Shown here one piece after another: positions 1 to 64,000 of a DNA stretch of 64,000 nucleotides. Source of the stretch: Haloplanus salinarum (GTDB taxonomy: Archaea; Halobacteriota; Halobacteria; Halobacteriales; Haloferacaceae); NCBI RefSeq assembly GCF_024498175.1, contig NZ_CP101823.1, positions 806,001 to 870,000 of the forward strand, written 5' to 3'. A program made the translations under genes and the position numbers. Position 1 is the stretch's first letter. Every line of letters begins with the position of its first letter. Under the pieces are notes generated by a model. The model was not told the origin of the DNA, made no database searches, and saw nothing but the letters and a program-made list of their open reading frames with translations.

Positions 1-1632
1 GATGCCATCGACCTCTCGAGTCGAGCGTGCGGGGTGTGTGGGGCCGTCCACTCCATCTGTTCGTCCATGGCACTCGAGATGGCGCTGCCAGTCGAACCGC
101 CGCCGATGGGGGTCTGGGCACGGAACATGGGGCAAGCCGCCGCTTTCCTCTACGACAACTCCCTCCACCTGCACCTGTTGGCGGGACCGGACTACTCGGC
201 GGCGATGATGGCGGATACGAACCCCGATCTGCTCGCGACGGCCCGCGAGACGGCGGCGCCCCACGCCGATATTCACGGCTACGAGACGGTCGGCGAGATT
301 ATGGAGGGATTGAATCCACTGGAAGGCGACCTGTATCTCTCGGCACTCGAGAAGACACGCGACGCCCGCCAGATGGCGTCGCTCATGCTCGGCAAGTATC
401 CACATCCGTCGACTATCGCTCCAGGTGGCGTGACGACGACCCTCTCGCGGTCCTCGTTCACGCAGTTCTACACCCGCTTAGACGATATGTTCGACTGGGC
501 GAAGCAGGTGGCCTACCTGTGGGACGACCTCATGGACTTCATGCTCGAAGAGCAGTCCGGATTCGAGCACGTCGGCGAACATCCGAAAAACATGATCGGA
601 ACCGGCGTCTACGACGATCCAGACGTCTACAACGCCCGGTACGAAGATGCCGACGAGTGGGGGAACGCTCGACTCGCGACGCCGGGAGTCATCGTCGACG
701 GCGAGCTGGTGACGACCAACCTGACGGAACTCGACATGGGGATGGAAGAGTTCGTCGACCACGCCTACTACGAGGACTGGACAGACGAGGCAGTCCCGTT
801 CGAAACGTCACCAGCCGGCGATCCGCTCAGTCCGTACCACCCGTGGAACAAAGAAACGCGGCCGAAACCGGACGGGAAGTCTTGGCGGGAACGGTACACG
901 TGGGGCACGGCGCCGCGCTGGGACCGCCACACGATGGAGTGCTGTCCCCACGCCCGTCTGTGGATCACCGCTCTCGCCGAGGAGGTCGACAATCCCTTCA
1001 TCCGACCAACCGGCGATGGCATCGAGTTCGACCTGCCGGAGGCGGAACTCGAAGAGATGACGCTTCGGTGGGACGTTCCGGACCGCCTCAACGCCGCCGA
1101 GCGACTCCGCGGAAAAGCCTACGCGCTGGCCCACCACGCGCTCGTGTGTTATACGGGCTTCATCGAGTCCCTCGAATTGTTGAAACAGGGCGAGGACGCC
1201 GTTCACAACGAGTTCTCGATCCCGAAGCGCGGCACCCAGCGAGGGGTGGGATTCTGGGAGGCCGGCCGTGGGTTCCTCACTCACCACCTCACCCTCGAAG
1301 ACGGTCTCATCGATAACTACCAGATCGTTACGCCGAGTACGTGGAACTCGTCGCCGACCGGTCCGTTCGGACAGTCCGGCCCCTTCGAAGTCGGGGCGAT
1401 GAACACCCCGATCCTCGAGGACTTCGACGGAGAGGAGGACTTCTCGGCGATCGATATCCTTCGCGGCGTCCGGAGTTTCGATCCGTGTATGCCCTGTACA
1501 GTCCATATGTACACGGCCGGCGGGGACGACGTCATCAGCGAGAACGTGACGATGACGACCTGTGGCTGTTCGACCGGCTCGGACGACAAACCGGCCGAGG
1601 TCACGCTGAGAGAGATGCTCGCCGACGACTGA
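1..1632 (+). CDS. [NiFe]-hydrogenase large subunit (5' partial)
   Basis: Catalytic subunit of a [NiFe] hydrogenase that binds the NiFe(CN)2CO site. The frame is open to the left edge, so the start and the small subunit lie outside. The N-terminal cofactor motif RACGVCGAVHSIC (about 28-60) and the C-terminal motif SFDPCMPCTVH (about 1473-1506) supply the four cysteine ligands. After the motif-2 His come about 41 further residues, including CGC, far more than the roughly 15-residue tail usually removed by a maturation protease. The motif-2 wording recalls group 1 uptake enzymes of the actinobacterial/1h-like type, but the subgroup is not resolved here. A protease homologue follows after 4 bp and hyp genes lie nearby. 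The family call is secure; subgroup and electron acceptor are inference. Confidence 0.95.
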   Translation, partial: DAIDLSSRACGVCGAVHSICSSMALEMALPVEPPPMGVWARNMGQAAAFLYDNSLHLHLLAGPDYSAAMMADTNPDLLATARETAAPHADIHGYETVGEIMEGLNPLEGDLYLSALEKTRDARQMASLMLGKYPHPSTIAPGGVTTTLSRSSFTQFYTRLDDMFDWAKQVAYLWDDLMDFMLEEQSGFEHVGEHPKNMIGTGVYDDPDVYNARYEDADEWGNARLATPGVIVDGELVTTNLTELDMGMEEFVDHAYYEDWTDEAVPFETSPAGDPLSPYHPWNKETRPKPDGKSWRERYTWGTAPRWDRHTMECCPHARLWITALAEEVDNPFIRPTGDGIEFDLPEAELEEMTLRWDVPDRLNAAERLRGKAYALAHHALVCYTGFIESLELLKQGEDAVHNEFSIPKRGTQRGVGFWEAGRGFLTHHLTLEDGLIDNYQIVTPSTWNSSPTGPFGQSGPFEVGAMNTPILEDFDGEEDFSAIDILRGVRSFDPCMPCTVHMYTAGGDDVISENVTMTTCGCSTGSDDKPAEVTLREMLADD

Positions 1633-1636
1633 AGAC

Positions 1637-2314
1637 ATGCGTGACAGCGATGGATCCGGGTCGCTCGATCCACAGTCGGCCGCGGAACGCGGCCAGACAG
1701 TCAGCGACCAGCCTCGTCCGGGTAGCGGCCACGGTCACAGCAAGGGTCGGTCGTACGGAACGACGGCCGGCCTGATCGCTGGCGATCGGAGCGCGTCCCA
1801 GCTGGTCGTCGGCGTCGGCTACCCGTACCTGAGCGATCTGGCGGTCGGCAACGTCGTCGCGGACCGACTCGGGAAGTGCCAACTCCCCGACGTCGCCGTC
1901 GCGGACTGTAGCCACACGCCGATCGCGGCGTACCAGACGATCACGGTGGGCGAGTACGACACCGTCGTGGTCGTCGGTGCCCGCAAGCGGGGTGATGGAC
2001 TGAACACCGGCACTCCATCCGCCGATCCTGGTCGGATACACACGTATCCGACGGCCGACGTGCCGGTCCCGGAGAGCGACATCGTCGACCGGCTTGCGGA
2101 GTGTGCGATGGGTAGTAACACCGTCGAAAACGTCGTGATCACGACGAAGGCACTCGGCGAATTCCCCGCCGATTCGACCGTCATCGACATCGAACCGGAG
2201 TACGATTCGTGGGGGCTCACCGTCGACGAATTCAGTCCGTCGGTCGCCGACCGCTTCGACGACCTCCTCGACCGGGTGCTCGAGTGTCTCGAACGGGACT
2301 ACTCCTTGGAGTGA
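1637..2314 (+). CDS. HyaD/HupD-type hydrogenase maturation protease homologue, divergent
   Basis: About 225 aa, co-oriented 4 bp after the large subunit, so almost certainly co-transcribed. A 45-50 residue polar N-terminal extension precedes a HupD/HycI-like fold: LVVGVGYPYLSDLAVG matches the usual first strand and glycine motif, and a second strand reads YDTVVVVGAR. Family members bind nickel through a Glu in the first loop, an Asp after the second strand and a His. By eye the Glu position is Leu (SDLAVG instead of DEGIG-like) and the Asp position is Gly (VVGAR instead of VDA). It may therefore be a non-proteolytic maturation factor or use other residues. Fold and context are good; catalytic competence is doubtful. 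Confidence 0.75.
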   Translation: MRDSDGSGSLDPQSAAERGQTVSDQPRPGSGHGHSKGRSYGTTAGLIAGDRSASQLVVGVGYPYLSDLAVGNVVADRLGKCQLPDVAVADCSHTPIAAYQTITVGEYDTVVVVGARKRGDGLNTGTPSADPGRIHTYPTADVPVPESDIVDRLAECAMGSNTVENVVITTKALGEFPADSTVIDIEPEYDSWGLTVDEFSPSVADRFDDLLDRVLECLERDYSLE

Positions 2315-2640
2315 CGCGCCCACCCGGCCTTTTCAGCCGCCTCGCTGAGCGGAAGGAACTCCAAGCCGAGCGACCGTGCGGTGCGTCGGTCCTCGTCCGA
2401 TCGGCCGACGAAGACGTGACGCTCCGTCGGAAATCGCTGGCGAACGCTCGCGAGGTCGGCGATCGGATCCTCGCCGACGAAGTCGACCGCCACGTCTCGA
2501 CGGTCCAGCTCAGCGAGGAGCGCCGTCGGTGATTCGTCGGCGACGATACCGACGTACCTGGTCCAGCGGTTCGCGTCCTCCACCGCCGCGGGCGGGTCCG
2601 ATAGCTCCGCCAGTGCGGCAGCCCGGAACACGAGCGTCAT
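2299..2640 (-). CDS. conserved haloarchaeal hypothetical protein
   Basis: About 113 aa, acidic, alpha/beta-looking, starting MTLVFRAAALAELSDPPAAV. It contains TRYVGIVADES and TERHVFVGRSDEDR and ends with an EAAEKAGW-like segment, which I associate with an uncharacterised halophile-specific domain family. ATG at 2640 is preferred because family-like proteins begin MTLVF; an in-frame ATG at 2664 would add eight residues. It converges on the hydrogenase protease with a 16-bp overlap of the 3' ends, so it is not part of that operon. No function can be assigned. Confidence 0.65.
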   Translation of the reverse strand: MTLVFRAAALAELSDPPAAVEDANRWTRYVGIVADESPTALLAELDRRDVAVDFVGEDPIADLASVRQRFPTERHVFVGRSDEDRRTARSLGLEFLPLSEAAEKAGWARHSKE

Positions 2641-2758
2641 GTCGGTCGATCCCTCGGGGGACATGCGTTACGGACGGTGTGTCGATACGCTCCTGTCGTT
2701 CGCACCCTGTGCACTCTCGTTCCGACTCGACGGACGAGCAGTCGTCTCGGCTCGCCCA

Positions 2759-2834
2759 TCATACGGATTACTGTAACTGTTTGCCGGTGGTTCGCCGACC
2801 GTCTCGGCGAACGACCGGTACTGACTGCCAATCC
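2759..2834. repeat. dispersed two-tier palindromic repeat, copy A
   Basis: Left outer arm TCATACGGATTACTGTAA, inner arm ACCGGTGGTTCGCCG-like at 2783-2797, a short loop, and the complementary inner arm CGGCGAACGACCGGT at 2805-2819 with one mismatch. The right outer arm has decayed. The same architecture recurs at 38539, 61477 and (degenerate) 62944. It sits just past the 3' end of the CooC-like gene. Confidence 0.8.
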
Positions 2835-2840
2835 CCCCTC

Positions 2841-3611
2841 TCAGTCGTGTGCCGACAGGAGGTCGTCGGCCAGGTTTTCGACCGCGGTGACGGCCGGCGC
2901 GCTCGGATCGTAATCGTATGGAGCGGTCCCCTCCTGATCGGCCCGTCTCACTGCATCGTCGTACGGCACGACCGACGTGATCGTGAGGTCGTTGTTGTCG
3001 CAGAACTCCTCGATCGCCGCCCGATCGTCGTCGTCACGGACTTTGTTCGCGACGACGTTCACCTCGGGGATACCGAGTTCCGCCGCCAGATCGCGGGTAC
3101 GTCGCCCCGTCTCCAGCGACTTGTAATACGGCTCGACGACGACGAGCAGGGTGTCTACGTCCTTGGTCGTCCCGCGTCCGAGATGCTCGACCCCGGCGAC
3201 CATATCCATGACGGTCACTTCGTCGCGGGTCTCGACGACCCCCGAGAGCACTTCCCGCGCAGTGGAGTGGGCCCGGCACATGCATCCGCTTCCGGCGTGA
3301 TCGACCTCGCCCATCTTGAGGAGTTGAATTCCCTCCGGCGCCTCCGTCCCGTGCTGCTCGATGATCTCCTCGGGGGATTTGCTCAGCTCCAGTTCCGTCT
3401 CCCCACTCGGTAACTCGACGCGTTCGAGTAGATCGTTGGGGACCGGGGGAACCGACTGTTCGCGTGGCACGCCGACGGTCAGCGAGAGGTTCGGATTCTC
3501 GTCGTCGTCGATAGCGAGTACCTCGTACCCCTTCGATGCACAGGCACGCGCGAGCGTCCCGGAGATCGTCGTTTTTCCGGAACCACCTTTGCCGGAGACA
3601 GCTACCTTCAT
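2841..3611 (-). CDS. CooC-type nickel-dependent MinD-superfamily ATPase
   Basis: A deviant Walker A P-loop (SGKGGSGKTT) at the extreme N terminus places it in the MinD/CooC/ParA superfamily. A CxC pair (GSGCMCRAH, about residue 110) is the nickel-binding signature of CooC, the ATPase that loads nickel into CO dehydrogenase. No CODH gene is visible. Beside hypE-D-C the likely role is nickel delivery to the hydrogenase, possibly replacing HypB, which is not in this window. The start MKVAVSGKGG (ATG 3611) is chosen because the TATA-like box at 3636-3647 would place the transcript start almost on it; an ATG 12 bp upstream is the alternative. About 256 aa, normal for CooC. Confidence 0.85.
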   Translation of the reverse strand: MKVAVSGKGGSGKTTISGTLARACASKGYEVLAIDDDENPNLSLTVGVPREQSVPPVPNDLLERVELPSGETELELSKSPEEIIEQHGTEAPEGIQLLKMGEVDHAGSGCMCRAHSTAREVLSGVVETRDEVTVMDMVAGVEHLGRGTTKDVDTLLVVVEPYYKSLETGRRTRDLAAELGIPEVNVVANKVRDDDDRAAIEEFCDNNDLTITSVVPYDDAVRRADQEGTAPYDYDPSAPAVTAVENLADDLLSAHD

Positions 3612-3634
3612 TAGCTGTGTCATCGCATTACCAT

Positions 3635-3647
3635 GATAAAAAATATT
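3635..3647 (-). promoter_or_regulatory. TATA-like promoter of the CooC-like gene
   Basis: Minus-strand AATATTTTTTATC, an AT-only run in GC-rich surroundings, centred about 28 bp upstream of ATG 3611. It implies a separate, nearly leaderless transcript for the ATPase downstream of hypE. Confidence 0.5.
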
Positions 3648-3744
3648 CCCCGGAGGTGAACGGATCGTCCGGGGTGGTGTACGTCACCGGCGGTTCGCTG
3701 GCCCGTCCTGTCGAACGGCCGGTGAACAGTTACGTCGACCCGTC

Positions 3745-4782
3745 TCAGCAGATTCGTGGTGCTGGTTCGGTCGCCGGTTCGCGCAAGTACCGCGTCCCCA
3801 GACCCGTATCGAGGAGGACGCGCCCGTGTTCGTCGTCGATGGCTTTCCCGATGGCTGCGGCGTCTTGGCCGTCGGGATGCGAGCGAAGCGCCGCGAGCAC
3901 GTCCGCCGCCGCCGTCGGTCTGACGCCGAGGAGTGCGATCCCCTCGTTTGCGATCTGAAGCGGGTTCAGGCCGAGCATTTCGCTGGCCCCCTTCACGTCC
4001 GAGGGGACGGGAATCCGGTCCTGTCTGAGTTCGATCCCGACGCCGCCTTTGGTCGCCATCTCGCTCGCGGCGCCGGCCAATCCCATCCGCGTCGGATCTT
4101 TCATCGCCGTGATGTCCGCCCCAGCGACCGACAACGCACGGTCGACCACGCCGTTTATCGGCCGTACGTCCGACTCCACCGTCGTCCCGAAGTCGATCCC
4201 TTCACGCTCCGCGAGTAGTGCGACGCCGTGGCGCCCGACCTCACCGGTACTCACGAGCACGTCGTCCGGGGAGAGGCCGTCGTCGCCGACGACGTGGTCG
4301 GCCACGCCGACACCGGTCGTGTTGACGACGATGCCGTCGAGGTCACCGTGGCCCATCACTTTGGTGTCCCCGGTGACGATTGCGGCGTCGGCCTCGCGGC
4401 ACGTCCGCGCCATCGAGTCCGCGATCCGTTCGAGGTCCGATTCGGCGTAGCCGGCCTCGACGACGACGGCACTCGAGAGCGCTCGGACGTCCGTCGCACC
4501 CATGACTGCGAGGTCGTTGACGGTCCCCGAGACGGCGAGTCGGCCGATGTCCCCACCGGGAAAAAACGGCGGGTGGACGACGTGACTATCCGTCGTGAAG
4601 ACCACGTTTCGATCGCCGATCGGCACGACTGCGCCGTCGTCCATCGCCTCGCGTCCGATGTCAAGAGAGTCGTCGGGGAGACCGGCGGTGAGCACCTCCG
4701 AAACCAGGTCGCGCATCGCCTTGCCGCCGGCCCCCTGTTCGAGCGTTACGACCGCGTCGGAGTCGAACTCCTCGTCGGTCAT
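3745..4782 (-). CDS. hypE: hydrogenase expression/formation protein HypE
   Basis: HypE takes the carbamoyl group from HypF on its C-terminal cysteine and dehydrates it to thiocyanate, the source of the cyanide ligands of the NiFe site. The protein (345 aa, normal length) opens with the PurM-like LEQGAGGKAMRDLV segment, has the FTTDSHVVHPPFFPGGDIG and NDLAVMGA motifs, and ends exactly in PRIC, the conserved tail with the acceptor cysteine. Its start overlaps the hypD stop by 4 bp (ATGA), so hypC-hypD-hypE are translationally coupled. Confidence 0.97.
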   Translation of the reverse strand: MTDEEFDSDAVVTLEQGAGGKAMRDLVSEVLTAGLPDDSLDIGREAMDDGAVVPIGDRNVVFTTDSHVVHPPFFPGGDIGRLAVSGTVNDLAVMGATDVRALSSAVVVEAGYAESDLERIADSMARTCREADAAIVTGDTKVMGHGDLDGIVVNTTGVGVADHVVGDDGLSPDDVLVSTGEVGRHGVALLAEREGIDFGTTVESDVRPINGVVDRALSVAGADITAMKDPTRMGLAGAASEMATKGGVGIELRQDRIPVPSDVKGASEMLGLNPLQIANEGIALLGVRPTAAADVLAALRSHPDGQDAAAIGKAIDDEHGRVLLDTGLGTRYLREPATEPAPRIC

Positions 4783-5945
4783 AGATCGGGGCGCCCACCG
4801 TACTCGTGCCAGATCTTACAGGTCCCTTCGCTCGAAACCATACACGCACCGACGGGGTCTTCGGGGGTACACTCCTCGCCGAACATATCACAGTCCGTCG
4901 GGTCGGCGCGCCCGGCCATGATATCGCCGCAGATACAGTCGTCAACGAGCGACGAGTCGCTCGCAGCGAGCGACGCGGTGTCTATCTCGAACTGCTCGCG
5001 TGCGTTCACGTGCGCGTACTCGTCTTGGAGGACGAGATTGGCGTCGGGGATGTGTGCGATCCCGCGCCACTCGCCGCTCTCGGTCGTGAAGACGTCCCAC
5101 AGCTGATTCTGTGCGGGTTCGTTGCCCCGTTCGGTGACACACCGCGGGTAGGCGTTTCGGACCGTCACCTCCCCGTCACGGATGTCTCGCAACAGCACGA
5201 CGAGGCCCGCGAGAATGTCGAGTGGCTCGAATCCTCCCACGGTGATCGGCGTGTCGGTCTCGTCGACGAGTTCCTCGAACAGCCCCCAGCCGGTGATCGT
5301 GGCCGCGTTCCCGGCCGCGAGGAACCCGTCGACGTCGGTTTCGGGCATCGCAGCCACGACCTCCATAGCGGGCGGAACGTACTTGTGGGCGCTCAGCACC
5401 CAGAAGTTCTCAGGCGGGTCGTCCCTGACGATCGCCGCGGTCGGCGCCGCGGTCGTCTCGAATCCCGTCGCGAAGAAGACGACGTCGTCGTCCGTCCCTT
5501 CGGCGATGTCGACCGCTTCGGCGGCGCTGTAGACGACCCGGACGTCCGCCCCCGCTGCCCGAGCGTCGCTCAACGAGGCGGCCGTCCCGGGAACGTGGAG
5601 CATGTCGCCGTAGGTCGTGATGGTGAGGCCGGCGTTCGCCAGTGCGACCGCTTCGTCGACTTCCGGCATGTCGGTTACACACACCGGACAGCCCGGCCCC
5701 ATGCGGAGATCCAGTCCGTCGGGGAGCATACTCCGGAGGCCGAACTTGGCGATGGACTGCTCGTGGCTGCCACAGACGTGCATGATGCTGACCTCGTCCG
5801 CGTCGATGTCCGCGACGAGTTCCTCGGCTCGCTGGGCCAGCGCGTCCGCCTTCTCGGGGTCACGGAACTCGAGGACGTTCTCGCCGTCGCTCGGCCCCGC
5901 CACGCCACCGGTCGGCCCCCCGGGAACTGGCTCACGATCAGACAT
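4779..5945 (-). CDS. hypD: hydrogenase formation protein HypD
   Basis: HypD is the [4Fe-4S] scaffold that, with HypC, assembles the Fe(CN)2CO unit. Seen here are HVCGSHE (catalytic Cys and His), MGPGCPVCVT, GFETTAAPTA, GGFEPLDIL and the C-terminal cysteines DDCICGDIMAG and GACMVSSEGTCKIW that hold the cluster. The real start is MSDREPV at 5945, overlapping the hypC end by 8 bp; the open frame continues upstream only as Arg-rich antisense of hypC. 388 aa; the family is usually 360-380. Confidence 0.97.
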   Translation of the reverse strand: MSDREPVPGGPTGGVAGPSDGENVLEFRDPEKADALAQRAEELVADIDADEVSIMHVCGSHEQSIAKFGLRSMLPDGLDLRMGPGCPVCVTDMPEVDEAVALANAGLTITTYGDMLHVPGTAASLSDARAAGADVRVVYSAAEAVDIAEGTDDDVVFFATGFETTAAPTAAIVRDDPPENFWVLSAHKYVPPAMEVVAAMPETDVDGFLAAGNAATITGWGLFEELVDETDTPITVGGFEPLDILAGLVVLLRDIRDGEVTVRNAYPRCVTERGNEPAQNQLWDVFTTESGEWRGIAHIPDANLVLQDEYAHVNAREQFEIDTASLAASDSSLVDDCICGDIMAGRADPTDCDMFGEECTPEDPVGACMVSSEGTCKIWHEYGGRPDL

Positions 5946-6312
5946 CGATATCGAGTTCCTCGAGCAGGTCTTCGGCGTCCTCTGCGTCGGCGGGTTCCGC
6001 CCCCTCGTCCCCCGGGGGCGCACCCGACGCCGACGGCGTCGAACCGGCCGCTTCGACTTCGTCGATGAGGTCCTCCCGGAGCATGTCGTCCGGCCCACCC
6101 CCCATCATCGATTCGTAGAGCGTCAGCGTCTCGTCGATCTCCGACTCGGGAATTCGACGGATCGCGAACCCGACGTGGTTGAGGATGTAGTCGCCAGGTT
6201 CGACCGGTTCGTCTACCGTGTCCAGCCGGACTTCCTTCTCGACGCCCCAGAAGTCGACGTCGGCGGTGAGGCCGTCGACCTGTGTGACCTGCCCGGGCAC
6301 TCCGAGACACAT
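5938..6312 (-). CDS. hypC: hydrogenase assembly chaperone HypC
   Basis: Begins MCLGVPGQV, the HypC signature: Met removal leaves Cys2, which carries the Fe-cofactor to the large subunit. ATG 6312 is therefore chosen over an ATG 12 bp upstream. The core (DFWGVEKEVRLD, EPGDYILNHVGFAI) is standard and covers about 75 residues. An unusual acidic tail of roughly 45 residues (PPGDEGAEPADAEDAED) follows, so the protein is about 124 aa rather than 75-90. First gene of hypC-hypD-hypE. Confidence 0.95.
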   Translation of the reverse strand: MCLGVPGQVTQVDGLTADVDFWGVEKEVRLDTVDEPVEPGDYILNHVGFAIRRIPESEIDETLTLYESMMGGGPDDMLREDLIDEVEAAGSTPSASGAPPGDEGAEPADAEDAEDLLEELDIDV

Positions 6313-6369
6313 AGTTGCTGACAACTAGTCACACATTCATTTATACCTTCGCGTCCCCTGATTCCGGCG
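6313..6369. promoter_or_regulatory. divergent hypC / hypF promoter region with inverted repeat
   Basis: This AT-rich 57-bp gap separates the divergent hyp units. It holds a perfect 5-bp inverted repeat with a 4-nt spacer, AGTTG-CTGA-CAACT (about 6313-6326), just upstream of the hypC start. A TATA-like TTTATACC (about 6339-6347) lies about 25 bp upstream of the hypF ATG. The inverted repeat is a plausible operator for co-regulation. Confidence 0.5.
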
Positions 6370-8730
6370 ATGAAACGCGCTCACGTACAGGTAGACGGCG
6401 TCGTCCAGAGCGTCGGATTCCGACCGTTCGTCTACCGCACTGCAGTCGATCTCGGACTGCGGGGCTGCGTGCGCAATCTCGGGGACGCCGGTGTCAGCGT
6501 GACGCTCGAAGGCCCCGGTGACCGGATCGACGCCTTCCTCCAAGAGCTCGAGACGAACCCCCCACCGCTCGCGACGGTCGAAAGGGTCACCGTCGATACA
6601 GAACCCGTGACCGAGTACAGCTACGAGTCGTTCTCGATCGTGGACTCCGAAGACCGAGGCGCCGGTGGCGGCACCGTTCCTCCGGACACGGCCGTCTGTG
6701 AGGCCTGTTTAGCCGACATCCGGAATCCGTCGTCGCGGTTTCACGACTACTGGGCGACGGCCTGCGTGGACTGTGGTCCCCGGTTCACCGTGATCGAGGA
6801 GTTGCCGTACGACCGCGAGACGACGTCGATGGCGGCGTTCCCGCTCTGCTCGGACTGCGCCGACGCGTACGCCTCCCCCTCGGATCGACGGTACCACGCC
6901 CAAGCCATCGCCTGCCCGTCCTGTGGGCCGCAGTTGGCTTTTCAGCCACACGACCGCAGTGTCGACCCTCCAGCCGTCGGCGAGCGGACCGGCGTCGACC
7001 CGCTCCCGAAGCGGTCGTCACTCGTCGAGGGCGACGGCCGGTCGCTCGACGCCGCGGCCCGGACACTCGACGAGGGAGGAATCGTCGCGGTCAAAGGCAT
7101 CGGCGGCGCGCACCTCGCCTGCGACGCAACCCGTCCGGACGCCGTCTCGACGCTCCGAGACCGAACTGGGCGGCCGGCGAAACCGTTCGCGGTCATGGTC
7201 CCGTCGATGGACGACGTCGCGACGGTAGCGTCCGCCTCGTCGACCGAACGCGAGTGGCTTCGATCCGCGCGCCGACCCATCGTCGTTCTCGACCGGTGTG
7301 GGGACGCCCTCGCGTCGAACCTCGCACCCGGGCTCCACACCGTCGGCGTCATGCTGCCGTACAGCGGCGTCCACCACCTCCTGTTCGATCGCGTCGACGA
7401 CCCGATCGTCGTGACGTCGGCCAACCGCCCCGGATTGCCGATGCAGTCCTCGAATCGAGCGATTCTCGAACAGCTCTGGGACGTGGCGGACGGGTCGCTA
7501 CTCCACACTCGCCGGATCGTGCAGCGGTGTGACGACTCGGTCGTCAGAGCCGTCGGTGGGAGTCGGACGTTGCTCAGGCGGTCGCGCGGATACGCCCCGC
7601 TGCCCGTTGCAGCCCCGACAGCCGACGATGCGGACGTGCTCGCCGTCGGACCGGAGCGAGACGTCACCGCGGCCGTACTCTCCGGCGACGAGTGTTACCT
7701 CACACAGCACGTCGGGGCCGTGACCGACCGCGAAACGTTCCGATTTCTGCAGGCGGCGATCGACCACTTGCTCGCGCTCACCGGCACCGAGCGTCCGTCG
7801 GTCGTCGCCCACGACGCACACCCGTCGTTTCGAACCACGGAGTACGCGGCCGACCGCACCGCGGACCGGACCGTCGCCGTGCAGCATCATCACGCTCACG
7901 CCGCCAGCGTGCTCATGGAACACGACTGTCCACGCGCGGTGTGTATCACTGCCGACGGCGTCGGGTACGGCCCGGACGGAACCGTCTGGGGGGGCGAAGT
8001 GCTCGACGTGACCCTCACCGACGCGGACCGGGTTGCTGGGCTCGCTCCCGTCCCGATGCCCGGTGGGGACCGGGCGACCGAGTTCCCGGTCCGGTCGCTC
8101 GTCGGCCTCCTGTACGACCGGGAAGGCGTCGATATTCAGGCGCTCGTCGACGCTCTTGACTGGTCGCCCCCGAACGCAGACGAACCGCGCGTCATCGAAC
8201 AGCAACTCGAGGCCGACGTCAATACGCCCGTGACGACGAGCGCCGGTCGGTTTCTGGACGCGGTCGCCGCACTCGCCGACATCTGTCACGAGCGAACGTA
8301 CGAGGGCGAACCCGCGATGCGTCTGGAGGCGGCTGCGACCGACGGCACACCTCGCGACGTCACGGTGCCGTACACGACGGCCGACGGCCGACCGGTCGTC
8401 GACACGCCGCAGGTGGCCGAACTACTCGTGGAACTGCGGCGGGACGGCACGCACGCGACGGACGTGGCCGCGACCGCTCAGCGGTTCCTGGCCGACGGCT
8501 TGGCGGACCTGGCCGTCGACGCTGCGGCCGAACGCGGCATCGACGCCGTCGGATTTACCGGCGGGGTGGCGTACAACGACGCGATCAGTCGCCGAATCCG
8601 TCAGCGGGTCCGGGACGCCGGCCTCGCGTATCTGGACAACGACGCCGTCCCACCGGGTGATGGCGGGGTCGCGTACGGACAGGCCGGCGTCGCGGCCGCG
8701 ACGGTGCGAGATGGCGGCGTGGACTCGTAA
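6370..8730 (+). CDS. hypF: carbamoyltransferase HypF
   Basis: HypF makes carbamoyl adenylate and passes the carbamoyl group to HypE for cyanide synthesis. At 786 aa it has full length and all domains. These are the acylphosphatase domain (VDGVVQSVGFRPFVYR, residues 8-23), two zinc-finger CxxC pairs (CEACLAD, CVDCGP, then CSDCAD and CPSCGP, about 115-195), a YrdC-like domain (GGIVAVKGIGGAHLACDA, about 235-410), and a Kae1-like domain with VQHHHAHAASVL metal ligands (about 510) and FTGGVAYN near the end. It is divergent from hypC-D-E. Confidence 0.97.
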   Translation: MKRAHVQVDGVVQSVGFRPFVYRTAVDLGLRGCVRNLGDAGVSVTLEGPGDRIDAFLQELETNPPPLATVERVTVDTEPVTEYSYESFSIVDSEDRGAGGGTVPPDTAVCEACLADIRNPSSRFHDYWATACVDCGPRFTVIEELPYDRETTSMAAFPLCSDCADAYASPSDRRYHAQAIACPSCGPQLAFQPHDRSVDPPAVGERTGVDPLPKRSSLVEGDGRSLDAAARTLDEGGIVAVKGIGGAHLACDATRPDAVSTLRDRTGRPAKPFAVMVPSMDDVATVASASSTEREWLRSARRPIVVLDRCGDALASNLAPGLHTVGVMLPYSGVHHLLFDRVDDPIVVTSANRPGLPMQSSNRAILEQLWDVADGSLLHTRRIVQRCDDSVVRAVGGSRTLLRRSRGYAPLPVAAPTADDADVLAVGPERDVTAAVLSGDECYLTQHVGAVTDRETFRFLQAAIDHLLALTGTERPSVVAHDAHPSFRTTEYAADRTADRTVAVQHHHAHAASVLMEHDCPRAVCITADGVGYGPDGTVWGGEVLDVTLTDADRVAGLAPVPMPGGDRATEFPVRSLVGLLYDREGVDIQALVDALDWSPPNADEPRVIEQQLEADVNTPVTTSAGRFLDAVAALADICHERTYEGEPAMRLEAAATDGTPRDVTVPYTTADGRPVVDTPQVAELLVELRRDGTHATDVAATAQRFLADGLADLAVDAAAERGIDAVGFTGGVAYNDAISRRIRQRVRDAGLAYLDNDAVPPGDGGVAYGQAGVAAATVRDGGVDS

Positions 8731-8833
8731 CCGTCGTCTTGCCGCTCCGAACGGCGGCGTGGCCGATCCGGAGTGCTCCGTTCGCGGTCGCCTTGTCATC
8801 CCGAAGCCCGCCACGTTGCCCGGTCGACTTCCT

Positions 8834-8853
8834 CCCGCGCCCAAAGGCGCGGG
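8834..8853. other. perfect hairpin resembling an IS200/IS605 end
   Basis: CCCGCGCC-CAAA-GGCGCGGG preceded by CTTCCT, in the 195-bp gap after hypF. The layout resembles the end hairpins of the tnpB element at 50.8-52.3 kb. It may be an old transposon end or simply a 3' stem-loop of the hypF transcript. Confidence 0.35.
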
Positions 8854-8925
8854 TACGCGCTCGTAGCTCCCCCGCGCCCCTGGCATCCGGTGTGCCTTTG
8901 TTCGTCGTGAGCGAACACCGACTCG

Positions 8926-9315
8926 ATGGACAACGTTGACCTGACACTACGCCCGGTCGGCGTGGCACACACGCCGTACGACACGCCGGATGCTGCGCCC
9001 CACCAAGGGTTCGCCGACGACGCCGACGCCGAGATAGAGATTTTCGACGAGTACGCCGACGCGCTGGCTGGCATCGCCGACGCGATTCGCATAACGGTCG
9101 TCTACTGGGCCCACTTGGCTGACCGGACGAGTGGCACGCAGTCGGACGGGCCCGGAGCCTTCGCCCGCCGCTCACCGAATCGGCCGAACCCGCTGAGTAT
9201 CTGCGTGTGTACGGTGTACGATATCGACGGACAACGGCTCGAAGTCGGTGGTCTCGACGCAGTGGACGGCTCGCCGGTCCTCGATCTGAAACCCAGCCTC
9301 CAGACGGAACGGTAG
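8926..9315 (+). CDS. TrmO/TsaA-family tRNA methyltransferase
   Basis: Small (129 aa) single-domain member of the TsaA/YaeB/TrmO family, SAM-dependent methylases of N6-threonylcarbamoyladenosine at tRNA position 37. The SAM-site signature GAFARRSPNRPNPLSI (about residues 69-84) and GSPVLDLKPSL near the C terminus are clear. It lacks the extra C-terminal domain of E. coli TrmO, as usual in archaea. It follows hypF by 195 bp; the functional link is probably incidental. Confidence 0.88.
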   Translation: MDNVDLTLRPVGVAHTPYDTPDAAPHQGFADDADAEIEIFDEYADALAGIADAIRITVVYWAHLADRTSGTQSDGPGAFARRSPNRPNPLSICVCTVYDIDGQRLEVGGLDAVDGSPVLDLKPSLQTER

Positions 9316-9361
9316 GTCGAGTTGCCGATCCACTTTTTAGCTGGGTCCCGTACGTTCGGGT

Positions 9362-9730
9362 ATGGCAGAAAACGGGTGTGGGTGCTGTACGCCGAACGTC
9401 TCGACAGGGATGACCTGCTACTGCCCCATTGACGAGTTGCTGGACGTCGCGAGCCGGAAACACACGCTTGCGATCATCAGTCTGCTCGCAAACGACGGTC
9501 CCAAGCGCCACTCGGAAATCGCCGACGTGCTCGATGTGAACAGTTCCTCTGTCCTCGCGAACCGGCTGCGCGAACTGACCGAGGTTGGCCTCCTCCAACG
9601 GCGGAGTTACGACCGCGTCCCGCCCCACGTCGAGTACTCGCTCACCGCCGATGGCCGGGCGTTCGAGCAACGGCTTCGACCCCTGCTGGCGTGGGCGACC
9701 AGCGACGGCGTGCCCACTAACCCGGAGTAA
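9362..9730 (+). CDS. HxlR/ArsR-like winged-helix regulator with Cys-rich N terminus
   Basis: About 122 aa. A winged helix-turn-helix (DVASRKHTLAIISLLA, HSEIADVLDVNSSSVLANRL, VGLLQRRSYDRVPPHVEYSLT) follows HxlR-family spacing. The first 22 residues carry five cysteines (CGCCTP, then CYCP), which could bind a metal or sense thiol/redox state. A TATA-like CTTTTTAG lies about 30 bp upstream. It is encoded 44 bp before the ABC ATPase on the same strand, so it may control the adjacent transporter. The inducer is unknown. Confidence 0.82.
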   Translation: MAENGCGCCTPNVSTGMTCYCPIDELLDVASRKHTLAIISLLANDGPKRHSEIADVLDVNSSSVLANRLRELTEVGLLQRRSYDRVPPHVEYSLTADGRAFEQRLRPLLAWATSDGVPTNPE

Positions 9731-9774
9731 GCGGTCCCCGAGTGGACCGGACAGCTACCCGTAGGAGACCCACA

Positions 9775-10524
9775 ATGACACGACGACACCCGATCCGGCT
9801 GGACGGCATCGAGAAATCGTACCCGACGGAGGGTGGATCCCTGCGCGTCCTCGACGGGATCTCCCTCGACATCCGGGACGGGGAGTTTCTCAGTATCGTC
9901 GGCCCGTCGGGGTGTGGCAAGAGCACGCTACTCAACATCATCGCCGACTGGATCGCTCCCGACGCCGGTACGGTCGAGATCACTCCATCGCGATCCGATG
10001 TCCAGATCGGCGTCGTGTTTCAGGAGCCGACCCTGCTCGACTGGCGAACGGTGCGCCAGAATCTGGCGTTCGCCCTCCGTGGTCTGGGTGTGCCCGAAGC
10101 GGCGCACGACCGGGAGACCCGTGCCGCGCTCGAGCTCGTCGGGCTTTCCGAGAGTGCTAATCAGTATCCGCCCACACTGTCCGGCGGAATGCGGCAACGT
10201 GTGAACTTCGCTCGCGCGTTCTGTGTCGGTCCCGACGTGTTGTTGATGGACGAACCCTTCAGTAGTCTCGACGAACTCACGGCGCGTGCGCTCCGGGAGC
10301 GCGTCGTTGATATCTGGGACGACGAACGGTTCACCGCCGTCCTCGTCACGCACGACATAGCCGAAGCCGCGTACTTCTCAGACCGGGTCGTCGTTCTTTC
10401 CGACACCCCGACGGTCATCGAGAAGACGGTCGACATCGAGGGCGACCAACCACGGGAGCCACAATCCGAGGAGACGCTCGAACACGAGCGCCGCATTTTG
10501 GAGGCACTCGGTGTTCCGACTTAA
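9775..10524 (+). CDS. ABC transporter ATP-binding protein (SsuB/TauB-like)
   Basis: ATPase of an importer of the nitrate/sulfonate/taurine type. Walker A GPSGCGKST, Q-loop FQEPTLLDW (the FQE..LLPW feature of this class), signature LSGGMRQRV, Walker B LLMDEPFSSLD and switch LVTHDIAEAAYFSD are intact. ATG 9775 is preferred because TAGGAG lies 8-13 bp upstream; the open frame extends 33 bp further. Its stop codon overlaps that of the convergent permease gene, an unusual layout because subunits of one importer are normally co-directional. Confidence 0.92.
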   Translation: MTRRHPIRLDGIEKSYPTEGGSLRVLDGISLDIRDGEFLSIVGPSGCGKSTLLNIIADWIAPDAGTVEITPSRSDVQIGVVFQEPTLLDWRTVRQNLAFALRGLGVPEAAHDRETRAALELVGLSESANQYPPTLSGGMRQRVNFARAFCVGPDVLLMDEPFSSLDELTARALRERVVDIWDDERFTAVLVTHDIAEAAYFSDRVVVLSDTPTVIEKTVDIEGDQPREPQSEETLEHERRILEALGVPT

Positions 10525-11366
10525 CTCTGTAACAGCGACGTCTGATTCATTTCGTCGGGTTGCCAGCGGGTGAGGTGGGCCTCGATCCGTTTGATGAGCA
10601 GAAACTCCAGCCCGGCCATCACGAGAACGAACGACAGCGTCCACGCCATGACGCCCGTCAGCGAAAACAGGTCGAACGAGTCGCGGAGTTTCTGTCCGAT
10701 CCCGTTTCCGAGGCCGATCCACTCGACGATGACGGCGATTTTCCAGCCGATACCCAAGCCGAACCGGGTTGCCGCGAGGAGGTACGGGGCGAGTTGCGGG
10801 AGCACGACGTCACGGAGCATCATCCGCCGCGTAGCACCGAACACCTGACCCATTTTGATCAACTCGGCATCGAGATTCTTCGTTCCTTCCCAGACGTTCT
10901 CGGTCATCGGCGGAGTGATGACGATGACGATGGCAACGATGCCGGCGACCTCGGTGAACCCCATCACGAGCAACACGATGATGGAGACGGCGAGCGCAGG
11001 GACTGTCAGTCCCACGAGGACGAACGTTTCGAAGAACCGTTCGGCAGTTTCGTCCACGCCCATGAGAATCCCGATGCACGAGGACAACAGAAGCGCGACG
11101 ACGAACGCCCCGACGACCCGAAACAGCGTTCGTGACAGATGAAAGACGAACCGCTCGTTACGGATGATGTGTCCCGTCTCCAGCAACACCGGCCACGGAC
11201 CTGGAAACACGATCGGCTCGAAAAAGAGGGCCACGAACCACCAGAGCCCGAGGAGGACGAGGACCGAAATCCCCCGCGTTGCGACTGTGGACCATCGAGC
11301 CGTCAGTGCGCGGAGCCACCCCGGGGGTCGCCCCACGGAGTCACGATTCGGTTCGGGACCGGACAT
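10521..11366 (-). CDS. ABC transporter permease (SsuC/TauC-like)
   Basis: 281-aa BPD-family inner-membrane component with about six TM segments, beginning with a Trp-rich one (VLVLLGLWWFVALFF). The cytoplasmic EAA-type loop reads ELIKMGQVFGATRRMML. It belongs with the substrate-binding lipoprotein 15 bp upstream and probably the convergent ATPase. The substrate cannot be deduced: the family takes up sulfonates, taurine, nitrate, bicarbonate, pyrimidine precursors and more. Confidence 0.9.
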   Translation of the reverse strand: MSGPEPNRDSVGRPPGWLRALTARWSTVATRGISVLVLLGLWWFVALFFEPIVFPGPWPVLLETGHIIRNERFVFHLSRTLFRVVGAFVVALLLSSCIGILMGVDETAERFFETFVLVGLTVPALAVSIIVLLVMGFTEVAGIVAIVIVITPPMTENVWEGTKNLDAELIKMGQVFGATRRMMLRDVVLPQLAPYLLAATRFGLGIGWKIAVIVEWIGLGNGIGQKLRDSFDLFSLTGVMAWTLSFVLVMAGLEFLLIKRIEAHLTRWQPDEMNQTSLLQS

Positions 11367-11381
11367 CGACTCGCGTTCCGG

Positions 11382-12467
11382 TCAGCCGGATCGCGGATCG
11401 ACGAACAACTCGTCGACATCCGGCTCCGACTCTAGCAGGCCCTCTTCAGCCGCCAGGCGCACCACCTCTTTCCCGGATTCGCGCAGTTCGGTCGCGAATT
11501 CCGTCGGATAGATCGGGGAGATACGCTCGATGGCTAAGTCTACTTGGCTGTCGGTCTGCAGTCCCAGCATATCGGTATAGCTCTCGAATACCGTCCGCTT
11601 GTTGTCCTGAATGTACTGTCCCGCTTCGAGCAGGCCAGTCAGGAACGTGTCGAACGCGGCCCGCTTTTGATCGATCGTGGACTGGTAGGTCGCCACCTCG
11701 ACGAGCGGCATATCGGTCCCCCGTCGCTCGTTCCAGCGGTCGTTGAACACGAAGAACTCCCGATACTCGTCCGTGGCGAGGAGCCTCGTTGAAAAGGGCT
11801 CGACGCCGATCATCGCGTCGAGTTCCCCCTTTTTCATCTGGCCGAACAGTACCGGTGGCGGACCAAACTGGAACTCGAAGTTCTCGTGGTCCATCCCCTC
11901 GAGCGCCAGCAATAGCGCGAAATGCGTGAACGGGGCCGTATTTCTGGGCATCGAACCCAGCGTCGTTTCCCTGAGATCCTCGACGCTGGACAGACCGACC
12001 CCTTTCCGGGCGATGATCGAATTGAACGATCGGGCGACGGGCTGGAGGAGACGCACGTCCCCACCCTGATTCGCGAGCCGGGCTCCCGAAATGACGGGGA
12101 AGGTCGACGACTCGATAGCCCGTCCTTGGATCTTCGTGAACAGTTCCGGCGGTGGACCGAATTCGAGGCTGAGATCTATCTCGTCGTCCGATACCAGCCC
12201 CTGATCACGAACGACTCGGGGACTGACACCCGCCGCTGCTGCATTCGGCGTCCCGAACGTGATCGGTGTCGGCATTGTCGTTGCAGTCGGGGTATCAGTG
12301 GCCGCCGGTGACTCGCCCTCGCCTTCGCCCCCGCCTTCGCTTCCGCCTCCGCCGCCCCCACCGGCACACCCAGCGATGCCTCCGGTAACCGCGAGCCCAG
12401 ATATCGTTTTCAGCACGCGTCGTCGGTCAGTCTGCCAGTCTGCTGCGTCCGAAATCCTGTCGTGCAT
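11382..12467 (-). CDS. NMT1/SsuA-type ABC substrate-binding lipoprotein
   Basis: Tat-lipoprotein signal (TDRRRVLKTISGLAVTGG followed by IAGC) puts the mature protein on the outer face of the membrane. A Gly/Glu/Ser/Thr linker of about 45 residues precedes the binding domain (ITFGTPNAAAAGVSPRVVRD onward; GELDAMIGVEPFSTRLLA). The fold matches the nitrate/sulfonate/thiamine-precursor class. It leads a two-gene operon with the permease. The promoter carries a 13-bp element also found upstream of the membrane-protein gene that starts at 13723. Confidence 0.88.
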   Translation of the reverse strand: MHDRISDAADWQTDRRRVLKTISGLAVTGGIAGCAGGGGGGGSEGGGEGEGESPAATDTPTATTMPTPITFGTPNAAAAGVSPRVVRDQGLVSDDEIDLSLEFGPPPELFTKIQGRAIESSTFPVISGARLANQGGDVRLLQPVARSFNSIIARKGVGLSSVEDLRETTLGSMPRNTAPFTHFALLLALEGMDHENFEFQFGPPPVLFGQMKKGELDAMIGVEPFSTRLLATDEYREFFVFNDRWNERRGTDMPLVEVATYQSTIDQKRAAFDTFLTGLLEAGQYIQDNKRTVFESYTDMLGLQTDSQVDLAIERISPIYPTEFATELRESGKEVVRLAAEEGLLESEPDVDELFVDPRSG

Positions 12468-12560
12468 ATCTCGTTGGTGTGGGTTTCCGCACTAACTTCG
12501 GATCGGCGAACCTTGCCACTTCGTATGACCGATACTAATTTTGATATATAAACTTGAATA
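12468..12560 (-). promoter_or_regulatory. promoter region of the ABC binding-protein gene
   Basis: Minus-strand TATA box TTTATATAT (about 12544-12552) lies about 80 bp from the start codon. The element GCACTAACTTCGG (plus-strand sense, 12489-12501) sits 22 bp upstream of the start and is identical to 13748-13760. Confidence 0.6.
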
Positions 12561-12760
12561 TTGTTCGACGCGGGCCACGCTTGCGGGCGTTCGCGTCGAC
12601 CGATACCGATCGTAGAAACGTTCCGCCGGCTTCGCGCTTCCGCGGCGCAAGCGGCCGGCGATATCCACCGTTCGTTCGCATCGGAGTCGGCAAACGGCTC
12701 GGGTACCAGTTCGGGACGGCAGGCCGCTCGTGGCTATCCAGACGACTGGTTGAAGAAAGG

Positions 12761-13723
12761 CTACGTTGTTGCGCGAGTTGGGGCGACCCGCTCTTTCCAC
12801 TCCGGCGGCACGGGCTCCATGTCGGGGTAGTAGGCCCAGACGAGGCCGAAGAACGCGAGTCCGAGGCCGGTCCACGTGAATAGCGTGTCCACCATCTCGC
12901 CGATCGGCGTGGCGGGGACCGCCATGCCGGCCATTCCGAGTAGTCCCCCGTTCGCCGGGAACCCGTACAGGCTTCCCGTGATGAAGAAGGCGATCACCAG
13001 CCCCAGCAGGGCGACGCCCGTCTGTTTCCACGCGCGGCTGTAGAGCGTGTACGCCAGAATACCGAGCACGGCGACCAGCATCACGCCGTCGGCGCCGAGG
13101 AATTTGGTCTGGTTGGTTGCCGACGATCCGGTCAGCAGAACCATGCCGGCACCGGCGAGGCCGGTCACACCACAGCCACCACAGACCGAGGCGCCGGCGA
13201 GGCCGGCTGCGACGCCACCCTTCGTTGACCCGAGATCGAACTCCCGGAGATACGAATCGTAGACTGCACCGAAAAACAGCACCGTCCCAGTGATGTACAG
13301 AAGGGCCACCGGCACCAGTCCCAAGGGATTTATCAGGATGTCCCCGGCCGGGAACATCCCGAACTTGGGCGATCCGAGAAACTCGCGAGAGCCCCCGATT
13401 GCCGTTGACGTGACGAACAGCCCCGAAGCGACGTAGCCGGCCCACATCGTCGCCAGCGCACCGAGTCCAAGTAGCGCCGGCCTCCGACCGGCCCACCGGA
13501 ATCCTTTCCAGACGAATGCCCCCCCGATGACGAGAACCCCGGTCATCAACCAGACGGGACTGACCGTGCTCAGGCCAACGAGTGCCGCCCCGCTCGCCAG
13601 GAAGCCGAGTACCATCGCCTTGCAGGTAATCGCCGCCGCCCCTGCACCGATGGCACATGCACCGGCCGTTCGTGTACACGTTCCAGTTTCGGTCGACGTG
13701 TCGACGTTCGTTTTCGTAGACAT
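12761..13723 (-). CDS. polytopic membrane protein with cysteine pairs, unknown function
   Basis: 320 aa with eight to nine predicted TM helices and no recognised family. The N-terminal segment is polar with cysteines (GTCTRTAGACAIG), a further Cys occurs in the first helix (AAITCKAM), and a mid-protein motif ASVCGGCGVTGLAGAG lies inside a helix. Membrane-embedded cysteines suggest transport of a soft metal or sulfur/selenium species, or thiol redox, but this is inference. The promoter element shared with the neighbouring ABC binding-protein gene suggests one regulon. About 290 bp of non-coding DNA separates it from that gene. Confidence 0.7.
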   Translation of the reverse strand: MSTKTNVDTSTETGTCTRTAGACAIGAGAAAITCKAMVLGFLASGAALVGLSTVSPVWLMTGVLVIGGAFVWKGFRWAGRRPALLGLGALATMWAGYVASGLFVTSTAIGGSREFLGSPKFGMFPAGDILINPLGLVPVALLYITGTVLFFGAVYDSYLREFDLGSTKGGVAAGLAGASVCGGCGVTGLAGAGMVLLTGSSATNQTKFLGADGVMLVAVLGILAYTLYSRAWKQTGVALLGLVIAFFITGSLYGFPANGGLLGMAGMAVPATPIGEMVDTLFTWTGLGLAFFGLVWAYYPDMEPVPPEWKERVAPTRATT

Positions 13724-13747
13724 CCGTTGCTCACGCTCCTGTTTGAC

Positions 13748-13771
13748 GCACTAACTTCGGTTCCCCGAAGT
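13748..13771 (-). promoter_or_regulatory. operator-like palindrome and shared 13-bp element
   Basis: GCACTAACTTCGG at 13748-13760 is identical to 12489-12501. Here it runs into a perfect palindrome, ACTTCGG-TTCC-CCGAAGT (13754-13771). It lies 25 bp upstream of the membrane-protein start and downstream of an AT-rich box near 13798-13808, so a bound protein would block initiation. Confidence 0.6.
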
Positions 13772-13912
13772 GTGCGCGATTTGTTATCGTACAATCACTT
13801 AGTTTTTACTGGCCCGACACGAGGAACCGGCCCCTACTTCCCGTTTGCGCAGTGTGTTTCACGCACTCGGCCGCGGTGGTGTCGGGCTTCCACCGTTCGC
13901 ATTCCGGGGCGT

Positions 13913-14908
13913 TCACTGATTCTGCTCGGGGTTCCCTCCCAGTCGCACGTACTCGTTATCCGCGTCTTGTAGCATCGACTTCTTGTGCTCGAACTCCTCG
14001 ATCAGGTGGCCGACGGAGAGTTCGCCCGGATCCTTTACTGTCGACTGGTTCCGCGCGAGTGCCGATAAAACGCTCTTTCGCATCCGCCGGCCGGAAAACC
14101 CGCTGGACAGTTCGACCAGTCGGTCCATCTCCGATCCCGTCGCCGAGAGTTGGGTGTCGAACGTCTCCCGCAGACGGGCGAAGATGTCCTCAAGTATCCT
14201 GCGACGGTGTTCGGGCGCCGGATTGCCGATGAAGATCTGTTCGTCCGTTCGGTCGAGAAAAGCGCTGTCGACGGCGTTGGGCTGGTTCGACGTCGCGATG
14301 ACGTACACGTTGTTCAACTCTGCCACCGTATCGAGTGCGTCCAGCGCCGTGTTGACCGCCCGGATCGCGTCCATGGGGTCCGTCTCGGTGAGATCCTGCC
14401 GGTTCGAAAAGAGCGACTCGACCTCGTCGAGTAGGACGATCTGGTATGTGTTCCCGCCTTCGGCGTCCGCCACGACCGCGTCGAAAGCTTCCTCGACCAG
14501 TTTGGGGCTATCACCGTGGTCGCTGGAGAAGAGGTGACGCACCGCGATCTGCTTGAATATGACCTCTTCGATACCGAGACGGTCGCGATCGAGGTTTCTC
14601 GCAAGTTCGTCCGCCGCTCCCTTCGCGAGCGTCGTCTTTCCCGTTCCCGGCGGACCGGAAAGGAGAACGGCACCGTGACGGCTGAGTGTCATCTGCTCGA
14701 AATCGGCGGCCTGCAACTGCTGTTCCAGCAGCCCGTAGTTGATGATCTTGTCTTTATCCTGTTCATCGATGTAGATCCGCTCCCAGAACTCCCGCCAGTC
14801 GACTTCGGTCAGATTGTACTCGCGGACGAACTCCGGACTCCCACCCTTCTCGGCGTCCTCTTCGCTGGCATCTGCCGAATCGAGTAGTCGACGAACTCGC
14901 TCCATCAC
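13913..14908 (-). CDS. Pch2/TRIP13-like AAA+ ATPase
   Basis: 331-aa single AAA+ module. Walker A is GPPGTGKTTLAKGAADELA (about residues 85-103) and Walker B is IVLLDEVESLF. Then comes a Pch2/TRIP13-like run: DAIRAVNTALDALD, VYVIATSNQPNAVDSAFLDR, TDEQIFIGNP. The N-terminal DWREFWERIYIDEQDKDKI also fits the pre-AAA part of that group. Eukaryotic and bacterial members remodel HORMA-domain proteins; bacterial ones occur in CBASS defence loci. I see no HORMA protein, cyclase or effector next to it. It ends the coding part of the left accessory block. Confidence 0.8.
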   Translation of the reverse strand: MMERVRRLLDSADASEEDAEKGGSPEFVREYNLTEVDWREFWERIYIDEQDKDKIINYGLLEQQLQAADFEQMTLSRHGAVLLSGPPGTGKTTLAKGAADELARNLDRDRLGIEEVIFKQIAVRHLFSSDHGDSPKLVEEAFDAVVADAEGGNTYQIVLLDEVESLFSNRQDLTETDPMDAIRAVNTALDALDTVAELNNVYVIATSNQPNAVDSAFLDRTDEQIFIGNPAPEHRRRILEDIFARLRETFDTQLSATGSEMDRLVELSSGFSGRRMRKSVLSALARNQSTVKDPGELSVGHLIEEFEHKKSMLQDADNEYVRLGGNPEQNQ

Positions 14909-15934
14909 GAGGGATCACCGCCACGACTCGTTCGCGTCACCGTTCCCGACCCGGTCGCACTTCGACGACCGCTCGGCCGAGATCCGGTGCTACTTCGCGT
15001 TCGGGGATATTCACTCATGAATCGATCTTCCAGTGTGAGATGCATGTCATCAGCCGTTGGATCACCGTTCGTGGATCGTTGACGACACCGTCCCCGGCAC
15101 GATCACCGCCAATTCTGCAGGCGTCGACGGGGCCGACCCACGGGCGACGAGCGCGACATCCGTCCACACTCGGTTTGGACCCGGCATCCATCGGGAGTTC
15201 ATCTGAGATTTTTCCAGTCGGACTGTATCTCGACAGCTATTTAATAAGTTGGTAGCACGTGACGGGTCGCTTCCTTTCTGAACGACGCTGCAAACGATCG
15301 GTCGGGGATAACTGCAGCCTTTGGGCCACGTCCCGTTACCGCCTCGGAGAGCGACTGACACTGTCGGCTGTGAATCAATCAAGATATTCGCATACTGAGA
15401 TGGCGAATATCTTGAAACAGTTACAGCCGACAGTCTGAACCGGTTCTACGGCGCTCAGTCACCGCGCCAACGGACAGGGCCAGCAGGACGGACAGGTGGG
15501 GGAGGGAACGGCCCGCACTACTTGTTGCTGGTGACACCCGCTCCCGGAGCGGAATCTCTACCGGACGTGTCGGACGCCGTCGACGGATCGCGGCACATGC
15601 GGAGTGACCGACGTGTCTGGCGTCTCGGCCTTGGAATCCCGCGATAACTTCGCGCGCGATCGTTCAGACCCACCGGCCAATTCGCGGATTCTTGCGGCGA
15701 GAATGCGCGCCGTCAGCTCCTGCGAGCGGTCCGGCGGGCTCTCCGACCTCACGTCGTCCCCGAACTCCAGGGGGAGCGTCGATAGCGATCCCCCGTTTCC
15801 GTCCCACGGGAGCTATCGAACGACGGACCGCACTCGTCCGAGCCCCGGATACGATGCCGAGCCACGAGCGCGTTCAACCGTCCTGGGCCGTGAGACGGGC
15901 AACGACTATCGACCGCGTGACTGCTATCCGCGGT
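14909..15934. other. gene-poor stretch upstream of the Pch2-like gene
   Basis: Open frames here have poor haloarchaeal coding character and no recognisable domains. The only clear structures are the two-tier palindrome at 15360-15434 and an AT-rich TATTTAATAAG near 15239. It looks like decayed or regulatory DNA. Confidence 0.5.
15360..15434. repeat. two-tier palindrome related to the dispersed repeat family
   Basis: Outer arms ACTGTCGGCTGT (15360-15371) and ACAGCCGACAGT (15423-15434) and inner arms TCAAGATATTCGC (15379-15391) and GCGAATATCTTGA (15403-15415) are all perfect complements around an 11-nt loop. Arm and spacer lengths mirror the repeats at 2759, 38539 and 61477. The spacer/arm junction ACAGTTACA resembles theirs, but the arm sequences differ. 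Confidence 0.85.
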
Positions 15935-16045
15935 GTGACGATCATCGTTGAGTGCCGCCACTGTGGACTGACCGTCTCTCCGGATATTGACTCGTATCCA
16001 GCATGCGGTGCAACAGACTTCTGCTGCTACGAGATTCCTGAATAG
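15935..16045 (+). CDS. possible short zinc-ribbon protein
   Basis: GTG-started frame of 36 codons reading VTIIVECRHCGLTVSPDIDS and then YPACGATDFCCYEIPE. One CxxC knuckle is present, but the second is YxxC where haloarchaeal zinc ribbons normally have CxxC, so zinc binding may be lost. It may be a decayed remnant or the tail of a longer frame open from about 15692. The protein-like C terminus is the only support. Confidence 0.4.
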   Translation: MTIIVECRHCGLTVSPDIDSYPACGATDFCCYEIPE

Positions 16046-16520
16046 GGAGTCCTGCCGAAATTATCGGCAACTGAGACGATGCATTCGGAGAATCAGCTCT
16101 GATCGCTAGTCTACCACAGACTCGTGTCTGCTAGTAGGTTCTCGACGTTGAGCGTCCGTAATTAACGACTGCCAGTAGATCCAACGGTCGAACCACGACC
16201 TGGGAATCTCGTTTTCGGGTGTGATCGGCGGTTTCTCGGACAGGCTTTGTCGGAACCCTCACTCGGCGACAGTACGGAGTCTCGTAACCACTCCCAACTG
16301 CGAAGTTGCTTGGACCCAGTTGATTGCAGCCAAGAGACATCAACGACCCAATGATTAGAGACCATGCGCCACGCCGTAGAGGCAGCGAACCAGAGGACGA
16401 AACCGCCCTCGTTCGGAATCGTTCAGTGGCTGAACGAAATCAACGCCAGTGCACCCCGAGACGATGACATCGACGCTAACCCCGACATTGTCGTACGATT
16501 ACGAACGAAAAAATCGGCGA
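16046..16520. other. non-coding stretch at the 3' side of tRNA-Arg(UCG)
   Basis: No convincing gene. Composition is less GC-rich than the core region to the right. A small hairpin CAGAC-TCGT-GTCTG lies near 16118-16131. Open frames on both strands show no domain. It adjoins the tRNA 3' end, a common integration point, so it may be an island edge. Confidence 0.45.
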
Positions 16521-16595
16521 TGGGCGCTGCAGGATTTGAACCCGCGACAATCTGGTCCGAAGCCAGACACTCTGTCCAGGCTGAGCTAAGCGCCC
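16521..16595 (-). tRNA. tRNA-Arg (anticodon UCG)
   Basis: Full cloverleaf: acceptor GGGCGCT/AGCGCCC with discriminator A, anticodon stem TCTGG/CCAGA around loop CTTCGGA (anticodon TCG, reads CGA), and T arm GCGGG-TTCAAAT-CCTGC. CCA is not encoded. A TATA-like TTTATCA lies about 30 bp upstream on the minus strand (near 16624-16630). Its 3' end faces the gene-poor left block. Confidence 0.97.
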
Positions 16596-16754
16596 CGCAT
16601 TCACATGGAACTCGACGACCGATGATAAATGACGCGATTCGTGGCGGGCCGTATCGGGACCGTAATACCTGTCGGGCACGAACGTGCCGGTGGCTGTGGT
16701 TTCTCCGTATCGCCTTCTCATCCTCCGATTCTGCGCAATCAAAAAGAATATTAC

Positions 16755-16799
16755 CGGCTCACTATATGTTCATACTACCTCATGATTTCCGGTGAGCCG
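16755..16799. promoter_or_regulatory. inverted repeat enclosing an AT-rich box
   Basis: CGGCTCAC (16755-16762) and GTGAGCCG (16792-16799) flank an AT-rich segment containing CTATATG, about 90 bp upstream of the RecA-like gene. Possible promoter with flanking operator arms. Confidence 0.35.
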
Positions 16800-16854
16800 T
16801 GTCGTCCGCAGGGAGAGGGGTATCCCCACATAGCGATCCCTGCGAGGGTTCGAG

Positions 16855-17466
16855 ATGTATGACCTTGGCCCGCCGCTCGGCGTCGAGGTCGAGCCAGGGA
16901 CCAACCTCCTTCTCTCCGGTCCCGCACTCACCGGTAAGAAAGGGTTCGCGTTCGACGTGCTCGCGAGCGGGATCCGGAACGGCGACGGTGCCGTCGTCGT
17001 CAGCAACACCGACGGCGCCAAGCGAGTGTTCGAGGACTTGGGCGAGCGCGTCGACTACGCCGACCATCCCGTCGCGGTCGTGGACTGTGTGACTAAACAG
17101 CAAGGCGTCAACGAGGTCCGCGACGACACGCAGGTCCGGTATACGTCCTCGCCCGTGGACATGACCGGCGTCGGGATCAAGTTCTCCGAGATCCTCGAGG
17201 AGTTCTACGAGAAGCAGGGAGTGGAGCGAAACCGAGTGTTTCTGGACTCGCTGTCGACGCTCCTGATGTACTCCGACCTCCAGACCGTGTTCCGGTTCCT
17301 CCACGTCTTCACCGGGCGGGTCCAGAGCGTCGGCGGTCTCGGTCTCTACGCCATCGACTCCTCGGCGCACGACGACAAGACGATGAACACGCTGAAACAG
17401 CTGTTCGACGGTCTGATCGAGACCCACGAGGACGGCGAGCCGACGGCGAACCTGCCCGACCGGTAG
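16855..17466 (+). CDS. RecA/KaiC-superfamily single-domain protein
   Basis: 203 aa, one RecA-like domain with a degenerate P-loop (SGPALTGKKGFAFDVL, about residues 20-35), strand VVVSNTDGAKRV and a Walker B-like strand RVFLDSLSTLL. The fold resembles halophile-specific RAD55/KaiC-like proteins, which lack the recombinase termini. Such proteins are often linked to signalling in haloarchaea, but no partner is adjacent and ATP use is unproven. A truncated relative lies at 52710-53264. ATG 16855 gives the natural MYDLGPPLG start. Confidence 0.75.
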   Translation: MYDLGPPLGVEVEPGTNLLLSGPALTGKKGFAFDVLASGIRNGDGAVVVSNTDGAKRVFEDLGERVDYADHPVAVVDCVTKQQGVNEVRDDTQVRYTSSPVDMTGVGIKFSEILEEFYEKQGVERNRVFLDSLSTLLMYSDLQTVFRFLHVFTGRVQSVGGLGLYAIDSSAHDDKTMNTLKQLFDGLIETHEDGEPTANLPDR

Positions 17467-17504
17467 CGGACGATTCTTGCCGGCGCGGCCCCTACCCGAC
17501 GGCC

Positions 17505-17927
17505 ATGACCGACGCCACCGACGACGACATCGAATCGCTGCTCGACGTCGACACCATCGCAGTCGTCGGGTGTTCGGGGACGCCCGGCAAGGCGGCCCAC
17601 GACGTTCCGGCCTACCTCCAGAGGCAGGGGTACGACGTCGTCCCGGTCAACCCGAACCGCGAGGCAGTGCTGGGTCGGCCGGCGGCCGACAGCCTCGCCG
17701 ACGTGGACGAGGCGGTCGAACTGGTCGACGTGTTCCGGCCGAGCGAAGCGGTGAGCGGCGTGGTCGACGAGGTCCTAGAACGGGTCGCGACGCGCGGGGA
17801 CGTTCGCGGCGTCTGGCTCCAGCTCGGGATCCGCGACGACGACGCAGCCGCCCGTGCCCGCGAGGCCGAGTTGCGCGTCGTTCAGGATCGCTGTCTGAAG
17901 GTCGAACACCGTCAGCGCCGCGAGTGA
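17505..17927 (+). CDS. CoA-binding protein (YccU/COG1832-like)
   Basis: 140-aa Rossmann-type CoA-binding domain. IAVVGCSGTPGKAAHDVPAY, YDVVPVNPNREAVLGR, VDVFRPSEAV and GVWLQLGIRDDDAA reproduce the family order. The usual C-terminal DRCLKVEH is present. It probably senses or binds acyl-CoA; the exact role is unknown in the family. It lies 38 bp downstream of the RecA-like gene and converges on the coiled-coil gene. Confidence 0.9.
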   Translation: MTDATDDDIESLLDVDTIAVVGCSGTPGKAAHDVPAYLQRQGYDVVPVNPNREAVLGRPAADSLADVDEAVELVDVFRPSEAVSGVVDEVLERVATRGDVRGVWLQLGIRDDDAAARAREAELRVVQDRCLKVEHRQRRE

Positions 17928-17936
17928 GCGACGGGA

Positions 17937-18254
17937 TCAGGCGTCCGTCGTAGCGTCGGCCGCGTCCTCGTCGTCGGTGTCGCTGTCCCCCTCGGCGGCG
18001 CCTTCCTCGGCGTCGACGACGTGGACTTCGGCGGTGATCGCCGTCGCGTCGATGCCCCGTTCCTCGGCGAGTGCCTCGAGGAGCGCCCGCTGTTCGGCCA
18101 GTTCTCGGTCGAGGTCGTCGACCCGGCTCTGTGTCTCGATGACCGTCTCCCGCATCTCGCTCACCTGCTCTCTGAGCTGGTTCAGGCGGGCGTAGACGTC
18201 CTCGGCCATGTCGGCGACCTGCTGGAGCTTCTTCGCCGTGCTTCCGAAACCCAT
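17937..18254 (-). CDS. halophile-specific coiled-coil protein (DUF5798-like)
   Basis: 105 aa starting MGFGSTAKKLQQVADMAEDV. A long heptad-rich helix (about residues 10-65, ending ELAEQRALLEALAEERGID) is followed by a very acidic disordered tail. The pattern matches a haloarchaeal family I know as DUF5798. No enzymatic residues; a structural or adaptor role is likely. Its 3' end is 9 bp from that of the CoA-binding gene. Confidence 0.8.
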   Translation of the reverse strand: MGFGSTAKKLQQVADMAEDVYARLNQLREQVSEMRETVIETQSRVDDLDRELAEQRALLEALAEERGIDATAITAEVHVVDAEEGAAEGDSDTDDEDAADATTDA

Positions 18255-18300
18255 ACCCGTTCTCTCTCGTGGTGCCTTGAGTGTGTTTCGGGGGCGGCGC

Positions 18301-19353
18301 CTACTCGCCGACGCCGATCCGTGGCACCGCGCGCCGGAGACCGAGGTAGGCCGCGACCCCGAGGGCGACGTAGCCGGCGACCAGCAGCGGATACGTCGGA
18401 CCGACGCTATCGACCGCGAGGCGGGCGACGGAGTTGACGGGGTTCACGGGCAGGAGCGTCGCCCCGCCGAAGGCGACGAGGACGCCGACGGAGTAGAGGA
18501 ACTGCGCCGCTCGCCGGTCCGGAGCGAGCAGGGCGATGGTTGCCCCGAGCGTGACGACGAGCAAGGCGAGCGCGGCGACGACGACGAGCACGGCCACCGG
18601 ATGGTGGACGCTGGTGCCGTTGAAATCGAGGAGGGCGATCCAGAGCGCCGCCTGTGCGGGCGCGAGCCCCGCTGCGGCCCACACCTTTCCGTCGACGATG
18701 TCGACGACGGAGACGGGGGCGACCCGCAGGAGTTCGAGCGTCCCACGTTCGACCTCCTCGGTCAGCGAGTCGACGGTCATCGACCCGCTGATGAAGACGG
18801 GGAGAAAGCAGAGCAGCGGGAGCAACACGGTGTAGCTGAACCCGTAGTACGGCGAGGCGCCGCTCCGTGGCGGGAGGGGAAGCGGCGTCGACGACAGGTG
18901 CGCGGACCGGTCGGCCCGCTCAACGCGCTCGAAGGTCGACAGCGCGTCCCGCAGCTGGACGACGATGACCGTCGTCCGCACGTTGCCGTCGGGCACCGTC
19001 GCCGAGACGAAGACCCGTCCCGCCCGCCGATCCGCCAGGAGAACGGCATCCACCTCCCCGCGGTCGAACGCCGCCCGCGCCGTCGTCTCCGAGGCGTAGC
19101 GCGTCCCCGATATCGACGGCCGGTCGTCGAGGGTCGCGAGCAGGTCGTCGCCCGCGTCGCCGGTGACGGCCACTTCCGTCTCGAACCCCTCGACGCTCCC
19201 GGGGTCGTACAGCGAGACTAAGCCGACGACGAGAAACGACGAGAAGGCGGCGATGAACAGCTGGATGAGCAAGGCGAGGACGATGGTCTTCTCGGAGCGC
19301 AGGGTCGCCAGCTCCCGCCGGGCGATGGTGAGGCGTGGATCACCCAAGGGCAC
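18301..19353 (-). CDS. ABC-2 type transporter permease
   Basis: 350 aa. An N-terminal TM helix (IVLALLIQLFIAAFSSFLVV) follows the cytosolic RRELATLRSEKT segment. Next comes an extracytoplasmic domain (about residues 50-165) and five to six further helices with SMTVDSLTEEVERGTLELL, the ABC-2 hallmark. It is the last gene of an ATPase-permease-permease operon and overlaps the preceding gene by 14 bp. Likely a drug, lipid or peptide exporter half; substrate unknown. The GTG start at 19353 is uncertain by a few codons. Confidence 0.88.
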   Translation of the reverse strand: MPLGDPRLTIARRELATLRSEKTIVLALLIQLFIAAFSSFLVVGLVSLYDPGSVEGFETEVAVTGDAGDDLLATLDDRPSISGTRYASETTARAAFDRGEVDAVLLADRRAGRVFVSATVPDGNVRTTVIVVQLRDALSTFERVERADRSAHLSSTPLPLPPRSGASPYYGFSYTVLLPLLCFLPVFISGSMTVDSLTEEVERGTLELLRVAPVSVVDIVDGKVWAAAGLAPAQAALWIALLDFNGTSVHHPVAVLVVVAALALLVVTLGATIALLAPDRRAAQFLYSVGVLVAFGGATLLPVNPVNSVARLAVDSVGPTYPLLVAGYVALGVAAYLGLRRAVPRIGVGE

Positions 19354-21202
19354 TCACCACCGCGAAGTTGTACGCCGCGTGAACCAGGGTTGCGGGCACC
19401 AGCGCCGCCAGATACCAGTTGCGGGAGCGACTCGCGCCGAGCGCCGCGATGCTCGTCGTCGTCGCGTGGAGGACGAGCGGGGCGAGCAGGAGCCCGAGTG
19501 CGGCCGCCGAGCCGACGCCGACCGGCGTGAACGCCGCCCGGCCGAGCGCGAGGTCGGGGAGTCCGACGAACTGGACGACGGCGGTGAGCTTCTCGCCGAG
19601 GAAGAAGCCGAGGCCCGAGAGCGAGCCGAGGACGAGCGCGGTCCGCAGACCGCGGCGGTCGGCGAAGTCGTTCTCGAAGCCCGCGTAGACGTGGACGCTC
19701 TTTGCCACCTCCTCGACGCCGGCGACGACGAGCAGGAGGAGGGGAATCGAGACGTCCACGGGGAGGACGAAGAGGACGGCGATGGCGAGCAGTTCGGCGA
19801 TGAACACGAAGGGAATCGAGAGCGCGCTCAGGACGGCCATCGAGCGTGGCCCGGCGATCCGGCTGTCGAGCGCGTCGAGGAACTTCAGCGGGACGGGCCG
19901 CTGGGTGAACATGTCCTCCTCACGGTAGACGCCGACGCCGAGGGTGAAGAGGACGGCCGCCCCCACGTAGAAGGGGCCGGTCGAGAAGGCGTACTGGACG
20001 GCGGTGACGCCGGTACCCTGCAGGTCGTGGACGACGAGCGTCAGCGGCGAGATGAGGGCGATTGGCGTCACGTTCGTGAAGATGGCAGGGACGAAGGCAT
20101 AGGAGGTGAGAAAGACGGAGATGGCGACGGTGACGAAGGTGAGTTCCTTGAACGACCGGGCGAACATGCCGCCGACGAAGGTGGCGGCGAGATAGAGGGC
20201 GGCAATGGGCGCGACGGCGGCCACGCTCGTCACGCCGCCGCCGATGGCGACGGCGATGACAGCGGTTAACCCCACGAGCGTCGCCAGATACGGCAGGGTC
20301 TTGCCGGCGACGATGGCCGCCGGGGAGACGGGCGCGACGAGGAGGAGTTCGCCCCGCCGGTTGATCCGCTCGTTGAGGATGCTGCTCCCGTAGGGCTGGA
20401 TGACGAAGTTCATGGGGACGAAAAAGACGAACGCGAGGACGAGCGCACCGAAGGGAAAGGGCGGGGAGATGTCGGCCGGCGAACCGGAGTTGCCGCCACC
20501 CAGGAGGTCGCCGCCGAGAAACGGCACGCCGAGCGAGCCGGAGTCGCCGCCCGCGGCGATGCCGTCGCCTGAGTCGCTCGAATCGGCGGTCCCGTCGTCC
20601 CTATCCTGACCGGTCCCGCCCCCGTCGGCAGTCGGATCGTCGGCGGTACCTCCGTCCCCGTCGCCCCCGTTATCTGTCGTCCCGTCCCCGTCAGTGCTGG
20701 CGGTGGCGGAGCCCCCCGTACCGCCCCCGCGATCCGTGTACTGGAGCGTGACGACGACCGGGAACGCCGCGGAGACGTTCCCCTCCTCGCCCATCCGCCC
20801 CAGGTTGTGTCGACGGACGGCGCTCCGGAACGTCGACAGCGCGGCCTCGGCCTTCCGGGAGTCGGCGACGTAGAACCGGTCGCCGCGGACGACCACCTCG
20901 ACGCTGCGGCCGAGCGAGTCGAGGTCGGCGTCACGGGCCGCGAGCGCCGGACTCTCCCGGACCACCTCGTGGTAGGGGCTGTCGGTCGCGACGCCGATCC
21001 GGTAGACGTCGCGGTCGAGGGCGGCGCCGCCGGTCGCGAGGGTCGCCCCGCCGACCGCCCCCGCGAGGAGGAGGGCGACGAGTCCCAGCGCCGCCGTCCG
21101 CCGGTCGACGACGCCGGCGCTCCGCCCGACCTCCCAGCGGGCGATACGGGCGACCGCGCGAAGGCCGTCGCGGAGTCGGTCGGACGGCGACGACGCCGTC
21201 AC
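19340..21202 (-). CDS. ABC-2 permease fused to a PrsW-like membrane protease domain
   Basis: 620 aa. The first half is an ABC-2 permease: an N-terminal TM, an extracytoplasmic domain with a Gly/Asp/Thr-rich low-complexity insert (about residues 155-230), and a membrane block with SSILNERINRRGELLLVAPV. The second half (from about residue 430) is PrsW-like: VAGVEEVAKSVHVYAGF with the EExxK motif, LSGLGFFLGEK, and histidines in LVLHATTTSI and VHAAYNFAV. PrsW proteases process membrane-bound regulators. Fusion to an exporter subunit suggests cleavage coupled to export. It overlaps the ATPase gene by 4 bp (ATGA). Confidence 0.85.
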   Translation of the reverse strand: MTASSPSDRLRDGLRAVARIARWEVGRSAGVVDRRTAALGLVALLLAGAVGGATLATGGAALDRDVYRIGVATDSPYHEVVRESPALAARDADLDSLGRSVEVVVRGDRFYVADSRKAEAALSTFRSAVRRHNLGRMGEEGNVSAAFPVVVTLQYTDRGGGTGGSATASTDGDGTTDNGGDGDGGTADDPTADGGGTGQDRDDGTADSSDSGDGIAAGGDSGSLGVPFLGGDLLGGGNSGSPADISPPFPFGALVLAFVFFVPMNFVIQPYGSSILNERINRRGELLLVAPVSPAAIVAGKTLPYLATLVGLTAVIAVAIGGGVTSVAAVAPIAALYLAATFVGGMFARSFKELTFVTVAISVFLTSYAFVPAIFTNVTPIALISPLTLVVHDLQGTGVTAVQYAFSTGPFYVGAAVLFTLGVGVYREEDMFTQRPVPLKFLDALDSRIAGPRSMAVLSALSIPFVFIAELLAIAVLFVLPVDVSIPLLLLVVAGVEEVAKSVHVYAGFENDFADRRGLRTALVLGSLSGLGFFLGEKLTAVVQFVGLPDLALGRAAFTPVGVGSAAALGLLLAPLVLHATTTSIAALGASRSRNWYLAALVPATLVHAAYNFAVVSALG

Positions 21203-22095
21203 TGCGCCCCCCGGGGGCCGTCGGCCGTGTCGGCGGCCAGATCCAGGAAGATCTCCTCCAGACTCGGTTCGTCGGTGCGGATGTCGACCACCTCGCCCCC
21301 CGCCTCGCCGGCCGCCTCGCGGACCCGCTCGACGGCGTCCATGTCCGCGACGGTCGAGACGTGGCGGTCGCCGGCCGGCTCCGTGTCGAACGCGGGGACG
21401 GGGACCGACGTGAACACGCGGTACTCGGTGGTGCCGTACTGCTCGCGGATCTCGGGGACGGTCCCGCGGGCGACGATCTCGCCGCGGTTCATGATCGCCA
21501 CCCGGTCACAGACGCTCTCGACGTGATAGAGGTTGTGCGCGCTGAACAGCACCGTCTTGCCGGCGTCGCGGAGTTCGCGGACGAACTCCAAGACGTAGTT
21601 GGTCGTCAGCGGGTCGAGCCCGCTCGCCGGTTCGTCGTAGACCAACACGTCGGGGTCGTTCACCAGCGATCGCGCGATGGCGACCTTGCGTTTCATGCCC
21701 TTGGAGACGTCGCCGAGGCGGCGGTCGCGATGGTCGAGTTCGAGGCGGTCGAGTGTCCCCTCGATCCGCTCGGTCGCCGTCTCGCTCGGGACGTCGTAGA
21801 GGTCGGTGAAGAAGTCGAGATACGAGCGGGCGGTCATGTCCTCGTAGAGCGGCGACTCCTCGGGGAGGAAGCCGAGCGAGCGGCGCATCTCGGGATCCTC
21901 GGCGTCGAAGCCCGCGACGGTCGCCGAGCCGTCCGAGGGCTCGATCAAGCCGGCGATCATCTTCAGCGTCGTCGTCTTCCCGGCGCCGTTCGGGCCGACG
22001 ATGCCGAAGATCTCGCCCCGATCCACGTCGAACGTACTGCCGACGACGGCGGGGAAGTCGCCGTATGTCTTCCGGAGGGAGTCGGCCTCGATCAT
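21199..22095 (-). CDS. ABC transporter ATP-binding protein (exporter type)
   Basis: 298 aa. Walker A is GPNGAGKTTTLKM and Q-loop FLPEESPLYEDMTARSYL. The signature is degenerate, VSKGMKRKVAIARS in place of LSGGQ. Walker B is DVLVYDEPASGLDP, H-loop SAHNLYHVES. An additional about 85-residue C-terminal domain, ending SLEEIFLDL, is typical of DrrA/NatA-type exporters. First gene of a three-gene operon with two ABC-2 permeases. ATG 22095 (MIEADSLRKTYG) is chosen because the Arg-rich frame upstream is antisense of the neighbouring gene. Confidence 0.93.
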   Translation of the reverse strand: MIEADSLRKTYGDFPAVVGSTFDVDRGEIFGIVGPNGAGKTTTLKMIAGLIEPSDGSATVAGFDAEDPEMRRSLGFLPEESPLYEDMTARSYLDFFTDLYDVPSETATERIEGTLDRLELDHRDRRLGDVSKGMKRKVAIARSLVNDPDVLVYDEPASGLDPLTTNYVLEFVRELRDAGKTVLFSAHNLYHVESVCDRVAIMNRGEIVARGTVPEIREQYGTTEYRVFTSVPVPAFDTEPAGDRHVSTVADMDAVERVREAAGEAGGEVVDIRTDEPSLEEIFLDLAADTADGPRGAQ

Positions 22096-22142
22096 CCCTC
22101 GGGGGGAGGGACGGCGAGGGGTTAAACGCACGGCTCGCAGAA

Positions 22143-22883
22143 TCAGTCGTGATTCTCCTCGACGACGTCGATCCGCTCGCGGAGCCACGCGGCCGCGGCG
22201 TCGACCGTCGCCTCGTCTTCGGCCGTGATCTTCAGTCGGTTCCGATCGCCGCTGCTCGGGTAACTCCCGACGGTGACGTCGAACCGCTCCCGGACGCCCG
22301 CGAGCGCCTCGACCATCGATCCCTCGGGCTGTGGAGTGTAGAGCGTCGTCGAGAGGGCGTCGCCGCCGAACTCGCCGGCCACTAGTTCGAAGAGCGCGCG
22401 CATCTCCGCGGGCACGCCCGGGAACGCGTAGACGTCCCCGAGGACACAACCGGGGCAGAGCCCCTCGGAGTTGACCAGCGGGCGACTCCCCTCCGGTAGC
22501 GCCGCCCAGGCGTCGACGTCGATGTCGAGGTCGTGGGCCTCGACCAGGTCGGGGTTTCGCTCCCGGTAGGTGGCGACCGTCTCGATCACGTCCTCCCGGA
22601 CGGCGGGGGCGACGACCAGGTCGCGGTCGAACGCGTCGGCGATGGCGTCGGCGGTCACGTCGTCGTGGGTCCCGCCCAGCCCGCCGGTGACGACGACGGC
22701 GTCGAACCGGTCCGACCACTCGCGGACCGTCTCGGCGATCAGGTCGCGGTCGTCCGGGACGGTGAGGATGCGTGCGACCGACGCGCCCGCCGCCGTCAGC
22801 CGTCCCGCGAGCCACGTCGCGTTCGTGTTCTCGGTGTCGCCCGCGAGCACCTCGTCGCCCACGGTGAGGATGGCGACTTCCAT
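22143..22883 (-). CDS. CinA-family molybdopterin-binding domain protein
   Basis: 246 aa. MEVAILTVGDEVLAGDTENT and VVVTGGLGGTHDDVTADAIA are the MoCF/CinA N-terminal signatures. The C-terminal part (VYAFPGVPAEMRALFE) is standard for the short archaeal form without the nicotinamide-deamidase domain. Related proteins hydrolyse ADP-ribose or NAD-derived pyrophosphates. ATG 22883 gives the canonical start; the 17 residues upstream are non-homologous. It lies 47 bp upstream of the ABC ATPase gene. Confidence 0.9.
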   Translation of the reverse strand: MEVAILTVGDEVLAGDTENTNATWLAGRLTAAGASVARILTVPDDRDLIAETVREWSDRFDAVVVTGGLGGTHDDVTADAIADAFDRDLVVAPAVREDVIETVATYRERNPDLVEAHDLDIDVDAWAALPEGSRPLVNSEGLCPGCVLGDVYAFPGVPAEMRALFELVAGEFGGDALSTTLYTPQPEGSMVEALAGVRERFDVTVGSYPSSGDRNRLKITAEDEATVDAAAAWLRERIDVVEENHD

Positions 22884-23071
22884 CGCTCGTCTCCATGGTG
22901 GCCGCCACCAAAAGGCGTCTGGATCGGCGGTCACGCGGACGGCTGCCGGCTGCGGGGCGACCGGATTCCCGGCCCCTCCCCGGCGTCACAGTAACGGTAA
23001 AGGCGATGTAGTGTCACGTGTCCAATCTATCGGGTGGCCACGACGGTCGCCGGACGACGGGACTGCCTACC

Positions 23072-23822
23072 ATGAGCGATTCCACGGCCGATCCGCGCTG
23101 TCCGAACTGCGGCGGACCGATCGGCCGGACGGCGACCTACTGCATGCACTGTTCGGCCGACCTCACCGAGGAGCGGGCGGCCGCCGACGCCGACGACGAC
23201 GGCGTGTGGGACGAGGCCGAGGCGGAAGCGGGGACGGAGGCCGCGACGGATTTGAGTGCCACCCCACCCCGGGAGTCGTCGGCCGGCGGTGCGACCCTCA
23301 CAACGTACGGCCGCCGGATCGGGGATGCGCTCGGCGGGGCCGTGACCGGCGCCACCGGCGGGGAGAGCGCCGACGGACTCCCTCGCGCCCGACAGCCTCG
23401 TCGACGACACGCTCACCGTCCTCGTCGGCGTCGTGGGCGGACTCGTCGTCGGCGTGGTGGGGACCGTCGTGCTGGGACTGATCACGGGCAGCGGCTGGGC
23501 GGTCCCGTTCGGCCTCGTCGCGTGGCTGGGCGCCACCGCGTATCTCGTCCGTCGGCGGACCGTTCAGGGTGCGGTCGCGAAAAGCGGCTACGCCGTCGTC
23601 GTCCTCCTGTGCGTGCCGGTGATCGCGCTCAGTCCGGCCCTCCCGGTCGACGGCGGCCTCGGGGAGCGCGGCGGCCTCTTCGTCGTCCTGCTTCTCTTCG
23701 TCGGCGTCCCGGCCGGCGTCGCGGCCGCCGTCGGGCTGGTCGCCTCGCGGTTCGTCCCCGACGGGGTGGACGGGAGTGCCGGCGGGACCGGCGGCGGGGA
23801 TGGGGGCGACGCAGGCGGGTGA
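23072..23822 (+). pseudogene. zinc-ribbon membrane protein interrupted by a frameshift
   Basis: The first frame encodes an N-terminal zinc ribbon (CPNCGGPIG, then YCMHCSADLTEERAAADADD) and an acidic linker. It runs into Arg-rich nonsense after about 23370. The +1 frame then continues as DSLVDDTLTVLVGVVGG and three to four TM segments to 23822. Removing one G in GACGGACTCC near 23374 would give DDSLAPDSLVDD and one uninterrupted protein of about 249 aa. This is either a genuine mutation or a base-calling error. Full-length relatives are common halophile membrane proteins of unknown function. Confidence 0.75.
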
Positions 23823-23846
23823 TCGTACGCCCGACGAGTTCGACGC

Positions 23847-24707
23847 TCAGTCGTACTCGTAGAAGCCCTGGCCGGTCTTCCGGCCGAGGTCGCCGGCGTC
23901 GACCTTTCGCTTGAGCAGGTACGGCGGCTTGTAGCGGTCGCCGAGTTCCTCGGCGAGCGTCTGACTGGCGTCGAGACAGACGTCGAGGCCGATGTGATCG
24001 GCGAGTTCGAGCGGTCCCATCGGAACGTTCGTTCCGAGTTTCAGGCCCGCGTCCATGTCCGCCTTGCTCGCGACGCCTTCGTCGTAGGCACGGATGCCCT
24101 CGTTGATCCACGGCATCAGCACCCGGTTGACGACGAATCCGGGTTTGTCGTCGGACTCCCAGGTCGTCTTCCCGAAGTCCTCGGCGAGGGCGTGCGAACA
24201 GTCGACCACCTCGTCGGCCGTCTTCTCGCCGACGACGAGTTCGAGGCCCTCCATGATCGGCGCGGGGTTCATGAAGTGGAGGCCGACGACGAGTTCGGGG
24301 CGCTCCGTCGCCGACGCGATGGTGGTGATCGAGAGCGTGGAGGTGTTCGTCGCGAGAATCACGTCGTCGTCGACGGCGTCGTCGAGGTCCGCGAAGACCT
24401 CCTGTTTGATCTCCATGTTCTCGACGGCGGCTTCGATGACGTAATCGCAGGCCGCGAGGTCCTCGAGGTCGGTCGTTCCGGAGATCCGATCGACGGCGGC
24501 GTCGGCCTCCTCGCGTGTCAACTGCTCTTTCTCGACGAACCGGGAGAGGCTGTCGTCGATGCGGTCGAAGCCGTCCGCGACGAGATCGTCCTCGATGTCC
24601 CGCATCACCACGTCGTAGCCGGCGGTGGCGGCGACCTGGGCGATGCCGCTGCCCATCGTGCCGGCGCCGACGACCCCGACCGTGTCGATGTCGCTGAGTG
24701 TTCGCAT
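23847..24707 (-). CDS. 3-hydroxyacyl-CoA dehydrogenase
   Basis: 286 aa, HbdA/FadB-type single enzyme. The NAD site is VGVVGAGTMGSGIAQVAA (residues 10-27). Then come YVIEAAVENMEIKQEVF, ATNTSTLSIT and the catalytic GLHFMNPAPIMEGLELV with the active-site His. The C-terminal domain has PGFVVNRVLMPWINEG and ends KTGQGFYEYD. It oxidises 3-hydroxyacyl-CoA to 3-ketoacyl-CoA in beta-oxidation or PHA/butyrate metabolism. The start MRTLSDIDTVGVVG is clear; longer frames upstream are shadows. Confidence 0.95.
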   Translation of the reverse strand: MRTLSDIDTVGVVGAGTMGSGIAQVAATAGYDVVMRDIEDDLVADGFDRIDDSLSRFVEKEQLTREEADAAVDRISGTTDLEDLAACDYVIEAAVENMEIKQEVFADLDDAVDDDVILATNTSTLSITTIASATERPELVVGLHFMNPAPIMEGLELVVGEKTADEVVDCSHALAEDFGKTTWESDDKPGFVVNRVLMPWINEGIRAYDEGVASKADMDAGLKLGTNVPMGPLELADHIGLDVCLDASQTLAEELGDRYKPPYLLKRKVDAGDLGRKTGQGFYEYD

Positions 24708-24886
24708 GTCCGCTCCTGTGCGGGGAACGACTGTAAGGGTAGCGACCGCGAAGCGAGCGGACGCATCGGTCGACGTCGTCGCCGTTCGACGGCACGTAGC
24801 CCCCACCGCTCCGGTGGGATCCGTCCCTCCTCCCTTCGCGACCCCTCGTTTTATTTGGGTTTCCCTCGGCATACCGTCTGTCTCGA

Positions 24887-26479
24887 ATGGTGGGCCCCGA
24901 TCAGCACGAACGGATTCCGGCGGCCGTGTCGCCCCTCTCGATAGCCGACTTCGATTACGAGGCACTGACCATCGGTGAACGGATCGGCACCGGAGGCGAC
25001 GCGGACGTGTATCTGGCGACCGTCGTCCGCGACGGGACGGAGTTCCCGGTCGCGGTGAAACAGCCCCGGTTCGAGGGGACGCTCCACCGCCGCGTCGTCG
25101 AGGCGTTCGAGGCGGAGGCCGAAACCTGGGCCCGTCTCGACGACCACGACAACGTCGTGTCGGTGTACGCGTGGGGAACGGATCCGCTCCCGTGGATGGC
25201 ACTGGAGTACATGGACGGCGGAACGCTCGACGCGAGGCTCGGGGCCGAGGACCCCGCCGAGGCGCTCTGGCTGGCCGGGCGCATCGCCGAGGGTGTTCGT
25301 CACGGGCACCGTCACGGTGTGGCACATCTCGACCTCAAGCCGACGAACGTCCTGCTCCGGGAGACGCCACCGGAGACGTGGCCCTATCCGAAGGTGAGCG
25401 ACTGGGGGCTGGCGAAGCTCCTGCTCGATCACTCGAACAGCGTCGAGGGGTTCTCACCGGCGTACGCGGCACCGGAACAGTTCGACGCGGACGAGTACGG
25501 CGGGACGGACGACATCACCGACATCTACCAGCTCGGCGCGGTGGTGTACGCCCTGCTGACCGGCGAGCCACCCTTTACCGGATCGTCGGCGGCCGTGATG
25601 CGAGGCGTCCTCCAGGAGCGTCCGGTGCCGCCCTCCGAACGTCGGCCGTCGCTGCCACCGGCGGTCGACGAGGTGGTGATGACGGCACTGGCAAAGCGGA
25701 AGGCCGACCGATACGACGGCGTGTTGCCGATGCGAAACGAGTTGGATCGGCTGTTCGAGGCGACCGTCGCCGACACGAGCGGTTCCGTCGCGGGCGCGAC
25801 CGCCGGAGCGGCGGCCGATCCCTTCGAGAACGCGGCGAGAGCCAACCAGCACGGCGGTGGCGCCGAGCGAACGGAAACGGGCGTGTCGTCGGAGTCGAAG
25901 TCGTCCGAGAACGAGAGCGAAGGTGGCGGGTTCGTCACCCGTCGACGTGTCCTGGGGGTTCTGGGTGTTGGCGTCGTCGGTGCGGGAGGGTGGCTGACAC
26001 GGGCGGAACTCGGTGACGATCGAAGCGGCGCGGCGGGAGTGCCCGCCGAGGATACGGCGACACCGCCGCCGCCGACACGGACGGCGACCGATACCCCGGA
26101 GCCGACGTCGACGGCGACGGCCACGGCGACGTCCACGCCGGCCGGCGAGGCGGACGCGACGATCACCGTGGGCCCCGGCGGCAGCCTCCAGTTCGAACCG
26201 GAGACGACTGCCGTCTCGCAGGGCGACACCGTCGAGTTCGTCTTCGACTCCGGCGGCCACAACGTCTCGGGCCACCCGGACGCCGCGAGCCAGGTGGAGC
26301 TTCCGGAGGGTGCGGAGCCGTTCGCGAGCTACGACACCTCCGCCGCCGACGTCAACCACGTCTCGCTCAACGAGGCCGGGACGACTTACCGGCACACGTT
26401 CGAGGTTACCGGCCAGTACACCTACGTCTGTGTCCCCCACGCGTCCTCGGGGATGGTCGGCAACCTCACGGTCCGGTGA
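24887..26479 (+). CDS. protein kinase fused through a Tat-like TM segment to a halocyanin domain
   Basis: 530 aa in one uninterrupted frame. Residues 30-300 are a Hanks-type Ser/Thr kinase: glycine loop GTGGDADVY, lysine in VAVKQPRF, catalytic loop HLDLKPTNVLL (HxD present), DWG instead of DFG, and APEQFDADEYG. An Ala/Ser/Glu linker follows. TRRRVLGVLGVGVVGAGGWL (about 349-368) looks like a halocyanin Tat signal or membrane anchor. After a Thr/Pro linker, residues 425-530 form a type I copper domain with HNVSGH, YVCVPH and SSGM ligands. No start codon precedes the signal-like segment, so it is a true fusion: cytosolic kinase, outside cupredoxin. TATA-like TTTTATTT lies about 33 bp upstream. 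Confidence 0.9.
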   Translation: MVGPDQHERIPAAVSPLSIADFDYEALTIGERIGTGGDADVYLATVVRDGTEFPVAVKQPRFEGTLHRRVVEAFEAEAETWARLDDHDNVVSVYAWGTDPLPWMALEYMDGGTLDARLGAEDPAEALWLAGRIAEGVRHGHRHGVAHLDLKPTNVLLRETPPETWPYPKVSDWGLAKLLLDHSNSVEGFSPAYAAPEQFDADEYGGTDDITDIYQLGAVVYALLTGEPPFTGSSAAVMRGVLQERPVPPSERRPSLPPAVDEVVMTALAKRKADRYDGVLPMRNELDRLFEATVADTSGSVAGATAGAAADPFENAARANQHGGGAERTETGVSSESKSSENESEGGGFVTRRRVLGVLGVGVVGAGGWLTRAELGDDRSGAAGVPAEDTATPPPPTRTATDTPEPTSTATATATSTPAGEADATITVGPGGSLQFEPETTAVSQGDTVEFVFDSGGHNVSGHPDAASQVELPEGAEPFASYDTSAADVNHVSLNEAGTTYRHTFEVTGQYTYVCVPHASSGMVGNLTVR

Positions 26480-26554
26480 GATTCCGGCGGCTGTCGGCCA
26501 CTCCTCGCCGCCGACCACACGCTTTATGTGTGAATTCGACGGAACGTTCTATAC

Positions 26555-27367
26555 ATGATCCCCGGTGCTGACTCCGCGATCACCCGCGACGGCAAGGCAC
26601 TGATCCTCGCGTACGACCACGGCCTCGAACACGGTCCGGTCGACTTCGAACCGGTTCCGGAGACGACCGACCCCGCGACGGTGTTCGACGTGGCCACCCA
26701 CGACGCGGTGACGGCCATCGCGGTCCAGAAGGGCGTCGCCGAGGCGTACTACCCCTCCTACGAGGACGACGTGCCGCTCCTGGCGAAGCTCAACGGGACG
26801 AGCAACCTCTGGATGGGCGAACCCGACTCGTCGGTCAACTGGTCGGTCGACTACGCGGCCGAACTCGGCGCCGACGCCATCGGCTTCACCGTCTACGGCG
26901 GCTCGAACCACGAGGTCGAGATGTTCGAGGAGTTCCGCGACGCCCAGGAACGGGCCCGCGAGCACGACATGGGCGTCGTGATGTGGTCGTACCCGCGCGG
27001 ACAGGGACTGAAAGACGACACGAGCCCCGACACCATCGCCTACGCCTCCCGCCTCGGCCTCGAACTCGGCGCCGACATCGCGAAAGTGAAGTATCCCGGG
27101 TCGGCCGACGCCATGAACTGGGCCGTCGACAGCGCGGGCGACATGAAAGTCGTGATGAGCGGCGGGTCGAAGACGAGCGACGAGGCGTTCCTCTCGACGG
27201 TTCGCGAGGCGATGGACGCCGGCGCCGACGGGCTGGCCGTCGGGCGCAACGTCTTCCAGCGGCAGAACCCGGAGGCCATCCTCGACGGTCTCGAGGCGGT
27301 CATCTTCGAGGACGCGTCGGTCGACGAGGCCCTCGCGGCGACCGGCGGCATCGAAGCGAGCGACTGA
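26555..27367 (+). CDS. archaeal-type class I fructose-bisphosphate aldolase
   Basis: 270 aa, FbaB/DeoC-like. It interconverts fructose-1,6-bisphosphate with DHAP and G3P by a Schiff base. LILAYDHGLEHGPVDF opens the barrel, the lysine in DIAKVKYPGSAD (about residue 176) is the Schiff-base residue, and MSGGSKTSDEAFL and GLAVGRNVFQR bind phosphate. TTTATGTG about 30 bp upstream is a TATA-like box. The stop codon overlaps the FBPase start by one base, so the two gluconeogenic enzymes form an operon. Confidence 0.95.
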   Translation: MIPGADSAITRDGKALILAYDHGLEHGPVDFEPVPETTDPATVFDVATHDAVTAIAVQKGVAEAYYPSYEDDVPLLAKLNGTSNLWMGEPDSSVNWSVDYAAELGADAIGFTVYGGSNHEVEMFEEFRDAQERAREHDMGVVMWSYPRGQGLKDDTSPDTIAYASRLGLELGADIAKVKYPGSADAMNWAVDSAGDMKVVMSGGSKTSDEAFLSTVREAMDAGADGLAVGRNVFQRQNPEAILDGLEAVIFEDASVDEALAATGGIEASD

Positions 27368-28215
27368 TGAGTCGGGACGATACGGTCGCCGAGATACGCG
27401 AGGCGGTCGCCGAGACGGCCCCGACGATTCGCGCGGGACTCCCCGGTCGCCGGGAGAAGGGGGACGCCGAGAACCCGACGGGCGACCGACGGTTGGCCGC
27501 CGACGAGTACGCCGACGACCTGCTCGAGGACTGCCTCGGCGGCATCGACGGCGTCGGCGAGTACGCCAGCGAGGAGCGGGCGGCGGTCGTGGACACGGGA
27601 ACCGGGCTCTCCGTCGCGGTCGACCCCCTCGACGGCTCCTCGAACCTCAAACCGAACAACGTCATGGGGACTATCGTCGGCGTCTACGACGCCCCGCTTC
27701 CCGCCCGGGGACGCGACCTGATCGCCGCGGGCTACGTGCTCTACGGTCCCCTCACCACGATGGTCTTCGCCGAGGGAGCATCGGCCACCGAGTACCTGAT
27801 CGAGGAGGGAGTCGCGTCCGAACTCCGGACCGGCGTGACCCTCCCCGAGGACCCGACCGTCTACGGGTTCGGCGGGCGGGTCCCCGACTGGCCCGACGAC
27901 TTCGCGGCCTACGCCGAATCGGTCGAATCCGAACTCAAACTTCGCTACGGCGGGGCGATGATCGGTGACGTAAACCAGGTGCTCACCTACGGCGGGGTGT
28001 TCGCCTACCCCGGTCTCCGATCCGCGCCCGAAGGGAAACTCCGCCTCCAGTTCGAGGCCAACCCCGTCGGATACGTGATCCGAGCGGCGGGCGGCCGGAC
28101 CTCCGACGGCGACGGATCGATACTCGATATCGACCCCGACGGCCTCCACGACCGGACGCCGACCCACCTCGGCAACGCGTCGCTGATCGAGCGGCTGGAG
28201 TCGACGCTCGACTGA
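27367..28215 (+). CDS. fructose-1,6-bisphosphatase
   Basis: 282 aa, class 1 FBPase / inositol-phosphatase superfamily. Metal and phosphate motif AVDPLDGSSNLKPNN (about residues 83-97), acidic YASEERAAV upstream of it, and the C-terminal LRLQFEANPVGYVIRAAGG. It dephosphorylates fructose-1,6-bisphosphate in gluconeogenesis. ATG 27367 lies in TGATGA, overlapping the aldolase stop. A longer frame upstream is a shadow of the aldolase. Confidence 0.94.
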   Translation: MSRDDTVAEIREAVAETAPTIRAGLPGRREKGDAENPTGDRRLAADEYADDLLEDCLGGIDGVGEYASEERAAVVDTGTGLSVAVDPLDGSSNLKPNNVMGTIVGVYDAPLPARGRDLIAAGYVLYGPLTTMVFAEGASATEYLIEEGVASELRTGVTLPEDPTVYGFGGRVPDWPDDFAAYAESVESELKLRYGGAMIGDVNQVLTYGGVFAYPGLRSAPEGKLRLQFEANPVGYVIRAAGGRTSDGDGSILDIDPDGLHDRTPTHLGNASLIERLESTLD

Positions 28216-28310
28216 CCCGGGCCGTCGATCGACGCCTTTCTCGCCGTAATGAGTCATTTCCATCCCGTACGCGCCGTATACTCACGGGGGTCGTCACCGT
28301 GTGACGGTGT

Positions 28311-28712
28311 ATGGCAATCGACCGGACGAACTCGACGAACGCCCGGCGCCGGGGGACGGTCGGCCCCGCCGTCGGCGGTGCGTACGTCACCGCCGTCGCC
28401 GCTCGGACGACGGCGTACGCGACGTGGCTCTGGGCGCTCGCGCTCGGCGCCCTCACGCTCGACGCCGCGCTCACCGTCGTCGGCCTCCGCCTCGGCCTGA
28501 CCGAACTCAACCCCGTAGCCGCCGGCCTCATCGCCGACGTCGGCGCCCTCCCCGCGCTCGTAGCGTTGAAAGGCGGCGCCGTCGGCGTCGGTCTCGCTGG
28601 CCGAGCCGTCCTCCCCGCCGAGTACCGTGGCCTCGTCCCCGCGGGATTGGCACTCCCGTGGACGGTGGCCGTCGTCGTCAACCTCCTCACCGTCGGCGTC
28701 GTCCTCCTCTGA
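28311..28712 (+). CDS. small membrane protein, DUF5658-like
   Basis: 133 aa with a basic N terminus and four TM helices. The motif LTLDAALTVVGLRLGLTELN, followed by PVAAGLI and ALVALKGG, matches the D-x-LT-x-G-x-E-x-NP pattern of a small archaeal membrane family (DUF5658 as I recall it). Function unknown. A weak promoter-like region lies in the 95 bp after the FBPase gene. Confidence 0.75.
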   Translation: MAIDRTNSTNARRRGTVGPAVGGAYVTAVAARTTAYATWLWALALGALTLDAALTVVGLRLGLTELNPVAAGLIADVGALPALVALKGGAVGVGLAGRAVLPAEYRGLVPAGLALPWTVAVVVNLLTVGVVLL

Positions 28713-28748
28713 CCGCGGATTCATGTCCCGGGCCGCCCAGAGCCCGGT

Positions 28749-29579
28749 ATGGCCCGCCGAACCGTCCTGTTCACGCCGGGCGACCGTCCGGAGCGGTGCC
28801 GTACGGCGCCGACCACCGGCGCCGACACGGTCGTGTTCGACCTCGAAGACGCCGTCCCGCCGGCCGACGTGGCCGGGGCGCGAGCGGCCGTCGGCGACCT
28901 CCTCGCCGACCCCGCGTTCGACCCCGGGGGAACGGAGGTGGTCGTCCGCGTCGGACGGGCGCCGGCCGACGACCTCGACGCGCTGACGGGCGCGGCGTCG
29001 TCGCGGCTCGACGGCGTGATGGTACCGAAAGCGACCGTCGAACGAGTGGCGACCGTGACCGACGCGCTCGCGACCAGGGACCTGTCGATCCCGATCCTCG
29101 CGCTGATCGAGACGGCGACCGGCGTCCTCGACGCGCGTGAGGTGGCGGCGGCCGACGCGGTCGACGCGCTCTGTTTCGGCGCCGAGGATCTCGCGGCCGA
29201 CCTCGGCGCGACCCGGACGCGGGAGGGAACGGAGGTACTGTACGCCCGTGAGCGCGTCGTCGTGGCGGCGCGGGCGGCCGGCGTCGACGCCGTCGACACC
29301 GTCCACACCGCCCTCGACGACGACGAGGGCCTCCGCGCGGCGACCGAGTTCGCCGCCACCCTCGGCTACGACGGGAAGATGGTGATCCACCCCGATCAGG
29401 TGCCGGTCGTCGTCGATGGATTCACCCCCGACCCCGAGCGGGTCGCGTGGGCTCGGCGAGTGCTCGACGCCCGCGAGTCGGCCGACTGTGGGGTCTTCGA
29501 GGTCGACGGCGAGATGATCGACGCGCCGCTTTTGGCGCAGGCGGAGCGGATCCTCGACCGGACGGACACCACCGACTGA
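28749..29579 (+). CDS. HpcH/HpaI (CitE-like) CoA lyase
   Basis: 276 aa TIM-barrel enzyme of the citrate-lyase-beta / malyl-CoA lyase group. Substrate-binding RRTVLFTPGDRPERC, VVFDLEDAVPPADV with metal-binding acidic residues, GVMVPKAT, LALIETATGVLDA, CFGAEDLAADLG and GKMVIHPDQV follow the family order. It cleaves or forms a C-C bond in a (S)-malyl/citramalyl/methylmalyl-CoA-type substrate. Which one cannot be told from sequence; no glyoxylate-pathway neighbour is visible. Confidence 0.9.
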   Translation: MARRTVLFTPGDRPERCRTAPTTGADTVVFDLEDAVPPADVAGARAAVGDLLADPAFDPGGTEVVVRVGRAPADDLDALTGAASSRLDGVMVPKATVERVATVTDALATRDLSIPILALIETATGVLDAREVAAADAVDALCFGAEDLAADLGATRTREGTEVLYARERVVVAARAAGVDAVDTVHTALDDDEGLRAATEFAATLGYDGKMVIHPDQVPVVVDGFTPDPERVAWARRVLDARESADCGVFEVDGEMIDAPLLAQAERILDRTDTTD

Positions 29580-29634
29580 TCGCCCTCGCTCTGTCGAAAG
29601 GTCTGTATTGTAGGAGGGCAAATCGCCGGGCCAG

Positions 29635-30888
29635 ATGGCGGACATCAACCCGTTCGAGAGTCTTCAGGAACAGATCGACGATGCAGCGGCCTACCTCGAC
29701 GCGGACGCCGACGTGATCGAGCGACTCAAACACCCCGAACGCGTCCTGGAGACGACCCTCTCGGTCGAGATGGACGACGGGTTGGTCGAGCAGTTCCCGG
29801 CTTACCGCGTCCAGTTCAACGGCGACCGCGGGCCGTACAAGGGCGGCATCCGGTATCACCCCGACGTCACTCAGGACGAGGTGACGGCGCTGTCGGGGTG
29901 GATGGTGTACAAGTGCGCCGTGGTGGACATCCCCTACGGGGGCGCGAAAGGCGGCATCGCGTTCGACCCGCGGACGTACTCCGCGAGCGAACTCGAACGG
30001 ATTACCCGCGCGTTCGCGACCGAACTCCGGCCGCTCATCGGTGCGGATCGGGACATCCCCGCGCCCGACGTCAACACCGGCCAACGGGAGATGAACTGGA
30101 TCAAAGACACCTACGAGACGCTGGAGCGGACGACCGAACCCGGCGTCGTCACCGGGAAGGCGCCCTCCTCCGGGGGGAGCGCCGGCCGGGTCGAGGCCAC
30201 GGGCCGCTCGACGATGCTCGCCGCCCGGGAGACCTTCGAGTACCTGGGACGGGGTATCGACGACGCGACGGTCGCGGTGCAGGGCTACGGCAACGCCGGG
30301 TCGGTCGCCGCGTCCCTCCTCGACGACGCGGGCGCGACGGTCGTCGCGGTCAGCGACTCCAGCGGCGGCGTCTACGCGGCCGACGGCCTCGACACCGCGG
30401 CGGTCAAGGACCACAAACGCGAGACTGGTTCGGTCGTCGGCTACCCCGGTGCCGACGAGGAGTTGACGAACGAGGCGTTGCTCACCGCCGACGTGGATCT
30501 GCTGGTGCCCGCGGCCCTGGAGAACGCCGTCGACGCGGACATCGCTCGCGACGTGCGGGCGGACGTGATCGTCGAGGCGGCGAACGGCCCCCTCACCCCC
30601 GACGCCGACGACGTCCTCACCGACCGCGACGTCTACGTTGTCCCCGACATTCTGGCGAACGCGGGTGGCGTGACCGTCTCCTACTTCGAGTGGGTGCAGA
30701 ACCGACAGCGGTTCGCCTGGACCGAAGCGCGCGTCAACGACGAACTCGAACGCGTCGTCACCGAGGCATTCGAACGACTGGTCGACACCTACGAGTCCGT
30801 CGACGTGCCGAACCTTCGGACGGCCGCGTACGTCGTCGCCATCGAGCGGGTCGCCGACGCCGCCGACGACCGCGGTAACTGGCCCTGA
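29635..30888 (+). CDS. glutamate dehydrogenase
   Basis: 417 aa hexameric-type Glu/Leu dehydrogenase. [17 protein letters not shown] and [20 protein letters not shown] carry the glutamate and catalytic lysines, and [16 protein letters not shown] the catalytic Asp. The nucleotide domain begins [32 protein letters not shown] closes the protein. It interconverts glutamate with 2-oxoglutarate and ammonium; cofactor preference is undecided. A purine-rich AGGAGGG lies about 20 bp upstream. It stands alone with convergent neighbours downstream. Confidence 0.96.
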
Positions 30889-30911
30889 GATCGGCCGAAC
30901 CCTCCGCCGGG

Positions 30912-32324
30912 TCACCCCTCCGAAGCGAACGAGGCCGGCGTGACGTCCCGGACGAAAGCGACCCCGTCGTAGACGGCGTCGGGGGCCGCCGGCAACGGCA
31001 CGGCACCCCGATCCGCGGCCCGCGGGACCGAGACGCCGACCTGCGACGTGTCGTCGAGCCACCCGTCGATCGGCGCCCGTCGGCGTGCCGTCTCGAAATC
31101 GAGGAACAGCGACGACTCCGCCGCCTCGACGAGTGTGGCGGCGAGCGTGCCGGGGACCGGTCCCTCGAGGTCGTGGGTCCCGAAGGCGGTCCGCTCGGGG
31201 CCGGTCGGTGCCCTGAAGCGGCCGGTGCCGAACAGACAGCCGAGGGAGTAGTAGTCGTCACCGTACTCGTCGGCCAGGTGCTGTCCCATGCGGGCGGCCT
31301 CACCCGAACCGTCGTTGCGCATCGTGTGGTTCGTGCTGCCCAGGACGACTGCCCGGTCGGCACCCGTCCAGTCGCGGAGCCACGAGACGTTCTCGGCCAT
31401 CGCGGCGTCCCTGACGCGCTTGCCCTGCGTGTACCGCTCGGCCCGGAGGGCCGCCTGGAACCGCAACCCGCGTTCGAGCGTCCGGACGTGCCGGCGGGCG
31501 AGCCGCCACTCGGCCGTCGACGTCTCGGCGACGTAGGCGTCGCGACGGGCCCGGAGCCGGTCCCCGAGGGAGTCGAACAGGTCGAGTCGCGCTTCGGTCA
31601 GGAGGTCGGCATCGTGACGCTCGTAGAGCGGCCGGGTAAGCGGCATCAGTCGCTCGTCGATTCCGTCGAGATACGCCGGATCGACCCGTTCCAGGTAGGA
31701 TCGTACCGCCGTCGCGTTCACGTCGAAAAACTGGGCGTCGTACCCCCGGACCACCGCTCGGTCCGTGGCCGGCCGTCCGGCGTTGAACTCCCGCAACCAT
31801 TCGAACAGACGCCGGATCGCGTCCGTTCGCCAGAAGTAGAACTCGATCGACCCCATCGCGGCGTCGAGGTCGACGTCCGCACCCGCGACGTAGCGGTCGA
31901 CGGGACCGAAATCGCCGATCGTCCCCTCGATGGCGACCAGTTGATAGCCGTGATCGGCGACGAGACGCCGAACGAGCCGGTGTGCGAAGCCCTTGAACTC
32001 GCTCACGCCGTGTGAGTTCTCGCCGATACCCACGATCGGTGACTGAGCCAGGCGAGTCGCGACCGGCCCCAGCCCGTCCGCGGACGCGTCCGGATCGATG
32101 GCGACCGCTTCGCTGTCGATGGCGTCGATCAGCGCCGCGCGCTCGTCCGGATTCTCTGTTGCCTCCGTCGACCGCGGGGCCGTCGCCGTCGGATCGGCAG
32201 TCCGCGTCCGCGACGGCGTGGTCGCGTCCTCGCTGTCACCGCCCGTACAGCCGGCGACCGCCCCGGCGAGCGCACTGATCGACGCGAGGGCTCGTCGTCT
32301 GGAGAGCTGCGTTCGGGGACCCAT
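30912..32324 (-). CDS. erythromycin-esterase-family lipoprotein
   Basis: 470 aa. Tat-lipoprotein signal SRRRALASISALAGAVAGC, then a Thr/Asp-rich linker and an Ere-like domain with PIVGIGENSHGVSEF (catalytic Glu/His motif), YQLVAIEGTIGDFGPVD, VRGYDAQFFDV and VLGSTNHTMRND. Bacterial members hydrolyse macrolide lactones, but most homologues are of unknown substrate. Export to the cell surface of a haloarchaeon makes macrolide resistance unlikely. It converges with the glutamate dehydrogenase gene. Confidence 0.88.
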   Translation of the reverse strand: MGPRTQLSRRRALASISALAGAVAGCTGGDSEDATTPSRTRTADPTATAPRSTEATENPDERAALIDAIDSEAVAIDPDASADGLGPVATRLAQSPIVGIGENSHGVSEFKGFAHRLVRRLVADHGYQLVAIEGTIGDFGPVDRYVAGADVDLDAAMGSIEFYFWRTDAIRRLFEWLREFNAGRPATDRAVVRGYDAQFFDVNATAVRSYLERVDPAYLDGIDERLMPLTRPLYERHDADLLTEARLDLFDSLGDRLRARRDAYVAETSTAEWRLARRHVRTLERGLRFQAALRAERYTQGKRVRDAAMAENVSWLRDWTGADRAVVLGSTNHTMRNDGSGEAARMGQHLADEYGDDYYSLGCLFGTGRFRAPTGPERTAFGTHDLEGPVPGTLAATLVEAAESSLFLDFETARRRAPIDGWLDDTSQVGVSVPRAADRGAVPLPAAPDAVYDGVAFVRDVTPASFASEG

Positions 32325-32474
32325 AACGTCCGGACCTGTCGCCGTCCGGGTGATATATCTCCCGACGATCCTCCGAGCGTGAGACCGTCGGCCCGCGGGC
32401 CGTTCCGTGACGGCCCCCTACCGACGCCCGATCAATAGGTATATACGTGATTCCGGGCTACGTTGGATCGACGT

Positions 32475-32547
32475 GTCCCGGTAGGGTAGTGGACTATCCT
32501 CTTGGCTTCCGGAGCCAGGGACCGGCGTTCAAATCGCCGCCGGGACG
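32475..32547 (+). tRNA. tRNA-Arg (anticodon CCG)
   Basis: Acceptor GTCCCGG/CCGGGAC with discriminator G. Anticodon loop TTCCGGA (anticodon CCG, reads CGG) closes on stem TTGGC/GCCAG. T arm is CGGCG-TTCAAAT-CGCCG, perfect. GTATATAC about 30 bp upstream is a strong TATA box. No intron, no encoded CCA. Confidence 0.96.
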
Positions 32548-32661
32548 CTCACTTCGTTCGGTCACGACGAGCCCCCAGGTAGCCGTGGGGACGCCGCCGG
32601 GACGCCCTCTCCGTCCGGCGAGCCTGAAGATATTTCCGTCCACCGGATCAACCTCGACAGC

Positions 32662-32919
32662 ATGCGGACGCTACGGGAGGTGAACCGGCGGTTGATCGAC
32701 GCCATCGAGGAGCCACCCGAGACCGGCGAGGAACGGCGACTCGACAGGCTCGCCGCGACGCTCTGGGAGCGCGCCAGTCGCGGGGAGGGCCTGGACGCCG
32801 GGTATCGCTGTCGGGTTCGGTACAAACTGCGAACCATCGCCGAGACTACCCACGACGCTCGGGCGCGACACTTGGAACACGCTCGCGAGTTGCTCGCGGA
32901 ACACGCCGAGTCCGGGTGA
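32662..32919 (+). CDS. small conserved helical protein upstream of argS
   Basis: 85 aa, MRTLREVNRRLIDAIEEPP onward, predicted all-helical and highly charged, with an LAATLWERASRGEGL core and a C-terminal LEHARELLAEHAESG helix. It resembles unnamed haloarchaeal proteins with no assigned function. It lies between tRNA-Arg(CCG) and argS. Codon use (GC3-rich, in-frame acidic residues) supports this strand over the overlapping minus-strand frames. Confidence 0.6.
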   Translation: MRTLREVNRRLIDAIEEPPETGEERRLDRLAATLWERASRGEGLDAGYRCRVRYKLRTIAETTHDARARHLEHARELLAEHAESG

Positions 32920-33053
32920 CCGCCAACGGCGACGGTCGGGGCGACGCCACGGCGTCGCGGCGGTCGGCGTGACGGCACGACGGTACCGTTTAGCCTCCGA
33001 CGCCGGCGATGTAGTGAGATTTATCCGGCAGTAGGGGCGAGGATTTCCGAAGA

Positions 33054-34952
33054 ATGCTTGGAGCCATCAAGCGCGAGCTGTTCGAGGGGATACGCGCCGC
33101 GGTCGCCGATGCGGGCTACGGCCGCGACGTCGAGCCCTCGACCGTCGAGTTGGAGGACTTCGACGACGAGGAGAAGGGGGAGTTCTCGTCCGCGGTTTCC
33201 TTTGCCATCGCGGCCGACGCGGGGGCGAACCCGATGGCGGTCGCGGCGGACATCGCCGACCGGCACCGCGAGAGCGGACTGCCCGACGGCATCGACTCGG
33301 TTACCGTCGAGAACGGCCACATCAACTACCACCTCGACGTGGACCGGATGGCTCTGCGGACGCTGTCGACGATCGATTCGGAGGGGGCGGCGTACGGGAC
33401 GCGGGAGCGGGCCGACCCCGACCGGATCGTCGCCGACGTGTCCTCGCCGAACATCGCCAAGCCCCTCCACGTGGGGCACCTGCGGAACACGATCCTCAGT
33501 GACGCGCTGATGAACGTCCTGGAGGCACGGGGGCACGACGTGACCCGCGACAACCACCTCGGCGACTGGGGCACCCAGTTCGGCAACCTCCTCCACGAGT
33601 ACGTCGAATTCGGCGACGAGGCGGCCTTCGAGGACGACCCGATCGCCCACCTGCTGGAGCTCTACCAGCAGTTCGAGCAGCGGGACTCGATGCTGGAGGA
33701 CGTCGAGGCGTTCGACGCCGTGACCGACGAGTTCGACGAGGCGGTCACGACGGAGCGACAGTACCACGTCGATGACGGCAAGGAGTGGTTCGCGCGTCTC
33801 GAACGCGGCGACGAGCAGGCGGTCGAGCGCTGGGAGCGGTTCCGCGAGGCGAGCGTCGAGCGGTTCGAGCGGGTCTACGCCGAACTCGGCGTCGACTTCG
33901 ACCTCTGGTTGGGCGAGAGCTTCTACGCCCGCGAGGGGTGGAACGATCTGGTCGTCGAGAAGGCCCTCGACGAGGACGTGGCGATGCGCGGGCCGGACGG
34001 CTCGGTGTTCATTCCCATCTACCCCGACGAGTACGGCGACGCGGGCGACCCGGAGACCGCGTCCGTCGACCCGTCGCTCGACCGGGCCCGCGAACTGCTC
34101 GACGAGGCCGGAAGCGTCGAGGACGCGGACTTCGACGCCTTCTACATCGTCAAGTCGGACGGCTCGACGGTCTACGGGACGCGCGATCTGGCGACCATCG
34201 AGTACCGGGTCGGCGAACTGGACGTCGACCAGTCGGTCTACGTCGTCGCCAGCGAGCAGAACCGCTACTTCCAGCGCCTGTTCGTCGCCGCTCGGAAGAT
34301 GGGATACGACGAGGTCCACCTCGAACACATCGACTACGGGATGATCAGCCTCCCCGAGGGGAGCATGTCGACCCGCGGCGGCCAGATCGTCACCGTCCGC
34401 GAGGTGCTCGACGCGGCCCGGGAGCGCGCCCGCGATATCGTCGAGGAGAAGGGCCGCGACGTCGACGGGGACGAGGTCGACGCCATCGCCCGCAAGATCG
34501 CGCTCGCGACGGTCAAATACGGGATGGTCGCCTCGAATCGCGGGAAGGACATCACCTTCGACATCGACGAGGCGGTGTCGCTGGAGGGCGACACCGGTCC
34601 CTACGTCCAGTACGCCACCACCCGCGCGTACAGCATCCTCGACGCGGCGGAGACGGTCCCCGCCGTCGACGCTATCGACCCCGAGACGTTCAACGACACG
34701 GACCACAACCTGCTCCATCAGCTCGGGCGCTACCCGCTCGTGCTCGAACGGTGCGAGGAGCGATACGACGCGGCGCCGCTCGCCCGCTACCTCCTCGATC
34801 TGGCACACGTGTTCAACTCCTTCTACCACAAGAACCGCGTCCTCGACGCCGAGGACGCGGCGGAGGAACGTCTCGCCCTGACCGACGCGACCGCACGGGT
34901 GTTCGAGAACGGCCTCGGTCTGCTCGGCATCGACACGCTCGCCGAGATGTGA
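33054..34952 (+). CDS. argS: arginyl-tRNA synthetase
   Basis: 632-aa class I enzyme that charges tRNA-Arg. An N-terminal Add1 domain (about residues 1-110) recognises the tRNA D-loop. SSPNIAKPLHVGHLRNT holds the HIGH motif (HVGH). NHLGDWGTQFG and EGSMSTRGGQIVTV (KMSKS region, here degenerate as in many ArgRS) follow. The C-terminal anticodon domain reads YVQYATTRAYSIL through LAHVFNSFYHKNRVL. Three tRNA-Arg genes lie in the window, one 0.5 kb upstream. Confidence 0.97.
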   Translation: MLGAIKRELFEGIRAAVADAGYGRDVEPSTVELEDFDDEEKGEFSSAVSFAIAADAGANPMAVAADIADRHRESGLPDGIDSVTVENGHINYHLDVDRMALRTLSTIDSEGAAYGTRERADPDRIVADVSSPNIAKPLHVGHLRNTILSDALMNVLEARGHDVTRDNHLGDWGTQFGNLLHEYVEFGDEAAFEDDPIAHLLELYQQFEQRDSMLEDVEAFDAVTDEFDEAVTTERQYHVDDGKEWFARLERGDEQAVERWERFREASVERFERVYAELGVDFDLWLGESFYAREGWNDLVVEKALDEDVAMRGPDGSVFIPIYPDEYGDAGDPETASVDPSLDRARELLDEAGSVEDADFDAFYIVKSDGSTVYGTRDLATIEYRVGELDVDQSVYVVASEQNRYFQRLFVAARKMGYDEVHLEHIDYGMISLPEGSMSTRGGQIVTVREVLDAARERARDIVEEKGRDVDGDEVDAIARKIALATVKYGMVASNRGKDITFDIDEAVSLEGDTGPYVQYATTRAYSILDAAETVPAVDAIDPETFNDTDHNLLHQLGRYPLVLERCEERYDAAPLARYLLDLAHVFNSFYHKNRVLDAEDAAEERLALTDATARVFENGLGLLGIDTLAEM

Positions 34953-34992
34953 CCACCGGGGCGCTTTTGTCCGCGGACGCCGACGACGAGTC

Positions 34993-35556
34993 GTGAGCCG
35001 GCGTCGTGCGGTCGTCGTCATCCTCCTTCTCGTGAGCGCCGGCTGTCTCGGGGTCGGCCCCGTGCCGTCGGACGAGAGCGGGGGGTCGACCCGGACGCCC
35101 GAGAACGGGACCACCGTCCGCGTGACCGACGTCGTCGACGGCGACACCCTCGACGTGCGGTTCCCGGACGGGCGGACCGACACGGTGCGACTGCTCGGCG
35201 TCGACACGCCGGAGGTTCACGTCGAGAACGACCCCACGGAGTTCGAGGGCGTGCCCGACACCGAGGCCGGACACCGCTGTCTCCGGCGCCAGGGCGAGGC
35301 GGCGACGACCTTCGCCGTCGACCGACTCGCCGACCGGGAGGTGACGCTCCGGTTCGACGCGACGGAGGGGCGACGCGGCGGCTACGACCGACTCCTCGCG
35401 TACGTCCTCGTCGACGGCGAGTCGTTCAACGCGGCGTTGCTCGAACGCGGCCACGCGCGACTCTACGACTCCTCGTTTCGGGAGCGGGACCGGTACGCGG
35501 CGCTCGAACGGACCGCCCGCGAGGAGCGACGCGGCCTCTGGTCGTGTGCGGCCTGA
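34993..35556 (+). CDS. secreted thermonuclease (SNase-like lipoprotein)
   Basis: 187 aa with GTG start. A short signal and lipobox (VVVILLLVSAGCLG) indicate surface anchoring. The staphylococcal-nuclease domain has VVDGDTLDVRF, RLLGVDTPEV (active-site Arg), a Glu/Arg pair around GQ-like EAATTF and REVTLRFD, and the terminal RRGLWSCAA. It degrades nucleic acids outside the cell, possibly for phosphate or nucleoside scavenging. It starts 40 bp after argS. Confidence 0.9.
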   Translation: MSRRRAVVVILLLVSAGCLGVGPVPSDESGGSTRTPENGTTVRVTDVVDGDTLDVRFPDGRTDTVRLLGVDTPEVHVENDPTEFEGVPDTEAGHRCLRRQGEAATTFAVDRLADREVTLRFDATEGRRGGYDRLLAYVLVDGESFNAALLERGHARLYDSSFRERDRYAALERTAREERRGLWSCAA

Positions 35557-35751
35557 GGACGTCGGAGCGTGTGATCGCCGAGCGAACTACGGCCCCGTAA
35601 CACCCGGTATCCGCACTCTGTGATTACTATTGCGCATTCACAAAGACTTTAGTATAACTAGAAAATATGTAACGACGAGTATGACACCCACACGGTCCCG
35701 GAGGCAGGCGACGGACGAACGGACGACGTGGGTCCGTGGGGGGGTGGGTCG

Positions 35752-36378
35752 ATGATGGCGACGAAAGCCGAACTGGCCGGACAGTTGGCCGTGGTCGCCG
35801 GCTTCGAGAACCCCCAGGCCGCCCTCGAACAGTACCCGACGCCGCCGGAACTGGCCGCGCACGTGGTGCACGTGGCCGACCTCAACGACGACATCCAGGG
35901 ACGGACGGTCGTCGACCTCGGCGCGGGGACGGGGATGTTCACCCTGGGGGCGGCGCTGCGCGGTCCCGAACGGGCGGTCGGCGTCGAGATCGATCGCGAC
36001 GCCCTCGAGGTCGCCCGCGAGAACCGACGCCGTGTCGGCACACGCACGGAGATCCACTGGGTCCAGGCCGACGCCACCCGCGCGCCGATCCGTCCGGACG
36101 GCCCGACGACGGTCGTGATGAACCCGCCGTTCGGCGCCCAGTCGGGCAACGAACACGCCGACCGGGCGTTCCTGGCGACGGCCGCCGAGGTCGCCGAGGT
36201 CTCCTACTCGGTCCACAACGCCGGCAGCCGGGAGTTCGTCGAGGCGTTCGCGGCCGACAACGGCGGCGAGGTGACCCACGCCTTCGCCGCGCAGTTCGAC
36301 CTCGACCGGCAGTTCGACCACCACGCCGCCGACCGCCGGGAGATCGACACGGAAGTGTTCCGGATCGAGTGGTCCTGA
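35752..36378 (+). CDS. METTL5-type rRNA N6-adenine methyltransferase
   Basis: About 208 aa. NPQAALEQYPTPPELAAHVV is the family's N-terminal signature. SAM motif I is VVDLGAGTGMFTLGAAL, motif II VGVEIDRDALEVA, and motif IV NPPFGAQSG marks N6-adenine methylation. METTL5 methylates small-subunit rRNA in eukaryotes; archaeal orthologues are presumed to act on rRNA. ATGATG at 35752/35755 allows either start. The AT-rich region at 35610-35680 is its likely promoter, with TGTGA...TCACA arms near 35620. Confidence 0.92.
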   Translation: MMATKAELAGQLAVVAGFENPQAALEQYPTPPELAAHVVHVADLNDDIQGRTVVDLGAGTGMFTLGAALRGPERAVGVEIDRDALEVARENRRRVGTRTEIHWVQADATRAPIRPDGPTTVVMNPPFGAQSGNEHADRAFLATAAEVAEVSYSVHNAGSREFVEAFAADNGGEVTHAFAAQFDLDRQFDHHAADRREIDTEVFRIEWS

Positions 36379-36418
36379 CGCCGGTGGCCGGGTTCCCGGC
36401 GCGCAGTCGGCGCGCGGA

Positions 36419-38083
36419 CTACTCGTAGGTCTCCCGTTTGGCGACCCGGACCCGCGTCCCGCCGTCGACGGCGTAGACCCGTCCCTGGACGTTGGCGAAC
36501 TCCAAGCCGCCGACCGACCGCGTCTCGTTGACCGCGGGCATCGGCGCCACGGCCGATCGGTTCCCCAGCGAGACGTTGAGGCGGAACCCTCCGGGCGCCG
36601 CTTCGAGGGTGACGTTCCGGCCGGCGATCACGGGGTCGGCCCGCGCCGGCGGCGAGGTGTAGGCGGTCACGTTCCGGTCCCCGTGCGCGAGGTCGACCCG
36701 GTAGACCGTTCCGCCGCCGACGGCGTCCCATCCGGTCCGCCGGACGCGGACCGAATCCCGCCACCCGACGCCACCGACGCGGACCCGCGTCGTCCCGGTG
36801 AAGTCGAGTCGTCCCTTCGAGACGGCGGTCATCCAGATGCCCCGGTCGCGGTTCCTGACGATCACCCCCGAGGTGTTGACCTGCGTCGTCTCGCCGAACG
36901 CCTCCACGTCGACCACCGACACCATCCCGTTCGGGACGTCCTCCGCGTAGGTCACCTCGTAGCCTCGGACCGTGAGCGGGTCGCTCTCCCCGGGCAGGTC
37001 GCCGGCCTGGGTCGTCATCAGGTTGACCGGGACCGCCGGCCCGGCGATGGCGGCGGTACAGAACAGCAGAGCGGTGGCTCCCACCTGCCACCGCGGGACC
37101 GACCGGAGCGCGTCCGGACGCCTCGGCGCCGACAGGAGCGGCCGTGCCGAGGCCGCGACCGTTCCGGCGACGAGCGCCGCCAGCAGGACCACCAGCGCGA
37201 GCCCCGCCGCCCGATAGAGGACGTACGTCTCGCCGCCGCGATACCAGTAGACCGCCCACAGCGACTGTCCGACGCCGAACAGCGCGACGCCGACGGCGAC
37301 CCGGGCCGCCGACGGCCGCTTGGACCCGCTCGACCGGAGGAACCACACCCCGAGGAGGACGCCCGCGAGGAGTCCGATGGCGTGTCCCTGGATGGCGATG
37401 TCGGACCACCAGGGCGCGGAGTAGGAGGGGCCGGCGCTCGCCGACAGCGTGGGGGTCCGGAGCGCCCGGTAGAGCGTCCGGAGACCGTTGCCGACGCTGA
37501 GGGCGACGACCGTCGCGATGGGGTAGCGAACCAGCGCGAACCCCGCGAAGGCGAAGACCACCCCCGAGAAGCCGATGACGGGGCCGAGGGAGAACACGGC
37601 GGTGAACAGCCCCACTGCGACGACGGCGGCCGGAAACGCCACGAACGCCCGCACGTAGGGGTTGGTCAGCGACGAGGTGAACGTCTGCGTGCCCCGTTCG
37701 CGGGGGAAGTGACCCCACGCGTACTCCGCGAGCGGAGCCAACACGAGCGTCCCGACGAGGTTGCCGACGAGATGGCCCGCCCCGGAGTGGGCGAAGCCGG
37801 CGGTCAGCATCCCCAGCGGGTAGAGGTACGACCACGCCCGGAAGGGGATGGTGACGGGAGCGTACCAGTCGCCCCAGCCGCCCTGGACGAACAGGTACAC
37901 CACGAGGACGATTCCGACGGAGACGAGCGTTCCCCACGGAACGCCGAGGACGAACCGCAAGCGCAGGCGGGCCCCCCACCGACCCCGCGGGCGGTCGAAC
38001 GCGACGACGGCGGCGGCGGCGAAGAGGAGGGAGAGGACTACCGCCAACCGAAAGAGGGTCGCCGCGTCCGGGAGGCCGAGCAT
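36419..38083 (-). CDS. rhomboid-family intramembrane serine protease with C-terminal exo-domain
   Basis: 554 aa. TM core with AHSGAGHLVGN (oxyanion-side His/Asn), catalytic Ser in GFSGVVFAF and catalytic His in IQGHAIGLLAG. Further TM helices lead to an extracytoplasmic beta-rich domain of about 190 residues (from about residue 365 to the end). Rhomboids cleave TM substrates within the membrane. The large C-terminal domain is typical of halophile rhomboid-like proteins and may select substrates. It converges with the METTL5-like gene. Confidence 0.9.
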   Translation of the reverse strand: MLGLPDAATLFRLAVVLSLLFAAAAVVAFDRPRGRWGARLRLRFVLGVPWGTLVSVGIVLVVYLFVQGGWGDWYAPVTIPFRAWSYLYPLGMLTAGFAHSGAGHLVGNLVGTLVLAPLAEYAWGHFPRERGTQTFTSSLTNPYVRAFVAFPAAVVAVGLFTAVFSLGPVIGFSGVVFAFAGFALVRYPIATVVALSVGNGLRTLYRALRTPTLSASAGPSYSAPWWSDIAIQGHAIGLLAGVLLGVWFLRSSGSKRPSAARVAVGVALFGVGQSLWAVYWYRGGETYVLYRAAGLALVVLLAALVAGTVAASARPLLSAPRRPDALRSVPRWQVGATALLFCTAAIAGPAVPVNLMTTQAGDLPGESDPLTVRGYEVTYAEDVPNGMVSVVDVEAFGETTQVNTSGVIVRNRDRGIWMTAVSKGRLDFTGTTRVRVGGVGWRDSVRVRRTGWDAVGGGTVYRVDLAHGDRNVTAYTSPPARADPVIAGRNVTLEAAPGGFRLNVSLGNRSAVAPMPAVNETRSVGGLEFANVQGRVYAVDGGTRVRVAKRETYE

Positions 38084-38175
38084 GTCCCCCGTTCACGCCC
38101 CGGCCGTAATGAATCCGACGGGCGACGGGGTGGCCGTCGCTCGGCGGGTCGGGGCGTCGCAGGTCCGGTCGCCGA

Positions 38176-38454
38176 CTACAGTTTGTTCTCGGCGTCCTCG
38201 GCGAGTTCGGCCATCCGCTTACCGACCCGGCCGGCGTCCGAGAACTCGTCCTCGCTCATCGCCGTCGCCAGCGCGTTGCCGAGGACGAACACCGCGTGTT
38301 TGTGCTCGCTTTTCGACTTGTGGACGTGTGAGGGGTCGACGCTCAGGGACTCGTACGGCTCGAAGAGTTCGGAGTCGACGGTCTCCTGACTCCGGAAGTA
38401 GTTCATGATCGTCACCATCTGCTCGTGTAGTTCGAGGAGTTCTTCCTTGTGCAT
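38176..38454 (-). CDS. UPF0058 family protein
   Basis: 92 aa, MHKEELLELHEQMVTIMNYF, with SHVHKSKSEHKHAVFVLGNA, matching the small archaeal UPF0058 family (helical, function unknown). Full length. It precedes the RHH-gene/repeat block on the same strand; repeat copy B lies about 85 bp upstream. Confidence 0.92.
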   Translation of the reverse strand: MHKEELLELHEQMVTIMNYFRSQETVDSELFEPYESLSVDPSHVHKSKSEHKHAVFVLGNALATAMSEDEFSDAGRVGKRMAELAEDAENKL

Positions 38455-38538
38455 ACACCCGCGTACGGACGAAGGCCGGTTAAGGATTATTGCGCCGCCC
38501 TCGCATACGCGCCGGCGCTGGGGACCGTCCGCGGCGGC

Positions 38539-38624
38539 TCATACGGATTATTGTAACTGTTCACCGGTGGTTCGCCAGGACAGTCCGGCGAACCACCGGC
38601 AATGATTTACAATACACAGTATCA
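38539..38624. repeat. dispersed two-tier palindromic repeat, copy B
   Basis: Left outer arm TCATACGGATTATTGTAA (38539-38556), inner arms CCGGTGGTTCGCC (38564-38576) and GGCGAACCACCGG (38587-38599). Right outer arm at about 38607-38624 matches 14 of 18 positions of the consensus. The stop codon of the RHH gene lies inside this arm. Confidence 0.88.
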
Positions 38625-38834
38625 GAACACGTACTCGTCCTCGTGACCCATCATGCCCTCGTCCTCGAATCCGGGCTCTTCCTCCTCGATCGGACCGCTC
38701 GTCTTGTACGCCCGGAGCCCCGTCGAGAGCAGTTCCTGGATGGCTTCCTCCCGGTTGACGAACTCCCCTTGCTCGATCAACTGGGCGATCTGCATCTCCA
38801 GGTGTTCCGGGACGGTTATTTCCACGTTCGGCAT
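38622..38834 (-). CDS. ribbon-helix-helix (CopG-like) protein
   Basis: 70 aa. MPNVEITVPEHLEMQIAQLI, then FVNREEAIQELLSTGLRAY, is an RHH DNA-binding fold with strand, helix, turn and helix, plus an acidic tail. ATG 38834 is chosen because a TATA-like TTTAAATAC (38862-38871) lies about 30 bp upstream, consistent with a leaderless mRNA; an upstream in-frame start gives an unlikely extension. Its TGA stop sits in the outer arm of repeat copy B, so the last codons may have been supplied or changed by the repeat. Confidence 0.85.
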   Translation of the reverse strand: MPNVEITVPEHLEMQIAQLIEQGEFVNREEAIQELLSTGLRAYKTSGPIEEEEPGFEDEGMMGHEDEYVF

Positions 38835-39005
38835 TTGGACGTTCGAGGGTTTGGAAGGGGCGTATTTAAATTCTGCGGGGGAAAGCCCGACATTCAAAAA
38901 CAGAATATTCGGCGACTGAATCTTATTCTCGGTTTGTCTTAACTGAATTTATCAAATCGTACAATCCACCGACACGCATACCTGTCTCCGGCCGCCACTG
39001 GCCGT

Positions 39006-39599
39006 ATGGTCGAAGACGTCACCGGACTCTACCGGGAGTTCGGCGACGAGCGTCTCCCGCCGGGACAACACCGAACGGAGGGGTTTCCGGTCCTCTCGAA
39101 GGGGAACGAACCGCGGGTCACCCGCGAGGAGTGGTCGCTCACGCTGAGCGGCGCCGTCGCGGAGCCACGCACCCTGGACTGGGAGGCGTTCACCGCCCTG
39201 GGTGTCGAGACGCAGCGACAGGACTTCCACTGCGTGACGGGGTGGAGCCGGTTCGACTGCGAGTTCACCGGGGTCCCCTTCCGGACGCTCGCCGACCACG
39301 CCGGCGTCGACCCGGACGCCGAACACGTCCTCTTTCACGCTGCGGACGACTACACGACCGACCTCCCCCTCGACGCGTGTCTGCGTCCCGAGACGCTCCT
39401 CGCGTTCGAGTTCGACGGCGACCCCCTCCCGCGGGAGCACGGCGGCCCCGTCCGCGTGGTCACACCCCACCGCTACGCCTACAAGGGCGCCAAGTGGGCC
39501 ACCGGTATCGAGTTCCTCACCGAACCACAGCGCGGCTTCTGGGAGCAGCGGGGGTACTCCGTGACGGCGAACCCCTGGCGGGAGGAACGCTACGGATAG
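39006..39599 (+). CDS. sulfite-oxidase-like molybdopterin enzyme
   Basis: 197 aa, the small oxidoreductase-molybdopterin domain (SuoX/MsrP-like). The FHCVTGWSRFDCEFTGVPF segment holds the molybdenum-ligating cysteine. ADDYTTDLPLD and RVVTPHRYAYKGAKWATGI form the cofactor pocket, and FWEQRGYS ends the domain. There is no export signal, so it is cytosolic. Substrate unknown; methionine sulfoxide or sulfite chemistry is possible. It precedes menF by 36 bp. Confidence 0.9.
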   Translation: MVEDVTGLYREFGDERLPPGQHRTEGFPVLSKGNEPRVTREEWSLTLSGAVAEPRTLDWEAFTALGVETQRQDFHCVTGWSRFDCEFTGVPFRTLADHAGVDPDAEHVLFHAADDYTTDLPLDACLRPETLLAFEFDGDPLPREHGGPVRVVTPHRYAYKGAKWATGIEFLTEPQRGFWEQRGYSVTANPWREERYG

Positions 39600-39635
39600 T
39601 TAGGTAAAAGAGTGCGGCGGCCTCACGGATTTATA

Positions 39636-40973
39636 ATGGGTGTCCCGCGAAGCGACGAGACGGGAACGCGTCTCGTCAGTCGGTCGATCCGGGCGTCGGT
39701 CCCCTCGCTCCGTGTCGCCCTCGACGCGTTGCCGGCGCCGCGGACGTTCTGGACGGGACCCGACGAGGCGACGGTCGTCGCCGGCGGCGTGGCCGCCGAA
39801 CTCACCGCGGACGGTCGGGACCGCTTTGCCGCCGTCCGCGAGGGCATCGATCGGGTGTTGCGCTCCGGCGACGTCCACGCCGGTACCGAGGCCGCCTGCC
39901 CCCGTCTGTTCGGGGGCTTTGCCTTCCACGACGACGGCGGCGACGGCTCCGTCTGGGCCGACTTCCCCGGCGCACGGTTCGTCCTCCCCCGGGTGCAGGT
40001 GACCGAAACCGACCGTGGGACGTGGTTGACGGTCAACGCCGTCGGCCACGACGCGACGGCCGGAGCCGTCGAGGAACGCCTCGACGCCGAGCGCGAACGC
40101 CTGGCGGGCCTCGACGACACGGACGCCGGCCCGCCGCCCGAAATCGTCTCGCGGACGCGCACCACCCCGCGGGACGCGTGGCGCGACTCCGTCGAGGCCG
40201 CCGTCGAGCGCATCCGCGCCGGCGACCTGCGGAAGGTCGTCCTCGCGCAGGCGCTCGACGTGACCCTCGACCGGCCGCTCTCGGTGCCCGACGTCCTGGC
40301 GCGCCTGGGGTCGACCTACCCCGACTGTTATCGCTTCCTCGTCGAACCGACGGCCGGACCGGACCGGCCGAGTTTCTTCGGCGCCACGCCCGAGCGACTC
40401 GTGAGCCGCCACGGCCGCACGGTCGCCACGGGGGCGCTGGCCGGCACGACGGGCCGCGGCGACACGCCCGCCGAGGACGACTGGCTAGCCGAGGAACTGC
40501 TCGACGACGAGAAGAACGTCCACGAACACGAACTCGTCGGGGAGACCATCCGCGAACAGCTCGCCCCCTTCGCCTCCTCGATCACCGCCGGCGAGCGGAG
40601 CGTCCGTCGCCTCGAGACGGTCCAGCACCTCTTTACACCCATCACGGCGACGCTGGATCGGGACACGCACGTCCTCGACCTGGTGGAGGCGCTCCACCCT
40701 ACGCCCGCCGTCGGGGGGCTCCCCCCGGAGCGGGCGCTGGCGACCATCCGCGAGACCGAACCGTTCGACCGCGGATGGTACGCCGCCCCGGTGGGCTGGG
40801 TCGACGCCGCCGGCAACGGCACCTTCGCCGTCGCCATCCGCTCGGCGCTCGCCCGCGACACGTCGACCACGCTCTTCGCCGGCGTCGGTGTCGTCGCCGA
40901 CTCCGACCCGGACCGCGAGTGGGACGAGGTACAGCTCAAATACCGCCCGATCCTCGACGAACTGGAGCGATGA
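39636..40973 (+). CDS. menF: isochorismate synthase (menaquinone biosynthesis)
   Basis: 445 aa chorismate-utilising enzyme converting chorismate to isochorismate. C-terminal signatures: DLRKVVLAQALDVTLDRPLS, SFFGATPERLVSR, EHELVGETIREQLAPF, LHPTPAVGGLP and FAVAIRSALARD. It overlaps menD by 4 bp (ATGA), which fixes its pathway as menaquinone rather than siderophore. ATG 39636 is used; a GTG at 39612 is possible. The start codon lies in TTTATAATGGG, which itself resembles a TATA box, so the true start could be further downstream. Confidence 0.93.
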   Translation: MGVPRSDETGTRLVSRSIRASVPSLRVALDALPAPRTFWTGPDEATVVAGGVAAELTADGRDRFAAVREGIDRVLRSGDVHAGTEAACPRLFGGFAFHDDGGDGSVWADFPGARFVLPRVQVTETDRGTWLTVNAVGHDATAGAVEERLDAERERLAGLDDTDAGPPPEIVSRTRTTPRDAWRDSVEAAVERIRAGDLRKVVLAQALDVTLDRPLSVPDVLARLGSTYPDCYRFLVEPTAGPDRPSFFGATPERLVSRHGRTVATGALAGTTGRGDTPAEDDWLAEELLDDEKNVHEHELVGETIREQLAPFASSITAGERSVRRLETVQHLFTPITATLDRDTHVLDLVEALHPTPAVGGLPPERALATIRETEPFDRGWYAAPVGWVDAAGNGTFAVAIRSALARDTSTTLFAGVGVVADSDPDREWDEVQLKYRPILDELER

Positions 40974-42742
40974 GCGCGCCGAACCGCAACGTCCTCTGGG
41001 GGCGGACGCTGGTCGACGAACTCGTCCGCGGGGGCGTCGAGAGCGTCGTCGTCTCCCCGGGGAGTCGCTCGACGCCGCTCGTCACCGCCGTCGCGGACCA
41101 CGACGACCTGACGGTCCACTCGGTCCTCGACGAGCGGTCGGCGGCCTACTTCGCGCTCGGTCGGGCCCGCCGTACCGGCGAGGTGACGCCCCTGATCTGT
41201 ACCTCGGGGACCGCCGCCGCGAACTACCACCCCGCGGTGATCGAGGCCGACCGCGGACGCGTGCCCCTCCTCTTGCTCACCGCCGACCGCCCGCCCGAAC
41301 TCCACGACAGCGGCGCCAACCAGACCGTCGACCAGGAGAAGCTGTACGGCGACGCCGTCCGCTGGTACGCCGACCTGCCGGAACCCGAGGCCGAGGAACG
41401 GAAGCTCCGCTCGCTACGGACGACCGCCGCCCGCGCGCTCGCCGCGGCGACGGGGACGCCCGCGGGGCCGGTCCACCTGAACTGTCGGTTCCGCAAGCCT
41501 CTGGAACCGACGCCCGTCCCGGGCGACGTCCCCGCGGACCTCGACCCGCTGGCCGCCGCCGGACGCGGCGACGACCGGCCGTTCGTGCGGACGACGACGG
41601 GGACGCCCCGACTCGACCGCGTCGACGTCCGACCGCTCGTCGAGGCCCTATCGGTCGAACGGGGGCTGCTCGTCGCCGGACCGACCGATCCGCCGGGGGT
41701 CGACCCCGAGGCGATCACCGCTCTCGCGCACGCGACGGGCTTTCCGATCCTCGCCGACCCGCTCTCGGGGCTCCGCTTCGGTGGCCACACCCGCGTGACG
41801 ACGACCGTCGGCGGCTACGACGGCTATCTCGACCCCCGCGTGACCGACGACTGGCCCGACCCCGAGGTGGTCGTTCGGGTCGGCGCCTCGCCCACTTCGA
41901 AGCGACTCCGGGGGTACCTCGCGCGGACCGGGGCCCGGCAGTTCGTCGTCGATCCCGCGGGCGGGTGGCGCGAGGCGGCGTTCCGGGCGACGGATCTGAT
42001 CGTCGCCGACCCCTCGCGGCTTGCGGCCCGGCTGGCGGAACGCGTCGGGGGGCCGGACGCCCCCGCCTGGCGCGAGCGCTGGGCCGAAGCCGAGCGGGTC
42101 CACCGCGAGACGGTCGGCGACGCCGTCGACGACGGCGCGGGCGGCTACTTCGAGGGGGCGATCCTCGGTGACGTGGCCGACCTCGCGCCCGAACCCGCGA
42201 CGCTGGTGGTGTCGAACTCGAACCCGGTCCGGGACGCCGACCGGTACGCGCCGCCCGTCGCGGCGAACTACACCGTCCTCGGCAACCGCGGCGCCTCCGG
42301 CATCGACGGCGTCGTCTCGACCGGCCTCGGCGCCGGCAGCGCCACGGCCGATCACCTCACCCTCGTGGTCGGCGACCTAGCCTACTACCACGACGGCAAC
42401 GGCCTGCTGTCCGCGCTCCGGTGTGGCGTCGACGCGACGGTCGTACTCGTCAACAACGACGGCGGCGGCATCTTCCATCGCCTCCCCATCGAATCCTTCG
42501 ACCCGCCGTTCACCGAGTCGTTCAAAACGCCACACGGCCGCGAGTTCGAACCCACGGCCGATCTCTACGACCTGACGCACGTCGCGGTCGACGACCGCGA
42601 GGCGTTCCGGGAGGCCTACGCCGACTCGGTGGGGCGCGAGGGGACCGACGTGATCGAGGTGCGGACCGACGCCGAGGCGAGCCAGCGGACCCGGGAGCGG
42701 CTGCTGGAGGCGACGGTCGAGACCCTCGCCGACGGGGAGTGA
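40970..42742 (+). CDS. menD: SEPHCHC synthase MenD
   Basis: 590 aa ThDP enzyme joining isochorismate and 2-oxoglutarate. Near the N terminus are VVVSPGSRSTPLV, ICTSGTAAANYHPAVIEA and LTADRPPELHDSGANQTVDQ, all diagnostic. The ThDP/metal part reads VVLVNNDGGGIFHRLP. The start overlaps the menF stop. Standard length. Together with menB, menA and menC downstream it shows that the organism makes its own menaquinone. Confidence 0.96.
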   Translation: MSAPNRNVLWGRTLVDELVRGGVESVVVSPGSRSTPLVTAVADHDDLTVHSVLDERSAAYFALGRARRTGEVTPLICTSGTAAANYHPAVIEADRGRVPLLLLTADRPPELHDSGANQTVDQEKLYGDAVRWYADLPEPEAEERKLRSLRTTAARALAAATGTPAGPVHLNCRFRKPLEPTPVPGDVPADLDPLAAAGRGDDRPFVRTTTGTPRLDRVDVRPLVEALSVERGLLVAGPTDPPGVDPEAITALAHATGFPILADPLSGLRFGGHTRVTTTVGGYDGYLDPRVTDDWPDPEVVVRVGASPTSKRLRGYLARTGARQFVVDPAGGWREAAFRATDLIVADPSRLAARLAERVGGPDAPAWRERWAEAERVHRETVGDAVDDGAGGYFEGAILGDVADLAPEPATLVVSNSNPVRDADRYAPPVAANYTVLGNRGASGIDGVVSTGLGAGSATADHLTLVVGDLAYYHDGNGLLSALRCGVDATVVLVNNDGGGIFHRLPIESFDPPFTESFKTPHGREFEPTADLYDLTHVAVDDREAFREAYADSVGREGTDVIEVRTDAEASQRTRERLLEATVETLADGE

Positions 42743-42779
42743 ACGGGATTTATCCGCTCGCGGCCGGTGACTCCGACCG

Positions 42780-43127
42780 ATGCCCTCCACGATCCGCACC
42801 TGGCAGTTGCCCGCCCTCGTGGCCGCGTTCCTCGTCGTCGCCTACGCCTTCGTGGTCGCCAACAACCTTCTCCTCGGCGTCTTCGCCGCCGCCCTTCTCT
42901 ACCTGCTCGCGTGGGTGATCGACCGGGCGTCGTCCGGGAACCCGCTCGAGGACATGACGCGGGCGCGGCGGCTGGCGACCGGCGCCGTCGTCCTAGTCGT
43001 TCTCGCGTACTCGGTCGTCGTCGCGGCGTCGGTCCTGCTCGGCGTCCTCGTCTCGGCGACGGTCGTCGCCGTCGCCTGGATCACCAGCCCCCTCGGGCCG
43101 GTCGCGGGGTGGCTCGACTCGCGGTGA
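42780..43127 (+). CDS. small four-helix membrane protein within the men cluster
   Basis: 115 aa: two TM hairpins, each pair rich in Ala/Val/Leu, separated by a short charged loop (DRASSGNPLEDMTRARR). No catalytic motif and no recognised family. It is 37 bp after menD and 38 bp before menB on the same strand, so probably co-transcribed. A scaffold for membrane-associated quinone synthesis is one guess. Confidence 0.7.
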   Translation: MPSTIRTWQLPALVAAFLVVAYAFVVANNLLLGVFAAALLYLLAWVIDRASSGNPLEDMTRARRLATGAVVLVVLAYSVVVAASVLLGVLVSATVVAVAWITSPLGPVAGWLDSR

Positions 43128-43165
43128 GGTGAATCTTTTTGCGCGCGCCGCCCCGCCCTCGGAGT

Positions 43166-44104
43166 ATGGTTTCCGACCTCTTCGATCCGGACCGCTGGAC
43201 GGCCGTCACCGACGAGTTCGACGACGTCACCTACCACCGCGCGGACGACGTCCCCGCGGTGCGGATCGCCATCGACCGCCCCGCGGTGCGCAACGCCTTC
43301 CGCCCCCGGACCGTCGACGAACTGTACGCGGCGCTGGATCACGCCCGCCAGCAGGCCGACGTGGGTGCGGTCCTACTGACCGGCAACGGTCCGTCACCGA
43401 CGGACGGCGGGTGGGCGTTCTCCGCGGGCGGCGACCAGTCCATCCGCGGGGACTCGGGCTACGAGTACCGCGGGGACGACGGCGCCGACGCGGCCGACGG
43501 TACCGACGCCGACACCGGGGACGCCTCGCTGGACGCCGACACGCCGACGGTCGGGCGCCTCCACGTCCTCGAAGTCCAGCGACTGATCCGGTTCATGCCC
43601 AAGCCCGTCGTCGCCGTCGTCCCCGGTTGGGCCGTCGGCGGCGGCCACTCCCTGCACGTCGTCTGTGATCTCACCATCGCGAGCGAAGAGCACGCGAAGT
43701 TCCTCCAGACCGACCCGGACGTGGCCTCCTTCGACGGCGGGTTCGGCTCCGCCTACCTCGCCCGACAGATCGGGCAGAAGAAGGCACGCGAGGTGTTCTT
43801 CCTCGGCAAGACCTACGACGCCGCGGCGGCCGCGGAGATGGGGATGGTGAACGAGGCGGTCCCTCACGACGAACTGGAGGACGTCGCGCTCGACTGGGCC
43901 GAGACGATGACGGACAAGAGCCCCACCGCGATGCGGATGCTGAAGTACGCGTTCAACCTCGCGGACGACGGGATGGTCGGCCAGCAGGTGTTCGCCGGCG
44001 AGGCCACCCGGCTCGCCTACATGACCGACGAGGCTCGGGAGGGGCGGGACGCCTTCTTGGAGGGGCGGGATCCGGACTTCTCCGACGTGCCCTGGCACTA
44101 CTGA
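43166..44104 (+). CDS. menB: 1,4-dihydroxy-2-naphthoyl-CoA synthase MenB
   Basis: 312 aa crotonase-fold enzyme cyclising o-succinylbenzoyl-CoA. Family features: VRIAIDRPAVRNAFRPRTV, FSAGGDQSIRGDSGYEYRGD (MenB-specific oxyanion and substrate loop), VVPGWAVGGGHSLHVVCDLT, FDGGFGSAYLARQIGQKKA and the C-terminal EGRDAFLEGRDPDFSDVPWH. An Asp/Ala-rich insert (about residues 108-130) makes it longer than bacterial MenB. ATG 43166 is chosen over upstream in-frame codons because the protein family starts there. Confidence 0.96.
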   Translation: MVSDLFDPDRWTAVTDEFDDVTYHRADDVPAVRIAIDRPAVRNAFRPRTVDELYAALDHARQQADVGAVLLTGNGPSPTDGGWAFSAGGDQSIRGDSGYEYRGDDGADAADGTDADTGDASLDADTPTVGRLHVLEVQRLIRFMPKPVVAVVPGWAVGGGHSLHVVCDLTIASEEHAKFLQTDPDVASFDGGFGSAYLARQIGQKKAREVFFLGKTYDAAAAAEMGMVNEAVPHDELEDVALDWAETMTDKSPTAMRMLKYAFNLADDGMVGQQVFAGEATRLAYMTDEAREGRDAFLEGRDPDFSDVPWHY

Positions 44105-44168
44105 GCGGCCCAGCGTCGGGGAAAGCGAGAGGGTATATGTACGAAGCCCACATTTCTGGTCGTAACTG

Positions 44169-44666
44169 ATGAATCCGAGCCGCGTGGACTTCTTCGTCGA
44201 TCTGGCGTACGGGCTGTTGATACTCCTCGCGGCGGGCCTCATCCTCGTGGTCGGGACGAACGTCGGCGTCGCGTTCGGCATCGGCGCGCTGGTGTCGTAC
44301 GTCGTCCACGTCGTCTGGAAGATGGCCCGGTTCGACCCCCAGTGGATGACCGAGGAAGTGACAGAGAAAGTCGAGGAGACGCTCACCGAGGAGATGACCG
44401 AGAGCGTCGAACAGACCGTCGCCGAGGAGGTGACCGAAGAGGTAACCGAGGAGGTGACAGAGAAGGTCGAACAGACGGTCACCGAGGAGGTCACCGAGAA
44501 CGTCGAGCGGACCATCTCGGAGGAGGTCGGCGACATCATCGACCAGCTCGAGCAGGTGAACCAGCGGGTCGATCGGCGGCCCCGAACCGATCAGATCGGG
44601 GAGATGACGAAAGGGGAAGGCGAGACAGAAGCCGGGGCCGGCAACGGGGAGTCGGACGACAGATGA
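44169..44666 (+). CDS. membrane-anchored coiled-coil protein with TEEVTE-type repeats
   Basis: 165 aa. Two N-terminal TM helices (about residues 10-50, LLILLAAGLILVVGTNVGVA) are followed by an acidic helix built from seven-residue-like units (TEEVTEKVEETLTEEMTESV and similar; about residues 59-125) with hydrophobic Val/Met/Leu spacing. A polar tail follows. This looks like a cytoplasmic coiled coil that could oligomerise. No known family. The DNA is correspondingly repetitive (GAGGTGACCGAG-like). It lies between menB and the phosphate transporter gene. Confidence 0.75.
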   Translation: MNPSRVDFFVDLAYGLLILLAAGLILVVGTNVGVAFGIGALVSYVVHVVWKMARFDPQWMTEEVTEKVEETLTEEMTESVEQTVAEEVTEEVTEEVTEKVEQTVTEEVTENVERTISEEVGDIIDQLEQVNQRVDRRPRTDQIGEMTKGEGETEAGAGNGESDDR

Positions 44667-44724
44667 GCGGACGACGACAGCTACATGAGGCCGGACGACC
44701 GATCCCTCCGACCGGTAGCGACGC

Positions 44725-45900
44725 ATGATCGGGGCACTCCTCTTGGTCGGCTTCGGGGTCGCGCTGTTCGTCGGGTTCAACATCGGCGGTTCGAACACCG
44801 GGCCCGCCTTCGGCCCGGCGGTCGGGGCGGGTGTCATCTCGAAGCTATTGGCCGGCGCGCTCATGGCCGTCTTCTTCTCGGTCGGCGCGTGGACCATCGG
44901 CCGCCGGGTCGTGAACACGCTCGGCCGCGACCTGGTGACCGACCCCGGCGTCTTCACCGTCGAGTCCAGCATCGTCGTCCTCTTTTTCATCGGCGGGGCG
45001 CTCTTCGTCGGCAACTACGCCGGCGTCCCCGCGTCGACGTCGATGACGGCGGTCGGCGCCATCGCCGGCTTGGGCGTCGCCGCCGGCGAACTCGACTGGG
45101 CCATCATGGGCGAGATCGCGGTCTGGTGGATCGTCGCGCCGCTCGTCGGCTTCTGGGTCTCCGGTGTCGTCGGGCGGTATTTCTACCCGACGATCAACCG
45201 CTGGGTCGCCATCGAACGCAGCGACGGGCCGCTCCTGACGCTCGATCGCTCGGGGGCGGTCCCCACCCCACAGGCGGGACCGAACTCCACCCGCCGCGAG
45301 GTCGTCGGAACGGTCGTCGTCATCGGCATCGGTTGTCTGATGGCCTTCTCCTCGGGCACCTCGAACATCGCCAACGCCATCGCGCCGCTCTACGGCGCCG
45401 GCGTCGATCTGAACCTCCTGATCCTGCTTGGCTGTGCCGCCGTCGCCGTCGGCGCGCTCACCATCGCGCGCCGGACGCTCGACACCCTCGGCAACGACAT
45501 CACCGACCTGCCGCTGACGGCCGCCATCGTCGTCGCGGTCATCTCCTCGGGCATCGTCATCGGCCTGTCGGCCATCGGCATCCCCGCCTCCTTCGTCATC
45601 ATCGCGACCATGTCCATCGTCGGCCTCGGGTGGGGGCGGGCGACGCGGTCGACCACCGTCTCACAGGGGGTCCGCGGCGAGGAGACGCCGAACGTCTCCG
45701 TTGGTGCGCTGACGGCCGACGAACCCGGCGAGGAGGCACCCGACATCGGCGAGGAGGAACCCGCCGAGACGCCGAGCGCCGCCGACCTGTTCGATCCGGA
45801 GACCACCGGCCGGGTCGTCCTCATGCAGAACGTGGTGCCGCTGCTCTCGACCGTCGGCGCGTACGCCACCTTCCGGGTGCTGTTCGCCGTCTGGTGGTGA
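44725..45900 (+). CDS. PiT-family inorganic phosphate transporter
   Basis: 391 aa. The duplicated PiT signature is present: FNIGGSNTGPAFGPAVGAG near the N terminus and SSGTSNIANAIAPLYGAG in the second half. About ten TM helices, with a cytoplasmic acidic loop (about residues 320-365). It transports phosphate with a cation (Na+ or H+) and may also carry sulfate-like ions or metal-phosphate. It is located among menaquinone genes; no PhoU/regulator is adjacent. Confidence 0.92.
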   Translation: MIGALLLVGFGVALFVGFNIGGSNTGPAFGPAVGAGVISKLLAGALMAVFFSVGAWTIGRRVVNTLGRDLVTDPGVFTVESSIVVLFFIGGALFVGNYAGVPASTSMTAVGAIAGLGVAAGELDWAIMGEIAVWWIVAPLVGFWVSGVVGRYFYPTINRWVAIERSDGPLLTLDRSGAVPTPQAGPNSTRREVVGTVVVIGIGCLMAFSSGTSNIANAIAPLYGAGVDLNLLILLGCAAVAVGALTIARRTLDTLGNDITDLPLTAAIVVAVISSGIVIGLSAIGIPASFVIIATMSIVGLGWGRATRSTTVSQGVRGEETPNVSVGALTADEPGEEAPDIGEEEPAETPSAADLFDPETTGRVVLMQNVVPLLSTVGAYATFRVLFAVWW

Positions 45901-45940
45901 AACGGCACTCTTTACGCGGTGGCGTCCCCATCGGTCGACG

Positions 45941-46882
45941 ATGAGCACACAGGAGATCAGCCGTCGCCGCGCGTGGGTGATGGCCGCCCGGCCACAGACC
46001 CTCCCGGCGACGGCCGCGCCGGTCGCCGTCGGCACCGGTCTCGCGGTCGGGCACGGGGTCGCCGACCCCTTCGCCGCGGCCGCCGCGTTCCTCGGCGCCG
46101 CCCTCATTCAGATCGGCACCAACTTCGCCAACGACTACTACGACGCCGTGAAGGGGGCGGACACCGAGGACCGCGAGGGATTCACCCGCGTTACCCAGTC
46201 GGGGCTCATCTCCCCCGACGCGGTCAAACGCGCCGCCTACCTCACCTTCGCGGCCGCCGTCCTCGTCGGGACGACGCTCGTCTACGTCGGCGGCCTCCCC
46301 ATCCTGATCGTCGGCCTGCTCTCCGTCGCCGCCGGCTTCGCCTACACCGGCGGCCCCTACCCCCTCGGCTACCACGGCCTCGGCGACCTCTTCGTGTTCG
46401 TCTTTTTCGGCGTCGTCGCCGTCACCGGCACCTACTACGTGCAGGCGGCGGCGACGCTCGCGGCCCCGTTCCCGCTCTCGATCCCCCCCGGAACCCTCCC
46501 ACCGGTCGCCGTCGCCGCCAGTCTCCCCGTCGCCGCGCTGTCGACGAACATCCTCGTCGTGAACAACGTCCGCGACATGGAGACCGACGCCGAGACGGGT
46601 AAACGCACCCTCGCCGTCCGCCTGGGCTACCGCTGGAGCCGCGTCCAGTACGTCGCCCTCCTGGCGCTCGCGTACCTCGTCCCGCCCGCGCTGTGGCTCG
46701 CCGCCCCCGCCTCGCCGGTGGTCTGCCTGCCGCTCGTGACGCTCCCGCTCGCCGTCTCGGTGGCCCGGACCGTCGGCGGCCACACCTCGGGCGAGAAACT
46801 CAACCCGGCGCTGGAGCGAACCGGCAAACTGCTCGCGGCCCACGCCCTCCTGTTCGGCGTCGGCCTCGCTCTCGGCGTATGA
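45941..46882 (+). CDS. menA: 1,4-dihydroxy-2-naphthoate polyprenyltransferase MenA
   Basis: 313 aa UbiA-superfamily membrane enzyme attaching the isoprenoid tail to DHNA. First Asp motif: [20 protein letters not shown]. Second: [20 protein letters not shown]. About nine TM helices. The menC start overlaps its stop by 4 bp. Standard length. Confidence 0.95.
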
Positions 46883-47949
46883 ACCGCCGCGATTTCGGCC
46901 TCGACCTCGCGACGCCCCTCGATACGGCCCGCGGTCGCATCGAGCGACGCGAGGGGACGCTGCTCGGGCTCGGCGCCGACGACGCCCGCGGGGTCGGCGA
47001 GGCGACGCCCCTGCCCGGGTGGACGGAGTCGCTCGCCGACTGTCGGGCCGCGCTCGACGCGGTGGCCGACGCCGAGGCGAGGCTCCTCGACGCCGTCGAC
47101 GACGCCCCGGACCCGCTATCCGGGGCACCCGACGCCGTGACCGACCCGCTCGCCGACGCGCCGGCGGCCCGTCACGCCGTCGAGAGCGCGCTTCTCGACG
47201 CCGCGGGCCGCCGCAACGGCCGGTCGCTCGCCGGGCTGTTCGCCGACGACCCGTCGTCGACGGTACCGGTGAACGCGACGGTGGGCGACGCGGAGCCGTC
47301 GGCGACGGCCACGGCCGCCACGGCGGCCGTCGACGCCGGGTTCCACTGCCTCAAGGTGAAAGTCGGCGCCGGATCCCTGGAACGCGACGTCGAGCGCCTG
47401 CGCGCCGTCCGGGCGGCGGTCGGCGAGCACGTGTCGCTCCGGGCGGACGCGAACGGCGCGTGGGACCGCGAGACGGCCGCCGAGGCGGTCGACACCCTCG
47501 GGCCGCTGGATCTCGCCTACCTCGAACAGCCGCTCCCGGCCGCGGACCTGTCGGGGCACGCCGCGCTCCGGGGCCGCGGCCTCGACGTGGCGCTCGACGA
47601 GACGCTGACTGCGGTGTCCGTCGAGGCGGTCCTCGACGCCGGCGCGGCCGACGTACTGGTCCTGAAGCCGATGGCCCTCGGCGGCCCCGGCCGGGCGTTC
47701 CGGGCGGCGACCGCGGCCCGGCGGGCGGGCGTCGACCCGGTGGTGACGACGACGTTCGACGCCGCGCCGGCACGGACCGCGGCGGTCCACGTCGCCGCCG
47801 CGGTCCCCGGGGTCCGGCCCTGCGGGCTGGCGACGGGCGACGCCCTCGAATCGGATCTCGTCCCCGATCCGGCGCCGGTCGAGGCCGGCGCGGTGACCGT
47901 CCCCGAGGGCCCGGGCGTCGCCGGGGCGACCTTCGAGGACCTGGTGTGA
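46879..47949 (+). CDS. menC: o-succinylbenzoate synthase MenC
   Basis: 356 aa enolase-superfamily dehydratase acting on SHCHC. The catalytic KxK is in HCLKVKVGAG. Metal ligands are in RADANGAWD, DLAYLEQPL and ALDETLT, and the second catalytic Lys in VLVLKPMALGG. ATG 46879 overlaps menA. With menF, D, B and A it completes most of the pathway; menE (CoA ligase) and the menH step are not in the window. Confidence 0.93.
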   Translation: MNRRDFGLDLATPLDTARGRIERREGTLLGLGADDARGVGEATPLPGWTESLADCRAALDAVADAEARLLDAVDDAPDPLSGAPDAVTDPLADAPAARHAVESALLDAAGRRNGRSLAGLFADDPSSTVPVNATVGDAEPSATATAATAAVDAGFHCLKVKVGAGSLERDVERLRAVRAAVGEHVSLRADANGAWDRETAAEAVDTLGPLDLAYLEQPLPAADLSGHAALRGRGLDVALDETLTAVSVEAVLDAGAADVLVLKPMALGGPGRAFRAATAARRAGVDPVVTTTFDAAPARTAAVHVAAAVPGVRPCGLATGDALESDLVPDPAPVEAGAVTVPEGPGVAGATFEDLV

Positions 47950-47989
47950 CCATCGCCGAAGCTATACGAATCCGATCCGAACGGGGGGT

Positions 47990-48091
47990 ATGTCGACTGG
48001 TCGCCTGCTGTACGCCCTCGGACTGTTCGCCGTCCTCGTCTTCTCGCTCGGCATCGCCGTCGTCTGGGCGCTCTCCTACGGGCCGCTGTGA
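47990..48091 (+). CDS. 33-residue single-TM microprotein
   Basis: MSTGRLLYALGLFAVLVFSL, then GIAVVWALSYGPL: one clean TM helix with short polar ends. CGGGGGGT lies directly upstream of the ATG and CTATACGAATCC about 30 bp upstream is TATA-like. The length is below usual gene-calling limits. The sequence looks protein-like and follows menC by 40 bp; its 3' end overlaps the convergent gene by 16 bp. Function unknown. Confidence 0.5.
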   Translation: MSTGRLLYALGLFAVLVFSLGIAVVWALSYGPL

Positions 48092-48963
48092 TCGGCGGCA
48101 TCCGCGTCGCCGTCGGCGTCCCGCCCGGCGTCGGCCCCGTGGGAGACACCCTCGCGGCGGTCGGCCCGAAGCCGTCGGATCGCCGCCGCGGCGTTGCTCG
48201 CGTCGTAGCCGAAGCAGACGGCGTCGGCGTAGGCCGCCGCGACCTCCGTCGCACCGACGAGGGCGTCGACGTCGACGTCGACGGCGTACAGTTCGATCGC
48301 CAGCCCCGAATCGAGCTCCGCGAGGCGGCTCTCGAACCCCTTGGCGATGGTCTCCAGCCAGTAGGTCGTTCCGTACGCGGTGTCGTAAAGCGGGACGACG
48401 AAGCGGTCGACCGCCGGTGCGAGCGCCTCGATATCGACGCCGCTCCGGGAACGCAGGTGGCCGGGATAGGGGTCCGGATAGAGGGTCACCGCGAGGTCGC
48501 CCGGCACCCGATCGCGGACCGCAGTGACGAAGTCGGTGACGACCGACGCCCGCCAGTCCTCGCGGTCGTCGAACTCGCTCGCGGCGAAGCGCTCGTCGCA
48601 CCGCTCGCAGCGACAGTAGCCGTCGCGCGGGAAGCCCACGTCGTCGAGACGGAGGTCCGGTCCGGCCGCGACGCAGTCGTCGACGATCTCCAGCAATCCC
48701 TCGCGATACTCCTCGTGGGTGGGACAGACGTACGACCAGTCGAAGTAGGGCCGCTCTCGGGTCGCGGGCCGACCCTCGGCGTCGACGGCCGCGAGCGAGG
48801 GCTCGTCGCCGACGGCGGCGTTGTCGCCGAACGCCGAGAGCATGTTGACGCCGGCCGACTGGGGCGCGGCCGCCCGTCCCGTCACGTCTTTCACCTCGTA
48901 GTAGCCGACGTCGAAGACCGACCACTCCAGTTCCTCGGCGTTCCGCGTGACGACGCCGTACAT
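48076..48963 (-). CDS. uncharacterised TIM-barrel-like protein with CxC-ERC motif
   Basis: 295 aa. MYGVVTRNAEELEWSVFDVG begins the protein at ATG 48963; the frame upstream is Arg/Pro-rich noise. YFDWSYVCPTHEEYREGLLE and RLDDVGFPRDGYCRCERCDERF resemble glycosidase-like TIM barrels with a Cys cluster (CRCERC) after the acid strand. LAVTLYPDPYPGHLRSRSG and VPLYDTAYGTTYW follow. Acid/base residues of a sugar hydrolase are plausible but unproven. The tail is Asp/Ala-rich. Confidence 0.75.
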   Translation of the reverse strand: MYGVVTRNAEELEWSVFDVGYYEVKDVTGRAAAPQSAGVNMLSAFGDNAAVGDEPSLAAVDAEGRPATRERPYFDWSYVCPTHEEYREGLLEIVDDCVAAGPDLRLDDVGFPRDGYCRCERCDERFAASEFDDREDWRASVVTDFVTAVRDRVPGDLAVTLYPDPYPGHLRSRSGVDIEALAPAVDRFVVPLYDTAYGTTYWLETIAKGFESRLAELDSGLAIELYAVDVDVDALVGATEVAAAYADAVCFGYDASNAAAAIRRLRADRREGVSHGADAGRDADGDADAADHSGP

Positions 48964-49177
48964 ACCCGCCGGTAGCGGGCGTGTGGGCGTAAGTGGTTCG
49001 GGTACGCGTCGAGGGTCGCGTGGCGGTCCGTCACGGGACCGATCGGCGGACTCCGCGGCTAATCGTGTTCCGTGACCGGCGGAGCCGGCGCTCCTCGGCG
49101 TGGCGGCGAAAGAACGGGGGATCACAGGGCGGTCGACGCCCGACGAGTCGACGGACGTCCCGCCGAAGGCGACGCGG

Positions 49178-49282
49178 TTACTCCTCGACGTCGACCTCGA
49201 CCGGTTTCTTGTCGCCCGAGAGCAGGACGTAGCCGATTGCGATCAGTGCCAACACTAGGATGAACTTTGTCTTTCCGGACAT
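49178..49282 (-). CDS. 34-residue membrane microprotein
   Basis: MSGKTKFILVLALIAIGYVL, then LSGDKKPVEVDVEE: a basic N terminus, one TM helix and an acidic tail. It ends TAA at 49178 and lies 21 bp upstream-to-downstream of pyrI on the same strand. The pattern is familiar from haloarchaeal small proteins, but no function is known. Confidence 0.6.
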   Translation of the reverse strand: MSGKTKFILVLALIAIGYVLLSGDKKPVEVDVEE

Positions 49283-49303
49283 GATACCCCCTTGGACCAC
49301 CGG

Positions 49304-49795
49304 TCACAAAGCGGTTTCGCCCGACCCGTGGGCGTCGATGTGTTCCGCGACGTCACCCCCGCGGACGATAGTGCCACAGTAGGAGCACCGAACGCCGTCC
49401 TCCAGCACCGCGAACGCCGTCCGAACCGGTTCGTCGGCGTTCGTGATGCAGTTGTGGTTGGGGCAGACGAGGATGCCGGTCACCGACTCGGTGCGCTCGA
49501 CGCGGTTCTTCTCGATCACGTCGAAGTCGCGGATGATGTTGATCGTCGCCTCGGGCGCGATCAGGGAGAGGACGTCCACCTCCGACTGGCTGAGTTCGCG
49601 CCCCTCGACCTTGACGACGTCCTTCAGGCCGAGTTTGTCGCTGGGGACGTTCATGCCGATGCTGACGCTCTCGCCGCCGCTGCCGTCGATGCCGAGGATG
49701 GCGAGGACGTTCAGCGCCTGACCGGCGGTGACGTGGTCGATGACGGTGCCGTCGCGGATCTTGCTGACGCGGAGTTCCTTGTCGGTGTCGCTCAT
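49304..49795 (-). CDS. pyrI: aspartate carbamoyltransferase regulatory chain PyrI
   Basis: 163 aa. The N-terminal allosteric domain reads [20 protein letters not shown] and [20 protein letters not shown]. The C-terminal zinc domain has CPNHNCITN and CSYCG cysteines. It binds nucleotides and tunes the catalytic trimer PyrB. Its start overlaps the pyrB stop by 4 bp. A zinc-bridged dodecamer as in E. coli is expected. Confidence 0.97.
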
Positions 49796-50706
49796 GTGTC
49801 TCCTCCAAGCAGGCCGTCGAGCAGGGCCATCCGAACGGGGACGCCGTTGTGGGCCTGTTCGAAGTACTTCGCGCGCGCCGTCTCGTCGACCTCGGGCGCG
49901 ATCTCGTCGACGCGCGGTAGCGGGTGCATCACGGTCAGATCCTCGGAGGCGTCCGCCAGCACCTCGTTGTCGATGCGGTACTCGCCGGCGACCTCGCGGT
50001 ACTCCCGTTCCTCGGGGAACCGCTCCCGCTGGATGCGGGTGACGTAGAGGACGTCCAACTCCGGGAGGACCTCGTCGAGATCGGTGTGTTCTCGGACCTC
50101 CGCGCCCGTCTCGTGGAGGTCGTACCGGACGTTCCGCGGCAGGCGCAGGCTCTCCGGGCTGATGAAGTGCTGACGCACGTCGAATTCGGTGAGCGCGTGG
50201 GCGAGCGAGTGGACCGTCCGCCCGTACTTCAGATCGCCCATGATGCCCACCGTGATGTCGTCGAGTCCCGCGTTCTCCCGGATCGTATAGAGGTCGAGGA
50301 GGGTCTGGCTCGGGTGCTGGCCGGCCCCGTCGCCGGCGTTCACGAGGGGAACGTCGACGAACTCCGAGGCGAGTTTCGCGGATCCCTCGCTCGGATGTCT
50401 GAGGACGAGCGCGTCGGCGTACCCCTCGATCACCCGAACCGTGTCCGCGAGGCTCTCGCCTTTCTTCACCGACGACGACTCCACCGCACCCATGTCGATG
50501 GTGTCGCCGCCGAGACGCTTCATCGCCGTCTCGAAGCTCATCTTCGTCCGCGTGCTCGGCTCGAAGAAACACAGCGCGAGCACGCGGCCGGCGTGCCGGC
50601 CGCGGACGATCCCGGGGTCGGCGTCGATGGCCGCCGCGTGATCGAGCACCGCCTCGATGTCGTCCCGGGAGAGGTGGGCCGCGCTGATGAGGTGGTCCCG
50701 TAGCAT
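49792..50706 (-). CDS. pyrB: aspartate carbamoyltransferase catalytic chain PyrB
   Basis: 304 aa. [20 protein letters not shown] is the carbamoyl-phosphate site, [18 protein letters not shown] the 80s loop with catalytic Ser/Lys, [20 protein letters not shown] follows, and [12 protein letters not shown] and [10 protein letters not shown] bind aspartate. It catalyses the first committed step of pyrimidine synthesis. ATG 50706 gives the canonical MLRDHLISA start. Upstream on the plus side lies the IS element. Confidence 0.97.
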
Positions 50707-50918
50707 TACGTGTGTGAGCCACCCGCGGCGTCTTGAATCCCTCGGCATCACGGCTCCGTCGGGGCGGCGCCGCCACTGCCGGCTTACGGAAGTGCGAGGA
50801 GAAAGCCCCGCCCTTCAGGACGGGGATGAATCCGACAAACGACGACACAATCCACCGACGATAGCACAGCCTGCTATTCCAATAGATACTTTAGACAGCA
50901 TACCTAATTACAAATGTA

Positions 50919-52255
<1,337 letters not shown>

Positions 52256-52537
52256 AACCCCGCCCACGTACGTCCCACGCTGGGCACCCCGATGCGTCCG
52301 CAGGCGCTCCCACAGGGTGGAGCCGCTCCCCCGCGAGACGGCGTGGGTCCCGACCCGCGTGAGACGGGGGAATTCACCGGTCACCCGGGTCTCGTCGGCC
52401 GAAAAGAGGAAGTAGACGCCCCGATCCGGCCAGTCCATGTAGCCGTCGCAGTCCCCGAGCCGTCGCGCGCCGCCGATCCGCCGTTCGAGGTCGTCGAACA
52501 GCGAGTACAGTCGGTCGAGTAGCGCGGTCCGCGCCAC
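52256..52537 (-). pseudogene. GIY-YIG-like hypothetical protein, 3' end lost at the IS element
   Basis: Starts MARTALLDRLYSLFDDLERR and continues with DRGVYFLFSADETR, PRLTRVGTHAVSRG and STLWERLRTHRG, a pattern of haloarchaeal GIY-YIG-like proteins. After about 94 residues (GTYVGG) the frame enters the right end of the tnpB element and runs as non-homologous sequence to 52052. No obvious C-terminal half is seen on the far side of the element at 50.7 kb. It is therefore truncated by insertion with loss, or by later deletion. Confidence 0.75.
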
Positions 52538-52539
52538 GG

Positions 52540-52725
52540 CTACGGGGGCCGCTCGGGGAACGCGTCCCGGTCGATCTCGCGGTCGGCGCCGGTGGACGGA
52601 TGGCGTTGCACGGTGTCGACGTTCGACGGCTCGGACATCAATCCGTCGCCGACCGCCGCCGTCAGTGTGCGGGCCGTCGTGAGTCCGCCGGGAGCGGTGT
52701 CCGTCCCGATCAGAACGCGTCCCAC
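52540..52725 (-). CDS. possible small protein or gene fragment
   Basis: 61 codons from GTG: GRVLIGTDTAPGGLTTARTL, then TAAVGDGLMSEPSNVDTVQR and HPSTGADREIDRDAFPERPP. The composition is haloarchaeal and the protein ends 3 bp before the truncated GIY-YIG-like gene. It overlaps the 3' end of the RecA-like remnant by 16 bp in another frame. Either a short real gene or the C-terminal piece of a decayed one. Confidence 0.4.
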   Translation of the reverse strand: MGRVLIGTDTAPGGLTTARTLTAAVGDGLMSEPSNVDTVQRHPSTGADREIDRDAFPERPP

Positions 52726-53264
52726 GCCGTCGGCCGCCGTCCGAACCCGCGGACGCGGAACTGCAGGTCGCCGTCCGTCCCCCGGAGTTCGATCACGCCG
52801 TCGAACTGTCCGGTGATGGTGTTGACAACCTGTGGGTCGTGGCTATCGTCGTCCAGCGTGTAGACGCCGAGTCCGCCCGTCTCCGCGATCCGCTTGGTGT
52901 AGACGTAGAGGAAGTTGAACACTTTCTTGCTGTTCGTGTACTGCAACAGCGTCGACACCGAGATCAGCCCGTACCGGATATCCGAGACGCCACGGTTCTC
53001 GAACTGCCGGAACAGCTTCGCCGTCCCGACGCTGATACCGGTGAGGTCGCTGGGCGAGGAGACGTGTTCGGTCGTCGCGTCGACCACCGACCGGCCGTCG
53101 CTTCCCGAGGTGTCGATGATGCCGATCCGGGCCGGATCCAGCGAGTCGACGTGCCGATGTACGACGGCGGTCCGGACGACGTTGGCGACGCGGACGCGCC
53201 GGCCATCCGGAGCGAGGACGATTCGGTCAGACGACCCTTCACCGTGACGTGAGCGCGGACGGAA
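52710..53264 (-). pseudogene. 5'-truncated RecA/KaiC-like gene remnant
   Basis: The open frame from 53264 to 52710 contains no start codon until GTG 53087. It aligns by eye with the intact 203-aa protein at 16855-17466: RIGIIDTSGSDGRS ~ VAVVDCVTKQQG, SDLTGISVGTAKLF ~ DMTGVGIKFSEIL, YGLISVSTLLQYTN ~ RVFLDSLSTLLMYS, TGGLGVYTLDDDSHDPQ ~ VGGLGLYAIDSSAHDDK. The N-terminal 45 or so residues with the P-loop are missing. The missing end is replaced by the tail of the adjacent membrane-protein gene. Confidence 0.75.
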
Positions 53265-54772
53265 TCACTGGTCGGGGTCCGCGAGCGGCGACGGTCGGCG
53301 GCATTTTCCGGCCGATACCACGGTGGCGGTACGAGGGTCACGTTGCTGGGCGTGATCCGTAACGTGATGGTTCGCCTGACTGGCGTGGAGTCGAGAGAGA
53401 CGACCGTTCGAGCGTAGCGCATCCCGTGGACCAGTCCACGCTCGTCGACGAGGAGGGTTCCTTCGTCCGCGCCGGACGTCGTCGAAGCGCTGCGAATCTC
53501 GATCCAAAGGTACGTCCTCCCACCGCGCTCGAAGGAGCCGGTGACCGCCGTATCCGTTCCGGATAGCGCCCGTCGGAGGAGAGATGCGGTTCGAACGGCG
53601 AACGGATCCGTGTCGGGGGCGGGTCCGATGACACGGTGGTCCGCGTCGAGGGCCGACGAATTCGAGACGGGGGGCGACTCGAAACGAACGTTACCGTCGG
53701 CGTCGGTGTTCGATCCTACGCGGACGATCCGTTTCGTTCCGTTGGCGTACGTCGATGCGTTCGCAACTCCGGACGGGGGCCAGCGGAACGTCCCGGCAAC
53801 CCGCACCGTCGATCGGTGACGGGCGGGCGTCTCGACGACCGTCCGTTCCCACGCGACGGCGGTTCGCTGTCCATCGACGGATTCCCGATTCGTGACCGAG
53901 AGCCGGTAGGACTCGGCCGAGAGCGTCGAGTAGTGGGCGGCGGCCAGCATCGAGACGTTCTCGACGCCGTCGACGCCGACGCCGGGCGGATACGACTCTT
54001 CGAGAACGACTTGACGCCCCGAAGCCGAGTCCTCGATCGAATCGGCGTTCTCGGACGACGATCCGCCGTCAGTCGCCGTTTGGTCGTCCGCGAGCGGCGT
54101 CTCCGAATCCTCCGACGCGTTCTCGACGCTCGGAGTCTCGCCGGCTGAGGCCGACCCGGAGGAATCATCGATGGGTACGACGGGACCGGTTGCGAACGGA
54201 GCGACGGCGACGATGGCAGACGTGAGGACGAGGGCGAGCACGACGGCGACGATGGAAACGGACGACAGCGCGACGACCGTTCGGCGGTCACCGCCTCCGT
54301 CGTCGTCGTCCGGACCGTCGTCAGCCGACCGGGCGAGAGCGTCGTCGGTCCCCCCACCCGACGATCCGGTCGAGGGCTCCGTGGCGGATGGCTGCCGAAC
54401 CTTCCGGCCGTAGGTATCGTCGACGTCATCGGCGGGGACGCCTATGTTAGAGACAGTCAACCCGACGGCGTCGGGTGACGCGTCAAAGAAGCGGTGACAG
54501 AGTCGAGTTCGGTCATCAGGGGTCACGGCGTAGCGCAGCATCTCCCGGAGGTCTTCGAGCGGCAGTGGCGCCACGCCGTCGGTCGCCGTCACTCCGGGTG
54601 GGGCGACCCGCTGCGGGTCGGCCCCCTCGAACGGCGGTCGGACGGAGACGATGACACCGACGCGCTCGCCCTCCCACCCCCGGGCGTCGTAGACTGCGGC
54701 CACGAACGAGGCGCGTTCCCCAGGGTCGAGATCGTCGAGGGCTACCTCGAACTCGACGCGAGGCCGGGACAC
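52964..54772 (-). CDS. membrane-anchored halophile protein with read-through C terminus
   Basis: About 602 aa from GTG 54772 (SRPRVEFEVALDDLDPG). A cytosolic N-terminal domain of about 140 residues is followed by a polar linker, a single TM (about 193-225, VVALSSVSIVAVVLALVLTS) and an exported domain rich in Ser/Asp/Thr with beta repeats (STVRVAGTFRWPPSG, GRTYLWIEIRSASTT, RRTITLRITPSNVTL). The natural end appears to be near 53290 (LVPPPWYRPE). The frame then continues about 110 codons antisense-like through the truncated RecA-like gene. So the C terminus is probably a recombination product. Function unknown. Confidence 0.6.
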   Translation of the reverse strand: MSRPRVEFEVALDDLDPGERASFVAAVYDARGWEGERVGVIVSVRPPFEGADPQRVAPPGVTATDGVAPLPLEDLREMLRYAVTPDDRTRLCHRFFDASPDAVGLTVSNIGVPADDVDDTYGRKVRQPSATEPSTGSSGGGTDDALARSADDGPDDDDGGGDRRTVVALSSVSIVAVVLALVLTSAIVAVAPFATGPVVPIDDSSGSASAGETPSVENASEDSETPLADDQTATDGGSSSENADSIEDSASGRQVVLEESYPPGVGVDGVENVSMLAAAHYSTLSAESYRLSVTNRESVDGQRTAVAWERTVVETPARHRSTVRVAGTFRWPPSGVANASTYANGTKRIVRVGSNTDADGNVRFESPPVSNSSALDADHRVIGPAPDTDPFAVRTASLLRRALSGTDTAVTGSFERGGRTYLWIEIRSASTTSGADEGTLLVDERGLVHGMRYARTVVSLDSTPVRRTITLRITPSNVTLVPPPWYRPENAADRRRSRTPTSDSVRAHVTVKGRLTESSSLRMAGASASPTSSGPPSYIGTSTRWIRPGSASSTPREATAGRWSTRRPNTSPRPATSPVSASGRRSCSGSSRTVASRISGTG

Positions 54773-54950
54773 GTCAGCACGTTGGAATCGGCGGACAAAA
54801 CCCTTCGCCCCGCACCGTCCGAAGGGCGATTCCGAGCGGAGAAGGCCTCGAGACCACCGGCCACGAACCACGGCGTGATCGTCGTGGGTTGGATACCCGG
54901 ATGACACACGCACTCGGCCACGCGCATCGAGCGAACGGAGTGAGTGAGAT

Positions 54951-55172
54951 GGGCGTGGCGGGATTCGAACCCGATTGCGAATCCTCGCTGGCGCTCGGAT
55001 TCGCGTGGTTCGAACTCCGGTAACCGTTTTCGACCTCGATTCGCTCGGACAGAACAGCGGGCGTGGCGGGATTCGAACCACGGTCGTTTCGCTCCCTGAT
55101 TCGAATCCCTTACGGTACACTGTTCGACCTCGCTTCGCTCGGACAGAACAGCGGGCGTGGCGGGATTCGAAC
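54951..55172. repeat. three copies of a tRNA-Arg(CCU) 3'-end sequence
   Basis: GGGCGTGGCGGGATTCGAAC occurs at 54951-54970, 55059-55078 and 55153-55172. The last is the acceptor/T-arm end of the real tRNA. The second and third copies are preceded by the same 28-bp segment (CGACCTCG[A/C]TTCGCTCGGACA...), giving a 48-bp direct repeat with one mismatch. The extra copies lack the rest of a tRNA. Such fragments are typical attachment-site scars of elements integrating at tRNA 3' ends. The remainder of 54773-55151 holds no gene. Confidence 0.8.
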
Positions 55173-55224
55173 CCGCGATCGAGAGGTTAGGAACCTCTCG
55201 CCCTATCCGCTAGGCCACACGCCC
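55152..55224 (-). tRNA. tRNA-Arg (anticodon CCU)
   Basis: Acceptor GGGCGTG/CACGCCC with discriminator G. Anticodon stem AGAGG/CCTCT closes loop TTCCTAA (anticodon CCT, reads AGG). T arm is GCGGG-TTCGAAT-CCCGC. The 3' half is duplicated twice to the left. Confidence 0.96.
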
Positions 55225-55333
55225 TGCCGGCCGTAAACGGGACGTGGACAAAAAGGTCGGTATCCCGTCCCAGCCACGTCCCTTTGACGCTCGCACCATA
55301 CATTATTCATGCTTCCGACCCCAATCGGCTATC

Positions 55334-55762
55334 ATGGAAGATCGAGCAGCCGATACCGAACGACGTCGACTTCTCGCACTGGTCGGAACGGGACTCGCCA
55401 CGGGGCTGGCCGGCTGTTCCGGCGGTGGCGACGGCGGCGATGGCGGCGACGGCGGCGGCGACACGGCGACGGCCACCGCGACGGCCACCGCGACGGAGAC
55501 GGCCACCTCGGGCGGCGAGGACACCGTTCCGTCGGAGTACGAGACGGCCACCGCCATCGGCGGTGCCCAGCGGAATCCCGACTCGCTCTCCTCGAAGTCG
55601 GCGGTGAACTACCAGTCCGAGCCAAAGGACGGCCAGAAGTGTTCGAACTGCCAGTTCTACATCGAGGACAAGAACGGCGACGGCATGGGGGCGTGTACCC
55701 TCGTCGAGGGCAACATCGACCCCGAGGGCTACTGCGTCAGCTACGCCGAGTACGAGGGCTAG
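55334..55762 (+). CDS. high-potential iron-sulfur protein (HiPIP) lipoprotein
   Basis: 142 aa. Tat-lipoprotein signal ERRRLLALVGTGLATGLAGC, a Gly/Asp then Thr/Ala repeat linker, and a C-terminal HiPIP domain. There four cysteines, CSNC, GACTL and GYCVSY, would bind one [4Fe-4S] cluster. HiPIPs shuttle electrons at high potential outside the membrane, as halocyanins do, usually toward a terminal oxidase. ATG 55334 is chosen for the Tat motif; an AT-rich CATACATTATTCATG upstream serves as promoter. Confidence 0.92.
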   Translation: MEDRAADTERRRLLALVGTGLATGLAGCSGGGDGGDGGDGGGDTATATATATATETATSGGEDTVPSEYETATAIGGAQRNPDSLSSKSAVNYQSEPKDGQKCSNCQFYIEDKNGDGMGACTLVEGNIDPEGYCVSYAEYEG

Positions 55763-55861
55763 TCCTCTAGCCTAGCGGATTCATCGGTCGGCGTGCCCCC
55801 GACGACGTGCCGTCGAGCGGGGATACGGACGTATGGTCCCGCCACCAGCATACGGCACAGC

Positions 55862-56554
55862 CTACGCCCCGCCCTCGACGCCGAGTTCCGCGAGCAGCGT
55901 CCGGGCCGCCGCGGCCGAGGACGCCGGTCCGCGGGCAGTCACTAGGTCGCCGTCGACGGTGACCGACGTCTCGGCGTCGAGTTCGGCGTCCCACTCGGCG
56001 CCCGCCGCCCGCACCTCGTCTTCCACCCAGTAGGGAAGCTTGCGTCCGTCGGGCATCAGGTCGTGGTCGTCGACGATGCCCTCCTCCCAGGCGTTCGGGA
56101 AGCCCGTGACCCGTCGTCCGGCGACGAGGAAGTCCCCGTCGGCGTCGCGGGTGAACGCGAGGATGCCGACGGCGTGACAGACGACGAGCGCCTTCGTGTC
56201 GCCGCCGTCGACGGCCTCGCGGAGCAGAGCGCGGGCGTGGCGGTCCTGGTTGATGTCCCACTCGGTTCCGTGGCCGCCGGGGAAGACGACGGCGTCGTGG
56301 TCGGCGGCGTCGACAGCGGTCACCCCTTCGGGGTCGTTCAGGCGCGGGTCGGTCTCGTGGACCTCCCGGACGCGTTCGGCGGTCTCCGCCCCGACGTTCG
56401 CCGGATCGACCGACCGCTCGTCGACGACCGGCGGCCCGCCCGTGGGCGTGGCGACGGTGACCTCGACCCCCGCCTCGTCGAGCGTCGTCAGCGGCTCGAT
56501 ACACTCCTCTCCCCAGTACCCCTCCTCGCTGACGACGAACAGTGCGGATGGCAT
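55862..56554 (-). CDS. DJ-1/PfpI family protein (class I glutamine amidotransferase-like)
   Basis: 230 aa. The nucleophile elbow ALVVCHAVGILAFT holds the catalytic Cys and His. DAVVFPGGHGTEWDINQD, a Hsp31/YajL-like VTGFPNAWEEG and the metal-site-like SEEGYWGEECIEPL support the Hsp31-like subgroup. Members deglycate proteins/nucleotides or act as glyoxalase III; the exact reaction is not decided. Full length. Confidence 0.9.
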   Translation of the reverse strand: MPSALFVVSEEGYWGEECIEPLTTLDEAGVEVTVATPTGGPPVVDERSVDPANVGAETAERVREVHETDPRLNDPEGVTAVDAADHDAVVFPGGHGTEWDINQDRHARALLREAVDGGDTKALVVCHAVGILAFTRDADGDFLVAGRRVTGFPNAWEEGIVDDHDLMPDGRKLPYWVEDEVRAAGAEWDAELDAETSVTVDGDLVTARGPASSAAAARTLLAELGVEGGA

Positions 56555-56762
56555 GCACCGACCGCTACGGCGCTGAGACGGAAAGGCGTTCGCGATCCGG
56601 GGATGACCGCCGGGACGAGCGACTCACGCCTCGAGCGTCGGGAGACGGACCACCGCCGAGGGTTCGGACGTCGCTCGGAAGGCTCCAGCGGACCGGTCGG
56701 TCGTCGGGTCGGACGGACCGTCTCACGCGCCGGTGGCCGCCAAAAGATGTGTCGAGGTCGCG

Positions 56763-57140
56763 TTACTCCTCGTCGGAGACGAAGACGACGGTGGAGTCGG
56801 CATTCAACAGCACGAGCTGGGAGACGCTGCCCATCAGTGCCTTGCCGATCGGCGTCTGCTTCTGCGGTCCGAGGACGATGTAGTTGGACCTACGCTCCTC
56901 CGCCTCGTTGAGAATGCGCGGCGCGGGCTCGCCGAGCGCTCCGACGGCCGTGACGTTCTGCGGGTCGTCGAGCGCCAGCTTGACCGCGTTCTCGGCGATC
57001 TCCTTGGCGGTCGACTTCGACTCCGTCTCCGGCTGGACGTTGAAGACGACGAGCTCCTCGTCGAACGCCTGAGCGAGTTCGTAGCCGCGCTGTACCACTC
57101 GGCTCTCGTCCGCGCTGTCGACTGCAGCTAAGACTGACAT
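56763..57140 (-). CDS. universal stress protein (UspA family)
   Basis: 125 aa, shorter than the usual 140-150. MSVLAAVDSADESRVVQRG, a strand ELVVFNVQPE, and SNYIVLGPQKQTPIGKALMG, in place of the ATP-binding G-x2-G-x9-GS motif. The usual helix-2 region is compressed. TTTATTTAG about 25-30 bp upstream (57165-57173) is the promoter. Stress role inferred from the family only. Confidence 0.88.
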   Translation of the reverse strand: MSVLAAVDSADESRVVQRGYELAQAFDEELVVFNVQPETESKSTAKEIAENAVKLALDDPQNVTAVGALGEPAPRILNEAEERRSNYIVLGPQKQTPIGKALMGSVSQLVLLNADSTVVFVSDEE

Positions 57141-57478
57141 GGCACATCTCTGTCCTATCGGTATCTAAATAAATGTTGGTGATGAATGTCATTCGGCTGG
57201 GAGGACAGCGAGAGCTCCCCGTTTCAACGCCGTAGCGTCGTGTCGCTGCCGGAAATCGTCGGGAATGGACCCATCAGATGAGACACAACACACCCGTCGT
57301 GACGACACCGGACCGGCGGATACGGCGGGAAGAGTACCCATCAGTCCCTCCATGGGTTCGGTCGCGGCGACACTGACCGCGCTCGACGGCGGCCGAACTC
57401 GTGTCGTCGATACGATCGGGGCACGGCGGGACCCCACGCCGAGACAGATTCAAAAGGTCGAGACGCGAAGCGGTCGGT
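57141..57478. other. divergent intergenic region between UspA and M20 peptidase genes
   Basis: About 340 bp. The UspA TATA box lies at its left end. No other gene is convincing: open frames on both strands are antisense-like. A mildly AT-rich CAGATTCAAAAGG (about 57446) might belong to the promoter of the peptidase gene. Confidence 0.5.
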
Positions 57479-58627
57479 ATGGTCGTGTACGGCGACGTCG
57501 CCGGAGCGTCGCTCGGGGAGCGGGTGGCCGAGACGACCGCCGATCTCGTGACGTACCGAACCACCGAGGACCGGCCGGGGGAGATCGAGGCCTGCCTCTC
57601 CGCGGTCGCCGACTTCTTCGCCGACGCCGACGTGACCGTCGAGCGCTACAGCCACGACGACACCCCCTCACTGGTCGTCTCGCTCGACGGTTCGTTGACT
57701 CCCGACGTCGTCTTCCACGGCCACCTCGACGTCGTTCCGGGCGCCGACCGCCTGTTCACGCCACGGTACGTCACCGAGGGCGAACTCTCGGGGCGGGGGA
57801 CGGCGGACATGAAAGGGGGACTCGCGGCGATGATGCACGTGGTACGTGACCTCTCGCGGACTCCCGATCCGCCGTCGCTCGCGCTGATGGTCGTCACCGA
57901 CGAAGAGCGCGGCGGCTACGACGGCGCCCGCTACCTCCTCGAGGAAGTGGGGTACGACCCCGCCTTCTGCATCACGGGCGAACCGAACAACCTCGCGGGC
58001 TACATGGACATCGTCCACCGACAGAAGGGGGTGATCCGGATCGACCTGCGGGCGACTGGCGACCCCGCACACGCCGCGACACCCGAGCAAGGCGAGAGCG
58101 CCATCGAGACGCTGATGGCGGCCTACCCCGCCGTCGACGCGGCCGTCGACGGGGTGGCCCGGGACTACGACTGGGAGCCGACCGTCAACTACGGTCGCAT
58201 CGAGGGGGGGACGGCAGTCAACCAGGTCGCCGACGCCGCTCGTCTCCAGCTCGACGTGCGCTATCCGGACGCCGAGGCCCGCGACAGCGTCCTTGGGGCG
58301 CTCCGTGATATTTCCGACCTCTCCGTCGAGAGCGTCGGCCACGGCGCCCCCGTGGACACGGCCCCCGACGATCCGTACGTTCGTGGCCTGCAACGTCACG
58401 CCGAACGGGTACTCGGACGGGAGGTCGATCTGGTCCGCAAACCGCACACGAGCGACCTGCGACACTTCGCGACCCACGGGGTGCCGGGCGTGGCGTTCGG
58501 GCCCGAGGGCTACGGCTCTCACGAGAGTTACGAGTATCTCGTTCTCGACAGCCTCCCCGACTACTGTCGGACGCTCGCCGCCTTCGCCGCGGACGCACCC
58601 TACAGTTCCAGTTCGAGGTCCCAGTAG
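57479..58627 (+). CDS. M20-family peptidase/deacylase (ArgE/DapE-like)
   Basis: 382 aa. Zinc ligands: FHGHLDVVPG, RGTADMKGG, and TDEERGG with the catalytic Glu; ITGEPNNLAGY and the C-terminal TSDLRHFATHG complete the site. A dimerisation domain (about residues 180-290) is present. The group hydrolyses N-acyl amino acids (acetylornithine, succinyl-DAP) or dipeptides; the substrate is unassigned. The 3' end overlaps the convergent GNAT gene by 28 bp. Confidence 0.92.
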   Translation: MVVYGDVAGASLGERVAETTADLVTYRTTEDRPGEIEACLSAVADFFADADVTVERYSHDDTPSLVVSLDGSLTPDVVFHGHLDVVPGADRLFTPRYVTEGELSGRGTADMKGGLAAMMHVVRDLSRTPDPPSLALMVVTDEERGGYDGARYLLEEVGYDPAFCITGEPNNLAGYMDIVHRQKGVIRIDLRATGDPAHAATPEQGESAIETLMAAYPAVDAAVDGVARDYDWEPTVNYGRIEGGTAVNQVADAARLQLDVRYPDAEARDSVLGALRDISDLSVESVGHGAPVDTAPDDPYVRGLQRHAERVLGREVDLVRKPHTSDLRHFATHGVPGVAFGPEGYGSHESYEYLVLDSLPDYCRTLAAFAADAPYSSSSRSQ

Positions 58628-59655
58628 CGGTCGTGGGCCGCGACGACGCGGTAGTCGAGGCCGAGCGTGTCGATGAGTGCCTTCACGTCGTCGACCACGG
58701 CCACCTCGGTCGGCGTGTCGTCCGGTGGGTGCTGGAAGACGAAGGCGTCACGGCGGTCCCCGTCGCGGCTCAGCCAGTCGGGGACGAACCCCGCGGGCGA
58801 GAAGCCGTCCGCCTCCAGCGGTTCGTAGAGCGCGATGAGCCGGCGGGCGTTGGCATCGACCGGGACCATCAGGTGGACGTCCTCCTCGCGCATCGCGGCC
58901 CGAATCTCCGCCTCCGTGCGCGCCCACGACTCGTCGCCGCCGGCGGTCACCTCCCAGAGGAAGCCCCGCTCCCGGGAGAGTGCCATCTCGACCTGGTCGG
59001 CCTGGGGGTAGGTCACCGTGTTGACCGTGCGGATTCGCCGCCCGAGCAGGTCCAGCGACGCGTTCGCCAGCGTCCGCTCGACGACGTGGCGATACCGCTC
59101 GGGCACGTACACGTCCCGCTCGTCGTAGTCGATGCTGGGGGTGTAGAGGGTGATGACCTCGCTCTCGTTGTGGGGGCCGAAGTAGCCCCCCTGGAAGTCC
59201 TTGTGGATCGAGAAGGGAGCGAACCCGCGTGCCAGCAGGTTGTGTTGGGAGGCGGGATGGGAGGTGACCGCCGCCGAGTACACCAGCCCGGAGAACGCCT
59301 CGTCGGCGTGGAGCACGTTCAGCCGGTGTTTCAGGAGCTCGCGCCCCAGCCCCCGTCCCTGGTGGTCGGGGTGGACCGCGAGTTTGCAGATCTGGGCGTT
59401 CCCCTCATCCAGCGAGTCGTACTCGATGGTCGCCGTACCGGTGACGCCGTCGTCCGTCTCGGCGACGAACGCCGCGACGTCTGGGTCGCCCAGGAGGGTC
59501 GACCGGACCGCCGCCGTCTCGACCAGCGGGTAGTCGGTGTCCGCCGGATACGCCGCCGCGTACACCGCCGCGACCTCGGGCGCGTCGTCCCACTCGATCC
59601 GTCGGATCGTGTAGCCCGCCGGCAGGTCCGGCACGAAGGGCCGCTCCTCGTCCAT
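58600..59655 (-). CDS. GNAT-family N-acetyltransferase with C-terminal extension
   Basis: 351 aa. GNAT core in residues 15-165: EVAAVYAAAYPADTDYPLVE, AQICKLAVHPDHQGRGLGRE (acetyl-CoA binding V-x-P-x-x-Q/R-G-x-G), and AVTSHPASQHNLLARGF. A second, degenerate acyltransferase-like half follows, with VNTVTYPQADQVEMAL and LIALYEPLEADGFSPAG. Two-domain GNATs of this size are common in halophiles; the substrate is unknown. The start lies 12 bp from the Hsp20 3' end on the same strand. Confidence 0.85.
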   Translation of the reverse strand: MDEERPFVPDLPAGYTIRRIEWDDAPEVAAVYAAAYPADTDYPLVETAAVRSTLLGDPDVAAFVAETDDGVTGTATIEYDSLDEGNAQICKLAVHPDHQGRGLGRELLKHRLNVLHADEAFSGLVYSAAVTSHPASQHNLLARGFAPFSIHKDFQGGYFGPHNESEVITLYTPSIDYDERDVYVPERYRHVVERTLANASLDLLGRRIRTVNTVTYPQADQVEMALSRERGFLWEVTAGGDESWARTEAEIRAAMREEDVHLMVPVDANARRLIALYEPLEADGFSPAGFVPDWLSRDGDRRDAFVFQHPPDDTPTEVAVVDDVKALIDTLGLDYRVVAAHDRYWDLELEL

Positions 59656-59667
59656 CGGCCGCTCCCG

Positions 59668-60111
59668 TCAGTTCACGTCGATCCGCGTGCCACGCGAATC
59701 CGGATCCGACTTCGGCATCCGGACCGTCAGGACGCCGTTGTTGTAGGTGGCCGTGATGTCGTCCTCGTCGACCGCCGAGGGGAGATCGATCGACCGTGAG
59801 ACCGACGTCCGCCGGCGTTCGCGCCGGACGTACTCCCCGCCCTCTTCCTCGGTCTCCTCGTCGCGCTCGGCGCCCACCCGTAGCGTTCCGTCGACCACTC
59901 GGACGTCGATGTCGTCCGCTTCGAATCCCGGGAGGTCGCCCGTCAACACGAGTTCCTCGCCGGTGTCCTCGAGGTCGACGCGCATCCCGGCTCCCGCCGA
60001 CGTCGGCAGGTCGGTCTCGGCGGGGTCCCACGTCCGTGCCGCGCTCTCGAAGTTCTCCTGCATCCGGTCGAACAGTTCCTCCAGTTCGTCGAACGGGTTT
60101 CGTCCGCTCAT
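59668..60111 (-). CDS. Hsp20-family small heat-shock protein
   Basis: 147 aa. The alpha-crystallin domain runs from RVDLEDTGEELVLTGDLPGF through DGTLRVGAERDE and RTSVSRSIDLPSAVD to NNGVLTVRMPKSD, the conserved GVL motif. N-terminal arm NPFDELEELFDRMQENF. The IxI-like tail is weak. It is an ATP-independent holdase. ATG 60111 (MSGRNPFDE) is the natural start; longer frames run into antisense sequence. Confidence 0.94.
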   Translation of the reverse strand: MSGRNPFDELEELFDRMQENFESAARTWDPAETDLPTSAGAGMRVDLEDTGEELVLTGDLPGFEADDIDVRVVDGTLRVGAERDEETEEEGGEYVRRERRRTSVSRSIDLPSAVDEDDITATYNNGVLTVRMPKSDPDSRGTRIDVN

Positions 60112-60208
60112 ACCTGTTACTGACGCGACGCTAACTAAAATCCTACACGGTCGTTCCTGGGAACCGGGACCGGCCAGCGCACCCGCTTGGGCGGGGAGCC
60201 ACGATGTG

Positions 60209-60397
60209 TCACCCGCGAAAGAGCGCGAGCAGCTCGTCGACCACGGACGATTCGGCGACGACGACGTACCGGTTCCCGGCTTCCGGTTCCGTGTCCGCCC
60301 GAGCGACCCCCGTCCAGTCGTGGTCGGACACGACCAGGGATCCCCGCGGGAGGCTGATCTCGTCGAGCGTGTGGCCGGCGACCGAGGGCGACGCCAC
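60209..60397 (-). CDS. short TrkA-C-like fragment
   Basis: 62 codons from GTG: MASPSVAGHTLDEISLPRGS, then LVVSDHDWTGVARADTEPEA and GNRYVVVAESSVVDELLALF. The last half has the feel of a TrkA C-terminal (RCK_C) ligand-binding domain that normally follows an NAD-binding or transporter domain. No such domain precedes it. Probably a gene remnant or small regulator. The rest of 60112-60489 holds nothing else recognisable. Confidence 0.45.
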   Translation of the reverse strand: MASPSVAGHTLDEISLPRGSLVVSDHDWTGVARADTEPEAGNRYVVVAESSVVDELLALFRG

Positions 60398-60489
60398 ACC
60401 CCGTCGGTGGGTCTACACGGCCGCACGGATCGAGGAGACCGTCCTCGTTCTGTGGGCGCTTCGGCGGGGCCGCGGAGGGGGCTGACTGC

Positions 60490-61473
60490 TCACGCGCTCG
60501 GCAACGCGCCCGTGACGCCGACGGTTTCGAGCACGAGCCACCCCAGAAAGCCCCCGTAGACCACCAGCAGGACGACGGCCTCCCGGAAAGTGAGCGCCAA
60601 CCCCGTCCGCAGGAGGGTAAAGAGGACGAGCGTCGCGACGGTGAGCGAGGCCATCATCGGCACCGCAGCGGCGAAGTCGACGGTGGCCGTCCCGGCGAGC
60701 AACACGCCGGCTGGCACGGCTATCAGCAGGTCGAACGTGTTGCTACCGAGGACGTTGGCGACGCTCGTGACGTCGCCGCCGGCATCCCCTCTCGCGGCCC
60801 GGAGGCTCACGAACAGGTCCGGAACGCTCGTCCCCGCGGCGACGACGACCATCCCCCAGACGAAACTCGGCGTGCCGAACATCTCGCCGAAGCCGATGGC
60901 CGCCCGGACCAGACCCTCGACGGCGACGACGATCAGAACGACCCCCGCCCCGAGTTCCAGCCACCGCCGCCCCACCGCGACGCCGTCGTCCGACCCGCCG
61001 TCGTGATCGGCGAGATCCTGATACTGGGTGAAGACGTAGACACCGTAGAGCGCCACGGGGAGTAGCGCCAGGGGTCGGGTCACCGTCCCGGCCAGCCCAC
61101 CGCCCGGCACCGGGTTGTAGATGACGGCGAACGCGAAGGTCACGAGGAGGGTCGCCACGGAGAGCATGTAGAACTGCGCTTCCTTGTAGACGAGGTGCCG
61201 ACTCGCGGTCAGTCGTCCCCGGCGGGACAGGGTGGCCGCGGACGGGATGACGAGGACGTTGAACACGGCCGACCCCACGATAGCTCCCACCCCGAGGTCG
61301 AACTCCCCGTGGAGGAGCGTCGCGAGCACCACGCTCGAAAGCTCCGGGGCGCTCGACCCGACCGCGGCGACGACCGCACCGCGCACGATGGGCGGCATCC
61401 CGTAGTGGTGCGCGAGTCGCTCGCCCGACCGGTCGAGATAGTCGCTCCCCTTCCAGACGACGGCCGTCGACAC
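60490..61473 (-). CDS. CaCA-family Ca2+/Na+ exchanger, N-terminally short
   Basis: 327 aa. Two alpha repeats: AAVGSSAPELSSVVLATLL with GAIVGSAVFNVLVI, and VVVAAGTSVPDLFVSLRAA with SVANVLGSNTFDLLI. Nine to ten TM helices. Exchangers of this family begin with a hydrophobic helix ending in a WKGSD-like segment. Here the protein starts directly with STAVVWKGSDYLDRSGERL (GTG 61473), so most of TM1 is absent. Four bases further upstream repeat copy C begins and its arm carries an in-frame stop. The gene is likely 5'-truncated at the repeat; function uncertain. Confidence 0.8.
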   Translation of the reverse strand: MSTAVVWKGSDYLDRSGERLAHHYGMPPIVRGAVVAAVGSSAPELSSVVLATLLHGEFDLGVGAIVGSAVFNVLVIPSAATLSRRGRLTASRHLVYKEAQFYMLSVATLLVTFAFAVIYNPVPGGGLAGTVTRPLALLPVALYGVYVFTQYQDLADHDGGSDDGVAVGRRWLELGAGVVLIVVAVEGLVRAAIGFGEMFGTPSFVWGMVVVAAGTSVPDLFVSLRAARGDAGGDVTSVANVLGSNTFDLLIAVPAGVLLAGTATVDFAAAVPMMASLTVATLVLFTLLRTGLALTFREAVVLLVVYGGFLGWLVLETVGVTGALPSA

Positions 61474-61476
61474 GAC

Positions 61477-61562
61477 TGATACTGTTTATTGTAAGTCATT
61501 ACCGGTGGTTCGCCGAGACGGTCCGGCGAACCACCGGCAACCAGTTACAATAATCCGTATGA
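61477..61562. repeat. dispersed two-tier palindromic repeat, copy C (best preserved)
   Basis: Right outer arm TTACAATAATCCGTATGA (61545-61562) is intact; left outer arm TGATACTGTTTATTGTAA (61477-61494) matches it with four changes. Inner arms ACCGGTGGTTCGCCG (61501-61515) and CCGGCGAACCACCGG (61523-61537) pair over 13 bp or more around a 7-nt loop. It adjoins the shortened 5' end of the CaCA exchanger. Confidence 0.9.
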
Positions 61563-61747
61563 GAGGACCAGATACCAGGCTCCCGACGGAGGCCTCATCG
61601 GGGGGCGCTACTCCGTCGACCGGGAAACCTCCTCCGGCGGCGACGGGAGTTCCTCGCCAGTCGCGTGGGTCGTGCGGAATTAGTCCGCCGGTTCCACGGC
61701 GGACACCGGGCGGCGTGCACGGTCGGGCGGGTGGCGTGTGTCGGGGA

Positions 61748-62128
61748 TCAGCGACGCGTCGCCGTCCGGGAGGGGTCCCGGTGGGAGACGGTGAGGACGA
61801 ACCCGTCCTCGTCGTCGACGTCGACGTCGACGCTCTCGACGCGACGGACGTACTCGCTCGCGTGTTTGCCGTCGGGGCAGAGCCGCGTCCGCTCGTCGAG
61901 CAGGCCCACTTCGGTGAGCGTGTCTACCTTCCGGTACGTCGTCGAGAGCGGGAGGTCACAGGCCTCCGAGAGTTCGCGGGCCGACAGCGACGTCTCGCTC
62001 GTCGCGTCGAGCACCGTTCGGCAGTCCGGGTCGTGGAGGGCGTCGAGCACCGCCTGCACTTCCTCCGCGTCGTCGACGGTCGATTCCTCGGGCGTCTCCT
62101 TGCGGCGAGCGGTGGTTGCGATAGCCAT
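61748..62128 (-). CDS. winged-helix transcriptional regulator (ArsR-like)
   Basis: About 126 aa. LHDPDCRTVLDATSETSLSA, then RELSEACDLPLSTTYRKVDT and LTEVGLLDERTRL, is a classical ArsR-type wHTH with the recognition helix at SSTTYRKV-like positions. A C-terminal acidic strand (VDVDVDDEDGFVLTVSH) may bind ligand or dimerise. ATG 62128 gives the family-like start MAIATTARRKE. It is divergent from the bat-type regulator, with CTAGTT arms between. Confidence 0.85.
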   Translation of the reverse strand: MAIATTARRKETPEESTVDDAEEVQAVLDALHDPDCRTVLDATSETSLSARELSEACDLPLSTTYRKVDTLTEVGLLDERTRLCPDGKHASEYVRRVESVDVDVDDEDGFVLTVSHRDPSRTATRR

Positions 62129-62190
62129 CGTCGGTCGGGTTCGTGTATCGGCCGAGCCCCGACCAACCTTCACCCACGATATCGGGGTGA

Positions 62191-62225
62191 TTTATAAACT
62201 AGTCGAACCCGTTGGTGTGCTAGTT
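62191..62225. promoter_or_regulatory. divergent promoter with AACTAG/CTAGTT arms
   Basis: TTTATAAA (62191-62198) reads as a TATA box on both strands. AACTAG (62197-62202) and CTAGTT (62220-62225) form an inverted repeat with a 17-nt spacer. CTAG is rare in such DNA, so two in 25 bp is notable. It could be an operator for either regulator gene. Confidence 0.5.
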
Positions 62226-62286
62226 AATACCACGAGACGGTCGTAGAGGGGCACACTTAGGAGGTTCGACCGCAAATCCCCGCTCG

Positions 62287-62943
62287 ATGGGCACCGGCAT
62301 TCGGGCGGAGCTGAAAGTCGACGCGGACGGCACCTGTCCCGTCGCGGACGCCGCCGCGGAGGCGGGCGAACCCACGTTCTCGGTTTCGAAAGGGACGAAT
62401 CCGGGTGCGTCGGGTCACGTCACCGAGGAGTTCATGCTGAAGGACGCGGGCGATGGGGTGGTGTCCGACACCGAGACGCCGGTCGACCCCGTGTTCACCT
62501 ACGGGTCGAAGACGGTGTACCGGTTCAGCCGCTCGCAGGGGCAGGGTTGTCCCTGCGAACGCGTCGAATCGTTCGACTGTCCGGTCGTCGACGTCCACAC
62601 GCGGGACGGCTGGCTCTATCTGGTCTTTCACGCCGCGGATATGACCGAACTGCAGGATATCATCACGACGCTGCGGGAGGAGTACCCCGCCGTCGACATC
62701 CGTCGGCTCCTCCGCTCGCGAGGCGATCCGTCCGATCACGACCTAGTGTTCGTCGACCGTGGACGCCTCACCGACCGACAGCGTGAGGTTCTCGAACGCG
62801 CCCACGAGATGGGATACTTCGAGCGCCCGAAGGGGGCGAACGCGGGCGAGGTGGCTGCGGCGCTCGACATCTCCCGATCGACGTTCACCGAACACCTGAG
62901 TGCCGCTCAGTCGAAACTCCTCGATGCGATCCTCGAGGAGTAA
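62287..62943 (+). CDS. bat-type HTH regulator with Cys-rich N-terminal domain
   Basis: 218 aa. The C-terminal HTH_10 domain, RGRLTDRQREVLERAHEMGY with AGEVAAALDISRSTFTEHLS, is shared with bacterio-opsin activator Bat. The N-terminal sensor part has QGCPCERVESFDCPVVDV plus an earlier CPVAD, resembling DmsR-like sensors in which cysteines may bind a metal or cluster. It may sense redox or oxygen. It is divergent from the ArsR-like gene; repeat copy D begins right after its stop. Confidence 0.88.
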   Translation: MGTGIRAELKVDADGTCPVADAAAEAGEPTFSVSKGTNPGASGHVTEEFMLKDAGDGVVSDTETPVDPVFTYGSKTVYRFSRSQGQGCPCERVESFDCPVVDVHTRDGWLYLVFHAADMTELQDIITTLREEYPAVDIRRLLRSRGDPSDHDLVFVDRGRLTDRQREVLERAHEMGYFERPKGANAGEVAAALDISRSTFTEHLSAAQSKLLDAILEE

Positions 62944-63003
62944 CTACTGTGACCGTTTACCGGTAGCTCGCCGGACTGTCCCGGCGAACTACCTAACGAC
63001 GTA
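62944..63003. repeat. dispersed two-tier palindromic repeat, copy D (degenerate)
   Basis: Left arm CTACTGTGACCGTTT resembles the consensus outer arm, then ACCGGTAGCTCGCCGG and CCGGCGAACTACC form the inner stem with one mismatch. The right outer arm is largely gone. It lies between the 3' ends of two convergent genes, beginning at the stop of the bat-type regulator. Confidence 0.65.
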
Positions 63004-63013
63004 CGAGGGGTAG

Positions 63014-63460
63014 TCACTGCTCGACGTCGATCCGGCGGCCGCTCAGCTCGTCGGGTTCGAGTTCGTAGAGATCGATCGTCAGATCCGCCTTCGGTTCGCC
63101 CCACATCTCGAACAGCGGTCGCTTGGCCGAACCGTACCGCTCGACGTGATCGGCCGTGAGTTCCGATTTGGGGAGGTGTTCGAGTCGACCGTCGGCGATG
63201 ACGCTCCGGTAGGTCGTCTCGTCTTCCTCGTAGACGACGAACCGGACCCGTGGGGAGTCGGTGAGAAAGCGGCGTTTTCGACTCTCGGGCGTAGATACCA
63301 GTCGCATGCAGAACTGTCGGGGCCCCGCGTCGTATCCGTACGAGATCGGCACCGCGTAGGGTTCGTCCCCGCGGGCGAGCGAGAGGACACCCGTCTCGTG
63401 GCGTCCGAGGAGGGCGTCGGTTTCGGCCCCCGTCATCACGGTCTGTTGCTCTACGGTCAT
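63014..63460 (-). CDS. pyridoxamine 5'-phosphate oxidase-like flavin-binding protein
   Basis: 148 aa split-barrel fold. LGRHETGVLSLARGDEPYAV, then PISYGYDAG, is the usual N-terminal FMN half. SPRVRFVVYEEDETTYRSVI and RLEHLPKS follow. The family includes pyridoxamine oxidases, heme-degrading HugZ-like and F420/FMN-dependent reductases; this short form lacks the PNPOx C-terminal active site. A general flavin or F420 reductase role is likely. Confidence 0.87.
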   Translation of the reverse strand: MTVEQQTVMTGAETDALLGRHETGVLSLARGDEPYAVPISYGYDAGPRQFCMRLVSTPESRKRRFLTDSPRVRFVVYEEDETTYRSVIADGRLEHLPKSELTADHVERYGSAKRPLFEMWGEPKADLTIDLYELEPDELSGRRIDVEQ

Positions 63461-63535
63461 CGATGGCGTCCCTTGGAGGAACGGCTGGCGGGTGTTTATA
63501 TTTGTGCAACTGACTCGGCGAGGCTCACGCCGCGA

Positions 63536-63709
63536 TCAGCACTCGGCGTCGCCGTCCGGTTCCGGGGTGGAGAACGCGCTCCGAGGGACGGCCGTTCCAC
63601 AGACCACACAGCCGTGGTTCAGGAGCGCCTCCCGCATCGGCGCGTTCACGGCCATGGATTCGCCACAGGACGGGCAGTGGAACGTCAACTCCGTTCCCCC
63701 GGTCATCAT
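63536..63709 (-). CDS. 57-residue zinc-ribbon protein
   Basis: MMTGGTELTFHCPSCGESMA, then VNAPMREALLNHGCVVCGTA and a short tail. Two CxxC knuckles (CPSC and CVVC) would bind one zinc. The VNAPMREALLNHGC run is characteristic of a haloarchaeal zinc-ribbon family (DUF7560-like by memory). TATACC-like sequence about 30 bp upstream. Below usual gene-calling length. Confidence 0.75.
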   Translation of the reverse strand: MMTGGTELTFHCPSCGESMAVNAPMREALLNHGCVVCGTAVPRSAFSTPEPDGDAEC

Positions 63710-63792
63710 CGGATCGGTAGAACGGCCTCCGGTATATGATACCCCCGTCTTTCCAGTGCCGTGGGAACTCTACCCGGGACCGGTGCCGTCCA

Positions 63793-64000
63793 TCACGCTA
63801 GGGCGATGTCGAGATAGAGCATCACAATCACGCCCGCGAGCGTCCCGAGGGTCGCGACCCGTTCGTTCCCCCGCGTGTGCGTCTCGGGAACGATCTCGTC
63901 GCTGATGACGAAGAGCATCGCGCCGGCGGCAAAGCCCATCGCGTACGGCAGCAGTGACGACACCGCCCCGACGGCGTACGCGCCGAGGATCGCCAGCGGG
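63793..64000 (-). CDS. ZIP-family metal transporter (3' end; partial)
   Basis: The visible C-terminal 68 codons read AVGAVSSLLPYAMGFAAGAM, then LFVISDEIVPETHTRGNERV and a last TM helix TLGTLAGVIVMLYLDIALA. GFAAGAMLFV and DEIVPETH correspond to ZIP TM4 and TM5 with metal-ligand His/Glu residues. It probably imports zinc, iron or manganese. The gene continues beyond the right edge. Confidence 0.9.
   Translation of the reverse strand, partial: PLAILGAYAVGAVSSLLPYAMGFAAGAMLFVISDEIVPETHTRGNERVATLGTLAGVIVMLYLDIALA

Follow-up and report, generated by a model that had tools for sequence, protein, structure and literature searches.

A haloarchaeal gene joining a Hanks-type kinase, a twin-arginine anchor and a near-copy of the cell's free halocyanin

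The kinase–copper gene and its locus

The window analyzed here (64,000 nucleotides of the Haloplanus salinarum chromosome, genome G000) contains a gene whose product comprises, from N to C terminus, a protein kinase, a hydrophobic segment headed by twin arginines, a linker of Thr/Pro type and a domain with a type-1 copper site (Table 1). A preliminary description had read it as one uninterrupted frame joining a kinase, a signal-like helix and a cupredoxin, and the frame is indeed free of internal stops. Both halves scored above the curated Pfam cut-offs: Pkinase matched residues 29–236 (E = 5e-30; 105 bits against 31.7) and Copper-bind (PF00127) residues 429–529 (E = 8.2e-16; 58.7 bits against 21.2). 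These matches, with the motifs and copper ligands described below, support the reading of a Hanks kinase of the receptor type that bears a blue-copper domain as its ectodomain. A putative TATA-like element lies upstream of the start codon; in haloarchaea the leader is usually short or absent.

Table 1. Features of the fusion gene and its upstream region (window coordinates)
Feature	Position	Strand	Basis or remark
Kinase, RR anchor and blue-copper fusion gene, 530 aa	24887..26479	+	Single open frame (ATG 24887, TGA 26479); syntenic G003 ortholog
Putative TATA-like promoter element, TTTTATTTG	24849..24857	+	~30 nt 5′ of start codon; read from sequence
Hanks-type Ser/Thr kinase domain, residues ~27–300	24965..25786	+	Pfam, PknB matches, motifs, ω 0.23
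K58	25058–25060	+	Kinase motif read from sequence
D149	25331–25333	+	Kinase motif read from sequence
DWG (residues 172–174)	25400–25408	+	Kinase motif read from sequence
APE (residues 195–197)	25469–25477	+	Kinase motif read from sequence
Juxtamembrane stretch, variable	25787..25936	+	ω 0.89; includes in-frame GTG codon 333 (25883–25885)
Twin-arginine (Tat-type) hydrophobic anchor, VTRRRVLGVLGVGVVGAGGWLTR	25934..26002	+	RR and G/W core unchanged between kinases whose ectodomains differ
Linker, Thr/Pro/Ala-rich	26003..26140	+	Sequence; low-confidence coil in model
Probable gene-conversion tract	26080..26475	+	95.3% identical to free halocyanin gene on the same chromosome (383/402 identities); tree; dS
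Type-1 copper (plastocyanin/halocyanin-like) domain	26141..26476	+	Pfam, invariant ligands, model, fold match
H458	26258–26260	+	Copper ligand
C515	26429–26431	+	Copper ligand
H518	26438–26440	+	Copper ligand
M523	26453–26455	+	Copper ligand

The kinase carries the complete Hanks-type motif set (K, HxDxKxxN, DxG and APE), with IGTGGDADVY as glycine loop and HLDLKPTN at residues 147–154; the K, HxD and DWG motifs noticed earlier are thus joined by APE and the glycine loop. From its sequence the domain is predicted to be catalytically active. Among solved structures, those nearest to it in sequence are of mycobacterial PknB. The match to the Stk1/PknB PASTA kinase model (NF033483) reached 181 bits, below the cut-off of 450, and Pfam found no PASTA domain in the fusion protein.

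Within the anchor, the twin arginines are residues 352–353, and the hydrophobic segment is moderately hydrophobic (mean hydropathy 1.45 over 19 residues). The full-length model predicts the kinase well and the anchor and linker poorly, the anchor not forming a confident helix. The twin arginine directly precedes this segment, as in a Tat signal anchor, and [STN]RR is kept in all ten of the RR-anchored haloarchaeal kinases described below. The protein would span the membrane with its kinase in the cytosol and its copper domain outside, a predicted topology strengthened by the retention of the twin arginine in 10 of 10 anchors and by the other ectodomains being of exported kinds.

A second Haloplanus species (G003) has a full-length, syntenic ortholog that is 69% identical. 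Both genomes share the order ABC genes, cinA-like gene, 3-hydroxyacyl-CoA dehydrogenase, kinase, class I fructose-bisphosphate (FBP) aldolase and FBPase, the neighbor names being ones we assigned by reading the sequences. Between the two species, the kinase (ω 0.23) and membrane segment (ω 0.14) are under purifying selection; ω is 0.89 in the juxtamembrane stretch and 0.47 in the copper domain. A chance join is excluded by this ortholog together with the low ω of kinase and membrane segment. A full-length relative at the same chromosomal place also excludes a sequence error as the source of the joined frame. The preliminary description had argued against two adjacent genes because no start codon preceded the signal-like segment. 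That argument fails, since an in-frame GTG does come before that segment, as codon 333 in H. salinarum and codon 342 in the G003 ortholog; its conclusion nonetheless survives, as the conserved synteny of the ortholog and the pattern of selection rule out two genes, or an error, as the main reading.

The GTG bears on a different possibility, that of a precursor yielding two products: the internal Tat signal would be cleaved, or the GTG used as a start, giving a separate halocyanin and a kinase on its own. Both species have a GTG ahead of the twin arginines, and AxA-like residues past the anchor (SGA-AGV and ANA-AGV), which would suit such processing. We nevertheless regard it as distinctly improbable: the domains are joined with neither gap nor stop, no promoter-like element was seen upstream of the GTG, and the fusion lacks the lipobox of the free halocyanin. 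The anchor, moreover, is under strong purifying selection and is common to kinases with other ectodomains.

The fusion occurs in two of the 12 Haloplanus genomes. Six others have the dehydrogenase and aldolase genes near each other with the kinase absent, and no kinase remnant was found at the locus in the ten non-carrier genomes checked. The gene was therefore either inserted in G000 and G003 or cleanly lost elsewhere. ABC-2 exporter genes lie three genes from the fusion in both carriers (the ATPase is window ORF 21199–22989, − strand). Homologous exporter genes lie directly upstream of a pseudokinase–halocyanin gene in another haloarchaeon, G214 (L153:880–6694, + strand). In G149, the sequence read near its kinase–halocyanin gene contained no such genes. 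This proximity could be due to chance.

The copper domain and the free halocyanin

H458, C515, H518 and M523 have plastocyanin spacing and are invariant across 17 aligned homologues, confirming the full His/Cys/His/Met ligand set of the preliminary description. A model of the copper domain (112 residues) has a mean pLDDT of 93.6 and, by fold comparison, matches pseudoazurins and plastocyanins with E of about 1e-9, so that the PF00127 score, the ligands and the cupredoxin fold all coincide. The name halocyanin fits this copy only loosely. The domain shares 94–95% identity, and its ligands, with a free lipoprotein of the blue-copper type encoded in the same genome, but it scores 46 bits against the NCBIfam halocyanin model TIGR03102 (cut-off 93.8), below which the free copy (50.3) also falls. 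The G149 fusion passes that model at 262 bits. All six fused copper domains, from G000, G003, G149 and G214, retain the four ligands, which suggests that copper binding by them is probably under selection.

The free H. salinarum halocyanin carries a Tat signal of its own at the N terminus, together with a lipobox, and is not joined to a kinase. In nine Haloplanus genomes the free halocyanin is followed by a 306-aa, Tat-signal-like protein with no Pfam match and then by a PQQ-type dehydrogenase, which in seven of the nine was read over only about its first 140 codons; this conserved set occupies L061:645–4060 (− strand). From the gene order, and from the role of halocyanin as a one-electron carrier of haloarchaea (PMC8305020), the free protein is probably the electron acceptor of the dehydrogenase.

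Between the orthologous fusions of G000 and G003, the copper domains share only 71% protein identity. The fused domain of H. salinarum is thus far closer to its own free halocyanin than to its ortholog, which indicates that the fused domain has probably exchanged sequence with the free gene by gene conversion. In a tree, the fused and free G000 copies join with support of 97/95. The synonymous divergence (dS) between them is 0.077, compared with 0.43 between the two species' orthologous free genes and about 0.76 in the kinase portion of the fusions. The tract has its 5′ edge within a Thr/Ala-rich repeat common to the fused and free genes. A similar closeness is seen in G149, where the first fused halocyanin matches that genome's free gene at 93.7% identity over 395 nt and the second matches it at 86.7%.

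The simplest history is an ancestral fusion whose 3′ end was converted after the species split. The free gene is conserved across the genus, from which we infer that transfer went from free to fused. Re-fusion at the same place is an alternative, and the near-identity could reflect merely recent copying. A separate recent fusion in each Haloplanus species is less likely, because the match to the free gene is confined to the 3′ tract; the gene order, kinase, anchor and early linker are common to both species.

Related kinases and other fusions in haloarchaea

We searched 12 genomes of the genus, 99 of the family, up to 214 of the order and up to 146 of the sister family, with thresholds at which divergent fusions could be missed. 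Halocyanin fusions were rare, with few others besides the two Haloplanus carriers among the several hundred haloarchaea searched. The same architecture, which the preliminary description had proposed to seek in other haloarchaea, turned up as the one syntenic ortholog and as fusions in two genera of another family: G149 encodes a kinase followed, in the same order, by two TIGR03102 halocyanins, and G214 a degenerate kinase with two halocyanins. A contig scan returned only one Haloplanus halocyanin and distant kinases.

The H. salinarum genome encodes over a dozen homologous kinases. Most of those whose architecture was read have other domains at the N terminus, often a Tat-signal PQQ propeller, and the kinase at the C terminus. 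Ten members found have the minority order: a kinase first, next an [STN]RR anchor whose core is Gly-rich, and last an ectodomain. Besides the halocyanin fusions, they include proteins with a Peripla_BP_6 domain in G000 (L063, frame-broken) and a Laminin_G_3 (LamG) domain in G003 (L073), and a divergent set with Peripla_BP_6 (G266), SBP_bac_5 (G222), PBP_like_2 (G218) or an ectodomain with no assigned family (G151). Since anchors of this one type carry halocyanins, solute-binding proteins, LamG or an unassigned domain, the RR-anchored kinases appear from their sequences to be a modular receptor family with swapped ectodomains. Kinase domains are weak or degenerate throughout the divergent set (G214, G266, G222, G218 and G151). 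The degenerate look of the G214 domain suggests that catalysis is dispensable in some family members.

A quick tree of the kinases groups those of Haloplanus in a clade with 99% support and places G149 and G214 outside it, G214 on a long branch. A single origin of the kinase–halocyanin architecture is possible. At least two captures of a halocyanin seem likely, because the copper domains also differ in kind.

Several other kinase genes were noted. L063 (L063:4397–6882, + strand; G000:C1, about 398–401 kb) is split into two frames within its kinase domain and represents either a pseudogene or a sequencing error. L064:3646–7113 (− strand; G000:C1, about 386–390 kb) is a 1156-aa frame joining HSP70 (4e-110) and GrpE (5e-17) to a kinase of the same family, and relatives of its kinase domain lie within long frames in G005 (L105) and G003 (L096). 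Islands crowded with kinases of this family, which bear a wide variety of attached domains, occur at G057:C5 424–477 kb, G156:C2 30–123 kb, G195:C1 28–108 kb and G149:C1 1463–1502 kb (together L110–L123). L171, L173, L175, L192 and L138 are divergent kinase-like proteins with membrane-anchored solute-binding or other ectodomains; several lack the usual catalytic residues and may be pseudokinase receptors.

The rarity and patchiness of the fusions would fit a neutral recent join with no copper-specific role, in which fast-changing paralogous kinases shuffle domains through repetitive linkers. The linker repeats shared by the fused and free genes, and the ω values of the copper domain (0.47) and juxtamembrane stretch (0.89), point the same way. 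We consider this very improbable, given the recurrence in other genera, the ligands retained in six of six domains, and an ortholog kept in two species at a kinase dS of about 0.76.

Possible role and comparison with known systems

We propose, at about even odds, that the fusion is a single-pass receptor kinase whose carrier-like copper ectodomain reports partner contact, redox state or copper loading. The PknB-like catalytic domain would remain in the cytosol, and the internal Tat-type signal anchor would place the folded type-1 copper domain outside on its flexible Thr/Pro linker. As a near-copy of the cell's free halocyanin, that domain could be docked, reduced or oxidized by the same partners, and the resulting contact, redox state or copper loading would be reported to the kinase. 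By analogy with PknB-type kinases, the likeliest trigger would be docking or clustering by a partner, leading to kinase dimerization and trans-autophosphorylation. Blue-copper sites change little on redox, which makes such docking or clustering likelier than a shape change at the copper; we know of no path by which the redox state of the copper would activate the kinase. Solute-binding and LamG ectodomains on the same RR anchor are the usual make-up of receptors and support the receptor reading. Weighing against it are the modest hydrophobicity and poorly modeled helix of the anchor, the rarity of the fusion, the degenerate kinase of G214 and the chance that the near-identity reflects recent copying.

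Near-identity with the free carrier would keep the partner surfaces matched, and we therefore prefer a sensor that engages partners or samples redox to one that simply senses copper. A more specific form of the receptor proposal, which we put forward only tentatively, makes the copper domain a mimic of the carrier that monitors extracytoplasmic electron flow, a redox sensor coupled to Ser/Thr phosphorylation. Gene conversion would keep the mimic matched to the carrier, and such receptors would have arisen in haloarchaea on more than one occasion. Alternatively, an apo/holo ectodomain could sense extracytoplasmic copper, rather than carrier redox or docking, with the kinase controlling copper handling. 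Retention of the four ligands in every fused domain is consistent with that function. It appears unlikely, however: it leaves the near-copy of the free carrier unexplained, no copper-handling genes were recognized among the immediate neighbors, and type-1 sites bind copper tightly and make poor exchange sensors.

The near-identity would also suit a tethered electron carrier, in which the halocyanin part transfers electrons and the kinase mainly positions or regulates a redox complex, with no signal received. A halocyanin fused to the oxidase subunit cbaD provides a documented parallel (PMC8305020). This reading is rather improbable, as the sister proteins on the same anchor bear solute-binding or LamG domains, pointing to sensing, and the kinase has complete motifs and is under purifying selection.

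The near-copy ectodomain, the probable gene conversion and the swapped-ectodomain family go beyond what the preliminary description could see. In this family a kinase, an RR anchor and a swappable ectodomain form a readable module, one that bears on how archaea use Hanks kinases to sense conditions beyond the membrane. Among its ectodomains is a redox protein whose spectrum can be measured, which opens the control of an archaeal receptor kinase by redox or copper to direct test. The sequences further suggest that gene conversion may keep a sensor matched to its target protein, and the fusions across haloarchaea suggest an unstudied kind of cell-surface signaling concerned with electron flow or copper.

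No kinase–halocyanin fusion was found in the open-access literature, subscription journals being mostly outside the scope of that search. The closest bacterial counterparts are the receptor kinases PknB and StkP, which share with the predicted arrangement of the fusion a cytosolic Hanks kinase, a membrane anchor and an extracytoplasmic C-terminal sensor; the fusion has a Tat-type RR anchor and a blue-copper ectodomain where those have PASTA repeats. The H. salinarum paralogs with a PQQ β-propeller have a homologous kinase domain (about 52–59% identical) and a Tat-type signal, but in the reverse order, with the propeller N-terminal and the kinase C-terminal. L063, L073, L171, L174, L175 and L192 follow the order of the fusion (kinase, [STN]RR anchor, ectodomain) and differ in having solute-binding, LamG or unknown ectodomains and, in several, weak or degenerate kinase domains. 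Free halocyanin lipoproteins, of the plastocyanin/azurin family, share the copper domain and its ligands, whereas their own Tat signal and lipobox, and the absence of a kinase, set them apart. In Halobacterium salinarum, OE_4073R is the halocyanin/cbaD fusion (PMC8305020); it likewise joins a halocyanin to another protein, the partner there being a terminal-oxidase subunit rather than a kinase.
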